Below are positions 1 to 64,000 of a stretch of 64,000 nucleotides of DNA, piece by piece. The DNA comes from Planctomycetaceae bacterium. Lineage in GTDB: Bacteria; Planctomycetota; Planctomycetia; Pirellulales; Thermoguttaceae. The DNA is taken from assembly GCA_009778035.1 (NCBI GenBank), contig WRKP01000005.1, positions 1 to 64,000 on the forward strand, in the 5' to 3' direction. The number at the start of each line of letters is the position of its first letter. Positions within the stretch are counted from its first letter, which is position 1. The position numbers and the translations under genes are program-made. Under the pieces are notes generated by a model. It did not search any database. It worked only from the letters and a program-made list of their open reading frames with translations, and had not been told where the DNA came from.

Positions 1-101
1 ACCGGCCCCCATGCAAATCTTCCGCAAAGGAATCGTTCACAAAAAATTTGTTCTCAAAAAGCCAACTTTCGAGCGATGAAGAAAAGGGCATTGCATCTAT
101 T

Positions 102-1019
102 TTAACTTACGGCACTCAAACTGCTTCGCATAAACTCGTATTGCGTCTCCAACAAGCCCATCCGGGTAACCAACTGTTGCATCGACGAAGTGATCTCTTT
201 GATTTTTTCTTCAATCGGCACCAGTTCGGTACAAGAGCAACAAGGCTGGGCACACTTATCATCAAAGACGAGAGTATGTGCCCCTTCCGGCCTGATGTCG
301 AGGCAATTCATTCCTTTGAACGTAATGTTGCCCGTCTCATCCGGAAACACTCCGTTGATCGACCGGAAACGTGAAGAGTTAACTTCGGGAGTGTTAGCAT
401 GGATGACCACTTCGGTCATCGAACCCGATATGGTCGGGTACAGACAGTTCAGGTCTTCGTTGGTCCGAATCCCCAGCGTGATATTCTCCCCTTCCTCAAA
501 TGTGACCGTGCCATGAAATGGACCTAGCAGTTGTCCTTGTGATTGGACGTACAGTTCCGACAGTTCTTTAGCGACGTACCGAATACAAAACGGGTCGAGC
601 ATCGTTGCTGCCGGATCAAAAGACCATTCTCCCACCGGTTGCCGGGAGAGTCCTTCTATGTCGCCGAGGACGATGAGCCCGCTGAGAATCATCGGATTGA
701 GACCAAGAAGTTGGACAACCTTCGGCATGGTGCCGCTTGAAAGATCGACGGTTGTTTCGGCAACCTTTTGACCGGCATCTCCCATGCCGTAGTAAATCTC
801 CAGTACAAAACCGGTGTGATAGTAGGTCAACTCTCCGATGTAGAACAGACCGGGATCATCATGAGTGCCGCTGACATTACAGGAAAGATAGAGCGACACA
901 ATCAGATCATCAGGAATTGTAAAGAGACCATCCCTCGAAACCGCTGTGCTGTCAAACATCAGCGGGAATCGGCGTGCCTTGTTGTAATGCGTCCAGCTAA
1001 GGTTACGTGGTTCCTGCAT
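102..1019 (-). CDS. hypothetical protein, possibly structural or phage-like
   Basis: 305 aa ORF, 9 nt downstream of and co-directional with the 1029-2834 ORF; no recognised domain. Confidence 0.5.
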   Translation of the reverse strand: MQEPRNLSWTHYNKARRFPLMFDSTAVSRDGLFTIPDDLIVSLYLSCNVSGTHDDPGLFYIGELTYYHTGFVLEIYYGMGDAGQKVAETTVDLSSGTMPKVVQLLGLNPMILSGLIVLGDIEGLSRQPVGEWSFDPAATMLDPFCIRYVAKELSELYVQSQGQLLGPFHGTVTFEEGENITLGIRTNEDLNCLYPTISGSMTEVVIHANTPEVNSSRFRSINGVFPDETGNITFKGMNCLDIRPEGAHTLVFDDKCAQPCCSCTELVPIEEKIKEITSSMQQLVTRMGLLETQYEFMRSSLSAVS

Positions 1020-1028
1020 AATGCTATT

Positions 1029-2834
1029 TTAGAAAAAGTTGAGCAGTCCGGACTTTCGCAGCACGACAAGGCGATCCGGAAAACTGTCCGGTGCTTTCCG
1101 CTCGATTTTCAAGATGAAAATGTCCCCCGGAGATACGTGGACGCTTGCACTCTCCACAAAATAGTATCGCTGCGAAATTTCGGAGTTCTGTAAGCCGCAG
1201 TTGCATGCGAGCGGAGTCATCTCCAAAAGCGGAAAAGCATCCACTGCACTGTTCTTGGACATCGGGTTCTTGATGATCCGATAGGAGAGTTGCAAAATGT
1301 CCGCAGGAATACTTCCTGCTCGGGACACCAAAATCCCCAGCCGCACCGACACCGCAATATCAGTAAACAAGGCACTGTACGGAACAAGCAACTGAGTCAG
1401 CAGTGATGTAGGACGGTCCTTGTTGAATGCAAGCCCCACGGCTTCCATCACAAGAACTTCTTCGACACCGTTGAGATGCGTGGCTTCAATCGGCAGTTCA
1501 GAGCCCACGACTCCGGTAGGGTCAGAGAACGTCAATGCCCCATGATGATGGTTCCCATCGAAAAAGTCCGAGTTCGTGATTTGGAGAACGCTGGAGTTGA
1601 TCCTGATTTTGGAAACAATCGGCGTTTTTTGGAGGGTGAGTCCCGCAATGTTTCCGACGGCAAAGCCCATCCCTTCCGCTATAACCTGTTCGTCAAAGGC
1701 AAGATCAAGACCCACTTCTAAATCGCCGGTGATTGCCGGACCGCCGTAAGGATATTGCCGGGCATACAATCCTTTCCCGGGCCGAAGTGTGGTGACCGTG
1801 GGCTCTTCGAAGCCGTAGCCTGCTTGGGTGACTTCAAGCCACATCCGGTGCGCATGGGTGCCGGGCAATTGGTCTGTTTGACCATCTACATATTCCCGTT
1901 CGATGTCCCACGGCAGGATTTGATCCGTGAGCCACCAGATGGTTGTCTGATCGATGCGATACATTTCCGGCGGGATCGCCGCTAAAAGAGGGTTCTCGGA
2001 TCGCTGCCAACGCAACCCCGCCGAAGAAGGAGATAAGATAGGCCAGCCGCATCCTTGCAAAAAGTTGGGGTTGTATCCGAAGACGGCTCGTTTCGGCAGC
2101 ACACCGTTGAAAAGGGCATGGTCAGACGGCAGCCATCCCGGGACATCCGTATTCACATGAGCAATGGCAGTCGATACGTTGCCGTCAGGAATCCACGTCC
2201 CCGCCGGTGCCGCGGAGAGTTCATAGGAACGGTGTTTGTGAACACGCGGATCCGCGGCAAGGTAAGAGCGGACGAAAAACTGAACCTCTCCCGACTGTTT
2301 CACGCCAATCAAAAAGCCGACGCACTTGTACGGATACCGGACCTTATCCGTGAGACCTCCGGAAAGAGTATCGCTCAAAAACCGGATGCCCGGTGTCGGC
2401 AACAGAAAATAGTTATCCGTGGTCGGGCGGAATTCACAAAGACCGTTAGTGCAAATATCTGCCTTGTCGTTGCGGATAGCGACGACAACACCCCAAACCA
2501 ATGATGTTTCCGATTCAGCAACATTCCCATCGGAGACCGTAAACTTCGCCAGTCCCGGCTTGAATGCTCTGTATCGGACATCATAGCAAACAAAATCGCC
2601 AATGCGCACATCAGGGGTGATGGGCATCTGCCAAAGATACTCTCCGGAAAGATTATGGAACCGCTTGATCAGTCCATGAATGTATGCCGTATTGGCATGA
2701 TTCGTTTTCGGCAATCGGTTCGCGACGGCGGCACTCACCGGTTCGCCATCCATCACCGGACGGCTGGTGAGTAATGTATCGCCAATACCCAGCGGAACCG
2801 ATTCTAAAAATTCACCTTTCGGAAATGCACTCAT
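1029..2834 (-). CDS. large hypothetical protein, possibly structural or phage-like
   Basis: long ORF; internal start MSAFPKGEF at 2834 preferred over the longer ORF start because the first 39 aa look non-native. Confidence 0.5.
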   Translation of the reverse strand: MSAFPKGEFLESVPLGIGDTLLTSRPVMDGEPVSAAVANRLPKTNHANTAYIHGLIKRFHNLSGEYLWQMPITPDVRIGDFVCYDVRYRAFKPGLAKFTVSDGNVAESETSLVWGVVVAIRNDKADICTNGLCEFRPTTDNYFLLPTPGIRFLSDTLSGGLTDKVRYPYKCVGFLIGVKQSGEVQFFVRSYLAADPRVHKHRSYELSAAPAGTWIPDGNVSTAIAHVNTDVPGWLPSDHALFNGVLPKRAVFGYNPNFLQGCGWPILSPSSAGLRWQRSENPLLAAIPPEMYRIDQTTIWWLTDQILPWDIEREYVDGQTDQLPGTHAHRMWLEVTQAGYGFEEPTVTTLRPGKGLYARQYPYGGPAITGDLEVGLDLAFDEQVIAEGMGFAVGNIAGLTLQKTPIVSKIRINSSVLQITNSDFFDGNHHHGALTFSDPTGVVGSELPIEATHLNGVEEVLVMEAVGLAFNKDRPTSLLTQLLVPYSALFTDIAVSVRLGILVSRAGSIPADILQLSYRIIKNPMSKNSAVDAFPLLEMTPLACNCGLQNSEISQRYYFVESASVHVSPGDIFILKIERKAPDSFPDRLVVLRKSGLLNFF

Positions 2835-2994
2835 AGTAAATCCAGCGTAAGCATCACATATGGGAACGAAAAGAAGCACATCAGAGTAGACGATTTTTTG
2901 GATGTTTGACGCAAATTCGTCGCAAACGGCAATTTTTTTCTGGAAAAACAAGGAAATTTGGCTTAATTTTGTGAAATTTTCACAATTGGAGGGG

Positions 2995-3022
2995 TTGCCA
3001 AAGACGAAAAATAGATTATACT
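2995..3022 (+). promoter_or_regulatory. putative sigma70-type promoter of the RloA-like gene
   Basis: TTGCCA (2995-3000), 16 bp spacer, TATACT (3017-3022), 28 nt before ATG 3051. Confidence 0.45.
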
Positions 3023-3050
3023 TTACTCCACCTCCTGAGGATACAGTACC

Positions 3051-4310
3051 ATGCTTATTGATTTCAAGGTCAGTAATTATCGCTCCTTCAAGACTTCTGC
3101 TTTATTGGATTTACGGCGTGTCAATAAGCTCAAGGAACCATTGTTAGATGGCACGGCGTTAATCAAAACTGGGAGAAAGGACTTGGAGTTACTACGAGCT
3201 GCCATAATTTATGGAGAAAACGGTAGCGGCAAATCCAATTTGTTAAAAGCTTTTGGATTTATGAAATATTTTATCAGAAATTCACACAGCGATTCTCTAT
3301 CTGGTGACCCTATTCCTGCCGTCCCGTTTAAATTCGATGAAAACACGGTAAATGCCCCATCTTATTTCCAAGTAAGCCTGCTCCTTGATGGCAGCATTTA
3401 CCGTTACGGTTTTTCTGTGACTCGTGATTCTGTTGACGAAGAAGTATTGGCGAAAGACAACAAAGTTCTTTTTCATCGCAAACAAGGTAAATTAGATTCA
3501 CACGCCGAAAAAATCTTTGTGGAAGGGAAAGAACGATTCGGCTTTACGCGAGACAATTCTCTTTTCTTATCGGTTTGCGCACGGGACAATGGTCGTATTT
3601 CGTCAGCGATTGCGAATTTTTTTAGCGACGACAATTTCATCGTATTGACTGGTGTTTGTGATCGTTGTTATCGTCGGGGTGATTTTCGATTTTTAGGCAA
3701 TTCAGACAAGAAGGATAAGGCTCTCCGATTCATGGAAGAATTGGGCTTGAACATATCGGATATTTCTTATACAGCAAAGACACCATCGTTCGTCGAAAGG
3801 GATGATGAATTGCGAAAACGAACGACACGAGACCGTACGTATGAGACAATCCAAACTCATTACCAAGTCGGAGGCGATGCTTACCAGTTGGATTTGAATG
3901 CGGAATCCGAAGGCACACAAAAGCTCCTTACTTTGGCAGGTATTGTTATTGACGCATTGGACGAAGGAAAGGTTTTGGTAGTCGATGAGTTTGACGCGAG
4001 AGTCCATCCAACACTAGTCAGTTATCTCATGCAATTGTTCTGCTCCCATTACAATAAAAAAGGGGCGCAACTAATTGTTGCGGTTCATGATACGCATTTG
4101 CTGAAACAAGATTTTATTCGCCGTGACCAGTTTTGGTTTGCAGAAAGATGTCCCGACAGTATGGGTTCTCAATTAAAGTCTTTGGCAGAATTTAAAGTCC
4201 GCAAAGACATATCATACGAAAAAGATTATTTGGGCGGTAGATATGGAGCCATCCCCGAAGTTCCTGCCATCAGCCGCCGTGAAAACGAAGCAATATATCA
4301 AGAAGATTAG
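3051..4310 (+). CDS. AAA family ATPase, RloA/AbiLi-like (AAA15)
   Basis: Walker A GENGSGKSN, Walker B-like KVLVVDEFDARVHPTL, N-terminal SNYRSF motif; followed by an RloB-like gene. Confidence 0.85.
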   Translation: MLIDFKVSNYRSFKTSALLDLRRVNKLKEPLLDGTALIKTGRKDLELLRAAIIYGENGSGKSNLLKAFGFMKYFIRNSHSDSLSGDPIPAVPFKFDENTVNAPSYFQVSLLLDGSIYRYGFSVTRDSVDEEVLAKDNKVLFHRKQGKLDSHAEKIFVEGKERFGFTRDNSLFLSVCARDNGRISSAIANFFSDDNFIVLTGVCDRCYRRGDFRFLGNSDKKDKALRFMEELGLNISDISYTAKTPSFVERDDELRKRTTRDRTYETIQTHYQVGGDAYQLDLNAESEGTQKLLTLAGIVIDALDEGKVLVVDEFDARVHPTLVSYLMQLFCSHYNKKGAQLIVAVHDTHLLKQDFIRRDQFWFAERCPDSMGSQLKSLAEFKVRKDISYEKDYLGGRYGAIPEVPAISRRENEAIYQED

Positions 4311-4319
4311 GAGGATTTC

Positions 4320-4919
4320 ATGCAACATTCATTTTTCGGCGAGTATAAGCCTTTTGACATTGACAAACGTATCCCCAAGCGCAGGATACTGATTTATCTG
4401 AACGTCTACAATAACCAGTTTGCGCTACAATACTTCAATCGGCTTAAAAAATTTGTACGACAGACTGTCGTTTTGGACATCAAAGATACTCCCCCACATC
4501 CCGATGATGCCATCACTCTGGCTTCAGATTCTCTTGAAACTAACGAATATGATGAATGTTGGGTTGTAGTCGACAGAGAATTATCTTTTAATTTTCAGCA
4601 GGTGCTTGAAAAGAGCAAAGAGGCGAATGTCAATGTTATATATTGCAACCTTTCTTTTGAACTTTGGGTTCTTTTACATTTTAGAAACGTTGATAAAAAT
4701 GAACGATTAGACAGAAACTCGATTTGGCAAGAATTGAAAAGATTGTCAAAATCGGAAAGACATCAAATTTTGGATCACATGTTGGATGAAAACAACATGG
4801 CAGTTGCCATCAAACGAGCCGAACTTCTCTACAGAGAGCAAGGCGGATCCGGCGCATGGAAAAACAATCCTTCGACAAATTTCTTTGAGATAATCGAATC
4901 AATCGTTAACCTGCCCTAA
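4320..4919 (+). CDS. RloB-like protein (TOPRIM-type; AbiLii-like partner)
   Basis: 199 aa, 9 nt after the AAA ATPase; ECWVVVDRE and NLSFELWVLLHF motifs typical of RloB. Confidence 0.8.
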   Translation: MQHSFFGEYKPFDIDKRIPKRRILIYLNVYNNQFALQYFNRLKKFVRQTVVLDIKDTPPHPDDAITLASDSLETNEYDECWVVVDRELSFNFQQVLEKSKEANVNVIYCNLSFELWVLLHFRNVDKNERLDRNSIWQELKRLSKSERHQILDHMLDENNMAVAIKRAELLYREQGGSGAWKNNPSTNFFEIIESIVNLP

Positions 4920-5080
4920 TCGACGAATGCCATCGAACAGGCGAAGAAGAGGGGAAACTCCAATGAGACAGTGGGGATTCGACGAAAGATTGGAGGCGAT
5001 TTCTGGCAAATTTGCCCTTTCACATCAACCTGAAATACGATACAATTTCACACGAGTCGTTGAAAACATTGTAAATTGCC

Positions 5081-5335
5081 ATGTCAGTTGTAGATAGTGC
5101 CGATATAGCAGTTTTTGAAGCCATGCAAGCCAATGCAAACGCCCAGATGGGGATTGGGCAGTCACTATCTCAAATGTCGGTTTTCAATGAAGACGTGGAA
5201 CGGCATTCTTCCAGCGTCCCCGAAGAGTCTGATCCGTTTTACAGCGAGAGTAATCTCAATTATCTTCGCCGAGGGCTGACCGCACTCAATAATGGGCAGG
5301 GGATAGAGCGTGGTATGATTGAGGTGCCTGAATAG
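5081..5335 (+). CDS. RelB/DinJ-type antitoxin-like ORF (orphan, possibly degraded)
   Basis: C-terminus SDPFYSESNLNYLRRGLTALNNGQGIERGMIEV resembles the conserved tail of RelB/DinJ-type antitoxins; no toxin follows. Confidence 0.4.
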   Translation: MSVVDSADIAVFEAMQANANAQMGIGQSLSQMSVFNEDVERHSSSVPEESDPFYSESNLNYLRRGLTALNNGQGIERGMIEVPE

Positions 5336-5353
5336 CGGTCAGTTTTTTGATAA

Positions 5354-6289
5354 TTATCGCAATGACAAATCAGCAAGTGATTGTAGAGTGTAACGAGGCT
5401 TTCCATTTCCTATCTGCATAGTACAGAGCTCGACAGCAACCAGTTTATCAAGCCATTCTCGATTCAAAACTTCCGGTTCTTCAACAGCAATATCAATTTT
5501 TCCGTGAATAGCGTCTTTTTGCTCGGTTTTTGCGCAATCAGGCAAAAATTCAAACGTACGGCTGATAGGGAAAAAACCTTTAAATTTACCGCATAAGGTC
5601 TCTTTTCCGAAATGAACATTGTTGTCTGCCAAACGTTTTACAGATGTACGAACTTGCTCAAAGTTGTCGTAACGAAAATTTTTGTTGCCGTATGATAAAC
5701 CACACCATGACTCGTTACTTACAAGAACCTCCAGAAACTTATTCAGGAGTTTTATTGCTCTTGGCGGTACGTCGGCTACAATCTCTGTAACCTCATCGTC
5801 GTTGCCCGTTGCCGAGGTGGACAAAAGTGTTTCGATTTTCCTTATCGTATCTTCGGGCGAAGTAGAAGTAAATAGATCAGTCGTCCCCTGTGGCAATTCT
5901 AATTCAAATCCGAAAGAACCGATTGTTGTTCCAATGATGCGAAGTAAATTATTGTCTTTGTCGGGAAGTTTCCCTCGTGATTGTATATCCGTGGTAGTAC
6001 CAACCGCAACCGCGGTGAAAACCTTTGAAAAAGCATCTAACGCCTTTGAACCGAAATCAGCAGAGATGGAATGCGAGCCGACAACAGGTTTGCCCCTGAA
6101 TGTTAAACAAACGGTCGCGGAACGTTCCGGCAACGGCAGCGTTTCCAGTTCTAATTGCGCCTTCGCCAACCGAGCCTCTAAACTCATCCTGTCAATAACA
6201 TCTTCAGGAGGTATTTCTACAAGTAGTCGTTGCAACTCGGTAATTTCGGAAGCGACATAATCGTATTCATTTGTTAAGTTCATTGACAC
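5354..6289 (-). CDS. hypothetical protein
   Basis: 311 aa ORF; its start overlaps the end of the upstream DUF6932-like frame. Confidence 0.6.
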   Translation of the reverse strand: MSMNLTNEYDYVASEITELQRLLVEIPPEDVIDRMSLEARLAKAQLELETLPLPERSATVCLTFRGKPVVGSHSISADFGSKALDAFSKVFTAVAVGTTTDIQSRGKLPDKDNNLLRIIGTTIGSFGFELELPQGTTDLFTSTSPEDTIRKIETLLSTSATGNDDEVTEIVADVPPRAIKLLNKFLEVLVSNESWCGLSYGNKNFRYDNFEQVRTSVKRLADNNVHFGKETLCGKFKGFFPISRTFEFLPDCAKTEQKDAIHGKIDIAVEEPEVLNREWLDKLVAVELCTMQIGNGKPRYTLQSLADLSLR

Positions 6290-6853
6290 TTCTCCTTTTT
6301 GGCGATCAATATACTCTTCGCTTTTTTATCATCGGCAGAATCTAGATTTACTTGTAAGAATCCTTTCCACAATCCATTTCGCCGATGCGACCACATACTA
6401 TACCAATAGGTGATCATCGCAATACTACTACTGTTAATGTCTCTCTCTAATTTTTTAAAATAACCATCTACCATGTAGTCTTGCTTCAACCGTTCATTGT
6501 CAAATAACTGCGGTGTTTCTTCAAGTATTGCCTGCTGGCTCCGGCCAGCGGATACCCGCATAAAAGGTAACCACGTCTATGTCGTTTGGATGTCGGCTTT
6601 CCAAATCTTCAATGTTTTCGAGAAAACTGCCGTTTAACCATTGAAATCCGGAAGACAGCCCTGATTTGTGCAATCCTTCGCGAAAGCGAAGGAATCCATC
6701 CAAAATTTCAATTCTCTGTTTTGAGTAGGAAAAATAATCAACAAACTCCGATAGTCCAATGCGATAGGGTGAGCGGTTCAGGCTATTTCCTGCCTCTCCC
6801 ATCGCAATGGGTGGCAAAACTCCGTAAGTATTCCCAGAGTGGGACTGTAGCAA
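6280..6853 (-). pseudogene. DUF6932-like protein interrupted by a frameshift (two overlapping frames 6521-6853 and 6280-6561)
   Basis: FQWLNGSFLENIEDLESRHPNDIDVVTFY in one frame continues in the other as QLFDNERLKQDYMVDGYFKKL...WYSMWSHRRNGLWKGFLQVNL. Confidence 0.6.
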
Positions 6854-7028
6854 TCTGCATCATTTCTGGAATCGTAAGGAATTTTCTAAAAAAATCAAGA
6901 TGACTTTTTGTCCCACGTCTTATCAATGTATTGCTTTTGAAGCAAAAATTGCCCAAATTCACATTTTTACACAGGAAATGGCTTGTAATGGCGGCCAAAT
7001 CACGGCGAGCGAGGCAATTTGTGATTCG

Positions 7029-8138
7029 CTACATTTCCGGCACTTTGTTTTGTGCACTTTCCAAAATTTGCCACAGTGAATCATTGACATAATAATACGA
7101 CTTTCCAAGCCGATGCTTGCAGAGGAAACCTGCCTCGTAGAGCAAATTGAGGTATTTCGTTGCCGTTCGGCGTTCAATGCCAAGGTTAGATGCCAACAAA
7201 TCAATCTTTGTGTACGGATGCTCAAAGAGATGGTTAATCAAATCCTGACTGTATATCCGGCGTAGTTTAGCGTCTCCGCGAATGGATCGTTTGAACCGGC
7301 GCATTTCTCGGTGGATTACGTTAATCGTTATTACAGTTTGCTCTGAAGTCTGTGCAACAGCATCTAACATGTAGAGTAGCCATTCTTCCCACGGCGCATC
7401 GGCGGTTCCCTTGCCGAGCCGATGCAACAGGTCATAATAGCGGCTCTTGTGCTGGATAATGTAACGGCTCAAATACAACACAGGATAGTCAAGCAGCCGT
7501 TTCATGATAAGGTACAAAATATTGATAATCCTGCCCGTGCGTCCGTTGCCGTCCATAAAGGGATGAATCGCTTCGAATTGATAATGAATGACCGCCATCT
7601 TGATCAGCGGATCGACATCGGACAGACTATCATCATTGATGTATGCTGCCAGATTGTCGAGCAATTCCATAATGTGCATATAATCTTGCGGCGGTCGATA
7701 CATAATTTCGCCGGTTATTTCATTCCGTAACACAACGCCTTGTCCCCGACGAATGCCCGATTCGGTCTGTTTGATGATCTGTTGGATGGCAATGATGTCG
7801 CTGGTCTTCAATAATCCCGTCCGCTGGATTAACTCGTAGCCAAATAGCGTTGCCGCAACGTAGTCACGAACCTCTTTGGCGGAAGGATCAACTTGCCGAT
7901 CACTCACGATGCTTGCACGAAACAATTCATCCTGCGTCGTTATGATATTTTCGATTTCTGAACTCTCCTTTGCCTCTTGGAGAGCAAGTGTGTTAATGAG
8001 GATTTGCGGCTTTGGTAGGCTGGACAGCGTGCCATTAAGCCGGGCGAGCAGACTTCTGGCGTTGACCAACGCTTTGAGCACGGGTTTTGTTTCCAAATCA
8101 ACGGCGTAAGGCAGTTTGGTGAGGATAGTCTCATTCAT
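7029..8138 (-). CDS. Fic family protein (AMPylase-like, winged-helix C-terminus)
   Basis: canonical HPFMDGNGRTGR motif; N-terminal SSEIEN resembles the class II autoinhibitory motif. Confidence 0.92.
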   Translation of the reverse strand: MNETILTKLPYAVDLETKPVLKALVNARSLLARLNGTLSSLPKPQILINTLALQEAKESSEIENIITTQDELFRASIVSDRQVDPSAKEVRDYVAATLFGYELIQRTGLLKTSDIIAIQQIIKQTESGIRRGQGVVLRNEITGEIMYRPPQDYMHIMELLDNLAAYINDDSLSDVDPLIKMAVIHYQFEAIHPFMDGNGRTGRIINILYLIMKRLLDYPVLYLSRYIIQHKSRYYDLLHRLGKGTADAPWEEWLLYMLDAVAQTSEQTVITINVIHREMRRFKRSIRGDAKLRRIYSQDLINHLFEHPYTKIDLLASNLGIERRTATKYLNLLYEAGFLCKHRLGKSYYYVNDSLWQILESAQNKVPEM

Positions 8139-8791
8139 TGGGGTTCACAAGCATCGAATAGAACATGTGCATAAAACGGCGAATTATGCCTATGTTTGCT
8201 CTATTATATGCATGAATCGGCATTTTGTGTATATGACCGCCGCCGCAATCCGCCGGTTTTTGGATTAAACGTAAACTTTAGAGGCGGAGCCACGCTCCAA
8301 AAACACTGTACAAGTGCAGTAAATTTCGCCGGAATCGGCCCAATAAGAGTCGCAATATGTACAAAATTCGGCATTTTCAGCACTTTTCGGAAAATATACG
8401 CCAATTTTCGTTCATTTCAGCCCAAAAAGGCCGTTTCGGATAGCGAATACGTAAATAAGGGAAACTCTACCAATTTGTCCTGGCAAACTGGTAGAGTTCA
8501 AATCCAAACTGGTAGAGTTCCGTTTTGCACCCGGCAACACCCAGTACCATCCGCAGGCACCCGGCGGCACTCGGCGGATACGTCGTCCGGTTTTGAAGAC
8601 GTAAAAAAGCCGCCCGAAGGCGGCAGCGTTCATTTTTCTAGAATCCTGACGATTTCTGGCCGACCGTGGTGGATTGCTGGCAAAGCGAGAGTAACGTATC
8701 TCCAAATTTTTTGGAACCAAAATGCATGGGAAATAGCATGTGTTTTCCGAAATAGTGTTAAAATTCCCGTGTTTTTGGCGTGTCCTATCTT

Positions 8792-8816
8792 CGGGGGCGT
8801 AAGCCCCCGGGTTTTT
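8792..8816 (+). terminator. terminator-like hairpin
   Basis: CGGGGGC-GTAA-GCCCCCG followed by GGTTTTT. Confidence 0.35.
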
Positions 8817-8835
8817 CGACGAAATTGGAGGCCAA

Positions 8836-8961
8836 AGGTAGGCAACCGACCGCCGGGCGGTTGTGTCGGCGTAGCCGACCGGGGGCCTAAAAACGGCAAC
8901 AAGCGTGTAAACCTAATGTGCGGAGTACCGCAGTTGCCGCCCGGCGGTCGGCAACCTACCC
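8836..8961. repeat. structured inverted-repeat element (family B)
   Basis: ggtaggcaaccgaccgccgggcgg is inverted as ccgcccggcggtcggcaacctacc, with nested gtcggcgtagccgac; related sequence at 31588-31640. Confidence 0.6.
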
Positions 8962-9038
8962 AGATTTGAAACTTGCAGTTGGCCTGTTTTGATCACTCGC
9001 GATCGCTTTTTTTTGCCGTTTATGGTACAATGCAGGGC

Positions 9039-9749
9039 ATGGCACGGAAGAAAGAAGAAGAACTCCTCGCTCCGCTGTGGATGTGTACCTTCGGGGACCT
9101 TATGTCTCTGCTGTTATGCTTTTTCATCATGCTTTTTGCGATCAGCATTATTTCGGAGCCTCGATTTCAAGCCTTGGTCGATACACTTAGGCAAGATTTT
9201 GAGGGCTATGCCACTCCCTCTAAAGTCCGGCAGCAAAAAGTTCAAGTTACGACGACCGTTTCCGATTCCGCTGCGAGGCGCAGCCGGACGGCTGCCCTGA
9301 CCGGCGGACAACCTACCCCGGCTCCCGAAGGAACGTCCACCGAAGTATTGGCCATCCTGCTCGACGGAACAACGGTGAGAAACGGCTTGATTCGCTTTGA
9401 ACTCGGCGACTACGCGATAACCCCGCAAGCCCGGCGGGAATTAGACGCACTGCTTCCAGTTTTGCAAGGATCGCCCTTTAAGATTTTGGTCAAAGGCTAT
9501 GCCGCTCCGACGGAAATCGAAGGCGATAACAGGTTTCAACGCAGTACGGACCTTGCATTTTTTAGAGCCCTTAGCATCGTGGATTATTTTGCGGAGAAAG
9601 GGTTGATTCGGGACTTTTTTGAGATTTCCGTGGAGCCGGGAGCATCCCCGCGTCGAGCGATTTGGCCGGCGGGGACTCTTCCTGAGCACGCAGACGCGTC
9701 AGCGGAAATTCTGTTGCTCAACCAAACATTGCGTTCGTTGAGGGAATAG
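9039..9749 (+). CDS. MotB/OmpA-like protein
   Basis: N-terminal APLWMCTFGDLMSLLLCFFIMLFAIS TM segment plus C-terminal OmpA-like region (KILVKGYA...AFFRALSIVDYF). Confidence 0.8.
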   Translation: MARKKEEELLAPLWMCTFGDLMSLLLCFFIMLFAISIISEPRFQALVDTLRQDFEGYATPSKVRQQKVQVTTTVSDSAARRSRTAALTGGQPTPAPEGTSTEVLAILLDGTTVRNGLIRFELGDYAITPQARRELDALLPVLQGSPFKILVKGYAAPTEIEGDNRFQRSTDLAFFRALSIVDYFAEKGLIRDFFEISVEPGASPRRAIWPAGTLPEHADASAEILLLNQTLRSLRE

Positions 9750-9867
9750 CAATGCGGCAACAATCATAGTGCAGCACACTGACCGGAGGGCTTTACACCC
9801 CCCCGCTCTTGCAATACCCATAATTTAGAGGACAATAGGGAGCATCATTCGGCCTCTATCTTGTGCT

Positions 9868-10455
9868 ATGCCCAACTACCGAGATTATCAACGCCAACGC
9901 TCCCTGACGCTCGGCGATCTGCTCCTGGAAAATCGGATTATCTTCCTGCAAGGAGAAATCCGAAGCGATAACGCAAACGAATTAGTGATGAAACTGCTCT
10001 ATCTGCAAAGCGAAAATCGCCGGAAGGATATCCATTTTTACATCAATTCGCCCGGCGGAAGCGTTACCGCAACGCTCGCAATTTACGATACGATGCAAAT
10101 GTTGAGTTGCTCGGTCGCGACGTACTGCGTCGGTTTGGCGGCGAGCGGCGGCTCCATTTTGCTGGCCGGCGGAACCAAAGGGAAACGCTTTGCCCTGCCG
10201 CATGCCAAAATTATGATGCACCAGCCCTGGGGCGGCGTGCAGGGACAGGTTTCGGATATTGAAATTCAAGCGCAGCAGATCATCAAAGATCGGGCGATGC
10301 TCAACGAAATTTTGGCATTTCACATTGGCAAGCCGGTCGAGGATATTGCCAAGGATACCGACCGGGACTTTTATCTCAATGCCGAAGAGGCAAAGGAATA
10401 CGGCGTGGTGGATGATATTTTACGCAAAACCGCCGCCGATCCGGCAGAGGAATAG
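9868..10455 (+). CDS. clpP: ATP-dependent Clp protease proteolytic subunit
   Basis: INSPGGSVTATLAIYDTMQ, AASGGS (Ser), IMMHQP (His), DRDFYLNAEEAKEYG (Asp). Confidence 0.93.
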   Translation: MPNYRDYQRQRSLTLGDLLLENRIIFLQGEIRSDNANELVMKLLYLQSENRRKDIHFYINSPGGSVTATLAIYDTMQMLSCSVATYCVGLAASGGSILLAGGTKGKRFALPHAKIMMHQPWGGVQGQVSDIEIQAQQIIKDRAMLNEILAFHIGKPVEDIAKDTDRDFYLNAEEAKEYGVVDDILRKTAADPAEE

Positions 10456-10598
10456 GCTGCAAAATCGCGTTGCGTCCCGTTTGCAGACCGGCTAACGGCC
10501 TGGAATTACGCTAAATGTCAATAAATTCGCAATGACCGTTAAAGTCCGAACGAATTAACGCCGATTCATACAATACGTGTTATCCATATATCCGTACC

Positions 10599-13280
10599 AT
10601 GAATCGGCTTTTTTGCACCCTTTGCCTCATTGTTCTCGTTGTCGGCCTCGCCGGGAGCACCGGGTGCAATCGGCAATTCTACCGAACAAAGGCAGATCAC
10701 GAGGTCTATTCCGTACTCAAACAAGGAAATAACGATCCGCGATGGAAAGTCGATGATTATAGAATTACACCCGACGCCGCCTCGCGGATGTTCGACCCGT
10801 TCCATCCCGATAAGGAGCCGATGCCGACGGACGATCCCGCCGCCCACCGCAAAATGCGTAGCGTCGGCGGAATGCGAGGCTCCAAAGATTGGTACGAACA
10901 CGGACGAACCCAACACGTCGAAAATCCCAACTGGCGGCATTATCTGCTCGTCAATGAAAAAGGGGAGATCCCGCTCGACAAGGAAAAAGCCGTCGAACTC
11001 GCCCGACTCCACGCGACCGAATACCAATCCGCCCTCGAAAGCCTGTATCTTGCCGCAATGAATGTGTCGCAAGAACGGTTTCGCTATGACGTCCAATTTT
11101 TCGGCGGGGATTCCCTGCTTTACCGCGTTCCCGGCAGCGGCCCGCCGAGTTTACGAAACGACGCAACCCTCCGTGCCGAACGAATGCTCGCGACCGGCGG
11201 GAATTGGGCCGTCGAACTGGCAAATTCGATTACCTGGACGCTCAACGGGCAAGGAACCTGGCGGACGAACTCCTCAATCATCAATGTCAGCGTCATGCAG
11301 CCGCTTCTACGCGGGGCAAACCGAAAAGTTGTCCTGGAACGGCTCACGCAGACCGAACGGGACTTCTTGGCGGAACTACGCCGGTTGATTCTATTCCAAC
11401 AAGGGCATTACACACGCATTGTAACCGGCACCGTTCCGCGAAATACGGGCGTATCCGGCGGCGGCGGATTTTACCGATTGCTGGCCGACCAAATCCAAAT
11501 CCAAAACAGACGCCAAAACGTCATCGCGACGGAAGAAAACCTAAACCGTTTTAACGAATTGTTCATTGCGGGACAACTGACCGACATCTCCCAAATTGCG
11601 GAAACCCGGCAATCGCTGTTGACTTCCCAAAGCCAGTTGCTGGAGCAGATCAATCGGTATCAGTCGAGCGTCGAATCGTATGTCAGTTCGCTCGGCTTGC
11701 CGCCGGACTTGAAGGTTAACATTCACGATCCGTTGTTGGAGCAATTCCAATTAACATCGCCGACGCTGCTCGCCTTGCAGGAAGACGTGGTCGAATATCT
11801 TGCGGAGATTCGTCCGAGCGACTCGCCCTTGCCGGCAAATTTTAGAGAAAATACCAAAAATGTCATTCGGCGTGCCGAAGGAGAAATTGCCGTCCTTGAA
11901 CACGATTTGGAACTTTTGGAGCGGAGCATACCGGAACGTTTGGCCAACTTGAGAGACCTCGAAAGCGTGCTTGCCGAATACATTGCCAGCGGCGAACGGA
12001 TTGATCGCAGTATCTACGATGCCGCCGTGTTTGAAGAACGAGTTTCGGCACTGCGAACCAAAGATATTCCCCGGACGCGTGCCCGACTTCAGGCGATTTT
12101 CACGCTCCTCAACTTGACCGCCGATACGGAAGAACAGGAATTGCGGGAAATGATTCGCAATCATTCGTTCGAGCCGTCGGTGCAGGCTGCGCTGGAATTG
12201 TTAACTTTTACGGAATTTCTGACGCCGACTCCTGATCCCACAACGCTCGCCCAACAGGCGGAATTAGCACAAACCGAAGAACAAATACAAGCACTTCGGG
12301 ATATGCTCGGTATTGACGCATCGGAGCAACCAATCCTGGAAGCACGGAGGATTATTGAGGAATTGCGCCGCCGCGACCGCTATCGAGATTGGGTGCGCCG
12401 TGTCTATTCTGCATTCCAGTACGAATTGGTGTCGCTTTCGCTGATGCAAACGCGGACTCGCCTGGATGCGATGACGCTGGTCCCGGTTTCCATTACACCG
12501 GACGAAGCATTTCAAGTTGCATCGGAATATCGGCTCGACTGGATGAACCGAAAATCGCAACTCGTTGATGCGTGGCGGCAAATTGATATTACGGCGGATA
12601 GACTGAAAGGAACGTTCAATCTGAACTTCAACGGCGGAATCGGTGCGATGGATAGCAATCGGGGTGTGCGTTTTGATTCGGATACCGGCAATCTTGATGT
12701 CCGATTTGAATGGGAATCGCCGTTGACGCGGTACAACGAGATGATGGCATATCGCCGCAGTCAAATTGATTATCAAAGAGCGCGTCGGGATTATTATACG
12801 TACATCGATTCGGTGCATTCCGACTTGCGAAATGTTGTCCGCGATGTGCAGATGAGTCAGATTAACTTCGAGATCAATCGGGGCGCGGTTTTTACGGCAA
12901 CGACCCGCGTGGATGTGATGCAACTTCGGATGGAGCAGCCGCCGGCGCGTGGGGCGAGGATTGATACCAGTCTTTCCGACCAGTTGATTCGTGCGCTTGA
13001 TGGATTGATGCGTAGCCAGAATGATTTGCTCAATACTTGGGTTGCCTATCAGACGCAGCGAATGCTTTTGGATTTGTATATGGGCACGATGTCGTTGGAC
13101 GCCCAGGGTCGCTGGATAGATCCCGGCGTGATCGGTTCGCAGGCCGTTGCATCGTTGTTTGATTCGTATGATTTTGAGCCGTTGGATGTCGTAATTCCGT
13201 CGTTGCCGATGCCGGACAATGTGCGGATATTGGAGCCGATTTCGGAATTACCGCGTCTCAATCGCCGGTATATTGATTAG
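10599..13280 (+). CDS. TolC-family-like outer membrane lipoprotein
   Basis: lipobox LAGSTGC; long coiled regions; NTWVAYQTQRMLLDLYMG near the C-terminus typical of TolC-like proteins. Confidence 0.7.
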   Translation: MNRLFCTLCLIVLVVGLAGSTGCNRQFYRTKADHEVYSVLKQGNNDPRWKVDDYRITPDAASRMFDPFHPDKEPMPTDDPAAHRKMRSVGGMRGSKDWYEHGRTQHVENPNWRHYLLVNEKGEIPLDKEKAVELARLHATEYQSALESLYLAAMNVSQERFRYDVQFFGGDSLLYRVPGSGPPSLRNDATLRAERMLATGGNWAVELANSITWTLNGQGTWRTNSSIINVSVMQPLLRGANRKVVLERLTQTERDFLAELRRLILFQQGHYTRIVTGTVPRNTGVSGGGGFYRLLADQIQIQNRRQNVIATEENLNRFNELFIAGQLTDISQIAETRQSLLTSQSQLLEQINRYQSSVESYVSSLGLPPDLKVNIHDPLLEQFQLTSPTLLALQEDVVEYLAEIRPSDSPLPANFRENTKNVIRRAEGEIAVLEHDLELLERSIPERLANLRDLESVLAEYIASGERIDRSIYDAAVFEERVSALRTKDIPRTRARLQAIFTLLNLTADTEEQELREMIRNHSFEPSVQAALELLTFTEFLTPTPDPTTLAQQAELAQTEEQIQALRDMLGIDASEQPILEARRIIEELRRRDRYRDWVRRVYSAFQYELVSLSLMQTRTRLDAMTLVPVSITPDEAFQVASEYRLDWMNRKSQLVDAWRQIDITADRLKGTFNLNFNGGIGAMDSNRGVRFDSDTGNLDVRFEWESPLTRYNEMMAYRRSQIDYQRARRDYYTYIDSVHSDLRNVVRDVQMSQINFEINRGAVFTATTRVDVMQLRMEQPPARGARIDTSLSDQLIRALDGLMRSQNDLLNTWVAYQTQRMLLDLYMGTMSLDAQGRWIDPGVIGSQAVASLFDSYDFEPLDVVIPSLPMPDNVRILEPISELPRLNRRYID

Positions 13281-13330
13281 ATCGCGGCAGGGCGACGCGG
13301 CTTGCGCCGGAAGACGGAAGCCGAACATGC

Positions 13331-14740
13331 CTACTCAACGACCTTCGGGTCGGCAATCGTCAAAATCGTCGATGTTCCAGGCCGCAACAGCGGTTCGACA
13401 ACAAACGTGATCGTCCGGCAGTTCTGCGGCAAATGCACTTCGATCCGCTGCGATGCGGCATCGCCACGGAGTTTCCAGGTTCCTAAAACCTGGGAATCCG
13501 CCAAAATTTTGAGCACCGACGACGACCACGGACGAAATTGGTCCTCAATGCCGATCACCGCCCGCAACGATACAAACGGACGCGGCAAATGATATTCAAG
13601 CGTTGCCGACCCCTGCAATGTTACGCCCCGTTCATATACATTGCCGTCTAACACGATTTCTCGCGATACCCGAGTCCGACTCTCCACAAACGTCCGCAGC
13701 AATCCCCCGTGTTCCTGGCCGAGTTCGGACGCAAACGGCAATGCAAATTCGCTGTGTACTCGTTCAAAATCGAAAAGCGACGCAATTCCCTTTTCGCCAA
13801 AGTCAATTTCGCTGACCTCATCAAGCGGAATCGAAACGGTCAAGCCCGATGCCGTCCGCCAGGTCAATTCCTCGCCGTCAAGCCGAATATCCGAAACCAT
13901 CCCCTGCGTGCCCGACCAGTGCGTCAAGGTTGCAAGCGGCGGCGAAGTTGTCGGCGGCACTTCTCCGTGCAGGACGAGTCCATAAATCCTGTGTCTCGGA
14001 ATCGGCAACACGGTGCCATCGACGTTGAAAAATACAGTTTCCGCATTCACGTCGCCGAGAATGCCGGTGTAAACATCGAATGTTCCTGGATTGCCGACGA
14101 TAAGTTTATCCCCCTCGGCAGAGGGAACGGCCAACCGCAGCCAATCTGCCGACGGATTGACGACATCCGACAAACCACGGACGGAAAATCGAACGGCCGA
14201 CAGGGCCTCAAGCGGAAGGGAAAATGCGTTGGGCAAGCCCGAATTCTGCAATTCCAACAGACGAACGTCGGCCTGACCGTCTGCAATGCTAAAATCAGCG
14301 GCGGTCAGTCGGGAGCCGTCCGTCAATTCGAGGGTAATAACCGTGTCGGGAAACGATTTTTGGACGGCCTGCTCGCTGGCTTGTTGTATTTTGGCGAGTT
14401 GATTGATGAGCCTTTGTGCGTTTGTTTGTTGTTGAGCGTTGGCGGCATTGGTCAGTCGGGATCGGCTTGGCGGCGGCTGGCGATGCTGTTGGGCGGCTGC
14501 GGAAGATGTTTCTCGATAGGGATTGGGGATAAGATTTCGGATTTTAACAACGCTTGCAATCGGCAACGTCTGGAGTTCGCCTTGGACATTGACAGTAATT
14601 TGGCCGCTATCCAGTTGGACCAGGGTTCCTAAAACGGCCTGTCCTTCGAGGTCGAGCACTTCAAAGTATGTTTCGGCTGACTCGGCGAAGGAGCAGGCGA
14701 GGAGCAAGACGGTGCAGGAGAAGAAAAGGCGGACTGGCAT
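13331..14740 (-). CDS. secreted NPCBM/NEW2 domain protein
   Basis: signal peptide; C-terminal SREIVLDGNVYERGVTLQGSATLEYHLPRPFVSLRAVIGIED is typical NPCBM. Confidence 0.75.
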   Translation of the reverse strand: MPVRLFFSCTVLLLACSFAESAETYFEVLDLEGQAVLGTLVQLDSGQITVNVQGELQTLPIASVVKIRNLIPNPYRETSSAAAQQHRQPPPSRSRLTNAANAQQQTNAQRLINQLAKIQQASEQAVQKSFPDTVITLELTDGSRLTAADFSIADGQADVRLLELQNSGLPNAFSLPLEALSAVRFSVRGLSDVVNPSADWLRLAVPSAEGDKLIVGNPGTFDVYTGILGDVNAETVFFNVDGTVLPIPRHRIYGLVLHGEVPPTTSPPLATLTHWSGTQGMVSDIRLDGEELTWRTASGLTVSIPLDEVSEIDFGEKGIASLFDFERVHSEFALPFASELGQEHGGLLRTFVESRTRVSREIVLDGNVYERGVTLQGSATLEYHLPRPFVSLRAVIGIEDQFRPWSSSVLKILADSQVLGTWKLRGDAASQRIEVHLPQNCRTITFVVEPLLRPGTSTILTIADPKVVE

Positions 14741-14810
14741 GCACGGAATTATAGCCGAAAATTACCAGAGCCGCAATAAACTGCAATACTGTCCCGGCCA
14801 TTAAATTTCC

Positions 14811-14888
14811 GTCATTCCGGCGAAAGCCGGAACCCAGAGGAACTGGTATCACACGCAGTGTCTGGATCCCGGCTTTCGCCGGGATGAC
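14811..14888. repeat. MITE/REP-like palindromic repeat
   Basis: gtcattccggcgaaagccggaacccag ... ctggatcccggctttcgccgggatgac. Confidence 0.75.
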
Positions 14889-14955
14889 AATGTGTGCGTC
14901 GGAATGACGGTTTTTGTCCATCGCAACACGGAAATGCTGCAACACGGGACACGCT

Positions 14956-17900
14956 CTAGCGTTCCCAAACGAAGCCGAGGTTGCACGCATGCATCACCTG
15001 ACGGTCATTCGCATAGGCATCATAGCCCAAAAACGCTCGAAGATGTGCATGAATGTCATGGTTTATACCAAAGCCCGTTTGAATCCAATCCCGGCCCGGA
15101 TCGTTGCCGTAAACCGTGAATTTACTCGCGGTTGCCGGAAATCCTGCATTCGTAAATCTGGCATCAAACCTGGTATGGCGTTCGCCGGTATCAAATTCAT
15201 ACATCCAAGCGACGTTGCCGTAAAAGGATGTCAAACCGCCCTTAAATCGGAACACCTCGGAGTCAAACCGCAAACCAAACATCGCTCGCAGGCTGTGATA
15301 ATCCTCCATTCCCGTCGTGAGGTTGATGCTGTCCGCTCCTCGTTCGGTGAACCCTTCCCGTACCAAACCGGTGTACTGTGCTCCGGCAAAGGGCGAAAAG
15401 TTAAAAATCCCGCCGCGATACCGCATTCCCGTTTCCACGTGGGCCGTTGCCAAAAACGCGTTATGGGTGTTGCGTGCCGTTCGGTTCACCGTATTCCACG
15501 GCGGATTGGGATCATTGGGGTCTGCTGTTAAATCCGGCCCGCCGAACGCAATATGCCGCCTGGTATTGTAGCGGTGATTTCCAAGACCGGCCTGGAGCAG
15601 GATATATCCATCTTCCGTATCCCGACGGAAATAGTGTCCCGCCATAAACTCTTGTGTAAGCGATCGGTCTCGTATTTCGCCGGACAGACTTCCTTCTCCC
15701 ATCGAGAGAAACACGCCCAAACGGCATTTTCGGTCATCCACGCGGTCATATCCGGCCATAATGCCCGAGAAACCTTGTCGGTATTTGCCGACGCTTCCAT
15801 CGTCGAACATCGTGCCAGCGTGCCCGTAGATCATTCCCCACAGGTTGTTGGTCGATTTGTATTTGCCGCGATCCATTTTAAGGTCTCGGGCAGACGATTG
15901 GCCACGGTATCCCGCTTGGTCGTAGACCGCTGCGACCGCATTGTAGTCCCTTCGCAGCACGTTGGCCAACGTGTTATGGAGCATCACCGTATTTTGGAAA
16001 CTTGCCGTAGTCATTGTGGCATAAATCGAACCACTCATTTGGTCGAGTGCGACTTGGAGCGGATCCGAAACGGTAACCATTTCACCCATCGGCACGATTC
16101 GCTCCGCCCTGGTGGTTTGTGCGCCGCTGACCTGCGCTTCCGTGTACATGTGTGCTTTATCAAGGGCCAAGAGCACTTCCCGATAATCGCTGTCAGGATA
16201 AATCCCTACCGCGTCGATATATCGGCCCATCGCTCGTTGGTTTTTCGTGTTGCCTTCACCGGCATACAGGAATTTCCTTTCGATGAAGAACCAGGCCTCG
16301 GAATCATCGCTTCGGACGGTCGCCTTGAGGAGCGGATCATTTATTGACCCGGCTGACATCCCGGTGGCATACAAACCTTCCGCTGCGGTGAGGAAAACAT
16401 ATCGGTCTTCGGAAGTGGTTGCGGGATAGAATTTTCCATCTTCCACCGCAATCTGGAGCGTTCCGCCGGTAATAAAGGCAGAGCCGCTGACTTCGATGAG
16501 GCTGTTTTTCAGTGTTTCCGTTGGATCATCGTTAATCCCTATGACAAAAGCACCGCCGCTGCTCACGAAGTTGCCGTCGATTGCCAGCGTTCCAATGCCT
16601 GCCAAGTAGGGCACACCGTCCGCATCAATACCAGTATCACCCACAACGATAACGCCGCCGTCATTCATAAACGTTCCGCCGTTCATTGCCAGTCTTGTCG
16701 TACCGGCCAGCAATCCTGTGTTTCCAAAGACGGGCGCATTGATACTTTTAACATTGATCATGCTTCCCGAATTGGCAATACTGTTGCCGACGGTCAGGGT
16801 TCCAACATCTACGAGCGATACCGTACTGGTAAGATTTCCAGCGATCGACATGGTTCCGACATTGCTAATTCTGCCCGTGCTGTACACATCACCGCCCACC
16901 GTCATGGATTCCACTTCATGAATGTCTCCGGTGAAGTTATCCAAGTTACCGGCAACGTTCATTGTGCCGATGGAACGCATGACCGCACTATTAAGCACGC
17001 TGCCGGCCTCCAAATTGTCGATTTCCTCAATTTGTCCTTGATAGCCGCCCATTGTTATATTTTCGTTACGCAGTGTGTCGGTCGTCATATTTCCAACATT
17101 GAAAATTCTCCCGCCACGGTTGCGAATGCTTTCCGCTTCCAGTTCATCGACATAACTCACGAGTCCGCCGGTGTAGTGGAGAACGCCGTCTGCATCGCGT
17201 TCGCCGCTTCCGACATTGAGAAAATCATTGCGGATACTCAGGAATCCAATGCCGGACATTTCGCCGTGGTTCGTAACATTTTCGGCGGAAATACTGTCCA
17301 CTCCAAGGACAAGGGCACCCCGTCGGTTTTGGAAATTGCCGGGCATATAGATCGTTCCGACGTCCACAATATCCCCATCATTGGTTATGCTCGCGGCGGA
17401 AATGCTGTCAATACCGATCGCGATGGCTCCTTCTCTGTTTCGGAAATCGCCGTGAACATCAATCGTCCCGACAAGTGCGAGTATTCCGGCATTGCTTAGC
17501 GTATCGGCAGAAATCCCGCCGACACCGACTGTAACGGCATCTTCTCTGTTCAGGAAATTGCCTTGCAGTTCAATCGTCCCAACATTTTCGATGAGTCCGT
17601 CGTTTCGGAGCGTATGGGCACTGAGAGTGTCCGCTACGTTTCTCACGACTGAGCCTGTACTGTTGATAAAATTGCTGGCAAGCATATAATTTTCGCTCCC
17701 AACCGGTACCCAGGTAATATCCCAATCACCGTAGCCTGGGGTATAAAGCAGTATCCAAGTGCCAGAAACAGGGTCAATCACTTCGGTCCAATCGCCACGG
17801 CCGGGAGTGTAGTAGGTCATACCCAATGTGTACTCACCGTTGCCAGGACTCATCACCGCCGTTTGCGTCCCGTCGGGATTGGTGATGAGATTCCAGTCGC

Positions 17901-20418
17901 CGGAGCCGCTGACTTCTCGATCTGCGGCTTCTATGCTGCCGATGTTTTCGATCACACCGCCTTGGATCACATCGCCTGCGGCGTTATAAATTGCAGTATT
18001 TCTGATTTCTCCCCCTTGAATCAAGCCAAAATTGCTGATCGTGCCGCCTTCGTTAAGGATGTTCTCTTCAATCCGCATTTCCGCAGATGGAGTACCGGTA
18101 ATACTGCCGGTGTTTGCGAGTCTTCCGCCGACGTCTAGCCGATCGTTGACCGCAATTGTTCCTCGGTTATTAACACTTTCCCATACCGACAATGTACCGA
18201 CGTTATCAATCGTTCGGCCTTCATTGAGCGTCAAACCTGAGCGGATTTCCATAGTTCCGACGTTTGCGTAGGCACCGGTATTGTTGCTGTTGTATGTACC
18301 CATCGAGATTTCACCGACATTGCTGATGCTGCCGCTGTGCGAAAGTTCGCCCCCGATGTAGATCGTGTCAACGCGGTTGACGGTGCCGACATTGATGAAA
18401 CCACTGTCCACGTGGATGCGGTCAATGTCCAGAATCGTACCGGTCAACTGATTCGTGAGACTGCCTCGCACTAAAAAATTAGGCGTGTTGGCATCAGGGA
18501 ACGGTTCGGCCAATGTCGTGCTGTTTAGGCCGGAAATGGAAGCACTGTTATCGACGTTTCCATCGACCCATAATGCACCGATACCGCCCAACTCCGCACT
18601 ATCGATATTCTCCCCGGTGCTGAGCGTCAAATTGTCCCGCACGTTCAAAATACCCAGCCCGCTAATTACCGCATTGCGTCGAATATCATCAAACGCCTCC
18701 CGGTTCTGCACGCTGAGCCGTCCGATATTGATAAAACTGCCGTTTCCGGTAACGGTATTGCCGATGTACACGAGCCCGAGGTCGCGAATAACGCCGACAT
18801 TGTTGATGGTGTCTGCATGAAACGATCCGCCGCTCCATAAACTCGTTCCACCGCCGCTGACGGTTCCGCCTTGCACATCCAAGTGCGAGAAGGCACTGAA
18901 TTCCAATCCCGGCGTATCATAATTGCGAGCGGCGAGATCAAGGGCAAGATTTCTTCCGTCGCCGAACAGCGTCAGGGTATTATTGCCTACCAGAGAATCT
19001 GCTCCTCCTATCGTAACGCTTTCCCAGCCGAAATCTCTCGTTAACCAGACGAATCCGCCGATTCGCATTTCGTTATTAGTCGCGTCAAAATTGATTTGGT
19101 CAAAAGTGCTGTCAATTCCGCCGCCGAGGGTCACTCCGCTCTGGAGGTTCAGCGTATTATTCGAGCCGGCACCCTGCCTGATGTGGCCGACGGTACTCGA
19201 CCCGTTGTTCAGATTGATGGTGTTGTCGGACGAATTGACATAAATTGCGTTGAGCAATCCGTTCGTTAGCGAACGTCGGGCACTGATCGTCCCGTTGTTT
19301 GTGAATGTCGCGTTGTTTCCGTGCGTGATAAGCACGCCGGTTCCCCCGTCGCCGTTTGCGGAGATGATTGCTTGGTTTGTAACGCTATTGCCAGTACCTT
19401 CGATCCGCATACCAGCCCCGGCATAGCCGGTTGCTATAAGGTTGCCGGTTTGAGTGATCGTATTATCGTTTCCAACGACGTGCAAACCGATGCCGAACAT
19501 GCCATTGCCGTTAAAACCGATTGTGTTTGTAAGGGTTTGATCGCTCAAATACACCGAATGGCCGAAAAACCTGCTTCGGGTAATGTTGTGGCCAAGATCT
19601 TGCATAATCGCCAATTCGACTTCCGAGAAAAACGGGCGGGAATTCGCGTCGTAAAAAGCATTCATATTTCCGAACGGCGTGTCGGGATGTGCGAGTGCAG
19701 AACCTTCTCCTGCTTCCGAGAAGACGGGAACGTGGTCGCCGAACACGGATATCGCATTTGGGCCTCTGAACGTAAATTGATCACCGGGGTTAATGTCGAG
19801 CGTTTGTCCTGCCCAACCCGATAGAGGTTGTCCGTTGGGAGCGTATAGAAAAGACCCCCAAGTCCCGGGTGCGATCTCATCCACTTCAACTTCGGTGCCG
19901 TCTTCATTGACTTCAAAGCCGATCGAGAGGATTCCCAAAACGTGCCCCAACTCGTGAATCATAAGGCTTTCGAGGTTGTTCGTGCCGAGTTTGAGTTGCG
20001 TGTTTTGACGGTTATCCCAATTTGAAGCGGGATTTCCGCTGATGACGACAAATCCGCCGTATTCTTCTTCGTCTTCCGGGCCGTATTCATCGCTCCACCC
20101 GCCCTGTCCCGAGCCTGGTTCCATCTCCGGGTCTTTGTCGAAGTAGACGTTTCGCTGCGCGGGCGTGACGTTCGGACTGGAGAAGTTGATGACATCATTC
20201 CAGTAGTTAACAGCCCGCTGAATCGCTGCCGTTTCCTCTGGTGTGTAGGAACTGGAAATTCCGCGGATTGTTATTTGCCCCAGTGCGGGCGCACTCCACG
20301 TTCCGAAGATTACAGCAATGGCCAGCACTGCTGGAACGCAACTGCATCGTATCTTGTTTTTTGTCCATCCTAACAAGGCGGCAGGCCCGAACATCCCTGA
20401 TTTTGGCGTTTCCGACAT
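14956..20418 (-). CDS. giant autotransporter with N-terminal metalloprotease-like segment and beta-barrel C-terminus
   Basis: LMIHELGHVLG; repetitive N-rich passenger (SITNDGDIVDVGTIYMPGNFQNRRGA...); C-terminal autotransporter barrel ending GFVWER. Confidence 0.85.
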   Translation of the reverse strand: MSETPKSGMFGPAALLGWTKNKIRCSCVPAVLAIAVIFGTWSAPALGQITIRGISSSYTPEETAAIQRAVNYWNDVINFSSPNVTPAQRNVYFDKDPEMEPGSGQGGWSDEYGPEDEEEYGGFVVISGNPASNWDNRQNTQLKLGTNNLESLMIHELGHVLGILSIGFEVNEDGTEVEVDEIAPGTWGSFLYAPNGQPLSGWAGQTLDINPGDQFTFRGPNAISVFGDHVPVFSEAGEGSALAHPDTPFGNMNAFYDANSRPFFSEVELAIMQDLGHNITRSRFFGHSVYLSDQTLTNTIGFNGNGMFGIGLHVVGNDNTITQTGNLIATGYAGAGMRIEGTGNSVTNQAIISANGDGGTGVLITHGNNATFTNNGTISARRSLTNGLLNAIYVNSSDNTINLNNGSSTVGHIRQGAGSNNTLNLQSGVTLGGGIDSTFDQINFDATNNEMRIGGFVWLTRDFGWESVTIGGADSLVGNNTLTLFGDGRNLALDLAARNYDTPGLEFSAFSHLDVQGGTVSGGGTSLWSGGSFHADTINNVGVIRDLGLVYIGNTVTGNGSFINIGRLSVQNREAFDDIRRNAVISGLGILNVRDNLTLSTGENIDSAELGGIGALWVDGNVDNSASISGLNSTTLAEPFPDANTPNFLVRGSLTNQLTGTILDIDRIHVDSGFINVGTVNRVDTIYIGGELSHSGSISNVGEISMGTYNSNNTGAYANVGTMEIRSGLTLNEGRTIDNVGTLSVWESVNNRGTIAVNDRLDVGGRLANTGSITGTPSAEMRIEENILNEGGTISNFGLIQGGEIRNTAIYNAAGDVIQGGVIENIGSIEAADREVSGSGDWNLITNPDGTQTAVMSPGNGEYTLGMTYYTPGRGDWTEVIDPVSGTWILLYTPGYGDWDITWVPVGSENYMLASNFINSTGSVVRNVADTLSAHTLRNDGLIENVGTIELQGNFLNREDAVTVGVGGISADTLSNAGILALVGTIDVHGDFRNREGAIAIGIDSISAASITNDGDIVDVGTIYMPGNFQNRRGALVLGVDSISAENVTNHGEMSGIGFLSIRNDFLNVGSGERDADGVLHYTGGLVSYVDELEAESIRNRGGRIFNVGNMTTDTLRNENITMGGYQGQIEEIDNLEAGSVLNSAVMRSIGTMNVAGNLDNFTGDIHEVESMTVGGDVYSTGRISNVGTMSIAGNLTSTVSLVDVGTLTVGNSIANSGSMINVKSINAPVFGNTGLLAGTTRLAMNGGTFMNDGGVIVVGDTGIDADGVPYLAGIGTLAIDGNFVSSGGAFVIGINDDPTETLKNSLIEVSGSAFITGGTLQIAVEDGKFYPATTSEDRYVFLTAAEGLYATGMSAGSINDPLLKATVRSDDSEAWFFIERKFLYAGEGNTKNQRAMGRYIDAVGIYPDSDYREVLLALDKAHMYTEAQVSGAQTTRAERIVPMGEMVTVSDPLQVALDQMSGSIYATMTTASFQNTVMLHNTLANVLRRDYNAVAAVYDQAGYRGQSSARDLKMDRGKYKSTNNLWGMIYGHAGTMFDDGSVGKYRQGFSGIMAGYDRVDDRKCRLGVFLSMGEGSLSGEIRDRSLTQEFMAGHYFRRDTEDGYILLQAGLGNHRYNTRRHIAFGGPDLTADPNDPNPPWNTVNRTARNTHNAFLATAHVETGMRYRGGIFNFSPFAGAQYTGLVREGFTERGADSINLTTGMEDYHSLRAMFGLRFDSEVFRFKGGLTSFYGNVAWMYEFDTGERHTRFDARFTNAGFPATASKFTVYGNDPGRDWIQTGFGINHDIHAHLRAFLGYDAYANDRQVMHACNLGFVWER

Positions 20419-20672
20419 TGGTCGCTCCGTCCCTAAATACAATCCTGACCCGATAGTGGTCTTTCAGGGTTATCGTAACACCGGCACTGAACTCTTGGAA
20501 GTTTTTGCCCAAACGCGATGGTGATTCCGGGCGGAGAGTATCATAATCGGCATATTTTACCTAATTTGTACTGGTAGTCTTCGCCGCTTCGCTTATTCCC
20601 GCTGCCGATCGGCGGTGAAAGGCAAAAATCGGACACTGGAATAAGTTACGAACTTGGGCTAGAATGGGTTCG

Positions 20673-20819
20673 GAGCGTATCTCAAATTTCACTGGACAAA
20701 AAAAGCCGTCATCCCGGCGCAGGCCGGGATCCAGACATTGCGTGCGATGTTGGTCCTCTGGATTCCGGCTTTCGCCGGAATGACGAAAACACGTCTAGAG
20801 CAATTTGAAACTCGCTCTA
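20673..20819. mobile_element. MITE-like element, full copy with terminal inverted repeats
   Basis: GAGCGTATCTCAAATTTCACTGGACAAAAA...GCCGTCATCCCGGCG ... CGCCGGAATGACG...AATTTGAAACTCGCTCTA. Confidence 0.75.
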
Positions 20820-20835
20820 AACCAGGAGGAACCCA

Positions 20836-21615
20836 ATGATCAAAACGCGAAAAATCTATTCGGCAGCATTCTTTTGCTTGTTGCCCTTGTTTTTCCTTTT
20901 CTGTGTTACAGGGTATCAGTCCCCGTACATCGGTATTATTGATGCCGTAGAAAATGGCGACGTACGAGATGTTAAATACTTTATTTCACGGGGAGCCAAT
21001 GTTAATGCCACGAGATCGGTTAACATCGTTAGAGGTAATGAATTAGAAGAATATGAAGAACCGTTGATAATGCGTGCAAATTATTCCAAAGTTGCTTTGA
21101 TAAAATACCTTGTTAGCCAGGGAGCGTGTGTCAATGCTCGAAGTGCTTCGGGCGGCACTCCGTTGCATAGAGCCACAGGAGATTCCATGGAGTTGATGAA
21201 TTTTTTGATAGACCATGGCGCAGACGTCAATGCACAATGTATATCTGGTTCGGCACCATTGCATATAGCGGCGCACTATGACGTGAGTTTTATGCGGCTC
21301 CTCATTGACCGGGGAGCAATAGTTGATGTACATAGCGAAATGTTTGGAACGCCACTACACATTCTTGCACGGTTTCGATCCGATCTCGACATGTGGAAGT
21401 GTTTGATAGAGAACGGAGCAGATGTGAACATGAAAGATGGTAAGGGAATGACACCGCTTGACATATTGGAAATCGAGAGTGAGGGTGCTCACGACGGGGG
21501 TGTATGGGTAGCAGGTGTTGTAATGATTACAGGAAAACAACCCGATCCTGAACGAGTAGAAAAAATAAAAGAGATTCTTCGTGCAGCGGGAGGGAAGCGT
21601 GGAGATTCGCTGTAA
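20836..21615 (+). CDS. ankyrin-repeat protein, membrane anchored or exported
   Basis: N-terminal hydrophobic segment; repeated G-ADVNAQ..G.APLHIAA motifs; SD aggagg upstream. Confidence 0.85.
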   Translation: MIKTRKIYSAAFFCLLPLFFLFCVTGYQSPYIGIIDAVENGDVRDVKYFISRGANVNATRSVNIVRGNELEEYEEPLIMRANYSKVALIKYLVSQGACVNARSASGGTPLHRATGDSMELMNFLIDHGADVNAQCISGSAPLHIAAHYDVSFMRLLIDRGAIVDVHSEMFGTPLHILARFRSDLDMWKCLIENGADVNMKDGKGMTPLDILEIESEGAHDGGVWVAGVVMITGKQPDPERVEKIKEILRAAGGKRGDSL

Positions 21616-21713
21616 AACTTGTTTCGCTTCCGCAGGAACCGACATATTTTTGCCAAACATATCCGGTATAATAATCCCCTAACCGTACAGGACTTTTCCC
21701 CTCAAGACGCACC

Positions 21714-23171
21714 GTGGCGAAATTTTTGGCAATAGATTGGGACGAAACCGAATGCAGGTACGCCGTCGCGACTCTCCAACATGAAAAAATTACCGTCCGT
21801 AACCTCGGCATCACTCCCGTGATGTCGCAAGACGGCAGCGAATACGAATCGCCCGCCGACTCCATCGCGATGGCAATCCACGCCGTCTGCAAAGAAGAAA
21901 AAATCGGCTCCTGCCCCCTACTCATCTCCCTCGGACGGAACGACGTCGAATGGATTCAACAAAAATTCCCGCCCAGCAAAGACTCCGAAATCCCCCTCCT
22001 CCTGAAAAATCAAGTCCTCCGCGAAGTGTCCGGCAGTACCGAAGCCGACCCGTTGGACTATATGATTCTCGAAAAATCCGACGATGGATACCGAATTTTA
22101 GCCCTGCTGATTTCGCAATCCTATCGGAAATCGCTGACCCGAACCTTCCGCTCGCTCGGATACCCGCCCGCACACATCGGTTTTCGCGCTGCCAACGTTG
22201 CTGAACTCGTTCTGCAAAACCCAGCACTCCTCGAAGGCGAACCCGCCGAGCCCCATCTGATCGTCAATGTTGTGGGCAATGATGTCGATCTGATTATCAT
22301 CGCCAACGGAAGCATTGCGGCCGTGCGGTCTTTCCGATTGCCAGCGGAACGGCAACAGCAAAATTTGGCCGACGAAATCGAACGCACGCTGACGATCGGC
22401 TTGGATGGCGATGAACCTTTGACGATCCAGCACCTTGTTCTCTTCGGCGAGGAGTCGGATTCGGAATTGCTGACGCATCCGCCGCGAAGCGGTTTGAAAG
22501 TGCAATACTTGAATCCATTCACTTTGCCGAATGTTTCGGTTTCCAAAAATGTTTGCGACAGCAGTCTTCGCGAGCCGGAAATGTTTGCACCGCTGATTGC
22601 CAATTTGCTCATCCAATCGCACAAAATTAAGCCGGCCATTGATTTTTTGCATCCGAAGGAGGCCGCGAAGCCGACGAATTATACTCGGCCCCTTGTATTA
22701 GCACTGGTTTTGCTGGGCATCATTTGCGGTGGTTTATACCATTGGAATCAGCAGGAGATTGGCAAAATAGAAGCCGAGTTGGCAAGTACACAGAAAACGC
22801 ATCAGGAAGTTGCCAGCAGACTGCAGCAGCATTCGCCCCTGTATCAGATATTGTGGAACACGCAGTATTGGGAAATGCAAAATGTTGTTTGGCTTGATGT
22901 CCTTAAGGATTTATCGGAAGTGTTGCCGAGCGGAACGGATTTGGTAGTTGTTCAGATGACGTTGGAGACAGGGCCGATTAACAATAATCCGCAGTTGTCG
23001 GGTTCGATTTCGCTTTCGGGCATGGTTCGAGATCCGTCGGTATTGCATAAATTGCAGAATGATTTGCATTCATCGGGTCGTTATAGGGTTCAGCAGCCGA
23101 CTCCGAGGCAGAATCCGGCGGGCGGCGGGTATCCTTGGCTGTTTAACACGACGATTTACCGCTTGCGGTAG
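21714..23171 (+). CDS. PilM/GspL-like protein fused to a PilN-like C-terminal domain
   Basis: actin-like N-terminal domain, single TM near residue 325, PilN-like C-terminus. Confidence 0.55.
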   Translation: MAKFLAIDWDETECRYAVATLQHEKITVRNLGITPVMSQDGSEYESPADSIAMAIHAVCKEEKIGSCPLLISLGRNDVEWIQQKFPPSKDSEIPLLLKNQVLREVSGSTEADPLDYMILEKSDDGYRILALLISQSYRKSLTRTFRSLGYPPAHIGFRAANVAELVLQNPALLEGEPAEPHLIVNVVGNDVDLIIIANGSIAAVRSFRLPAERQQQNLADEIERTLTIGLDGDEPLTIQHLVLFGEESDSELLTHPPRSGLKVQYLNPFTLPNVSVSKNVCDSSLREPEMFAPLIANLLIQSHKIKPAIDFLHPKEAAKPTNYTRPLVLALVLLGIICGGLYHWNQQEIGKIEAELASTQKTHQEVASRLQQHSPLYQILWNTQYWEMQNVVWLDVLKDLSEVLPSGTDLVVVQMTLETGPINNNPQLSGSISLSGMVRDPSVLHKLQNDLHSSGRYRVQQPTPRQNPAGGGYPWLFNTTIYRLR

Positions 23172-23248
23172 GCAGCGTAATGCTACAATATTGGCAGCGA
23201 GTGTATAGTAGAATGCTTCCAGCGATTAAACCACAGAAGGAACCCGCC

Positions 23249-23521
23249 ATGCCGACCTCTGAAGCCGGAAAGACGATAGAAAAAATGTACTGGGATCATG
23301 TCAGAGCAATGAGTCCGGCGGAGAGGATTCGCGGTTGTTTTAGGATGTTCCAAAGTTTTTATTCGCAGGCGGCGATCCGATACCAAAAAGAACATCACGG
23401 CATCGGGGAGCGAGAACTGCGAATTGCGATGGCGAAGCGTCTTTATGGCGGCGATCCGCGAACCCGCATATTGATAGAAATGGCAGAGGCCGAGCAAAGG
23501 ACGAAAACAGATGAACATTGA
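23249..23521 (+). CDS. hypothetical protein
   Basis: start MPTSEAGKTIEKMYWDHVRAMSPAERI preferred; short conserved-looking ORF. Confidence 0.55.
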   Translation: MPTSEAGKTIEKMYWDHVRAMSPAERIRGCFRMFQSFYSQAAIRYQKEHHGIGERELRIAMAKRLYGGDPRTRILIEMAEAEQRTKTDEH

Positions 23522-23576
23522 TCTATTGGAACTGGCGGCACTTGCCGAAAATTATGATCCGCATGTGATCCTGTGA
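23511..23576 (+). pseudogene. possible truncated second gene (MNIDLLELAALAENYDPHVIL)
   Basis: ATG overlaps the end of the upstream ORF by 11 nt; 21 codons then stop, followed by hairpin ggaacgg/ccgttcc (23582-23604). Confidence 0.3.
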
Positions 23577-23663
23577 GTTCGGGAACGGCGAATCGCTCCG
23601 TTCCTGGCTCTTTGGGGGATCTTTTTGTGCATTTTTCCGATTGCGGCACCGTCAACCTTGGAG

Positions 23664-23669
23664 TATAAT
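23664..23669 (+). promoter_or_regulatory. -10 TATAAT immediately upstream of cysS
   Basis: TATAAT 6 nt before ATG 23676. Confidence 0.55.
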
Positions 23670-23675
23670 CATAGT

Positions 23676-25193
23676 ATGATACGCGTTTACAATACCCTCA
23701 CGAAAACCAAGGAAGAATTCAAGACCGTCAAGCCAAACCAGGTTGGAATATACCTCTGCGGCCCCACCGTCTACAAACCCTCCCATATCGGACACATGGT
23801 CGGACCCGTGATTTTCGATGCCATCAAACGCTATCTGACCTATCGCGGATACTCCGTTAAACTGGTCATCAACATTACTGACGTCGACGACAAATTGATT
23901 GCCGAAGCAAAAAGCCAAAATCGGTCTATGGAATCCATCGCCGAAGATATGACTGCCGATTACTTCAGCAACCTCAAAGCAATGAATGTCTTCGACTCCG
24001 TCGATGCCTTTCCCAAAGTTTCCGAACATATTGCCGACATCATCGCCTTCACGCAAGACCTGATTGATAAAGGCTTCGCCTACGAATCCGCCGGGGATGT
24101 CTATTACGACGTCGGCAAGTTTCCAGAATACGGCAAACTCTCGCACCGTTCGCTGGAACAGATGTCCGGTGAAGGCGGAAGCACTGCCGACCGCAAACAC
24201 ACGCCGTTTGATTTTGCCCTCTGGAAAGCCGCCAAACAGCCGGATGAACCTGCTTGGGACTCTCCCTGGGGCAAAGGCCGACCGGGTTGGCATATCGAAT
24301 GTTCCGCGATGAGTCGGGAACTGTTGGGCGAAACATTCGACATTCACGGCGGCGGGCTCGATTTGGTCTTTCCGCACCACGAAAACGAAGTTGCCCAAAG
24401 CGAAGCACGACACGGCAAGCCGATGTGTAACTATTGGATGCACAACGGGTTAATGCAGGCATCCAGCGAAGTTGGAAAATTGGGCGGACGGAATACAGAA
24501 GTCAGGAATCAGGAGTTAGGGGACAGCGACGCTGCCGCCCAAGAACTTGGCAAAATCAGCAAATCAAAGGGTTCCAATGCGTTTAGTGATATGCTCAAAC
24601 AGGTCGAGCCGGAGATGATCCGCTTCTTTTTGCTTTCGACGCATTATCGCAGGCCGATTGATTTTAGTATGGAACGTATCGAGGAAGTCGGCAAGGGACT
24701 CGAATCGTTTTACCGGTTATTCAAACGGTATGAAAAGATGGGCGGCAAAGATTTTTACACGTTAGCCGCGTTACCCTGCAACGCGAACTGTGCCTCGCAG
24801 GGCGAGACGGCTAACTTGCGTCAAAAATTTCTCGACTTTATGGATGATGATTTCAACACTGGCGGGGCGATCGGCGTGCTGTTCGATTTGCTTCGGGAGT
24901 TGAACAAACTGGCCGACGACAATAAGGTTGCGGAACTCGACGATGGTGTTTCGGTGTTACGGGAACTGACTCATTCATTGGGACTTTTCCTTGTTCCGCC
25001 GGGACGGGGCGCGGGCGATGCGGCGGATGGCGAATTGGTCGGCAAATTGATGATGCTTTTGATGGAACTTCGTGCAACGGCAAGGCAAAACAAGGATTTT
25101 GCAACGGCGGACAAGATACGCAAGGATTTGACGGCCATCGGAATCACCCTGGAAGACCGTCCCGACGGTACGGAATGGAGTTTGGCAAAATAA
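23676..25193 (+). CDS. cysS: cysteinyl-tRNA synthetase
   Basis: YLCGPTVYKPSHIGHMVGPVIFD, GRPGWHIECSAMS, KISKSKG. Confidence 0.95.
   Translation: MIRVYNTLTKTKEEFKTVKPNQVGIYLCGPTVYKPSHIGHMVGPVIFDAIKRYLTYRGYSVKLVINITDVDDKLIAEAKSQNRSMESIAEDMTADYFSNLKAMNVFDSVDAFPKVSEHIADIIAFTQDLIDKGFAYESAGDVYYDVGKFPEYGKLSHRSLEQMSGEGGSTADRKHTPFDFALWKAAKQPDEPAWDSPWGKGRPGWHIECSAMSRELLGETFDIHGGGLDLVFPHHENEVAQSEARHGKPMCNYWMHNGLMQASSEVGKLGGRNTEVRNQELGDSDAAAQELGKISKSKGSNAFSDMLKQVEPEMIRFFLLSTHYRRPIDFSMERIEEVGKGLESFYRLFKRYEKMGGKDFYTLAALPCNANCASQGETANLRQKFLDFMDDDFNTGGAIGVLFDLLRELNKLADDNKVAELDDGVSVLRELTHSLGLFLVPPGRGAGDAADGELVGKLMMLLMELRATARQNKDFATADKIRKDLTAIGITLEDRPDGTEWSLAK
24762..24815. repeat. 54-bp inverted-repeat-bounded element inside cysS
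   Basis: GTTAGCCG ... CGGCTAAC ends with internal hairpin CTCGCAGGGCGAG; similar sequence at 61826-61852. Confidence 0.55.
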
Positions 25194-25416
25194 TGGAACA
25201 CATTTTTCGACTGCGGCATTCGACTGCGGTCAATGGAGACTAAACCTTATCGAATTTTCGGGTTGTAATCGGCAACCGATGGTAAATAGACGCAAATTAT
25301 TCCCGAATTGTTTGCCTTTTCCTAAACTTGATGTAGAGTATCCTTGCCGAGCGTGCGAGTTCGGCATCCCTTTACACAGACCCATCCCCCTATTTTTAGT
25401 TTAGGAGACTATCATC

Positions 25417-25764
25417 ATGAAAAAATTGTCCTTATTTTGCGCCGTTGCGTTATTGTTGTCCTCCGTGAGTATCGGTTGTTCCAGCAACGGCTCCGGCGGC
25501 GGTTTATCAGGTTTTTGCCGAACAGGTTCCATTTTCCCGGTTGCCCGAACCCGAGAAGCGACCCAGGTTGTTTATCAGACGGCCGGAGTGTCCAGTCAGC
25601 ATTTTTCGCAGTGTGATCCTTGCGAGCCCGCTGCGTGTAATCCGTGTGAGCCGGTAGCGTGTAATCCGTGCGAGCCGATCATGTGCAACCCGTGCGAGCC
25701 GGTGTGTGATCCGTGCGTGCGAACAGGTATTATTACACGAGGGCCGATTCCAGGACCGTTTTAA
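25417..25764 (+). CDS. small Cys-rich lipoprotein with CNPCEP repeats
   Basis: lipobox LSSVSIGC; tandem CDPCEPAACNPCEPVACNPCEPIMCNPCEP. Confidence 0.65.
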   Translation: MKKLSLFCAVALLLSSVSIGCSSNGSGGGLSGFCRTGSIFPVARTREATQVVYQTAGVSSQHFSQCDPCEPAACNPCEPVACNPCEPIMCNPCEPVCDPCVRTGIITRGPIPGPF

Positions 25765-25850
25765 GCGGCGGGCGTCGCAACATCAGGGGGCGTGAGCCCC
25801 CGTTCGTGCGTGTCCCTGCCGGGTTTTGCAAGTTCTGGTATAATAATCCC

Positions 25851-27950
25851 ATGAGTTCTTCCAAAGAATCCTCGTCGACTGAACGCTCCGAATTGCAGGT
25901 TCGTACCCTGCTTGGGGAAATTACCCAACTCTCCAAACGCGATATTACCCCTGAAGAATTTCACGCCGAATTCCTCCGCTGGGTAACCGCTGCGCTCGGT
26001 GCCGTCGGCGGAGGACTCTGGACCCTCGAAAGAGGAACGCTCTCCCTTTCCTATCAAATCAACTTCAAGGAACTCCAACTCAAAGAAAATGAAGTTGATA
26101 AACACGCCCGACTGCTCACACGGCTCCTAAACAGTTCCGAAAACGGCACGCTCCTTCCGCCGCACTCCGGCACCGAGGGCGATAATGATGTCGGCAATCC
26201 CACCGGACATTTGCTGATATTCTGTCCCATCCGCACCGAATTGGAAGTCGTCGGACTCGTTGAAATCATTCATCGGCCCGATGCGCCCATCAACATCCAG
26301 AAGAATTTCGTTCAATTTCTTGCCCAAACCTGCAAACTCGCGACGGATTACTACAAAAATCGGCAACTTCGGCATTTCAGCGAACGGCAAAATCTTTGGG
26401 TGCTTTTGGAAGACTTCACACGGACGATTCACGAAAACCTCGACCCAAGATTGACGGCATATACGATTGCCAACGAAGGCCGACGGCTCATCGGATGCGA
26501 TCGGGTCAGCATCGCACTGCGGCGGGGCAATTCCTGCCCGATTATGGCGGTCAGTGGACAGGATACGATCAACAAACGGGCGACCATCGTTCGATTGCAG
26601 GGTAAAGTTGCTGGCGTCGTGCTTAAGGCGGGCGAGCCGATGTGGTATGCAGGCAGCACCTCGGATTTCCCGCCGCAGATTGAGCACGCCGTCGAAAAAT
26701 ACGTCGATGAATCGCACAGCAAAATGATCGCGGTTTTTCCCCTTTTTCACCGCAAAAAGGAACACGAAAAAGAGGAAGAAAAGGAGAAGAAAAAATACCG
26801 AAAACCTTTACGGCCATTCGGTGTGCTGATCGTCGAGCAACTCACCGACAGTCAAATTACGGAGCAGATTCGCAAACGTGTCGATATTGTTGCCGAACAC
26901 GCGAGTTCCGCATTGGGCAATGCCTTGGAACATCGCAGCATTTTTCTGTTGCCGATTTGGAAACTGTTGGGGAAATCGACGCAACTGCTCGTCGGTGAAG
27001 CGTTGCCGAAGACGATTGCCGTAACGATTGCGGTACTCATCGTGCTGGGCTGCTTGCTGTTTCTGCCGTGGAATTTTATGATGCACAGTGATGGGACGTT
27101 GGAGCCGACATCCCGTGTGCGGATTTATTCGCCGATTGATGCGGAAATCAAAATGCTTTTCGTGGAACACGGGTCGCGGGTTCTCGGACCGACCGAGACA
27201 CATCGGGGAACAAAACTGTTAGAACTCCACAGTCCCGAACTGGAAGCACAAGGCATCCAACTTCAGGGCGAAGAACGGGAGGTTTTGGAAGACCTCGTTT
27301 CGCTGAATCAGCGGTTGCATGACCGGAGTCGTCAGTTGTCTGATTTCGATCTGGCGGACTTGGCGGGACAAATAAGCAAATCGCAGATTCGCCTGAATAC
27401 GGTGCGTGATAAGTTGGATATTTTTGAAGTATATCAGAAACCAAATCTTTTCATTACGTCGCCGATGGACGGCGTGGTGATTTCGGGTGATGTGAGACGT
27501 CGGCTTACGGAACGGCTTCCTCTTAGCCGGATGTCGTATGTTTTGGAAATTGCCGACTTGGACGGAGATTGGCAATTAGAACTTTTGGTGCCGGAAAGCC
27601 GGATGGGCTACATTATGGACCAAAAGCGGCGGCAGGACGCGTTGGGCGAGCCGTTGCGTGTCGAGTTCAGATTGGTTTCGCAACCCAGCGTCAAACATTT
27701 TGGTACGGTGAAGGAAATTTATGACAGGGCGGAAGTCCGCACGGACTCCGGCAGTGCAAGTGCGATGTCAAGCAGTATCAATTCTGTTTCGATCAAGGTG
27801 GCATTGGACGATTTGGGGGCAATTACCGATTTGCGTCCTGGTTCGGAATGTACGGCGAGAATCCTTTGCGGCAAGCGTCCGTTGGGCTATGTTTTGTTCT
27901 ATGAATTGATTATTTATTTCCAGAAAAACATTTTGTTCCGCTGGTTTTAG
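25851..27950 (+). CDS. GAF-domain plus HlyD-like membrane fusion protein
   Basis: N-terminal GAF-like region, single TM (KTIAVTIAVLIVLGCLLFLPW), then HlyD/biotinyl-lipoyl-like segment (ITSPMDGVVISGDV). Confidence 0.7.
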   Translation: MSSSKESSSTERSELQVRTLLGEITQLSKRDITPEEFHAEFLRWVTAALGAVGGGLWTLERGTLSLSYQINFKELQLKENEVDKHARLLTRLLNSSENGTLLPPHSGTEGDNDVGNPTGHLLIFCPIRTELEVVGLVEIIHRPDAPINIQKNFVQFLAQTCKLATDYYKNRQLRHFSERQNLWVLLEDFTRTIHENLDPRLTAYTIANEGRRLIGCDRVSIALRRGNSCPIMAVSGQDTINKRATIVRLQGKVAGVVLKAGEPMWYAGSTSDFPPQIEHAVEKYVDESHSKMIAVFPLFHRKKEHEKEEEKEKKKYRKPLRPFGVLIVEQLTDSQITEQIRKRVDIVAEHASSALGNALEHRSIFLLPIWKLLGKSTQLLVGEALPKTIAVTIAVLIVLGCLLFLPWNFMMHSDGTLEPTSRVRIYSPIDAEIKMLFVEHGSRVLGPTETHRGTKLLELHSPELEAQGIQLQGEEREVLEDLVSLNQRLHDRSRQLSDFDLADLAGQISKSQIRLNTVRDKLDIFEVYQKPNLFITSPMDGVVISGDVRRRLTERLPLSRMSYVLEIADLDGDWQLELLVPESRMGYIMDQKRRQDALGEPLRVEFRLVSQPSVKHFGTVKEIYDRAEVRTDSGSASAMSSSINSVSIKVALDDLGAITDLRPGSECTARILCGKRPLGYVLFYELIIYFQKNILFRWF

Positions 27951-28010
27951 AGCGTTTCTCGAATTGGTGTGGACTCGTTCTCGTCATTCCGGCGAAAGCC
28001 GCGGCGCGAC
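27949..28010. repeat. truncated MITE-like left end
   Basis: TAGAGCGTTTCTCGAATTGGTGTGGACTCGTTCTCGTCATTCCGGCGAAAGCCG. Confidence 0.6.
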
Positions 28011-28091
28011 GCCTTGCCCCCCGAGCGTGCGATTGCCTTTTTGCGGCGTGCCGTTATAATCAGGACACGTCGCGTTTCCCGAATCGGTTTT

Positions 28092-28703
28092 ATGGACAGC
28101 ACTCTCTCCCCCTTGAGAATGGCATCGTTCGGCATTCTGCTTATCGCCCTTTGGCTGATATGCCTGGGAATCTTAAATGCCATCTGGATCCCTTTTGGAA
28201 TATCCACAATCACCAAAATGGGCCTCACAATAACATACGCGACCATTTTGCTCATCATTCTCTGGAAAATGCTGCCGCTTGCCATCGGCTTCATTCTTTT
28301 CCAACGGCACCGCCAGGCCGTGCATCTGCTTACAGGCACTGCTCTGGCAAAAAATGATGAACAAGACAACTGGCACAACACGCCTCTGCTTGCAACACTA
28401 CTCGTCGGCCTGCTCGGAATCTTTCTTGCCGCTCGCGGTCTCCGACTCTTTTGCGACGAATCGTTAGTAATATGGTTAATCATGGAAATCGACAATCGGC
28501 AAGCAGGGCAGTTCTTCACCAGTGAGAGGGCAGTCGCTACCACGATTGGCCTCGGACGTTTCCCCCTATTCATACCGATTGTTTACCCATTTGTCCTTGG
28601 ATTTGTCTTCATTATTGGGGCTCGACGAATCGGCAACCTCATCGGACGGCAAATCGACAAATCGCTTGCAACGCCATCGGGAGAAAAGGAGGACACGCCA
28701 TGA
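28092..28703 (+). CDS. hypothetical membrane protein
   Basis: ATG 28092 with TATAAT at 28055; several TM segments. Confidence 0.6.
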   Translation: MDSTLSPLRMASFGILLIALWLICLGILNAIWIPFGISTITKMGLTITYATILLIILWKMLPLAIGFILFQRHRQAVHLLTGTALAKNDEQDNWHNTPLLATLLVGLLGIFLAARGLRLFCDESLVIWLIMEIDNRQAGQFFTSERAVATTIGLGRFPLFIPIVYPFVLGFVFIIGARRIGNLIGRQIDKSLATPSGEKEDTP

Positions 28704-29200
28704 TGAAACCGATTGACAATGGATACATTGAAAATAGGCACGTCGAGCGCATTCTGTCGCTGATGGTGATCCTGTACGGATTGTGGTTTTTGATTGTACC
28801 TGTCGAAAAGATGATATGGTATGCGTCAATTTTTAATCTCTATAGTAGCCCTCCAATGTTGCCTTTTTCCGAAATCGTTGCTGGTTGTTGTTTGATCATC
28901 TTTTTCCCGTATGTCGTCCGCGGGATCGCTTATTGTGCAACGAAAGAAAAAATCCGCGAGCAACGCCGTTGGGGTGCCTGTGAAATTTTTGCTCTTCCTT
29001 TGATACTTTTCGGGCTTGCGATGTTATTAGCGCATGTTTGCGGCCTGGACATGATTATATTTGGCCTTCGGCAATCTTATTTCGCGGGGTACGGAGCCCT
29101 CTCGATATGTTTCGGCTTGCTGCTTTCTGTTGCCGTTGTGGTGGCGTTCTTATGCTGCACGCGACTCATTGCCGCGTGGCTGTTGCGGAAAACGGCTTGA
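28700..29200 (+). CDS. hypothetical membrane protein
   Basis: ATGA overlap with previous CDS; TM segments. Confidence 0.6.
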   Translation: MMKPIDNGYIENRHVERILSLMVILYGLWFLIVPVEKMIWYASIFNLYSSPPMLPFSEIVAGCCLIIFFPYVVRGIAYCATKEKIREQRRWGACEIFALPLILFGLAMLLAHVCGLDMIIFGLRQSYFAGYGALSICFGLLLSVAVVVAFLCCTRLIAAWLLRKTA

Positions 29201-29289
29201 TCGTCCGCAATCCCGCAATTACGGCCTGTCGGCGGCGGGCTATGGTATAATACGGGAACAGAAAAATTGTATTTTGCGTTAGAATCACA

Positions 29290-30591
29290 GTGTCTCAAGA
29301 ACATCCGACTGCCCTGTTGCAAATCGACGGCAAATCCATCGAGTTGCCGGTTTTGACCGGTACAGATGGACAAAAAGCCGTCGATGTTTCCAAATTATAC
29401 GACGAACATAAAATCGTAACCTACGACCCCTCACTCGGCAGCACCAGCGTTTGCCAAAGTGCGATCACATACGTCGACGGCGATAACGGAATCCTGCGTT
29501 ATCGCGGCATTCCCATCGAACAATTTGACCGGCCATCTCCCAATTTTATCGAAGTTGCCTGGCTTTTGATTTTCGGAGCACTGCCCACTCAGGATGAACG
29601 CGATGAATTCCGTGCCCGAATGACCAAACACCAACTGCTGCACGAAAGTCTCCGGGAACAATTCGGCAACGTGCCGCCCGGCTCGCCCCCGATGGCAATT
29701 TTGTCCGCAATGTTCAGCCAACTCGCCTGCTATTACGAAAAATTCCTGCCGCTCGGCGACGAAGAACTCTTCGTCGAAGCCGCCACGCGAATTATCAGCA
29801 AAGCCCGAACCATTGCGGCATACGCCTATCGACGCTCGCAGGGCTTGCCCTTTATGTATCCCGATCCCGCCCTGCGATTCTGCGGCAATTTCCTGCATCT
29901 GATGTTTTCGCTGCCTTATAAGCAGTACATTATCGGTCAGGAAATTGAAGATGCAATGAATCTCGTGTTAATTCTTCATGCGGATCACGAACAGAATTGC
30001 AGCACCTCAACCGTTCGGATCGTCGGGTCGGCCCAGGCGAATTTGTTTGCATCGTGTGCTTCTGGCGTGAGTGCTCTTTGGGGGCCTTTGCATGGCGGAG
30101 CCAATGTCGAAGTGATGAAAATGCTCGAAGCGATTTACAATGGCGGAATGACGCCCGAGGACTGCCTTAAAGCGGCAAAGGACAAGCAGAATCCCTTTAA
30201 GTTGTTCGGTTTTGGCCATCGGATTTACAAAAATTACGATCCTCGGGCGAAGATTCTGCAAACGGCTGCGGAAAAGGTTTTTTCGCAGCAAAAAACGGAG
30301 GATCCGCTCTTGGACATTGCGAGGAAATTGGAGGAATTGGCATTGAAGGATCCTTATTTTGTGGATCGCAAACTGTATCCGAATGTTGATTTTTACAGCG
30401 GCATATTGCTTCGTGCAATTGGCATTCCGACGAACATGTTCACGGTAATTTTCGCATTGGGCCGATTGCCGGGCTGGATTGCGCAATGGAAGGAGCAGCA
30501 TGACAATCTTAATCAGCGGATATGTCGTCCTCGGCAACTGTACATGGGCGAGATGGAAGCGAATTATGTGCCGATTGAAGATCGGGAATGA
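29290..30591 (+). CDS. gltA: citrate synthase
   Basis: GILRYRGIPIEQF, LILHADHEQNCSTSTVR, GPLHGGANVEVMKML, FGHRIYKNYDPRA. Confidence 0.96.
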   Translation: MSQEHPTALLQIDGKSIELPVLTGTDGQKAVDVSKLYDEHKIVTYDPSLGSTSVCQSAITYVDGDNGILRYRGIPIEQFDRPSPNFIEVAWLLIFGALPTQDERDEFRARMTKHQLLHESLREQFGNVPPGSPPMAILSAMFSQLACYYEKFLPLGDEELFVEAATRIISKARTIAAYAYRRSQGLPFMYPDPALRFCGNFLHLMFSLPYKQYIIGQEIEDAMNLVLILHADHEQNCSTSTVRIVGSAQANLFASCASGVSALWGPLHGGANVEVMKMLEAIYNGGMTPEDCLKAAKDKQNPFKLFGFGHRIYKNYDPRAKILQTAAEKVFSQQKTEDPLLDIARKLEELALKDPYFVDRKLYPNVDFYSGILLRAIGIPTNMFTVIFALGRLPGWIAQWKEQHDNLNQRICRPRQLYMGEMEANYVPIEDRE

Positions 30592-30611
30592 GGCAAATTT
30601 ATGGCATTTGG

Positions 30612-30724
30612 GGCGTGTTCATTTTGTTTTGGACAAAAAATCGTCATTCCGGCGCAGGCCGGAATCCAGCCGAGCGACGTGCATACCGTTTCCCTGGTTC
30701 CCGGCTTGCGCCGGGATGACGGAG
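30612..30724. repeat. MITE-like repeat copy
   Basis: GGCGTGTTCATTTTGTTTTGGACAAAAAATCGTCATTCCGGCG ... TTGCGCCGGGATGACGG. Confidence 0.65.
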
Positions 30725-30958
30725 GGGGGCGGAGCGTATCGCAGGCATTCCGTCCTATGGTGCTATTTGGGAGAAATGCGTAAAACACGGAAAGTTCCTG
30801 TTTTATGACGGAATTGCCATACCCCAGCCGGAATTTTGACAAAAAGGCAATAGTTTAGGCTTGACTTTGCCGATTCCTGTTGCATACTACACCCGTAAAG
30901 GGCAATATACCGCCCAAGTGTCCCTATTGTAACCGTTTTCCTACAAGGAGGCTCCTCA

Positions 30959-31480
30959 ATGAAACAATCATTCATTCTCGTTCCCTGCATCGCCGCGATG
31001 CTCGTTTTTAGCCACACAGCCAATGTACAAGCGGAAGATGCGTCCTCCGTTCTGTCCGTTGCCAACATTATTGCCGAACCGGAATCGCAATATGCTCTTC
31101 CCTTCGGCTGTCCGCCCTATCCGTCCGTTGACGGAATGCCGGCCTACGGCGTTCCGTATTCGTATGCACGGGTTCGCCAACCTCGCCGGTTGGGTTCGCG
31201 TCTTGCTCCTCCGGCGCATCACGCGTATCCGTTGCCGGCCCCTGGTGTAACGCCTGGTTACACGACCCAGTTCGTTGCACCGCCAATGGTGGCACCGCCC
31301 ATGACGAAGGGACGGATTCCGGCCCGGCAAGAAATGCTTGCGGTCCCGGCCATACCGGGCCAGCCGGAACAGCCGACGGTATTTTACCGTCCCACACCGG
31401 TTAGAAATTTTATGTCCTTGATTGTCGCGCCGCGGCCTTATGTGGGTTATGACCCGTATGCCGTCTATCCGGTGCAGTAG
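30959..31480 (+). CDS. secreted Pro/Ala-rich hypothetical protein
   Basis: signal peptide; aaggagg SD; possible promoter TTGACT-16-CATACT at 30863-30890. Confidence 0.6.
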   Translation: MKQSFILVPCIAAMLVFSHTANVQAEDASSVLSVANIIAEPESQYALPFGCPPYPSVDGMPAYGVPYSYARVRQPRRLGSRLAPPAHHAYPLPAPGVTPGYTTQFVAPPMVAPPMTKGRIPARQEMLAVPAIPGQPEQPTVFYRPTPVRNFMSLIVAPRPYVGYDPYAVYPVQ

Positions 31481-31527
31481 GGCGGCACAGTAAGGCACCG
31501 CAGTAAGGTTGGCCAGCCCAAAAACGA

Positions 31528-31697
31528 GAGCGTGTCCATTTTCTCGGACACGCTTTCGTCATTCCGGCGCACGCCGGAATCTAGGTAGGCAGTCGACCGC
31601 CGGGCGACTGCGTCGGCGCAGCCGACTGGAGGCACACGTTGCCTGGCTTGCGCCGGGATGACAGAAGGACGTCCAAAGCAATTCTGAATACGCTCTA
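31528..31697. mobile_element. MITE-like element, full copy, carrying a nested family-B repeat
   Basis: GAGCGTGTCCATTTTC ... GAATACGCTCTA; internal gtaggcagtcgaccgccgggcgactgcgtcggcgcagccgac. Confidence 0.7.
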
Positions 31698-33068
31698 ACG
31701 CCTGCAAAAGAACAGAATCGTGCGAGTCGAGCCGGAAATCGGAAACTGTTCGCAACTCTGAAAATGCCGTGAAAAAGCCTCTATGCAATGAGCAAGATCA
31801 TAATCAGGGAAAATGTCCTCGCGAGCGCTGAGTAGCCGTTGCACCTGACTGTCTTCCTTGGGCACGAACTCCAAAATGACATTGCCCGAAACCGATGCGA
31901 ACAAATCCGCAACGAAATCCAACGGCAAATTGTTGCCAATACAGAGATGGTGAATCAACGCCAAACCCATCGCGAGATCGCATTTCGCCCGGTCAAAAAA
32001 GGAGTCCCGTTCCTGATTTCTCCAGCCGATGCCGGGCGACGGATTACATAAATCCTGCACAATCGGGTAAATGTTTTCCTCTTTGTTTTTTTTGGTCAGC
32101 AAATAATTCCGTTCGACGGCGACGGGATCAATGTCCGGTGCCAAAACGGTCTTGGCGTGTTTGGCAAGCACTCGAGAAAACTCGCCTAAATTCGCCCCGA
32201 AATCGCACGCAACCTGCGGAGCAACCCGAATGCAAATTTCCTCCACAATCCGCTTCTTCTCTTGGAAACCCGAATCATCGTAATTGAGGTCGTTATAGTA
32301 ATCGCCCCATTCGGTCGTCTGCCCAGGCCTCTTAATACTCGCCGTCGCGTCAAAAAGCCCTTCCGCCATCGTTTGATGCGAAGCGGCTGAAAACCGTTTG
32401 CTGCGGATTTCGACTTTTTCGGCTCGGCCTTTAGTATTCTCGTATTTCTTAATCATCTTCGCATGCATATGTATATGCAGTTGGATCATCGGACTGAGCC
32501 GAGTCCGTAAGGGAAGCGATTTAGAAACGAAGTCCAACGGGAAACCGTCCAAAAAATTGCGGAGCAGACTGCCCGAACAAAGGTCAACCTTCGCCATCAA
32601 GAGCAGCGGAGCGTAAAAATGCGAAATATATTGCCGATAGGCAATCCAGGGTGTACCTTCCTTGTATTTTTCAAACGAAAGCAAGTCGATGAAGACGGGC
32701 TTGCCTTTGTAAAATTGGATGTTGTACGCGCTTGCATCCTTTAGGATCATTCCATGTTCCAATGCGGCTTTTTGGATTCGCAACGTCAGCAGGGCCGCAT
32801 CTTTGAGTTGCTGGAACGACCATTCGTAGGGGTACGTGATGATCGGCAACTTTTCGATTTCGAGCACTTTCCATGCTTCTTCGCAGGGCATGTCCGTTTC
32901 TTTGAACGGCAAGATGCACTCTGCCTTGACAAGGCGATCGTATAGGCCGGTCTTGATAAAGGCTTCAAAGTGTTCTTTGTATGATGCGTTCACGGTACGG
33001 AAAATACGGTCATCTTGGTGATAGACCGTTCCCGAAGGATCGCGGAATGAGCCTGTATTGCGTTGCAT
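31695..33068 (-). CDS. class I SAM-dependent methyltransferase
   Basis: VACDFGANLGEFSRVLAK motif I, KCDLAMGLALIHHL. Confidence 0.75.
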   Translation of the reverse strand: MQRNTGSFRDPSGTVYHQDDRIFRTVNASYKEHFEAFIKTGLYDRLVKAECILPFKETDMPCEEAWKVLEIEKLPIITYPYEWSFQQLKDAALLTLRIQKAALEHGMILKDASAYNIQFYKGKPVFIDLLSFEKYKEGTPWIAYRQYISHFYAPLLLMAKVDLCSGSLLRNFLDGFPLDFVSKSLPLRTRLSPMIQLHIHMHAKMIKKYENTKGRAEKVEIRSKRFSAASHQTMAEGLFDATASIKRPGQTTEWGDYYNDLNYDDSGFQEKKRIVEEICIRVAPQVACDFGANLGEFSRVLAKHAKTVLAPDIDPVAVERNYLLTKKNKEENIYPIVQDLCNPSPGIGWRNQERDSFFDRAKCDLAMGLALIHHLCIGNNLPLDFVADLFASVSGNVILEFVPKEDSQVQRLLSAREDIFPDYDLAHCIEAFSRHFQSCEQFPISGSTRTILFFCRR

Positions 33069-33081
33069 GGGGTCTTCCTTT

Positions 33082-33309
33082 TTATGCTACTTTTTTGTCT
33101 TCCCAATCGGGTTGTTCGAGTTTAATCGTTGAAGTGTCGGCTGATTCTATTTTTGACTCGTTGTCGATGACGACGCCGAATCCGAAGGTTCCGAGAACGA
33201 ATGCTTTGACTCGTTTGAAGAAAACCAGTGCGGTCATGACGCCAGCGGCGATGAGTTGCAGGATAAGACTTCCGGTGACGGGATCGATGTAAGCGAAAAG
33301 CGTTGACAT
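33082..33309 (-). CDS. small membrane protein
   Basis: MSTLFAYIDPVTGSLILQLIAAGVMTALVFFKRVKAF. Confidence 0.6.
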   Translation of the reverse strand: MSTLFAYIDPVTGSLILQLIAAGVMTALVFFKRVKAFVLGTFGFGVVIDNESKIESADTSTIKLEQPDWEDKKVA

Positions 33310-33450
33310 GGTGGGTCCTTTCTTGGTTAATTCGATGGTGAATGTTCGTTCGCTGTGTAGGGTAGTGTTTTTCAACGAATCGAACAAGGGCGAATTTCGA
33401 CCGGTCGCAAAGATGCAGCGAGCAAGAGGGGGGCGTGAACCCCAGCAAGT

Positions 33451-34188
33451 CTAACCCTGTTTCCAATTTTCAGTAATCCAATCGGCCGGTTTCGCCGCCC
33501 GCAGGCCGTAATGTCCCACCCAGCCGGACAGCACCGCATCGGGATTCGGATTGCCATGAAATATAACAATTTTGGCTCCCTCCGGCTTCTTCGGCGACAC
33601 AAAATGACACATCGGAAACGGCTGCATACAGTGCCTTTTGAAACTGCGACACCATGTTTCGTCCCAATAGGACAGCATTCCCTTACGGTGAATCGAATGC
33701 GACAAATACGCCTGCTCATTCCGATGCTGTTGCCGAACTTCCTCGCCGTGATGGACGAAATGCTCCAACACATCCTGATGTTCGCCGATTTGAAAACGGA
33801 ATACCGACGAATTTCCGATGACTTGATCGCGGAATCCCCATTCTTTAATGATAAGAAATCGGCCGGGCTGGTCGAAAAACGGCTGCAAATCGTCCAGAAT
33901 GAGGACATCCAAGTCGAGGAATAGGGCTTGTCCCGCGAGATCATCGCCGAGAGTGTTGCCGAGGATTGTCAATTTATTCCAACCTCTTTCCGGCAGGGAG
34001 CGTTCGAGTTGCATTTTGGGCAGCGGCCGGACTTCGACTGAGGGATCGAGACCGCTTCCGTTGTCGGTAAAGCAAATGAACCGGTAGGGCGGAGCCAAAT
34101 GTCGGCGAACCATTGCGGCCAAAATGTTCACGTAGGACGGCGGGAACTTGGTTCCCCATTTCATACAGAATATGTTTTTCATCGACAT
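33451..34188 (-). CDS. glycosyltransferase-like protein
   Basis: YRFICFTDN, GQALFLDLDVLILDDLQPFF (DxD-like). Confidence 0.6.
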   Translation of the reverse strand: MSMKNIFCMKWGTKFPPSYVNILAAMVRRHLAPPYRFICFTDNGSGLDPSVEVRPLPKMQLERSLPERGWNKLTILGNTLGDDLAGQALFLDLDVLILDDLQPFFDQPGRFLIIKEWGFRDQVIGNSSVFRFQIGEHQDVLEHFVHHGEEVRQQHRNEQAYLSHSIHRKGMLSYWDETWCRSFKRHCMQPFPMCHFVSPKKPEGAKIVIFHGNPNPDAVLSGWVGHYGLRAAKPADWITENWKQG

Positions 34189-34263
34189 TTGTCCATTGTA
34201 CCCGACGGTTCTTGCAGTCGCAATCGGTAGATTGCACGTTTGCCGCCTTGCGCTTCGCTCCGG

Positions 34264-34617
34264 CTACTTTTTCGCAAGGAGTTCTTTGATTTCACGCATG
34301 TTTGATTCGATGCGGAAGAAAATGACAATGACTTCCAAAATCATTCGGCAGAGAAGCAGCGAAATGGGAACAGCAACGAGTACTGTTAGAAACAGCGAAC
34401 CATCGTCACGCGACCAAGCAACGGACATAAACATCACTCCGCCAATGAAATGAGCAATGATGAGAATGACCCAAATGATCGAAATCCAAGTGTTCGATAT
34501 AAATCGGGTAAAGCCGATGTCGAAAATGCCTGGTGCATTTCCGTTTGACTTTGATATGTTCAGACTTGCTTGCTTTTCGTCGGTGGAACCCTGTTGTTGG
34601 TTGGTTTGGTCTGGCAT
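34264..34617 (-). CDS. DUF4282-like membrane protein
   Basis: GFTRFISNTWISIIWVILIIAHFIGG; RMILEVIVIFFRIESNMREIKELL. Confidence 0.6.
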   Translation of the reverse strand: MPDQTNQQQGSTDEKQASLNISKSNGNAPGIFDIGFTRFISNTWISIIWVILIIAHFIGGVMFMSVAWSRDDGSLFLTVLVAVPISLLLCRMILEVIVIFFRIESNMREIKELLAKK

Positions 34618-34788
34618 AAAAGAACCTCCAATTGGGCAAAAGGGTAAACGGCAAGAGACGAACTATACCAAATGTAAATGACGGCACGGTGCCATCAGTG
34701 CGGAGGATTATACATCGGCAAGGCAAGCGGTGCAAGAGGGAGCGGCGAGAATGGCAGAGAATCCAAAGAGCCCCGCAGGCTAACGCGG

Positions 34789-35751
34789 CTATGCCTTGCG
34801 GTGATGTACTTCCCTGCACGCCGCGACAATATGCGTCTTGCCGAATCCATGCTTATTGAACAAATAATTTTCCGAGGCAACTTCGCCGAACTCGTCCGGC
34901 ACGCCGAGCCGCTTGACCCTGACCGGACAACGCTCCGCCAACGTTTCACACACCGCACTGCCCAAACCGCCAATGATCGTTTGGTTTTCGACAACGACAA
35001 CCGCTCCCGTCTTGCCCGCCGAACCCACAATATCCTCAATCGGCAACGGCTTCACACTCGGACAATGCAACAAATCAACCGCAATTCCCTCACCGGCCAA
35101 CTCCCTGGCGGCCTGCAACGCAAAATGCGTCATATAACCCGTCGAAATCAACGAAACATCGTTGCCTTCGTGAAGGCGAACGGCCTGATTCGGCTTGAAT
35201 TCATAAGTCGCATCGAAAATCGCCGGGATTTTCGGTCGCAGCAACTGCATGTACATTCCGCCGTAAGTGTTTGCCATATAGTGCATAAGGCTCCGCAGTT
35301 CATAGACATCGCAGGGACTGAAAACCTGCATATTCGGCATCGCCCGCATGATTGCAAGGTCTTGGAAACACATATGCGTTCCGCCGTTCGGGCCTTGCGT
35401 TACGCCGGGGCCGGTGCCGACGATTTTCACATTCGTGTTGGCATAGGCGACGCTGAGCGTGATTTGGTCGTACACCCGCCGGGTCGCGAAACAGCAAAAC
35501 GAAGCGCAGAAAGGGATTTTTCCTTCGGTGGCGAGTCCGGCGGCAATGCCGATCATATTGGCTTCGGCCACGCCGACGTTGACAAAGTTATCGGGATGTG
35601 CTTTGAGGACGGTTGGATTTGTGCCAGTGGCTTTGCTCAAATCTGCTTCGACGCAGAAGACATTTGGATTTGCGGCGATGAGTTCGTTGAGGACTTGGGC
35701 GTAAATTGCCCGCATTTCTTGTTCGTGCAATGTGTTGGGATTGGCAATCAT
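34789..35751 (-). CDS. transketolase, C-terminal (split) subunit
   Basis: VFCVEADLSKATGTN, FVNVGVAEANMIGIAAGLA, VTQGPNGGTHMCFQDLAIMRAMPNM; start is ambiguous (35780 or 35751). Confidence 0.85.
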   Translation of the reverse strand: MIANPNTLHEQEMRAIYAQVLNELIAANPNVFCVEADLSKATGTNPTVLKAHPDNFVNVGVAEANMIGIAAGLATEGKIPFCASFCCFATRRVYDQITLSVAYANTNVKIVGTGPGVTQGPNGGTHMCFQDLAIMRAMPNMQVFSPCDVYELRSLMHYMANTYGGMYMQLLRPKIPAIFDATYEFKPNQAVRLHEGNDVSLISTGYMTHFALQAARELAGEGIAVDLLHCPSVKPLPIEDIVGSAGKTGAVVVVENQTIIGGLGSAVCETLAERCPVRVKRLGVPDEFGEVASENYLFNKHGFGKTHIVAACREVHHRKA

Positions 35752-35780
35752 ATCGTCGAGTGCAGAGCGAATTGGCGTCA

Positions 35781-35903
35781 TTATACTCGACGGCCAGCGG
35801 GCTCGCAAGCGGTGCGGTGCTGTTCATCTTCCAAGGTCGGCATCCTGCCGTAAACGGGTGCTGTTATGCATAATGCAAGTAGGATACCGATAATGTGTTT
35901 CAT
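35781..35903 (-). CDS. small secreted 40-aa ORF
   Basis: MKHIIGILLALCITAPVYGRMPTLEDEQHRTACEPAGRRV; ATGA overlap with the upstream 443-aa CDS stop. Confidence 0.4.
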   Translation of the reverse strand: MKHIIGILLALCITAPVYGRMPTLEDEQHRTACEPAGRRV

Positions 35904-37231
35904 GCCGTTTGTTTTTGCTTGAGGTACTTTATGTATTTGACGACGACAACGAGGAGGATCAATATGCAGCCCACCGTCAGGCTGAGGTATTGGAGAAACC
36001 AGGTACGCTTGCTCTTGGCGGTTTTTTTGATGAGAGCGTTGATGGAAGGATGGTCACTCCATTCATAAACCATCCCTCTAACTGTGTCTGATACAATAAC
36101 ACCTTCAGGAATAAAATTCGTAAAGTAGGAGTCTTCAAGATTGTTATTTATCGAATACAAGAGGACATTGACGGTTTGTCTTCTAACAATATTCCCATTT
36201 TCCGCATAAAATTCTCTCACGACCTCATCGGGAAGCCATATCCCATTGCCATAATCCTTTAAGCCATGCATAGTTTCTCTCATAGTTAGATAAATGCCCG
36301 CCGGGACCCTTTGACCGTGCTTAACTTTGAAAAAAGTACCATAACGGTTGCTCTGAACTATGGAATAATCATGTTCCAAACTTAAGAATACGCTCTTAGC
36401 TTGCATTGTAGCAGCGACAACGCATCTATTGCCATTTACCATTTCAATGCTTTCAAAAATAGTGGCAGGAATCGGCGGCTGCCTTCCCCCAAAAAAATCT
36501 CCTTCCAAAAAAAATACAAGGTCATCAAAAGGCAAAGGCACATCCCAAGAACGTACATCGAACAATCCAGAAGTGAGAATAGGCAAATTCCCCTGAACGA
36601 ATATTCCACGATCTTCTGCGGGCATTATACCCGCTTGCATCGGCATTGAAGCAACCTCCCGCAAATCAATAAATACTTCTCCATCGTAAGAAAGACGCCT
36701 AACACCTTCGGAATTGCTCGGCGACAAAACATTTCTTTCAATCAACATCTTAGAACCTTTGAAACCATACTCGTACGCTATCACCGTCTCGGAAGCTCCA
36801 GCACCATTATCGTCGAAGCGTTGGTCTAAAAGTCTATATTTGCAGACAAAATCCCTGATAGAATCTCGCTTTGAGGTGAATAGCCTAATTAAAGATTCCA
36901 AGGAGACAGGAGGATTCTTCTGTTGGCTAGAAATTTCCTGTATCAGCCCCCAATGTTCTTCAGCAGTCACGTGCTCCCGAATCCCTCGCAACAAAGCAAA
37001 GCCCTCATCGAGTGTCAATGGACGTTGGTTTACTTCCTCGAATATGCGTATTGTTGCCAAAACGTCATCAGCATTAACCACCGCATTTTCACCACTAGGG
37101 ACATCAGCGCGGACGAGAACACCAAACAAGGACAAATACAGGAAACAAAAAAACGCGTGAAAAATCCCTAGCCTCGCGTTCTTCGAAAAAAATTTCCGAA
37201 ATCCTGTGGAAACGCAAAAATATCTATTCAT
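35900..37231 (-). CDS. hypothetical secreted/membrane protein
   Basis: N-terminal signal, C-terminal TM (YLSLTVGCILILLVVVVKYIKYLKQK). Confidence 0.65.
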   Translation of the reverse strand: MNRYFCVSTGFRKFFSKNARLGIFHAFFCFLYLSLFGVLVRADVPSGENAVVNADDVLATIRIFEEVNQRPLTLDEGFALLRGIREHVTAEEHWGLIQEISSQQKNPPVSLESLIRLFTSKRDSIRDFVCKYRLLDQRFDDNGAGASETVIAYEYGFKGSKMLIERNVLSPSNSEGVRRLSYDGEVFIDLREVASMPMQAGIMPAEDRGIFVQGNLPILTSGLFDVRSWDVPLPFDDLVFFLEGDFFGGRQPPIPATIFESIEMVNGNRCVVAATMQAKSVFLSLEHDYSIVQSNRYGTFFKVKHGQRVPAGIYLTMRETMHGLKDYGNGIWLPDEVVREFYAENGNIVRRQTVNVLLYSINNNLEDSYFTNFIPEGVIVSDTVRGMVYEWSDHPSINALIKKTAKSKRTWFLQYLSLTVGCILILLVVVVKYIKYLKQKQTA

Positions 37232-37471
37232 TTCAATTTGCTCTAAATAGATGACACCGGCGCCGAACGTCCGCGGTGCATTTTACCTGGCCCGAAAAGC
37301 AATGTCAATAGGCCCAGCCTGGATTCCGGTTTGCGCCGGAAGGACGCAAGCGAAAAACCGGATAACATCAAAAAAATCACAATCCCAATTCCACGTCCGT
37401 TGAAAACCCGTACATTGCAACTCCGGCACCGTTTCGCTAAAATAATCACTCCAAAGCATAAACCTTCCCGT

Positions 37472-38521
37472 ATGACAAAAACTGCGTTAATCACCGGAAT
37501 TACCGGTCAAGACGGTGCCTACCTAGCCCGACTGCTCTTGAGTAAAGGATATACCGTTCACGGCATCCAACGGCGAAGTTCTTCCAGCAATACGGTTCGC
37601 ATCGACGCCCTGAAAATTAAAGAAAGTTTGCCCGACAACGCAGACCGCCTGCATCTGCACTACGGCGATCTGACCGATGCCGGCGGATTGACCAAAATCC
37701 TGCATGAAACACAGCCCGATGAAGTGTACAATCTGGCCGCAATGTCCCACGTCAAAGTTTCCTTCGACATGCCGGAATACACAGGAAACGTCAATGCGCT
37801 CGGCGTAACACGGTTGCTCGAAGCCGTTCGGGAACTCGGATTGGCCTCAAAAACACGCTTCTATCAGGCCTCAACATCGGAACTTTACGGCGGATTGGCC
37901 CAGGGGCCCTATAATGAAGCGACGCCTTTTCATCCTCGCAGTCCCTACGGCGTTGCCAAACTTTACGGATATTGGGCGACGGTCAACTATCGGGAAGCGT
38001 ACAACATGTTCGCCTGCAACGGGATTTTGTTCAATCACGAAAGTCCCTTACGGGGCGAGACGTTCGTTACGCGGAAGATTACGAAGGCCGTCTGCCGAAT
38101 TAAGCAGGGATTGCAGGAAAAATTATCCATCGGCAACTTGGATGCGAAAAGGGATTGGGGCCACGCAGCCGATTTCGTTGAGGGAATGTACCTGATAATG
38201 CAGCAGCCGGTGCCGGATGATTATGTCTTGGCAACGGGCGAAACGCGGAGTGTTCGGGAATTTATCGAACATGCCTTTGCGTTGGTTGATTTGCCGATTA
38301 CATGGCGTGGGGCAGGTTTGGACGAGCAGGGTTTCGATGCGAAGTCGGGCCGGATGTTGGTTGATGTCAATGCGCAGTTTTATCGGCCATCGGAGGTTCA
38401 TGTTTTGTTGGGCGATTCGGGCAAGGCGAGACAGCAACTCGGTTGGACGCCGAAACATTCGTTTGCCGACCTCGTTCGCGATATGATTGAGTACGATATG
38501 GATGGAGAACCGGGAGGCTAA
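37472..38521 (+). CDS. gmd: GDP-mannose 4,6-dehydratase
   Basis: [51 protein letters not shown]. Confidence 0.95.
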
Positions 38522-38623
38522 CGCCCCCCGTAAAATTATTTTTTGTGCCATGTTGCATTTTGGGAAAAAAACATTAGAATACGGGACAAGGGCACGTTCT
38601 ATAATGACCAGCAAGAGGGAATC

Positions 38624-41179
38624 ATGGCAAAAAAACAGACCGTTTGGGGAATTGATGTCGGAAATACTTCACTCAAAGCAGTGCGGTGTGCCTTGGCCGA
38701 CGAATCGGGGAAAATCGAAGCACTTGCCTGCGATTTTATCGAACACTCCAAAGTGCTCTCCCAGCCCGGCACCGACGTTGCCGAAGTGCTGGCGGAAACT
38801 TTTCAAACATTTTTGAGCCGAAATTCAACAAAAGGCGACCGAATCGCGATTTCTGTCTCCGGGCAGAATACGATTTCCCGTTTTTTGCCGTTACCGCCCG
38901 TCGACCCCAAAAAAATACCCGACGTCATCCGCTATGAAGCGAAGCAATGGCTGCCGTTTGACATTAACGATGTCGTTTTTGATTTTCAGCCGCTCGCCAG
39001 TCCCGAACGCAATCCTGAAGACGGCGGATTTGCCGATGCGACGGTCGGAATGTTTGCAATTAAACGCGATATGGCGGCCAAAACCCTGTCGCCCTATTTG
39101 TCTCGGGGCGTTGATGTCGATAGCATCCAAAGTTCGCCGATTGCACTGTACAATTTCGTCGCGTTCGACCAGTTGGCACCAGCCGATGCCGAATCTTACG
39201 ACAAAAATAACCCGAGAGAATCGGTCGTTACGCTCTGCATTGGAACGGATGCGACCGATGTCGTTATCACAAACGGCGAAAAAATATGGATTCGGAATAT
39301 CCCCCTCGGCGGGAATTCCTTCACAAAAGCATTGACGCGGGAACTGCAACTCACGTATTCCAAAGCGGAATACCTCAAACGGAACATCGCGATTTCTAAA
39401 AATGTCGAAGAACAAAAACGCGTCATTACGGCGATGCGACCCGTATTCTACGATATGGTCAACGAAGTGAACCGGTCGCTGGAATACTACCAAACGCTCA
39501 ACCGAAAAGCACGATTCCAGAAAATTATTGTACTCGGCAATGCGTCGAAACTGCCCGGACTCCGGCAGTTCATCGCCCAAAACCTTGGCTATGAAGTTGT
39601 TAAAATTGACCAATTCGCGAATCTGGTCGGGACCGACGTTACGGGAGCGCAACTCTTCAAGGACAATCTGAATTCGTTTGCCGTTGCGTATGGCCTTGCC
39701 GTACAGCAACTCGGTGTTTCGTCGCTGAAAACGAATTTAATCCCTCGCGACGTGCTCTATACCCGAATTATCCGCGAAAAGAAACCCTGGATGCTTGCGG
39801 CCGCGGCATCGCTTTTATTGGGCCTGACCATCCAATTTGCCGGTGTTTCCAGTGCATACAACAGCGTTTTCACCGAGGGATTTGTCCGGGCAGAAAACAA
39901 GGCGAAAAGCGTCCAAACATTTGCCTCGAATTTGCAAACGCAAACAACACAGGCCGTAACCGATTTCAACAACGTGGATGAAATTGGCCGGAGTTTGACC
40001 AGCAACGTCGAAGGACGGATTACCTGGCTGGAATTGCTTGCGGCAATCAATTCCGCTCTGCCCCAATCGCAGCCGGATGCCTATTTCCCGCCTTTTAATC
40101 AGCGGTTGACAAGCGATGAATTTGCGAAAATGGATAGAGTCTTCATCGAAAGCATCGAAGCCATTTCCGTGGATGACCTTGGAACTTGGTTTGCACCGTT
40201 GATGGCGAGCAATCGGTACTATCCCGATGACGAGGAATTGGAAGTCTTGTTGCTTGCGGCTGATAGCGCCCCCAGTACAACATCGGCAACCTCAACCTCA
40301 ACGGCGACAACAACAGCAGCAACGGCAACGGCTGCCGCGACTGACGACGAGGATACAGATGCGGAATTGGGCTATGGCGTGGCAGTCGAATCGATTCAGC
40401 AGCGGGTTGCCCGACTGACCGAAGAGGAACGTTTTGCTCTCGTTACGGGCCCGGGCGGCGGCGGAGCGGCAGGCGGTCCAAGTTTTGGCAGCCCGAGTTC
40501 ATTTAGTAGTCCGTCTTCGAGCAGTTCAATTTCCGGCGGCTACTCATCGGGGATGGGTTTTTCGATGGGCGGCCCTCCGGCGGCGAAGGTCGTCCAGTTA
40601 GTCGGGCATCATTATCATAACCCGAGTGATCCGAACGCTTTTGCGGAACACGGCGGCGAAGCGTATTTGCGAAAAACCTTGCTTCGTAACTTGAAGTTTG
40701 GGACGGTCGATTTACCGCCGACGCTCGAAGAGCAGCAGGCCGGCATTGTTTCGGCAACGGTTACGATGGAGGAATTAGGTATAACATTTCCGGTATTGTT
40801 GTACGTTCCCCGTCCGGTGGAATATCGAATTGTCAATCCAGATTTGGAGCCGTTGCCTCTGAACATCACGATAGACCCCCAGTTGCAGGCGGAACTTGCA
40901 CGGGGGGGACAGGCGGGAGGCATGCGTGGCGGGGGAATGTCGGATGGCAGCGGGGGACTCGGCAGCGGTATGACTGGCGGCGGGACGGGGACTGGCCCGA
41001 GGATGTTATTGAGTCAACTTGCGATGCAAAGGGGCGTACGGGAACCCGTCATTACGGTTCGGCGGTTTGATTTTGTGATTCAGTTTGCCTGGGAGGAAAC
41101 ATTGCCGACCCAACGGAAGGAAAATGCAAATGCCGACGAGGGTGATGGTGCAGGGGTGTTCTCTACCGAACTCCCGTGA
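38624..41179 (+). CDS. pilM: type IV pilus assembly protein PilM with extended C-terminus
   Basis: WGIDVGNTSLKAV, ISRFLPLPPVDPKKIPDVIRYEAKQWLPFDI; low-complexity Thr/Ala and Gly/Ser linkers. Confidence 0.85.
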   Translation: MAKKQTVWGIDVGNTSLKAVRCALADESGKIEALACDFIEHSKVLSQPGTDVAEVLAETFQTFLSRNSTKGDRIAISVSGQNTISRFLPLPPVDPKKIPDVIRYEAKQWLPFDINDVVFDFQPLASPERNPEDGGFADATVGMFAIKRDMAAKTLSPYLSRGVDVDSIQSSPIALYNFVAFDQLAPADAESYDKNNPRESVVTLCIGTDATDVVITNGEKIWIRNIPLGGNSFTKALTRELQLTYSKAEYLKRNIAISKNVEEQKRVITAMRPVFYDMVNEVNRSLEYYQTLNRKARFQKIIVLGNASKLPGLRQFIAQNLGYEVVKIDQFANLVGTDVTGAQLFKDNLNSFAVAYGLAVQQLGVSSLKTNLIPRDVLYTRIIREKKPWMLAAAASLLLGLTIQFAGVSSAYNSVFTEGFVRAENKAKSVQTFASNLQTQTTQAVTDFNNVDEIGRSLTSNVEGRITWLELLAAINSALPQSQPDAYFPPFNQRLTSDEFAKMDRVFIESIEAISVDDLGTWFAPLMASNRYYPDDEELEVLLLAADSAPSTTSATSTSTATTTAATATAAATDDEDTDAELGYGVAVESIQQRVARLTEEERFALVTGPGGGGAAGGPSFGSPSSFSSPSSSSSISGGYSSGMGFSMGGPPAAKVVQLVGHHYHNPSDPNAFAEHGGEAYLRKTLLRNLKFGTVDLPPTLEEQQAGIVSATVTMEELGITFPVLLYVPRPVEYRIVNPDLEPLPLNITIDPQLQAELARGGQAGGMRGGGMSDGSGGLGSGMTGGGTGTGPRMLLSQLAMQRGVREPVITVRRFDFVIQFAWEETLPTQRKENANADEGDGAGVFSTELP

Positions 41180-41218
41180 GCGTTGCGATTTTGATATGAG
41201 AGCGTTTTTCGTGTTGCT

Positions 41219-41659
41219 ATGGACAAAGACGACATCACCTGCGACCTGTTCGGCAGCATCGACGAACTGTCGGCAACGCTCGGTTTAGTACGAGCCGAGG
41301 GGCCGTCCGTACCGTTCGCAGGAATTATCCTGCGAATCCAGCAAGAACTCATTGCGTTCTGTGCTGATATTGCTTCCGGTTCCGCAACGATTTCATCAGA
41401 ACACGTTCGGCAAATCGAGTCGGATACCGAACGGTTCGAAGCAGAATTGCCGACGATTTCGCAATTTATCATTTCCGGCGACAACCGCCTTTCGGCAATG
41501 CTGCATCTCGCCCGAACCGTCTGCCGACGAGCCGAGCGAACTTTGACGACATATTGCCGAACGCGAAAAAATTGCCCAGACCATGCGGACTACTTGAATC
41601 GGCTCAGCGATTTGCTCTTTGCGATGGCCCGAAAGGCAGCCGAATGCCGTCTGCCGTAA
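41219..41659 (+). CDS. PduO-type cob(I)alamin adenosyltransferase, N-terminally truncated
   Basis: GSIDELSATLGLVRAE, HLARTVCRRAERTL, YLNRLSDLLFAMAR; lacks the usual N-terminal TxxGDxGxT segment. Confidence 0.8.
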   Translation: MDKDDITCDLFGSIDELSATLGLVRAEGPSVPFAGIILRIQQELIAFCADIASGSATISSEHVRQIESDTERFEAELPTISQFIISGDNRLSAMLHLARTVCRRAERTLTTYCRTRKNCPDHADYLNRLSDLLFAMARKAAECRLP

Positions 41660-43280
41660 TCCCATACGCACACAACGCAGGCAATATCTGCTCGCCCAAC
41701 ACATCATGCCGTTGCCGTATCTCGGCCAACAAATCCGTACCGCATTCCGCATCCCGTAACGCCCGTTGAATTTGATACCAACCCGCATCGTACCTTTCGA
41801 TTTTGAACTCCAACCGCCGCAAAACACGCAAATGGGCAAAATAATGCCGATAAACCCGCCGCGCACAATCCAGCACATTTTGTGAAGGTTCGGATAATTC
41901 CCGTTTGCATAGCCAATCCGCAACGAAGGAATCATCCGCACCGCACAGCGAAGCAGCAATTTGGTCATCGCTCATCGGCCAAGCCGCGATTTCCGAAACC
42001 GAAAAGGGGAAAAAATGATTTGCGACTTGATAAATACAATTTTGATACATCACATTTCGCAGCGAGGCGGTTTGATTTTTGCCGTCGAACAGGCTCCACA
42101 CCGCACAATCAGTGATGAATTGTGGCGGGAGTTCTTGATTCGGCATCATCAGTTGATCGACGTGATTGAACCAAGTATCTTTCGGAATTCGCCGAGCGGC
42201 AAAGACGACGACGGCCTGCTCAAAGTTATCCGGCGTTACGGATAACGCTCCCGCACTGGCCTGCGGGCCGGACAGAAATGCCGTCTGCGGTTGGCTTTGC
42301 AATTCGTTGCCCGGACACATCAGCGAAGCCAAAAAACCGTCGGCAATCCGATTTCGCGTATCGACATTACCCGTCTTGACGGTCAGTGCCGAACCAAACG
42401 GCGGGAAAACTTGCGTTGCCCGAGGCCGTTGAATCCATCGGCTCAAAAATTGATTTCGCGTTGCCGACCTGATTGTTTTCGTGCCGATTTTGTGAGTCGT
42501 ATTGTCCAAAATGTCGAGACAGATCGCTTGCTCCGAAACCATCCTGCCATCTTCCGACTGCGACTCTGTTGGTATTTTCTGTCCAATATCCCAAAGGATA
42601 AACGAAACGGGAAAGTGCTTCGATTTGGAAGTCCCGCCGAAGTTTTCGGACGAAAACATGAAACCGGAATGAAACGTTGCACGAAAAATGCGCTCGCGGA
42701 ATCTTTGATAGTTTGCGGAAACGAGGTATTTCAGCGGGGCAAACAGACCCAGAACGGTAGAACGATGTTTGAAGTCGTTCATAATGCGGTACAGGAACTG
42801 GACGTAGAGTTCCCGGGAGACTTCGCCGAGTCCATCATCGTGCATTTGTTTTCGGATTTTGGTATGGGCAACACCTTCTTTGCTTTTTCCTTGCAATCCG
42901 GCTTCTTGGGCGGTTGCGTAGGGCGGATTGAGCAGGATAATCCATTTTATTTTGGGATTATCCAAATCGTTCAGGAGGGCTTGGGGTATTTTGTCGGCAT
43001 CGTCTTCGAGATAATTGTACTGAAAGGAGGTTGCGTTTGGAAATTTTTGCGTGAGATGCTTTACATCATCGTGTTCGAGGGTGGAGAGGTAGCAGAATTG
43101 TTGGATATTTTGGGGCAATTCGAGTTCGAGATTTCCGGTGCCCGCGGCCATATCCCAGAGTCGGCACTGGCCGGATTGGAGTCCGTGTTTGCCGAGCAAG
43201 AAATCGAGGTATTCGCAGGCTTTTTTAGCAAAGGGCAGAGGCGTGGGAAACACGCCTCGCCGAGTCTGCGTCGTGTCCAT
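41604..43280 (-). CDS. N6-adenine DNA methyltransferase-like protein
   Basis: DMAAGTGNLELELP (motif I), IILLNPPYATAQE (NPPY). Confidence 0.75.
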   Translation of the reverse strand: MDTTQTRRGVFPTPLPFAKKACEYLDFLLGKHGLQSGQCRLWDMAAGTGNLELELPQNIQQFCYLSTLEHDDVKHLTQKFPNATSFQYNYLEDDADKIPQALLNDLDNPKIKWIILLNPPYATAQEAGLQGKSKEGVAHTKIRKQMHDDGLGEVSRELYVQFLYRIMNDFKHRSTVLGLFAPLKYLVSANYQRFRERIFRATFHSGFMFSSENFGGTSKSKHFPVSFILWDIGQKIPTESQSEDGRMVSEQAICLDILDNTTHKIGTKTIRSATRNQFLSRWIQRPRATQVFPPFGSALTVKTGNVDTRNRIADGFLASLMCPGNELQSQPQTAFLSGPQASAGALSVTPDNFEQAVVVFAARRIPKDTWFNHVDQLMMPNQELPPQFITDCAVWSLFDGKNQTASLRNVMYQNCIYQVANHFFPFSVSEIAAWPMSDDQIAASLCGADDSFVADWLCKRELSEPSQNVLDCARRVYRHYFAHLRVLRRLEFKIERYDAGWYQIQRALRDAECGTDLLAEIRQRHDVLGEQILPALCAYGITADGIRLPFGPSQRANR

Positions 43281-43368
43281 GGGGATTATTGTATCGTGTT
43301 TGTTCCGCAAAGAAAAGTGCGGACGTAAATCCCGCGGCGAGGAAGGCCGCACTGACATTCCGGCTTTT

Positions 43369-43500
43369 TAGAGTGTATTTCAAATTATCCTGAACAAAAA
43401 AGCCGTCATCCCGGCGCAGGCCGGGATCCAGACATTGCGTACGATGCCGATTCCACTGGGTTCCGGCTTGCGCCGGAATGACGGTTTCCGAACGAGTCTA
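43369..43500. mobile_element. MITE-like copy
   Basis: TAGAGTGTATTTCAAATTATCCTGAACAAAAAAGCCGTCATCCCGGCG ... GCGCCGGAATGACGGTTTCCGAACGAGTCTA. Confidence 0.65.
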
Positions 43501-43529
43501 TTGCATTTTGGAAAAGTTGTTCAACTCTG

Positions 43530-43967
43530 TCAATTTTTTACGGCGGCAATCACAATCGCACCGTTCGGACAGTGCTGTCGGCAAACATCGCATTTATAGC
43601 AGACCGATGTGTCAATACAATGACGACGATAGGGTTTTAGCGGAATTGCCGAAACCGGACAATTTTGGGCGCATATCGTACATCCGGTGCAATTTTCGCC
43701 AATCTGATATTCTACGGCATCGGCAACCTCATCCAGGATGTGTTCCGGTCGTTTGTCGCTCGCATATTCGACAATCGCACCGAACTTGCAGATTTTTGCA
43801 CATTCTCCGCAATCGGTGCATTTTTGAGTGTCGATGATATGCGGAATCTTTCGTTCGCCGGTAATCGCATCCGTCGGGCATTGTTTAATGCAAAGCATAC
43901 ATCCTTTGCATTTATCCGCGAGGATTTCCGGTTTTCGGCGTTTTGCAATAGTATCGTCGGGCAGCAT
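43530..43967 (-). CDS. 4Fe-4S ferredoxin-type protein with multiple clusters
   Basis: CKGCMLCIKQCP, CTDCGECAKIC, CTGCTICAQNCP, CYKCDVCRQHCP. Confidence 0.9.
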   Translation of the reverse strand: MLPDDTIAKRRKPEILADKCKGCMLCIKQCPTDAITGERKIPHIIDTQKCTDCGECAKICKFGAIVEYASDKRPEHILDEVADAVEYQIGENCTGCTICAQNCPVSAIPLKPYRRHCIDTSVCYKCDVCRQHCPNGAIVIAAVKN

Positions 43968-44040
43968 GCGGGTTATTATACCATTTATCTGAGCGGAAAT
44001 GGACGGTATTTTGGATTTATGGCATTGAAGCGTTTTGCTA

Positions 44041-44164
44041 TAGACTTGTTCGGAAACCGTCATCCCGGCGAAGGCCGGGACCCAGAGGAGCCGAGATCAC
44101 ACGCAATGTCTGGATTCCGGCTTTCGCCGGAATGACGATTTTGAGGGTTTCCGAACAAGTCCTA
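44041..44164. mobile_element. MITE-like copy, second TIR subtype
   Basis: TAGACTTGTTCGGAAACCGTCATCCCGG ... CCGGAATGACG...GGTTTCCGAACAAGTCCTA. Confidence 0.75.
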
Positions 44165-44229
44165 TGGACAAAGTGAAATACGCTCTCATGCCTTTCTTTC
44201 CGCCGTGCATAAGATTAAAATTGGATGCC

Positions 44230-45225
44230 ATGTTCATTGACGAAATCGAAATCGAAGTCGAAGCCGGAAAAGGCGGAAATGGATGCGCCAGTTTCCGACG
44301 CGAAAAATACGTTCCACGCGGCGGTCCCGACGGCGGAGATGGCGGAAACGGCGGAAATGTTGTCCTCCAAGCGACAACCAATACCGATAATCTAGTGCAC
44401 CTCAGCCGACAACATCTTTGGAAAGCCAAAGCCGGCCATGCCGGACAAGGTGCCCGCAAACACGGTGCCAGTGCAGACGACCTGATTATCGAAGTTCCCG
44501 TCGGAACGATGATTTTCGACCGAAAATACGATTTTCTGCTCAAAGACCTGACCGCCGACGGAGCCGAAGTCATCGTTTGCAAAGGCGGCAAAGGCGGAAA
44601 AGGGAATGCCCGACTCAAAACAGCCATCAACCGTGCTCCCCGGCAAGCCGAGCCGGGAATGCCGGGCGAACACCGAAAACTTCGCCTCGAACTGAAAATG
44701 ATTGCCGACGTCGGATTGGTCGGCAAGCCCAATGCCGGTAAAAGCACGCTGTTAAGTTGCCTGTCGGCAGCAAGGCCGGAAATTGCCGCGTATCCCTTTA
44801 CGACGAAGCATCCGCATCTCGGTTTGGTCTACATCGACTTGGATCGTTCGTTCGTGATGGCGGATATACCAGGTTTGATAGAAGGTGCGAGTCAGGGCAT
44901 CGGGTTGGGACATGATTTTTTGCGTCATATTCAACGGGCGGGTTTTTTGGTACACCTTGTCGAGCCGGCCCCGATGGATGGGACGGAGCCTTGGGAGAAT
45001 TATCAGGCAATCCGCCGGGAGTTGCGGGAATTTGATGCGGCATTGGGCGAGCGGAGGGAGTTCATCGTGGTAACGAAGTCGGACTTGCCGGAAGCGGAGG
45101 ATGTGCAAAGGCAGTTTTCGGAGCGTTTGCAGCAGGATGTGTGGTTGATTTCCTCCGCGACGGGCAGCGGACTGAAACCGCTGGCCGCTGCGCTCTATGC
45201 GGCATTAAACGAGCCCGTGGCGTGA
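44230..45225 (+). CDS. obg: Obg family GTPase
   Basis: MFIDEIEIEVEAGKGGNGCASFRREKYVPRGGPDGGDGG; GLVGKPNAGKSTLL; DIPGLIEGASQGIGLGHDFLRHIQR. Confidence 0.96.
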   Translation: MFIDEIEIEVEAGKGGNGCASFRREKYVPRGGPDGGDGGNGGNVVLQATTNTDNLVHLSRQHLWKAKAGHAGQGARKHGASADDLIIEVPVGTMIFDRKYDFLLKDLTADGAEVIVCKGGKGGKGNARLKTAINRAPRQAEPGMPGEHRKLRLELKMIADVGLVGKPNAGKSTLLSCLSAARPEIAAYPFTTKHPHLGLVYIDLDRSFVMADIPGLIEGASQGIGLGHDFLRHIQRAGFLVHLVEPAPMDGTEPWENYQAIRRELREFDAALGERREFIVVTKSDLPEAEDVQRQFSERLQQDVWLISSATGSGLKPLAAALYAALNEPVA

Positions 45226-45237
45226 GTTCGGGATTCA

Positions 45238-48200
45238 TCACCGTCGCGGGCCGCGACGGTCAGAGGCCTCGAAGCCGATGGGGATCACTCCCACCTGCAT
45301 CGGCTCCTCCGGCGGGCCCGACGGCAAATCCAATACCGATATGCTCATCCGCGTTACCCAAGTGTCCGACAAATCCCAAAATTGACCCGGTACACTCGGC
45401 CAATTCAACGTTACCTCCAACGTCCAATCGCCCGGCGATAAATCATCCAACTGAAACAGACCGTGTTCATCCACCACACACGTCACACGGCTGTCCCAAG
45501 CACGCTGCCGCTGACGCTCCCATTCAATCGCGGCATTCATTATCTGAATCCCCTTTTCGTACAAATCCGGGTTCGCCTCCCGAAACGCTTGGCTCTCCGG
45601 CAACGCCTCCCAACGACGAACAACACGCTCCAACTCGTCAGGACTATTCAGCCAACCCGTGTTCATCTCGGGAGCCTTCAGGATATATGCCATCAACGGC
45701 GGAATCATAGGAGTCGGCAACACCATGCGTTCGGGATATGTCAGTTCCGCCTGAACACTGGCAAAACGCCAATCGACTTTCTCCCTGTCTTCTTCCGTTG
45801 GCAAAGCAATCTCTCCCCGCACCGCGTATCCGCCGCCGCCGATCTTCACGCTCAACATCTCGCCCGGCTCGATGTCATACGATTGCATGTGCGAAGAATG
45901 CCAAGAACTATCGTTATTGAGCGCAATGGATTGCCCGACTCGCCCCTTACCCGAAAAAACACGGTCAAACACGAACCGGCCATTTGCATCGCACGGAATT
46001 CGATAAAAATAACTGATAAACGGCCGATCCCAGTTCCGGTCATCTTCAGGATAAAACTGAAGCGACGCCCACGCATCTTTTGCCGGTTCCGTGCCGGTGT
46101 AGATGGTTCCCTCAATGCGTCCCCACGGCGTGAGCGAAATCGGCTCGGTTCGCTGCTCGAATTCGGCCTTGCGAATTGCCGCAAAGCCGCTGTCATGCAG
46201 GAATATCAGTTTATAGTCCTGATTGCCGAGGCTTATTCCGCTTCGGGAAATCGAAAAATTGCCCGTACTGTCCGTACGGAAAGACCGGTTCCTGCTGTTC
46301 TGAGTCAGTCTTGAATTTTCGAGTGAGAATGGCTGGCCCGGCGTTGCGATGCCGATTTCCGTATGCGACGCCGGGTTGCCGTCCGGCTGCAATACCGTAC
46401 CGATCAGATGGGTAGTGAATTGTCCCGTCGCTTTTTTGAGTTTGAATTCGAGCGTCATGTCGCCCGACTTGGCAATCAAATCGGCCGATTGCAACGCTTC
46501 GTATCCGTCGGCCTCAACTTGCAGATGGTAATTGTCGAATTCGCCGAATCGCTGACCAATCATTCGGGTGAAGTTGCCGTCTCTGCCCGACTGCGTGCCA
46601 AATTCGCGGCTCAAACCGCGGCTGCCCTTGAACGTGAACCATTCCGACACGCCAAAATTCGGGATCGGCTCGCCGGTTTCGGCATCGGTTACGATGCCCG
46701 TAATCTCGAACACCGGCTTGAAAACATAAACATTTTCTTCGCCGCCAAACTTCAACGTGGCGTGATCAATTGTGACGTTTTGGACATTGTCGCCTTCAAT
46801 GATGAAGTTAATCCGGCCATCCGGTGCATGTTCCCAAACGAATCGACCATCTTCACCGGTTCTGACGGCTCCATATTCATCCGCATCGACGAAGAGTCGG
46901 TGCGTTCCGATTCCCTGTCCCCACCAATTGTTCCAAAAGCGAGTCGAAATTCGCATTCCTTCGAGCGGATTGCCAGCCGGGTCAACGGTTTTGAAGATTA
47001 ACGTTCGCCCTTTTCGTAAAACGATGTTCAAGGGTTCCATATCGTGCGAGATTTCTTCCAGCCGCACAATATCCGGGGCAAAGTCGCGATGGCATATGCC
47101 GATGTCCACGGTGCGCAGGTCGCCGTTCGGCGAACAATTCTCGAACAAAAATTCGCCGTTTTCGCCGCTTAGGGTCATTGCATGCCTATGGAAGTTCGTG
47201 TCGTCCTGGGCAGCGTTCGTATGGATAATCGCTCCCACGACGGGATTGCCCTGCTCGTCGAGGACTCTTCCTTTGAGCGGCAAGCCGGCGGGGAGTACAA
47301 TCGTTTTCGTAAACCGGCCGTCGGCATCTTTTGCGGCGAAATCCCGGAACGTTTGGCCCTTAGAAATCCGCAATCTGGGAAAGTCAGGATGCGTTATGGT
47401 TATGTCAAAATTTTGGTCGACCTGTTCCGGCGGCAGGACTTGGTAAATCCAAAATCCGTCGGCATCGGTTTTGAACCATTGTGCGTATTCCAAAATAGGC
47501 GGTGCGGGATTATTTTGCCGACCAGCAATACTCACGCCGAACGAAATGGTCGCATCCGCAACCGGATTGCCGGCGGCGTCGATGACGCGTCCGCCGATGG
47601 GGCCGAAAGCCCTATCCGGCATTTTGAACGAAAGCATCGTCGGCAACGGGTCCCTGGAGGTATCCGGCCAACGGAGTTCGTACGGAGCGAAACCGTCGGG
47701 ATAGAGGACGATTTTGAACGACCTTTGCTCGGCAAAATTGGCAATCGGCACGAAGCATTTGCCGTCGATGAGGTCGAAATTTCGGGGCTGGTTGCCTTCC
47801 CAATCGGCGGGACGCGGATTGGGATAGGTGCGGATGTATCCCGTCGTGCAGGGATTGCCGTCCGCATCGGTCAGTTCGACGGAGATTCCAGGCTCCGTGG
47901 CGTTTACGGGCTCTGTAGCGGTTACAGCCTCCGTGGAATCGCCGAAACGCAAGCCGACGCCGAGCAGTGTCAGCACCGCGAGCAACACAAACGGCAATAC
48001 CAGTTTATGCTTGCTCGACTTTCGTACAGGTCTCATTTCGTTAAACAGCATCGTAATTCTCCTTTTGAGTAGGGATTTGCGCCCTGCCATTCCGAGGGCA
48101 CTGTGCGGCTCGGAAGCAGAACGGATTAGAGCAAAATTGAGCAAAATTCGAGCATAATCGCTCGTTTCTCCGCACGCTTCGGCACCGTCATCATCGGCCA

Positions 48201-49140
48201 GGTAATCCTGGTCGGCAAGCAATCGGCTGCGGAGCATCCAATAAAACGGCTGCATCCAAAGCGGATACTGAAATAGCCGAACGACGTTCCAGGTCAATAA
48301 ATCACCGTTTTTCAGGTGCGACCATTCATGGACGAGACAGGCACGCAGTTCTGAAACCGGTGCTGTACAAAGTCTTTCGGGCAGCAACAGTGTTGGCCGA
48401 AGAAAGCCAAACACCATAGGAGCGGCAATTTTGTCGGAAACCCGTAATCGGACGGCACTCCGGGCATGGCCGCTGATATGGCCGCTGACCTGCCGGAACA
48501 TGGCCAAAACGGGCTCGGAAGCGCAGGCCGAGTGTTTGAGCAGGTAGCGGAGTTTGCATCCTGCCGCGAAGTCGCGGAGGAAGAGAACCAGCGGTACAAG
48601 GATGAGTGCATAACATAGCAGGGAGGCAATCGTAATTTCCAAAAAGGGCTGCATCGACTCGGCCTGCGAGACCACAGGGCCGGAATCGGAGTGAGATAAT
48701 AATGAGCCGGGGACGGATCGCGACAATAATGAGCCGGAATCGGAGTGGAGCGCAGTCCCCGGATATTGAACGTGGTCCGAAAACGGCGCCGCAAGCGGCT
48801 CCATCTGCGGCTCTATGTGCTGCATCGCGATCGAATCGCTCGCGGGAGGCTCCATCCGCTGCACTTCGCCGCCCGGCGGTCGGCGATCTTCCGTATGGAA
48901 GCGATCTGCCGTATGGGAATTGGTTTCCATCACGGGCAGGCCGACCATCCATATCGGCCCGATTCCGCAGCCAATGCAAATAGCGGCACCGGCAACGAGG
49001 CCCAATCCGGCTTGCGTGAGGCGGATTCGGTCGATGGGCTGCCGAAAAAATCGGCGGACGACGAGCACCGCCGCCAGCAGGATGAATGCGACTCCTTCAA
49101 AGAGGAGAATGGACATCAGGATTTCGGATGATATGGTCAT
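45238..49140 (-). CDS. M56 family metallopeptidase (BlaR1-like) fused to carboxypeptidase-regulatory-like repeats
   Basis: LVHEWSHLKNGDLL (HExxH); C-terminal repeats such as GRVLDEQGNPVVGAIIHTNA. Confidence 0.88.
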   Translation of the reverse strand: MTISSEILMSILLFEGVAFILLAAVLVVRRFFRQPIDRIRLTQAGLGLVAGAAICIGCGIGPIWMVGLPVMETNSHTADRFHTEDRRPPGGEVQRMEPPASDSIAMQHIEPQMEPLAAPFSDHVQYPGTALHSDSGSLLSRSVPGSLLSHSDSGPVVSQAESMQPFLEITIASLLCYALILVPLVLFLRDFAAGCKLRYLLKHSACASEPVLAMFRQVSGHISGHARSAVRLRVSDKIAAPMVFGFLRPTLLLPERLCTAPVSELRACLVHEWSHLKNGDLLTWNVVRLFQYPLWMQPFYWMLRSRLLADQDYLADDDGAEACGETSDYARILLNFALIRSASEPHSALGMAGRKSLLKRRITMLFNEMRPVRKSSKHKLVLPFVLLAVLTLLGVGLRFGDSTEAVTATEPVNATEPGISVELTDADGNPCTTGYIRTYPNPRPADWEGNQPRNFDLIDGKCFVPIANFAEQRSFKIVLYPDGFAPYELRWPDTSRDPLPTMLSFKMPDRAFGPIGGRVIDAAGNPVADATISFGVSIAGRQNNPAPPILEYAQWFKTDADGFWIYQVLPPEQVDQNFDITITHPDFPRLRISKGQTFRDFAAKDADGRFTKTIVLPAGLPLKGRVLDEQGNPVVGAIIHTNAAQDDTNFHRHAMTLSGENGEFLFENCSPNGDLRTVDIGICHRDFAPDIVRLEEISHDMEPLNIVLRKGRTLIFKTVDPAGNPLEGMRISTRFWNNWWGQGIGTHRLFVDADEYGAVRTGEDGRFVWEHAPDGRINFIIEGDNVQNVTIDHATLKFGGEENVYVFKPVFEITGIVTDAETGEPIPNFGVSEWFTFKGSRGLSREFGTQSGRDGNFTRMIGQRFGEFDNYHLQVEADGYEALQSADLIAKSGDMTLEFKLKKATGQFTTHLIGTVLQPDGNPASHTEIGIATPGQPFSLENSRLTQNSRNRSFRTDSTGNFSISRSGISLGNQDYKLIFLHDSGFAAIRKAEFEQRTEPISLTPWGRIEGTIYTGTEPAKDAWASLQFYPEDDRNWDRPFISYFYRIPCDANGRFVFDRVFSGKGRVGQSIALNNDSSWHSSHMQSYDIEPGEMLSVKIGGGGYAVRGEIALPTEEDREKVDWRFASVQAELTYPERMVLPTPMIPPLMAYILKAPEMNTGWLNSPDELERVVRRWEALPESQAFREANPDLYEKGIQIMNAAIEWERQRQRAWDSRVTCVVDEHGLFQLDDLSPGDWTLEVTLNWPSVPGQFWDLSDTWVTRMSISVLDLPSGPPEEPMQVGVIPIGFEASDRRGPRR

Positions 49141-49188
49141 GGACGTTTGTTGGTGTATTGGCGTGTATCAATCGACAAGGTGCGGTTT

Positions 49189-49575
49189 TTATCCCTTTTG
49201 TTTTTTCACCCGTTCTTTCGCAATCAACTTTTCGATTTCTCGCAGTTCGTCGGCGGAGAGGTTTTCGGCCTGGAGCATAGAGAGCACGAGTCGGTCTACG
49301 GCACCGTCGAAGACTTTGTGCAGGAATCGGGAGCCGGCTTGTTCGATGGTGTAATTCGGCTTGTAATAAAGGGTTCGGTTGACATTTCGGACTTGGAGAA
49401 AGCCTTTTTCGGCCATGATACGGACGAGTGTTTGGATGGTCGTGAGGGCGAATTCGCCGTTGGGGGCCATTATTTGGTGTATTGTGCGGACGGGCGCTTC
49501 GCCGACATTCCAAAAGACTTTAAGGATATCCATTTCTCGTTCGCTGGGAGCGGAGGCCAATTCTTGCCGTGCCAT
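49189..49575 (-). CDS. BlaI/MecI/CopY-type transcriptional regulator
   Basis: SEREMDILKVFWNVGEAPVRTIHQIM...ALTTIQTLVRIMAEKGFL. Confidence 0.9.
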   Translation of the reverse strand: MARQELASAPSEREMDILKVFWNVGEAPVRTIHQIMAPNGEFALTTIQTLVRIMAEKGFLQVRNVNRTLYYKPNYTIEQAGSRFLHKVFDGAVDRLVLSMLQAENLSADELREIEKLIAKERVKKQKG

Positions 49576-49596
49576 ATTCTGCGGGGAACATTTAAT

Positions 49597-49618
49597 CTAA
49601 ACTAATAGGTTAGTTTAG
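49597..49618. promoter_or_regulatory. palindromic operator candidate upstream of the BlaI gene
   Basis: CTAAACTAA-TAGG-TTAGTTTAG, perfect 9-bp arms, 21 nt upstream of the start. Confidence 0.65.
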
Positions 49619-49743
49619 CAGGAGGAAAACTTTCCGTCAATGGGGGCATCTGATTGATTTTTTTTAATGGACTTGTTCAGAAATGGTCATTTCGGCGAGG
49701 CCGGAATCCAGCGGAACCGGCCGGGTTAATCACCACCGCGACC

Positions 49744-50223
49744 CTATTGTTTGCAGAAAACCTTCAACGGCTTGCTATCCAGCGAAACATCGGCCACATA
49801 TCGTATCCCTGCCCGGATGACTTCCATCATAACGCTCTCCTCCGCTTGCAAAGTCCGCCAGTTTTGGGCAATCCAGTGCATATCGTTGGACGATTCTATG
49901 TGCCGCTGACCAATACCGACAATGGTGTCTCCTGTTGCAATTCCTCTCTTTGCCGCAGGACTGTCTGCCCGCACACACACCACACGCACTCCGCCATATT
50001 CTTGCATCGAAGGGACATAGCGGATGCCGAGAGTTTCCCAAATGATTTCGTCCTGCGAAGCGCCGGCTAAACGAGTTGGTTGCCCCTGGCAAAATGCTGT
50101 GGTAACGCCGACGAGCAATGCGGCCGTCAAGACTGATGCCGTCCAGGCCTGCGAACTCGCGGGCCTCCCGTGCTTACGCAATGGACTTTGGATTTGTTCG
50201 ATGCGTTTTTCGAATCTGCTCAT
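49744..50223 (-). CDS. PDZ-domain protein with membrane anchor (M56-derived linker)
   Basis: RIEQIQSPLRKHG..ASSQAWTASV linker shared with the 51051-52925 protein; PDZ region VRADSPAAKRGIATGDTIVGIGQ. Confidence 0.75.
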   Translation of the reverse strand: MSRFEKRIEQIQSPLRKHGRPASSQAWTASVLTAALLVGVTTAFCQGQPTRLAGASQDEIIWETLGIRYVPSMQEYGGVRVVCVRADSPAAKRGIATGDTIVGIGQRHIESSNDMHWIAQNWRTLQAEESVMMEVIRAGIRYVADVSLDSKPLKVFCKQ

Positions 50224-50299
50224 TTCTAGAACTCCTTTTGTGAGAATGGCCAAAGTAGTCGGATTATAGCATATGCCGTGTCCGATTGCCAGTAGATGA

Positions 50300-50716
50300 T
50301 CAGACCGATTCCGCGAATTCACTCAATTTTACAATTTTCGTCTTCTCAAATCGTTGCATCGTGAGCAGGTCAAGGTCGCCGGTAATCAGGTAGTCGGCAT
50401 GACCATCCTTTGCCAAAGCGAGGAGAAAGTTGTCCTTTGGATCTCGGCAAGCATCAACGACGGAGCGGACATCGACAAGTTCGGCACTGCGTTTTAGCAA
50501 TGCAACGAGTCTCGCATAATTTTCTGGGTTGATTTGCCTTGCAAGGTACGGCTTGCGGACGGCATTCGCCAAGTCTTCGAATAATGCTTCGGAAACCAAT
50601 AAACGGTATTTTGAATTGAATACCATTTTGAGGCGAACACGGAACCCCGGCGACAGCATCGAACTGACCCAAGCATTTGTATCAACGACAAGCCGTATTT
50701 TTTTGTTTGTCTGCAT
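50300..50716 (-). CDS. PIN-domain toxin (putative TA toxin, PIN family)
   Basis: LVVDTNAWVSSML, DPKDNFLLALAKDGHADYLITGDLDLL. Confidence 0.85.
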   Translation of the reverse strand: MQTNKKIRLVVDTNAWVSSMLSPGFRVRLKMVFNSKYRLLVSEALFEDLANAVRKPYLARQINPENYARLVALLKRSAELVDVRSVVDACRDPKDNFLLALAKDGHADYLITGDLDLLTMQRFEKTKIVKLSEFAESV

Positions 50717-50972
50717 AAAGTTCCGCTCGGGCTTCTTTACAAATCGCAACGATTTCTTCCATAGTCGGTTCGTCTTTTTCGGTAAATCCTTGACTTTTGC
50801 GCCATGCATCCATGTCACGTCCGATAAGACTGAACTCATCCAATGCGGAAATCGCTTCTTCATCCACTTCGGGCTCGTCTATTTCGATGAGGTTCTGCGA
50901 CGCAAGATCGACGATCAGGCGTTCCGCCTTGGGATCGACAATCCTGATACTCATTGTTTTTACGACTGTCAT
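50682..50972 (-). CDS. putative antitoxin partner of the PIN toxin
   Basis: 96 aa, overlaps the PIN gene start by 35 nt; acidic C-terminus. Confidence 0.65.
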   Translation of the reverse strand: MTVVKTMSIRIVDPKAERLIVDLASQNLIEIDEPEVDEEAISALDEFSLIGRDMDAWRKSQGFTEKDEPTMEEIVAICKEARAELYADKQKNTACR

Positions 50973-51050
50973 AGTACGGCCCTTGTTTCGTTAACGCGTT
51001 CTATTTTCTAACAAATTTTGCAGTTTTACAAGACGGCGACTGGAGCCGCA

Positions 51051-52925
51051 CTACTCCAACGCCCAAATGCGAACGACTCTGTCCTCGCCGCCCGTTACTA
51101 TTTTCCCACCATCCGGTGAAAAAATTGCCGAATGCACATCATCCCTGTGCTCCCGCAATACCAATAACTCCCCTCCCGACTCGGCTTCCCAAATCCGAAC
51201 CGTTCCGTCATCCCCACACGTCACGACAAACCTTCCGTCAGGAGAAAAAGCCGCCGAAGAAACATCATCCCCATGTCCCCGTAATGCTTGCAATTCCCCG
51301 CCGGATTCGGCATCCCAAATCCGAGCCGTATTGTCCTCACTTGCCGTTACGATTCGCCTGCCGTTCGGGGAAAAAACCGCCGATTCGACCGAATCCGTAT
51401 GTCCCCGCAATGTTCGCAATTCCCTGCCCGATTCGGCATCCCAAATCCGAACCGTTCTGTCCGAACTGCTCGAAACAATTCGCCGTCCATCCTGCGAAAA
51501 AGCAACGGAATTGACATCATCCCTGTGTCCCTGCAATGTTTGCAACGCCCTTCCCGATTCGGCATCCCAAATGCGGATGGTGTTGTCCTCGCTGCCCGTT
51601 ACGATTCGCCTGCCGTTCGGAGAAAAAACCGCCGATTCGACCGTATCTCTATGTCCTTGTAGCCGTCGCAATTCTCTGCCGGATTCGGCATCCCAAATCC
51701 GGGCAGTTCTGTCCGAACTGCTTGTTACAATGTGCCTTCCGTCTGGCGAAAAAGCGGCGAAATTGACGTCGTCCGTGTGGCCACTCAATGTTTGCAGTTC
51801 TCTGCCGGATTCGGCGTCCCAAATCCGGGCAGTCCTGTCCGAACTGCTCGTTACAATGCGTCTTCCGTCCGGCGAAAAAGCAACGGAACTGACATCGTTT
51901 GTATGGCCTCGGATTTCCAAAATGGAACGAGCAGCGGTGATCGTTCCGGCTGGCAATCGGCTATCACCGTCGTTGCCGCCTGAAATTCGGCTTTGCGGCT
52001 GTCCCTGACAAAACGCCAGGGTAATACTGACGAGCAGGGCGGTCGAAAAGACCGATGCCGTCCAGGCCTGCGAACTCGCGTGACTCCCGTGCTTACGCAA
52101 CGGGCTCTGTATTTGTTCAATACGTCTCATAATTTTCTCCTTTCGTGAAAATGGTTGAAGGATAGGAAGTAAACGTTCTCCGGCAACGAGCCGAAGAAGT
52201 GTATCGGTATATTGTTCCGGCGGAATGTTCCCCTGTGCAAGCACGACATAATCGCAGGCCTCATCGGCAGCAAAATCGCATTGCCAAAGCACGAACCAGT
52301 ACAAAGGATGCCAAAACAGTAAGGCTCCGCATAGCCGCGTGAACAGAGCGGTCAAGTGATCCCGACGGATGATGTGCGATAATTCGTGCAGAAACACGGC
52401 ATCGCGTTCGGTATTGTCGAGTTTTTCCGCCAGCGATTCGGGCAGCAACACCGCCGGATGGAGCCCCCAGCACCAGACCGTCGGGCTTTTGACGCTCGGC
52501 GATGTGAACAAAATCGGCAGCGATACATTGCGGAGCATCTTGGAATGACGCAAAAGCGCATCCTGCAGTTCTCTGTCGGGATAGGGGGTTGCGTGGAACA
52601 TCAATTTTCGTGAATGGGCAATGCCGTAGAGCAGGATGGCGAGGAAAAAGAGCATTCCTGCAAGGCAAAATATGCCGAGCGTGTGGAGATTGATCCATTG
52701 CGGAATGACGGAGATTTGCAGCATTCCATTTCCGGTAGCGAAGACGAGCGTGGAAAGCAGGGGTGTGAGTATCGCGGCAAAAATCCCTGTGGCGTAGAGC
52801 CAATGGGCTTTCCAGGGTGCGTATCGGTAGCGTTTTCCGAGCACCCACGCGGCAGCCAGCCAAAACGTGGACTGCCAAAGGGCGAAAAGCACGAAAGTAC
52901 CGAGAAGGGGGATTGTGGTTGTCAT
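51051..52925 (-). CDS. M56 family metallopeptidase fused to a WD40-repeat domain
   Basis: HELSHIIRRDHL (HExxH); seven GH..DV.S..FSPDGR.IVT...D.T.RIWDAESG repeats. Confidence 0.92.
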   Translation of the reverse strand: MTTTIPLLGTFVLFALWQSTFWLAAAWVLGKRYRYAPWKAHWLYATGIFAAILTPLLSTLVFATGNGMLQISVIPQWINLHTLGIFCLAGMLFFLAILLYGIAHSRKLMFHATPYPDRELQDALLRHSKMLRNVSLPILFTSPSVKSPTVWCWGLHPAVLLPESLAEKLDNTERDAVFLHELSHIIRRDHLTALFTRLCGALLFWHPLYWFVLWQCDFAADEACDYVVLAQGNIPPEQYTDTLLRLVAGERLLPILQPFSRKEKIMRRIEQIQSPLRKHGSHASSQAWTASVFSTALLVSITLAFCQGQPQSRISGGNDGDSRLPAGTITAARSILEIRGHTNDVSSVAFSPDGRRIVTSSSDRTARIWDAESGRELQTLSGHTDDVNFAAFSPDGRHIVTSSSDRTARIWDAESGRELRRLQGHRDTVESAVFSPNGRRIVTGSEDNTIRIWDAESGRALQTLQGHRDDVNSVAFSQDGRRIVSSSSDRTVRIWDAESGRELRTLRGHTDSVESAVFSPNGRRIVTASEDNTARIWDAESGGELQALRGHGDDVSSAAFSPDGRFVVTCGDDGTVRIWEAESGGELLVLREHRDDVHSAIFSPDGGKIVTGGEDRVVRIWALE

Positions 52926-53332
52926 AGGTTCTGTGAACGTTCTTTTTTTTCGGCAATCATTTTTCGTATCTCTGCCAATTCATCCTCGTTGAGGCCGGTA
53001 TCATCGACGAAATGCTGGAACAGGAGCGTTTTGCTTCCGCCGAGGAAGGTGTCGGCAAATTTCCGCAGGGCGTCGCCGATGGCACCGCTTCGGCTACGCG
53101 TCGCTTTGTACAGGTACGTTCGGCAATTATCCGGGGCGGGCTCGTGGGTGAGCCAGCCGGTTTTTTCGAGTTTTTGCATCGTAGCGAGTACGGTCGTGTA
53201 GGCCAGCGGCGTATCGGTATTGGCATTGAGTTCGGCAAGGACATCGTGAACGGTGGCTCCGTTGCGTTGCCAAACGATTTCCAGCACACGGCGTTGTTGT
53301 CCGCCGAGGGCGTTGAGTTCGTGTGCGTTCAT
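52922..53332 (-). CDS. BlaI/MecI/CopY-type transcriptional regulator
   Basis: LEIVWQRNGATVHDVLAELN...AYTTVLATMQKLEKTGWL; ATGA overlap with the M56-WD40 gene. Confidence 0.9.
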   Translation of the reverse strand: MNAHELNALGGQQRRVLEIVWQRNGATVHDVLAELNANTDTPLAYTTVLATMQKLEKTGWLTHEPAPDNCRTYLYKATRSRSGAIGDALRKFADTFLGGSKTLLFQHFVDDTGLNEDELAEIRKMIAEKKERSQNL

Positions 53333-53373
53333 GTTTTGTTAAAAACTGCGGCGAGCAGTACGTCTTATAATAA

Positions 53374-53390
53374 TACTACATCCGATAGTA
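53374..53390. promoter_or_regulatory. palindromic operator candidate upstream of the second BlaI gene
   Basis: TACTA-catccga-TAGTA. Confidence 0.4.
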
Positions 53391-53429
53391 ATTACAAGGG
53401 GGGACAGCCTCTTGGGCGTTTTAGGAGAA

Positions 53430-53548
53430 AAAAGCCGTCATTCCGGCAATGCCTACCTCTGGGCAATGCTACCTCTGGATTCCGGCTTGCGCCGGAATGA
53501 CGGTTTTTTGTCCAGAGTAATTTGAAGAGCAATTTGAAATACGCTCTA
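53430..53548. repeat. MITE-like copy, right end overlaps the pilT stop codon
   Basis: gccgtcattccggc ... gcgccggaatgacggttttttgtccagagtaatttgaagagcaatttgaaatacgctcta. Confidence 0.65.
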
Positions 53549-54703
53549 GGTATACTTAATCTTCGGATTGCGTTTGCCTTTGGGCTCATCATCCCCTTCG
53601 TCGTCGTCATCCTCGTCGCCGTCGTCGGAGATTCCCTGCTCATGTTTGAGCATCTTATCAATCAACGCATCCGGCATGTTCGCCTTCGTGATGGCGTCTT
53701 CCTTAAGAACAATGCCGTCTCGCCAAAGTCTGAAAAGATGGTCGTCCAGCAACTGCATTCCCAACTTATGTCCCGTCTGAATTGACGATGTGATACGGAA
53801 AGTCTTGTTTTCCCTAATCAAGTTGGCAATCGCGCTCGTAACGACGAGCATTTCGTATGCCGCAACACGACCACCCTGAATCCGAGGCAAAAGTTGCTGG
53901 GCCAACACGCCAATAATCGCCGTCGAAAGTTGCGTCCGTATCTGATCCTGCTGATTCGTCGGGAAAACGTCGATAATTCGGTTAATCGTTCCCGCCGCAC
54001 TGGATGTATGCAACGTTCCAAACACGATGTGTCCCGTCTCTGCGGCCGTAATTGCGGCTTCAATCGTCTCCAAGTCCCGTAATTCGCCGACGAGAATCAC
54101 GTCAGGGTCTTGCCGCAACGCCCGGCGGAGTGCCTCCGAAAACGTTGGAACATCAACACCGACTTCACGCTGGTTGACCGTCGATTTTTTATGGTAATGA
54201 TAAAATTCGATCGGATCTTCAATCGTGATGATATGATGATCGACATTTTGGTTTAGAAAATCAACGCACGCGGCGAGTGTGGTCGATTTACCCGACCCGG
54301 TTGGGCCGGTAACGAGCACCATCCCGCGGGAGCGTGTAATCAGGTCTTTCATAACCGGCGGCGTATTGAGTTGCTCCATCGTCAGCAAGGTGTTGGGAAT
54401 TTGCCGAAGCACCATACTGGTATTGCCGCGTTGTTTGAAAATGGAAACACGAAATCGGGCTTTGTCGCCGTATGCCATACCGAAGTCGGTGCTGCCTGAT
54501 TGCTGTAGTTCTTGCTGGCAGCGGTCGGGCGCGATACTTTTCATCAGGGCGACGGTATCATCGGGCTCGAGGACTTTCGTTTCGAGTCTGACGAGCCGGC
54601 CGTGCAACCGCAAGACGGGCGGTTGCCCCACGGAGATGTGCAAATCGCTTGCCCCTTGAACGTAGACGGTTTCCAACAACTTATCCGCTAAAATTGTGCT
54701 CAT
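53546..54703 (-). CDS. pilT: type IV pilus twitching motility ATPase
   Basis: GLVLVTGPTGSGKSTT-like Walker A (GMVLVTGPTGSGKSTTLAA), RQDPDVILVGELRDLETIEAAITAAETGH. Confidence 0.93.
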   Translation of the reverse strand: MSTILADKLLETVYVQGASDLHISVGQPPVLRLHGRLVRLETKVLEPDDTVALMKSIAPDRCQQELQQSGSTDFGMAYGDKARFRVSIFKQRGNTSMVLRQIPNTLLTMEQLNTPPVMKDLITRSRGMVLVTGPTGSGKSTTLAACVDFLNQNVDHHIITIEDPIEFYHYHKKSTVNQREVGVDVPTFSEALRRALRQDPDVILVGELRDLETIEAAITAAETGHIVFGTLHTSSAAGTINRIIDVFPTNQQDQIRTQLSTAIIGVLAQQLLPRIQGGRVAAYEMLVVTSAIANLIRENKTFRITSSIQTGHKLGMQLLDDHLFRLWRDGIVLKEDAITKANMPDALIDKMLKHEQGISDDGDEDDDDEGDDEPKGKRNPKIKYT

Positions 54704-54775
54704 ATTCGGACGGTTCCTGTTATTACGATATGGGGCATTATAGCGTTTGCACCGGCAAAGTGCAACGATTGCATC

Positions 54776-56161
54776 CTAGCCGATCCGCTCCCGAAACGGT
54801 TCATCAATCGTCGCTCGGCCCGGACGCGGAATCCGATAATTGCCGTTCGCGTCCGGCATCGTCGGGGAATCATGACCCAACCGCAAATCCGCAAGGTTCG
54901 GTGCATATTGAAATGTCGACGCCCAGGCCTCATCCGCCGTAACCAACTGGCCCGTCTCCATTGCCATCCGCCCCATAACAGCCGTAAACGTCGCCTCAAC
55001 CCCGCGTTCCATCTCATTCCATGCCGTATTTTCCCGAATCGCTTTGAAAAATCGGTTGTGCTGCGTTTGATAAGAATCATTCCAATCAGAACGCGGTGCC
55101 CAAAACGGCCGCTGACTCGGGCGTTGGGCATTCCAATCCGCAAACATTCTCGGATCATTGACGCCCTCGCCCAATACCGCACTGCCCTTGGAACCGTGAA
55201 TCACCGCCCTAAACCCATGCCAGGTATTCGCCATCGCAACGGTATACATATTCATAATTTTTCCGTCGTCGAAGGTATACTGCACGTTGGCATTGTCAAT
55301 TAACTCGTCTTGGTCTTGCCGGAAAAGCCGACCGCCCATCCCGAGAGCGGCAACGGGACGCTTTTGATGCGCCCAACTGCAAATATCCAAATTGTGGATC
55401 AACGCATCGACGATAAACCCGCCGGTCAGCCAGTTAAAGTTAAAAATCCGCCGCAGTTGATGCTGTAGCGGCGAAAAGTCGCCTTGGCGTCCGAGCGAGT
55501 GCGCATTTTCGCATCGGTATACATAAAAGGCAATCAATTCGCCGAGTTCGCCGCCGTGAATTGCCTGAATGATTTCTTCGGTTCGGTAAACATGTCGATT
55601 GTTCAGACCGACGGCAACTTTGAGTCCTTTGGCTTCGGCTTGTCGGTTCGTTTCTTGCATTGATTTGAGGCCTGGTACATCAACGGCGACGGGTTTTTCG
55701 GCAAAGATGTGCAGTCCTTTTTGGACGGCGTAGGCGAAGTGCAGGGGACGAAATGCCGGCGGAGAAGTCAGCAGCACGAGATCGCCGGCGGAGAGTGTAT
55801 CCATCGCTTTGATGTATCCATCGAGGTCGCCAAAGGAGCGTTCGGGCGGCACATCGACTTTGTGCCCTTGGTTTTGGTGGTCGAGTTCGTCTTTGATGAT
55901 TCGTCCCGCATTGCGTGCTCTTTCGGGAAAGGCATCGGCGATCGTCCAGAGTTTGACGTTGTCATCGGCGGCGAGTGCTTGGATGGCAGCACCTCGACCT
56001 CGGTTTCCGCTGCCGATGAGTGCGATTTTGATGGTATTATTTTCGCTGGCGTGGACGTGCGGGACGAGTTGGGAGGCGATTGCGGTGCCTGTTGCGGCGA
56101 GCAGGCCGGTTTGTTTCAGAAAGCCGCGGCGAGAGGGTTTGGTGTGCAGGAAAGAGGTCAT
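54776..56161 (-). CDS. Gfo/Idh/MocA family oxidoreductase with Tat signal
   Basis: [41 protein letters not shown]. Confidence 0.9.
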
Positions 56162-56293
56162 AGAACGGTAAAGGGGTGGGAAGAATATACCCCTATTGTA
56201 TCCGAAAGTCCATGGAGCCGCAATCGTCATTCCGGCACTAGCCGGAACCCAGCGGGACGGCTTCCCGACGGTTTATGGTATAACAAAAAACCA

Positions 56294-57088
56294 ATGAAAT
56301 GGAACGCCATATACAACCAAGACTGCCTGGCCGGAATGAAAGAACTCGAAACCGGCACCGTTGATCTCGTTTTTACCGATCCGCCGTTCAACATCGGATA
56401 TTCCTACGATGTCTATCACGATAAACTCGAAGACAATGAATACCTTCAATGGTCGAAAATCTGGATGAGCGAAGTCTGCCGCATATTAAAGCCCACCGGG
56501 ACTTTTTGGCTCGCAATCGGCGATGAATTCGCTGCCGAACTCAAAGTCTGTGCAACCCGGGAACTCGGTCTAACCTGCCGAAGTTGGGTCGTTTGGTATT
56601 ATACCTTCGGCGTGAATTGCACCAAAAAATTTACCCGTTCCCATGTTCATCTTTTTCATTTTGTGAAAGATCCCAAACAGTTCACGTTCAACAACGAGGC
56701 CGTTCGGGTTCCGAGTGCGAGGCAGTTGATTTACAACGACAAACGGGCCAATCCGAAGGGTCGCCTGCCCGATGATACTTGGATCCTGCGTCCGCAGGAA
56801 CTCAAAGAGGAATTCGGCTTTGACAAGGATACCTGGCATGTTTCCCGAGTTTGCGGAACGTACAAGGAGCGGCAGGGCTGGCACGGCTGCCAAATGCCGG
56901 AAGCGATTCTTGAACGCATCATTTTGGTATCGTCGAATGAGGGCGAAAAAGTATTTGATCCTTTTTTGGGCAGCGGGACGACGGTTGCGGTTGCCAAGCG
57001 GCTGAACCGGCGGTATTTGGGCTTTGAAATATCGCCGGAATACTGGGAACAATGCCGAAACCGCTTGGCCGGCAATTTCCGGCGTTAG
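56294..57088 (+). CDS. DNA methyltransferase (beta-class motif order)
   Basis: [16 protein letters not shown] near the N-terminus, [31 protein letters not shown] at the C-terminus. Confidence 0.9.
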
Positions 57089-57121
57089 CCGCGTCGCCTC
57101 CATCCTATATTACAATGGGAA

Positions 57122-57580
57122 TTACAACGGGACGCAGTGCTCGCGTATCGTTTTTTTTGTAATCGGATGCACCCAATCGCCGGCAATATCGCTTGCCGGA
57201 ACCAACACAAATTGCCGATTGAGCATTTCAATATGGGGAATGGTTAATTTTTGCAATGTGACGATTTGACATCCGTAAAGCAATATGTCGATGTCTAACG
57301 TTCGTGCCCCCCAACGTTCGGAGCGTACACGTCCGAAATCCGCCTCGATTTTTTGCAACGTTTCGAGTAATTCCGTTGGCGGCATCGTTGTTCGGATGAT
57401 TCCCGTTGCATTGAGAAACATCGGTTGGCCCGCTGGCCCGCCGATTGGTTCCGTTTCGTAAAGGGAACTCAACCGCACCGTTTCAACCGCTGGCGTCTGA
57501 CCTAAAATTTGCCAAGCACCGGACAGTGTCGCATCGCGATCGCCCAAATTGGAACCAAAAGACAGCAGCACCGGAAGCAT
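57122..57580 (-). CDS. folK: 2-amino-4-hydroxy-6-hydroxymethyldihydropteridine pyrophosphokinase
   Basis: LSFGSNLGDRDATL, RSERWGARTLDIDILLYG, IPHIEMLNRQFVLVP. Confidence 0.93.
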   Translation of the reverse strand: MLPVLLSFGSNLGDRDATLSGAWQILGQTPAVETVRLSSLYETEPIGGPAGQPMFLNATGIIRTTMPPTELLETLQKIEADFGRVRSERWGARTLDIDILLYGCQIVTLQKLTIPHIEMLNRQFVLVPASDIAGDWVHPITKKTIREHCVPL

Positions 57581-57692
57581 AGGCAAATTATAGCGTAAGT
57601 ATTAAAACATTGCGGCACCGTTAATCTTCGGCTATAATTGCCGAGCACTGGCCGACTCGCAATCGGAAGCCTACAGCAAAACGCATCGCCTT

Positions 57693-58280
57693 ATGAAAAT
57701 CATTCGCCGCCTTTACGATTGGGTTCTCTCCTGGGCGGAAACGCGATTCGGTACGCCGGCACTCGGCGTCATGTCCTTTTGCGAAAGTTCCTTCTTTCCC
57801 ATCCCGCCAGACGTTTTGCAAATTGCCTTATCGGTCAGCAAACCGCTCCGCTCATTTTGGTACGCGACCGTCAGTTTGATAGGCTCCGTACTTGGAGCCT
57901 TGCTGGGATACCTCATCGGATATGTTTTTTGGGAATTAACCAAAGATTTCTTCTTTAACTATGTGTTTTCCGAAGAAATTTTCAACAAAGTTGGCGAACT
58001 TTATGCGGAAAATGCCTTTCTTGTGATATTCACGGCGGCATTTACGCCGATTCCCTACAAGGCCTGCACGGTTGCAGCCGGATTTTGGGAAATTTCGCTG
58101 TTAACCCTGATTCTCGCTTCGATTGCAGGCCGAGGACTGCGATTTTATTCCGTTGCTGCTTTGATGTACTTTTTCGGTCCGACCGTAAAGATTTGGATTG
58201 ATCGGCATTTCAACTGGATGACGATTATTTTCACGATTCTTGTCATCGTTGGCGTTGTCATGCTCAAAGTGGTGCTGTAA
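57693..58280 (+). CDS. YqaA/DedA-like (VTT domain) membrane protein
   Basis: SFCESSFFPIPPDVLQIALSV, FTAAFTPIPYKACTVAAG. Confidence 0.8.
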   Translation: MKIIRRLYDWVLSWAETRFGTPALGVMSFCESSFFPIPPDVLQIALSVSKPLRSFWYATVSLIGSVLGALLGYLIGYVFWELTKDFFFNYVFSEEIFNKVGELYAENAFLVIFTAAFTPIPYKACTVAAGFWEISLLTLILASIAGRGLRFYSVAALMYFFGPTVKIWIDRHFNWMTIIFTILVIVGVVMLKVVL

Positions 58281-58292
58281 ACAGAGTTGCGT

Positions 58293-61040
58293 TCACTCGC
58301 TCTTGCTCCCACTCTCGCGGCCGCGAAGCGAACGCTCATGCTGTTTCAACTCCTTGCTTGCCTTGAACTCCGGATGCCGTTTGAGTAAAACGCGGTAACG
58401 CTGAAAGTTACTCGCCATCCCCTCCGCGTCGTCGTCCGCATAAATTTCCAATACGACCAACAACGTCAACCAAATTCCCGACGATGGAAAAGTCTGTGCC
58501 GACTCCAAAACCGAAAGCACCCTCTCATGAAGCCGATTCAAATCGTCTTTGCGTCCCTTCTCCTGAAGATAATTCAAATAGTCCCGACCAATCCGCTTCA
58601 ACACCCAAAAATCCTCCGAGACCACATCGCCGCCCGCAAACCGCTTAAACAATATCTGCATTGCCTCCTCAAACAGTTGCACGACCTTCTCCACCGGAAG
58701 GATTGCCTTCATATTTCGAGCGTGCGACGCCAACGAGACAATCAAATATCTGTCCGTATTCGCAATCCCCCTGCTCGCAACCGACCGTGTCAACTCATTT
58801 TCTTTTTCGTACAGACTTGCCGCTTCGTCGTGCCGCTCGCACGCCAAAAGGGCCTTCGCCCCCTGTTGCATTGTCTCGCGAAGTTCGCTAATATAGAAAA
58901 GATACCGGTCTTGATACGGGTCTGCTCCTCCCTGTTCGGGGCTCTGCTCGGGATTGTCCAATTTTGCCCAATCCGGCATCGGCTCCCCTTTTTCCGCCGC
59001 GACATAACGGTCTTTCGCTTTGAGGTTTTCCAATCCCGCCAGCAAAATATACCATCGCTCAATCGACGTCTCGAAAGATTGGCAGGCCGACGCATCATCT
59101 TTGAGCAGGCCGTACAAAATCCCATCCGCCTTGTGGAAAAAAGCCGTCTTCATCATAAAAAACAGTTTCGCAATCAAATTGTCGGTCGGCTTCGCCTGCT
59201 CCTTCAGGCTCAACTCGATCCCGTGCTTGCAATGCTCTTGGATGGCCTGCACTTGACTCGCAAACTTTTTCTCGGGATATTTCAACTCTTTAAGATGTCC
59301 GGCAAAGGTCTCGACAAAATCGAAATACTGCGTATATCCCAGCATCAAATCGGCAGCGACACCGTCGTTTCCCTCTTCGTAGAACCGCAACAGTTCCGCA
59401 ATCTCGTGTTTCAGAAAATCGAAGGCCAACTCGTTCCGGCCCGACTTGAGTTTTATCACCGCAATTTGATGCAGCAACTCCGACCATTGAACCTTGGCAA
59501 CATGCACATCGGAAATATCGCGGTCATCGTCGGCAATCATTCGGAATAAACGCAGAGCCTTGATGGAGTCCTCCAACGCCAGTTTTTCCTGATTCAACTC
59601 ATCCCGAACTATGCTCCGCTGCCGGTAAGCCATCGCGAGATCAATCCGATACTCCAAATCGCCGTCGTCGATATACCGTTCTAGGACGCCGATGACTTCT
59701 TTAAGCAGCGCGAGCACCTGTTTGGTATCCCCCTGCTCTTTGCGGATGGAAATCAACTTTTGGTGGGCGGCCAAATAATTCGGCACGATTTCGTGATGGC
59801 CTGCTTCCATTCGCCGACGCAGGGCCGTCAGGGCTTTCTTCTTCAACGCAACCGCTTCCTTAAACCGATTCTGCAACACCAGCAGATTCGCGTGATTCAG
59901 TTGCACGACGCCGATGGAATAGGGAATCAGCGTCTCATCGTCATCGCCCGCGGGCCGGACCTTGGCCGCCTGGTGGTACTGCCAAACGGACTCCTCAAAG
60001 GCTTCCTCGGCTTCGTCATAGCGTTTCAGGTCGGCCAGCATATTCCCCCGGCACATCAGCACGTTGGCCAACCCGGTGCGAAAGGCGTAGGACTCCGAGG
60101 CTCCCCAACTTTTCTCGCGGAAAATCTCATTGTACACATCCCGGCAACGGTCAAATTCGGCCAGGGCCGATGCCGAATCGTTCACCCGTTCATGCAGCAT
60201 CCCGAGATGAAGATACAGCGTCGTGAACATCATTTTCGCCTGGTCAACGCCGTCATCGAGCAATTTTTGGATGGTTCGGACTGCGGAACGCACCGTTTCA
60301 AACGCGCCTTCGATGTTATTATCCGTATCGTAGAGCCGGGCCAACTTGAGAAGGGCCTGTATGTAATACGGCTGGATGAGCGTATCACCGTCTTCGACAC
60401 CATCTTCGGCAATTTCGACGGCGTGTTGGAGATCGCGGATCGCACTTTCCGCATCGCCGTTCTGAAGTTTGGAATCGCTGCACGCCATCAACGCATTGAT
60501 GGCCGACTGGCGAAATTCGTTGTTGCCCTGGTTCAGCAGGTGTTGCCAAATCTTCGCGGCTTGCTCTTGAACGGACACGGCCGCGGCGAAGGCCCCGAGC
60601 GGTTCGATGAGAATGTCGGCTTTGCTCATCAGGGCCATTGCCAACTCATTTTGGACCATCGGATCGGTATCGGGCCCTGTTTCGGCAATATGCCGGATGG
60701 CTTCATTGAAGGCATTGAGGCCTGCTTCGGGCCCGGAGAGAAACCGGACGATGGCAGCACGGAAAAGGAGTGCTCGGCCTATGAAGATGGCGAGTTCAAA
60801 TTGACCTTCGTGAACGAGTTGTCGGATAATTTTAAGGGCTTCATCAATGCGTTTAACGGAGACATCGAGTTTTTCTTTGAGGGCGGCTTCTTGTGCAGCG
60901 CGGAGGAGGGCTTCGGCGAGTTCGGTACGTAGATGGACATCACCGTTGGCGATTCGGGCTTGCAACCGTTTGATCGCGTTATCGGTTGTTTCGTTTCGGT
61001 GGTTTGATTCAGAAGATTCCGGCGGCATTGTTCGCGACAA
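58293..61040 (-). CDS. large TPR-repeat protein
   Basis: multiple degenerate TPR helices across 915 aa. Confidence 0.75.
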   Translation of the reverse strand: MSRTMPPESSESNHRNETTDNAIKRLQARIANGDVHLRTELAEALLRAAQEAALKEKLDVSVKRIDEALKIIRQLVHEGQFELAIFIGRALLFRAAIVRFLSGPEAGLNAFNEAIRHIAETGPDTDPMVQNELAMALMSKADILIEPLGAFAAAVSVQEQAAKIWQHLLNQGNNEFRQSAINALMACSDSKLQNGDAESAIRDLQHAVEIAEDGVEDGDTLIQPYYIQALLKLARLYDTDNNIEGAFETVRSAVRTIQKLLDDGVDQAKMMFTTLYLHLGMLHERVNDSASALAEFDRCRDVYNEIFREKSWGASESYAFRTGLANVLMCRGNMLADLKRYDEAEEAFEESVWQYHQAAKVRPAGDDDETLIPYSIGVVQLNHANLLVLQNRFKEAVALKKKALTALRRRMEAGHHEIVPNYLAAHQKLISIRKEQGDTKQVLALLKEVIGVLERYIDDGDLEYRIDLAMAYRQRSIVRDELNQEKLALEDSIKALRLFRMIADDDRDISDVHVAKVQWSELLHQIAVIKLKSGRNELAFDFLKHEIAELLRFYEEGNDGVAADLMLGYTQYFDFVETFAGHLKELKYPEKKFASQVQAIQEHCKHGIELSLKEQAKPTDNLIAKLFFMMKTAFFHKADGILYGLLKDDASACQSFETSIERWYILLAGLENLKAKDRYVAAEKGEPMPDWAKLDNPEQSPEQGGADPYQDRYLFYISELRETMQQGAKALLACERHDEAASLYEKENELTRSVASRGIANTDRYLIVSLASHARNMKAILPVEKVVQLFEEAMQILFKRFAGGDVVSEDFWVLKRIGRDYLNYLQEKGRKDDLNRLHERVLSVLESAQTFPSSGIWLTLLVVLEIYADDDAEGMASNFQRYRVLLKRHPEFKASKELKQHERSLRGRESGSKSE

Positions 61041-61131
61041 AAGACCCGTGTGTGGGTTAGTGTAGCATGAATCGGCAATTTTCGCAAGTTCAATCGACGG
61101 TGCCGCGGGGCGTGGTCGGTGTCAAATTGAT

Positions 61132-61515
61132 CTACCAAAGACACGACACATCATACTTGTGAATGTTCGCATCTGCCGTGATGATGGTCAAATTTTCGAC
61201 AAAAGCCGTCGCTACCAACATTCGGTCAAACGGATCTTTGTGCAAAAAAGGCAAAACGGCAAGCCGTTTCAGATGCTCGCCCTCAATTTGCAAAAATTTA
61301 ATGTCGGAGTGCTTTACTGCGTCAAGAAATTCCTCAAATGCTAAACTCAACATCAATTTACCTACACTGACTTTGATAGCAATTTCCAAAAGGGAAACGG
61401 AACAGAGATAGATGCTCTTTCTGTTGCGATTGACAATCTCCCTCGTTTTTAGCGGTAAACGGGGCGAATCGTCAAAGTACCAAAGGAGAGCGTGGGTATC
61501 AAGTAAGTATTTCAT
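61132..61515 (-). CDS. VapC-like PIN-domain toxin
   Basis: YLLDTHALLWYFDDSPRL, DPFDRMLVATAFVENLTIITAD. Confidence 0.92.
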   Translation of the reverse strand: MKYLLDTHALLWYFDDSPRLPLKTREIVNRNRKSIYLCSVSLLEIAIKVSVGKLMLSLAFEEFLDAVKHSDIKFLQIEGEHLKRLAVLPFLHKDPFDRMLVATAFVENLTIITADANIHKYDVSCLW

Positions 61516-61748
61516 TCCATGTACTCCCGCATTTCTTCAAGTGGTGCGTCAAAGTCGTCTGCCATCCAAATTTTCCCTTTGAAAATGCCACACATTTCCG
61601 AAAACGGTCGCTTCTCGTTTGCGGCCTCCGGTTTCACTGGGCCCGCTTTCAGGGCCTCAATAAAACCGAGCACTTCTGAACAATAGTCGGGAGAAAGCAC
61701 GCTGACTTCCTGCAATAATGTTTCTCGGATACCTGCCGATGCTGTCAT
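61512..61748 (-). CDS. antitoxin (DUF2281-like)
   Basis: ends FKGKIWMADDFDAPLEEMREYME; ATGA overlap with the PIN gene. Confidence 0.8.
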   Translation of the reverse strand: MTASAGIRETLLQEVSVLSPDYCSEVLGFIEALKAGPVKPEAANEKRPFSEMCGIFKGKIWMADDFDAPLEEMREYME

Positions 61749-61846
61749 TTTTCACTTTTGATACGCGGAACACCACGCCTGCCATGCTAACCGAAACGGC
61801 GGAGAATGCAAGACCGCTGTGCGCCTCGCAGGCGAGACGGCAAACG

Positions 61847-62080
61847 TCACAACGCACTCATTTCTTCCAACGGTGCATCAAAGTCATCGCTCATCCAAAA
61901 TTGTCCTTTTGCACAGCCGAACACGGGACGCTTGGAATTCACGGTTACGGATTCCCTCTCTTCCGACGGTATTTCTGTACAAATATCCGGCTGCATTATC
62001 GTAATGAGTTTCAAGGAATCCAATTCCCGAAGCAGGTTTATGGCTTGGGGTTGAATGATACCAATTTGAAGTGTTTGCAT
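61847..62080 (-). CDS. second DUF2281-like antitoxin, orphan and C-terminally altered
   Basis: CAKGQFWMSDDFDAPLEEMSAL parallels the functional antitoxin; no toxin follows. Confidence 0.65.
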   Translation of the reverse strand: MQTLQIGIIQPQAINLLRELDSLKLITIMQPDICTEIPSEERESVTVNSKRPVFGCAKGQFWMSDDFDAPLEEMSAL

Positions 62081-62101
62081 GTTTGCTTCGGCAACGTCGT
62101 A

Positions 62102-63868
62102 TCACAGCACCCTCATTCTAACCTCTTCGCTCAACTTTTCAACGACGGCATCGACGCCCACTTCGCCGAGTTCGCCCTCTTTGCGACTGCGAAGAGCAAC
62201 ACTGCCATTCTCCGCCTCCTTCGCCCCCACCACCGCAAGATAAGGCACCAAATCCAATCGGCCCTCGCGTATCTTCGCGCCAATCTTTTCACTGCGATTG
62301 TCCAACGATACTCGCAATCCCGCCGATTGCATCTTCGATAATACCGCGCTGCCATACTCGCCGAACTTTTCGCTTACCGTCAAAATGCGAATCTGCTCCG
62401 GGGCAAGCCATAACGGAAACGCCGCCGCAAAATGCTCAATCAAAATGCCAAAAAACCGTTCAAACGAACCCAACGGCGCACGGTGAATCAAAACCGGCAT
62501 GTGCGGCTTATTGTCCGCGCCCGTATATTCCAAATCAAAACGCTCCGGCGACGGCAAACTGTAATCCAACTGCACCGTGCCCAACTGCCAACGGCGACCC
62601 AAACAATCCTTCACGACAAAATCCGCCTTCGGGCCGTAAAATGCCGCCTCGCCCTCCACAATTTCAAGATTCGGCAACTCCCCTTCGGAAAACATCGTTT
62701 GGCAAACCTTTTCCAAACTCGCCTGCGCCCGTTTCCAATTTTCCGCACTGCCGACATACTTGTCGCTCGTCCAATCGCGAAAACTTAACCGCACCGAAAA
62801 GTCGCCGAAACCCATCGTCTGCAACACGTGAAGCGTCATTTCAATACACGCACGAAACTCCGCCTCAACCTGTTCCGGCATGCAAAAGATATGCGCATCA
62901 TCCTGCGTGAAGCCGCGTACCCGAGTCATCCCGCTCAGTTCGCCCGACTGCTCAAAACGATGCACGCATCCAAATTCGGCAATCCGAAACGGCAAATCGC
63001 GGTAACTTCTCGGCTTTTGCTGGTAGACCATAATATGGTGCGGACAGTTCATTGGGCGGAGCAAAAATTCGTCGCCGTCCTGCATCCCGATCGGCGGGAA
63101 TTGACTCTCCGCATAGTACGGATAGTGTCCCGACGTCTTGAAGAGGTCGATATTTCCGATGACCGGGGTGTAGATTTGCTGATATCCGCGTTTGACGAGT
63201 TCCTCCGAGATGAAGTTTTCGAGTTGCCGACGGACGATGGCGCCCTTCGGCAACCAGAGAATCAGCCCTTGCCCGACTTTGGCATCGAGCGCAAAGAGTT
63301 CATGGTGTTTCCCGAGCGTACGGTGATCGCGTTTTTTGGCTTCTTCGATTTGCAGGAGGTGTTCTTCGAGTTCTTTTTTGCTGGCGAAGGCGGTGCCGTA
63401 GAGGCGTTGCAGTTGCGGATTGGCCGCATCGCCTTTCCAGTAGGCACCGGCCAGGGACATGAGTTTGAACGCCCCGATCGCTTTTGGTTTGTCGATATGC
63501 GGCCCGCGGCAGAGATCGACAAACTCGCCCTGGCGGTAGAAGGAGATGGTGTTCGCGTCCGCCAACTCTTTGACATGTTCGACTTTGAGCGTTTGTCCGA
63601 TGCCTTGGAGGAGTTCGACGGCATCGTGGATTGGCAATTCGATGCGTTCAAATTCTTCGTTGAGTTTGATGAGTTTCGCGATTTCGGCCTCGATTTTGGG
63701 AAAATCTTCTTCGGTGAGTCGATCTTCCATAAGGAAGTCGTAGTAGAATCCGTTTTCGACGTTGGGCCCGAAGGCGAGTTGTACGTTGGGATAGAGCCGC
63801 ATCACAGCGCGGGCCATAAGATGAGCGGCACTGTGGCGGAGCGTGTCGAGAGATTCGGGAGTGGACAT
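62102..63868 (-). CDS. thrS: threonyl-tRNA synthetase without TGS domain
   Basis: LRHSAAHLMARAVMRLYP start; RPMNCPHHIMVY; EFGCVHRFEQSGELSGMTRVRGFTQDDAHIFC. Confidence 0.95.
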   Translation of the reverse strand: MSTPESLDTLRHSAAHLMARAVMRLYPNVQLAFGPNVENGFYYDFLMEDRLTEEDFPKIEAEIAKLIKLNEEFERIELPIHDAVELLQGIGQTLKVEHVKELADANTISFYRQGEFVDLCRGPHIDKPKAIGAFKLMSLAGAYWKGDAANPQLQRLYGTAFASKKELEEHLLQIEEAKKRDHRTLGKHHELFALDAKVGQGLILWLPKGAIVRRQLENFISEELVKRGYQQIYTPVIGNIDLFKTSGHYPYYAESQFPPIGMQDGDEFLLRPMNCPHHIMVYQQKPRSYRDLPFRIAEFGCVHRFEQSGELSGMTRVRGFTQDDAHIFCMPEQVEAEFRACIEMTLHVLQTMGFGDFSVRLSFRDWTSDKYVGSAENWKRAQASLEKVCQTMFSEGELPNLEIVEGEAAFYGPKADFVVKDCLGRRWQLGTVQLDYSLPSPERFDLEYTGADNKPHMPVLIHRAPLGSFERFFGILIEHFAAAFPLWLAPEQIRILTVSEKFGEYGSAVLSKMQSAGLRVSLDNRSEKIGAKIREGRLDLVPYLAVVGAKEAENGSVALRSRKEGELGEVGVDAVVEKLSEEVRMRVL

Positions 63869-64000
63869 GAAACGTGAGCGTTAGCCGCCAAGCCCTGCTC
63901 GGCGACGGGTTCGTAAATTATAGTATTTTGCGGCGATTCGGCAAGTGTTTCGTGGACTCGCTCGGAAACCGTCATCCCGGCGCGACTACTGTCATCCCGG

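Follow-up and report, generated by a model that had tools for sequence, protein, structure and literature searches.

The last transmembrane helix of an M56 receptor as a probable source of secretion leaders in one genus of Planctomycetes

The 64,000-nucleotide stretch of contig WRKP01000005.1 that was analysed here as a whole (the window) raises the question of how one and the same segment can lie deep inside the gene of a membrane receptor and at the very start of a gene encoding a small protein of a different kind. The first gene (51051..52925, minus strand) encodes an M56 (BlaR1-like) receptor with a WD40 sensor, in which Pfam detects the M56 domain (PF05569, 79.7 bits, match 52113-52685), its HExxH signature present as FLHELSH, and seven WD40 repeats (E 7.8e-91). 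A BlaI-type repressor (Penicillinase_R, PF03965, E 2.8e-22; 52922..53332, minus strand) is encoded directly upstream, and the two form a BlaI/BlaR1-like pair resembling the BlaR1/MecR1-BlaI systems in the adjacency of the repressor to an M56 protease with HExxH. The sensor, however, is WD40 here (PDZ, repeats and HEAT in a related genome) instead of a penicillin-binding domain, for which Pfam gave no match in the M56-WD40 protein; judged by its domains, this protein is a member of the M56 family and not a beta-lactam receptor. The second gene, on the same strand (ATG at 50223, stop at 49744), encodes 159 amino acids composed of an M56-derived leader (signal peptide or anchor, ending in ...AFC|QGQP; 50089..50223, minus strand) and one HtrA-PDZ2-like PDZ domain as payload (49777..50055, minus strand; PF13180, E 1.6e-9). 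Pfam assigns it to PDZ families only: the zinc protease domain of M56 proteins was not found in it, and just the post-protease linker is shared with them; nor does it combine PDZ with a trypsin-like protease domain as HtrA/Deg proteins do. Between the two genes, at 50300-50972, the gene of a PIN-domain protein and the small gene ahead of it, which probably form a toxin-antitoxin pair, abut the leader region. A second BlaI-M56 pair, with a carboxypeptidase-regulatory sensor, is located at 45238-49575, and palindromic elements CATTCCGGCGNANGCCGGAATC are scattered at 20782, 30644, 31559, 44134 and 53499. All compared loci are contigs of metagenome-assembled genomes (MAGs); binning errors do not touch the PDZ and M56-WD40 pair, because both genes reside on one contig. 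The habitat of these Planctomycetes is presumably the termite gut, to judge by a bin name.

The initial annotation stated that the PDZ protein starts with a sequence matching the post-M56 linker of the WD40 protein and that this similarity extends upstream of the start codon at DNA level, and both statements proved correct. The PDZ leader (RIEQIQSPLRKHG..AFCQGQP) and the segment of the receptor comprising linker and last transmembrane (TM) helix (MRRIEQIQSPLRKHG...AFCQGQP; 51996..52130, minus strand; delimited by an alignment of 22 M56 proteins and profile search) share 35 of 44 residues (80%, E 1e-20), with 81% DNA identity over 129 bp. Ahead of the start, the block CCATTYTCACRAAAGGAG is identical at 16 of 18 positions between the two genes. 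The Shine-Dalgarno (SD) sequence of the PDZ gene, AAAAGGAG (50232..50239, minus strand), corresponds by homology to codons for Arg-Lys-Glu in the M56 gene, where the SD-like GAAAGGAG (52137-52144, minus strand) precedes an in-frame ATG (52128-52130) by 6 nt; what is coding sequence in the receptor thus serves as SD region in the protease-less gene, as had been proposed. A 17-nt block, CATTTTCACGAAAGGAG, located within the M56 coding sequence at 52137..52153 (minus strand), occurs four times in the genome. Across the 2.46-Mb genome, the search for CATTNTCACRAAAGGAG with up to two mismatches returned exactly four matches, every one of them perfect and placed immediately before a leader gene, namely M56-WD40, PDZ, a HEAT gene on contig C10 and a gene of a fourth secreted protein on contig C2, while the reversed-pattern control gave 2 matches. 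When the 60 nt upstream of the receptor's internal start were compared with 83 SD-bearing starts sampled from the window genome, the C2 (L004), C10 (HEAT) and PDZ genes were the three best non-self sequences, with scores of 42, 31 and 26, the next one reaching 22. The linker itself recurs on C10 (10866-11006, E 2e-19) and, as a weak match, on C2 (32189-32302); with the PDZ leader as reference, it is found at E of about 1e-19 in two further places, M56-WD40 among them, and the fourth occurrence is weak. The recurrence anticipated for this segment is thus observed, and its upstream match holds genome-wide.

The extent of homology turned out to be larger than linker and upstream match if the PDZ gene is compared with its C10 counterpart, which encodes a HEAT-repeat protein. 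The 5′ region of the PDZ gene at 50085..50289 (minus strand), a mobile-looking cassette of putative promoter, 5′UTR with SD and leader codons, is 92% identical over 205 bp to G000:C10:10868-11072, so that promoter, SD and leader codons are all common to both. By sequence reading, a putative -10 box TATAAT preceded by TGC (extended -10) lies at 50263..50268 (minus strand), and this element is kept in both genes as TGCTATAAT (PDZ) and TGTTATAAT (C10). The two leaders are 82% identical over 46 amino acids. The HEAT payload of C10 shares 67% identity with the end of the M56 receptor of genome G095 and 79% with a second gene of the window genome, the 5′ end of which is cut by the contig end. Upstream homology of the PDZ and HEAT genes to the WD40 gene spans just about 18 bp, and the original length of the copied M56 DNA is not inferable from so short a match.

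Genes that lack the protease half and begin at this Met are present in six genomes of the genus (the window genome G000, G095, G098, G101, G110 and G112). In the family outside the genus, the leader search gave weak, frame-broken matches only. For each leader, the best DNA match among the M56 linkers comes from its own genome or from the nearest available lineage, and this suggests that leaders arose separately at least twice (in G000 and in G096/G098/G110), though gene conversion among leaders inside one genome could mimic a within-genome origin. In G095, the leader gene is situated directly downstream of its own M56 gene, to which it is only marginally closer in pairwise scoring (49 vs 44); this gene (L033:4685-6682) repeats the receptor's leader together with its first sensor segment (AFCQEGK..TANQAGEFTLE). 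About 30 bp of upstream M56 DNA are kept by the G110 leader gene. A direct remnant comes from G098, where a protein of 498 amino acids begins with MKRINTILDFSE, resembling the G096 M56 linker, and the ATG is preceded by 100 bp that match G096 M56 coding sequence at 88% identity. This DNA keeps 37 M56 residues (70%, tblastn E 8e-13), the remaining M56 being absent, and the loss of the protease half that had been supposed for the window PDZ gene is thereby seen for the G098 gene, not for the PDZ gene. Read by eye, the G098 junction contains TTGACA-N17-TATACT, half of it former M56 codons, which would make a good sigma-70-like promoter. In G098, a DNA methyltransferase-like gene and another gene, possibly forming a restriction-modification pair, occupy L065:4190-5983, immediately ahead of the truncated M56 remnant.

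Ribosome-binding sites and signal peptides are alike in composition, and one might ascribe the similarity to convergence or to a genome-wide style of 5′UTRs and signal peptides. We give this practically no credence: the confinement of the 17-nt block to four leader genes genome-wide refutes it by count, and DNA identity amounts to 81-92% over 129-205 bp. If the similarity is a matter of descent, its direction has to be decided. The receptor junction, with its SD, ATG, hydrophobic stretch and AxA, does resemble a gene start, and some other M56 genes show Met with a signal-like stretch at the same place; in this genus such a boundary between protease and sensor is seen in further M56 subfamilies (L008, L137, L138), and in the second BlaI-M56 pair of the window AAAAGGAG precedes an in-frame Met where protease and TM helix adjoin (LLKRRITM). 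The WD40 gene might then be derived, created when read-through joined an M56 protease to a downstream gene that already encoded a secreted protein and had an SD and signal peptide of its own, as the initial annotation had offered for one of two readings. This appears highly improbable, since RKEKIMRRIEQI is found in the M56 domain of distant homologues and is common to three orthologues, and since the M56 codons upstream of the G098 start are unpredicted by such a fusion. The Pfam M56 match extends to 52113, through RRIEQI, into the linker; across the family's 22 aligned M56 proteins, K..(L/M)xRRIxxI is a general feature just ahead of the last TM helix, and KIMRRIEQI of the M56-WD40 linker aligns with this C-terminal motif. 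The M56 orthologues in G095 (its M56 69% identical to the M56 part of the M56-WD40 protein) and G096 have linker forms of their own, SRKEKIMKRI..LAFCQE and SRKDRIMKRI..LAFCQE. As the linker is part of a general M56 motif and is present in orthologues, the M56 gene is the donor: on these alignments the linker is a property of M56, and the protease-less leader genes are derived.

Derivation from M56 leaves the source of the payload to be settled, and the simplest reading offered initially was that an M56-PDZ receptor gene merely lost its protease half. M56 receptors with PDZ in the sensor do exist in the genus (G095), and G098 directly exemplifies a gene that lost its protease half; for the window gene we nevertheless hold this route to be unlikely. 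The closest relatives of its PDZ are the second PDZ domains of HtrA-type proteases, with HtrA PDZ2 of the same genome (C2:19463-19795) among the best at 45% identity (38.5% over 109 alignment columns, E 9e-18, by blastp), and the similarity includes the preceding D..W..LGI segment. In blastp that included the PDZ-bearing G095 M56 receptor, the window protein matched the latter in the linker only, and its PDZ domain follows the leader almost directly. The structure model of residues 61-150, mostly at pLDDT 62-93, matches HtrA PDZ structures and agrees with PF13180 on the PDZ fold. Thus the domain is homologous to the second PDZ of HtrA/Deg and keeps the LGI carboxylate-loop motif, while the protein differs from HtrA/Deg by having neither the serine protease domain nor the first PDZ and by carrying an M56-derived leader. 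By its nearest relatives, the gene is a chimera combining the leader of one protease with the PDZ of another, and the catalytic domain of neither. It most likely encodes a small protein, periplasmic or anchored in the membrane, that is predicted to bind peptides and to have no protease activity; the leader shows an AxA/AFCQ pattern, and its moderate hydropathy (max KD17 1.95) would be compatible with either an uncut anchor or a cleaved leader.

A modular swap of C-terminal domains in M56 sensors, supposed from the window alone, emerged distinctly from comparison with G095. The two loci are homologous over BlaI and M56 as far as about 51985, the AFCQ site, and no farther; beyond this site the window has WD40, and G095 has PDZ, three repeats and HEAT. 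Because the orthologous BlaI-M56-linker of G095 bears PDZ/repeat/HEAT and not WD40, sensor exchange behind a conserved BlaI-M56-linker is real. Literature search yielded no report of M56-WD40 receptors or of reuse of the M56 tail as leader.

Whether the SD-ATG inside the M56 gene is itself used is a separate matter. The junction SD is the strongest among five internal in-frame ATGs of M56-WD40, and its rank is second in the G096 orthologue and outside the top four in G095. Selection on this internal SD was considered and finds no support: Arg-CGA and Lys-AAG are identical in 3/3 orthologues, but codon identity is unexceptional, with identical codons for 33% of conserved residues and equally long identical runs elsewhere. 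In the n-region, dN/dS is low (0.09-0.19) for PDZ or HEAT vs WD40, while the PDZ and HEAT leaders compared with each other show no sign of purifying selection (ratio about 1.5-2, not significant); with this ratio, a retained contact of helix alpha9 with the protease in protease-less genes is unsupported. It is only a tentative suggestion, and a rather doubtful one, that the site is a working internal start, a single receptor mRNA yielding the protease receptor plus a short alpha9-TM-sensor protein, with the derivatives acting in trans. If true, stand-alone derivatives could, via the retained alpha9, pair with the full-length receptor and could plug other sensors into one protease.

What appears quite probable to us is that the last M56 helix, together with SD and signal-peptidase-like site, constitutes a secretion leader that has been repeatedly freed or copied and joined to varied payloads. 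The common segment would represent the 3′ boundary of the M56 module, running from the end of the pre-alpha9 loop through alpha9 and the last TM helix to a signal-peptidase-like site (AxAFCQ); by chance or selection, its codons also hold a ribosome-binding site with an ATG behind it. With a start site, a helix inserting N-in/C-out and a likely processing site, such a segment may be pre-adapted as a start module, and this presumed pre-adaptation would account for its repeated release or copying within the genus. In the window genome, one copy would have gained a promoter and been joined to an HtrA-type PDZ2 domain, and on C10 the same segment, within the 205-bp cassette of promoter, SD and leader, would have been joined to a repeat-HEAT fragment; exchange of sensors behind intact BlaI-M56-linker (WD40 in the window, PDZ/repeats/HEAT in G095) would be a separate process.

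Staphylococcal BlaR1 provides a structural parallel. Its protease cleaves itself at Ser283|Phe284, immediately ahead of alpha9, a domain-swapped helix whose Arg294 extends into the active site of the partner; the sensor is shed when signal peptidase cleaves behind the last TM helix, at Gly331|Gln332 (PMC9834060). The window linker may correspond by position to this loop end, alpha9, TM helix and peptidase site, sequence identity of the stretch to BlaR1 being too low for direct alignment. A fragment starting from the internal Met would then resemble the natural C-terminal autocleavage product of BlaR1, already insertable and processable. Placement of the last TM helix between protease and sensor is common to the receptors compared, signal-peptidase processing being documented for BlaR1 (PMC9834060); they differ in that the M56 tail segment is here also found as a stand-alone start module.

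A short N-terminal match to the M56 linker does not imply M56 membership, and annotation of such proteins calls for caution. Gene fission or fusion and signal-peptide capture are routes to new secreted proteins, and the joining of a leader to a new payload is likewise seen here; the difference from these routes is that the leader stems from inside a polytopic receptor, as a TM segment harbouring a latent SD-ATG, and that it was used repeatedly in one genus. These genes may show the origin of secreted bacterial proteins caught in the act, with an internal receptor helix and a ribosome-binding site residing in codons turned into new gene starts and G098 as one preserved intermediate. The question of how new exported proteins gain promoter, start site and leader together would thereby become directly testable.
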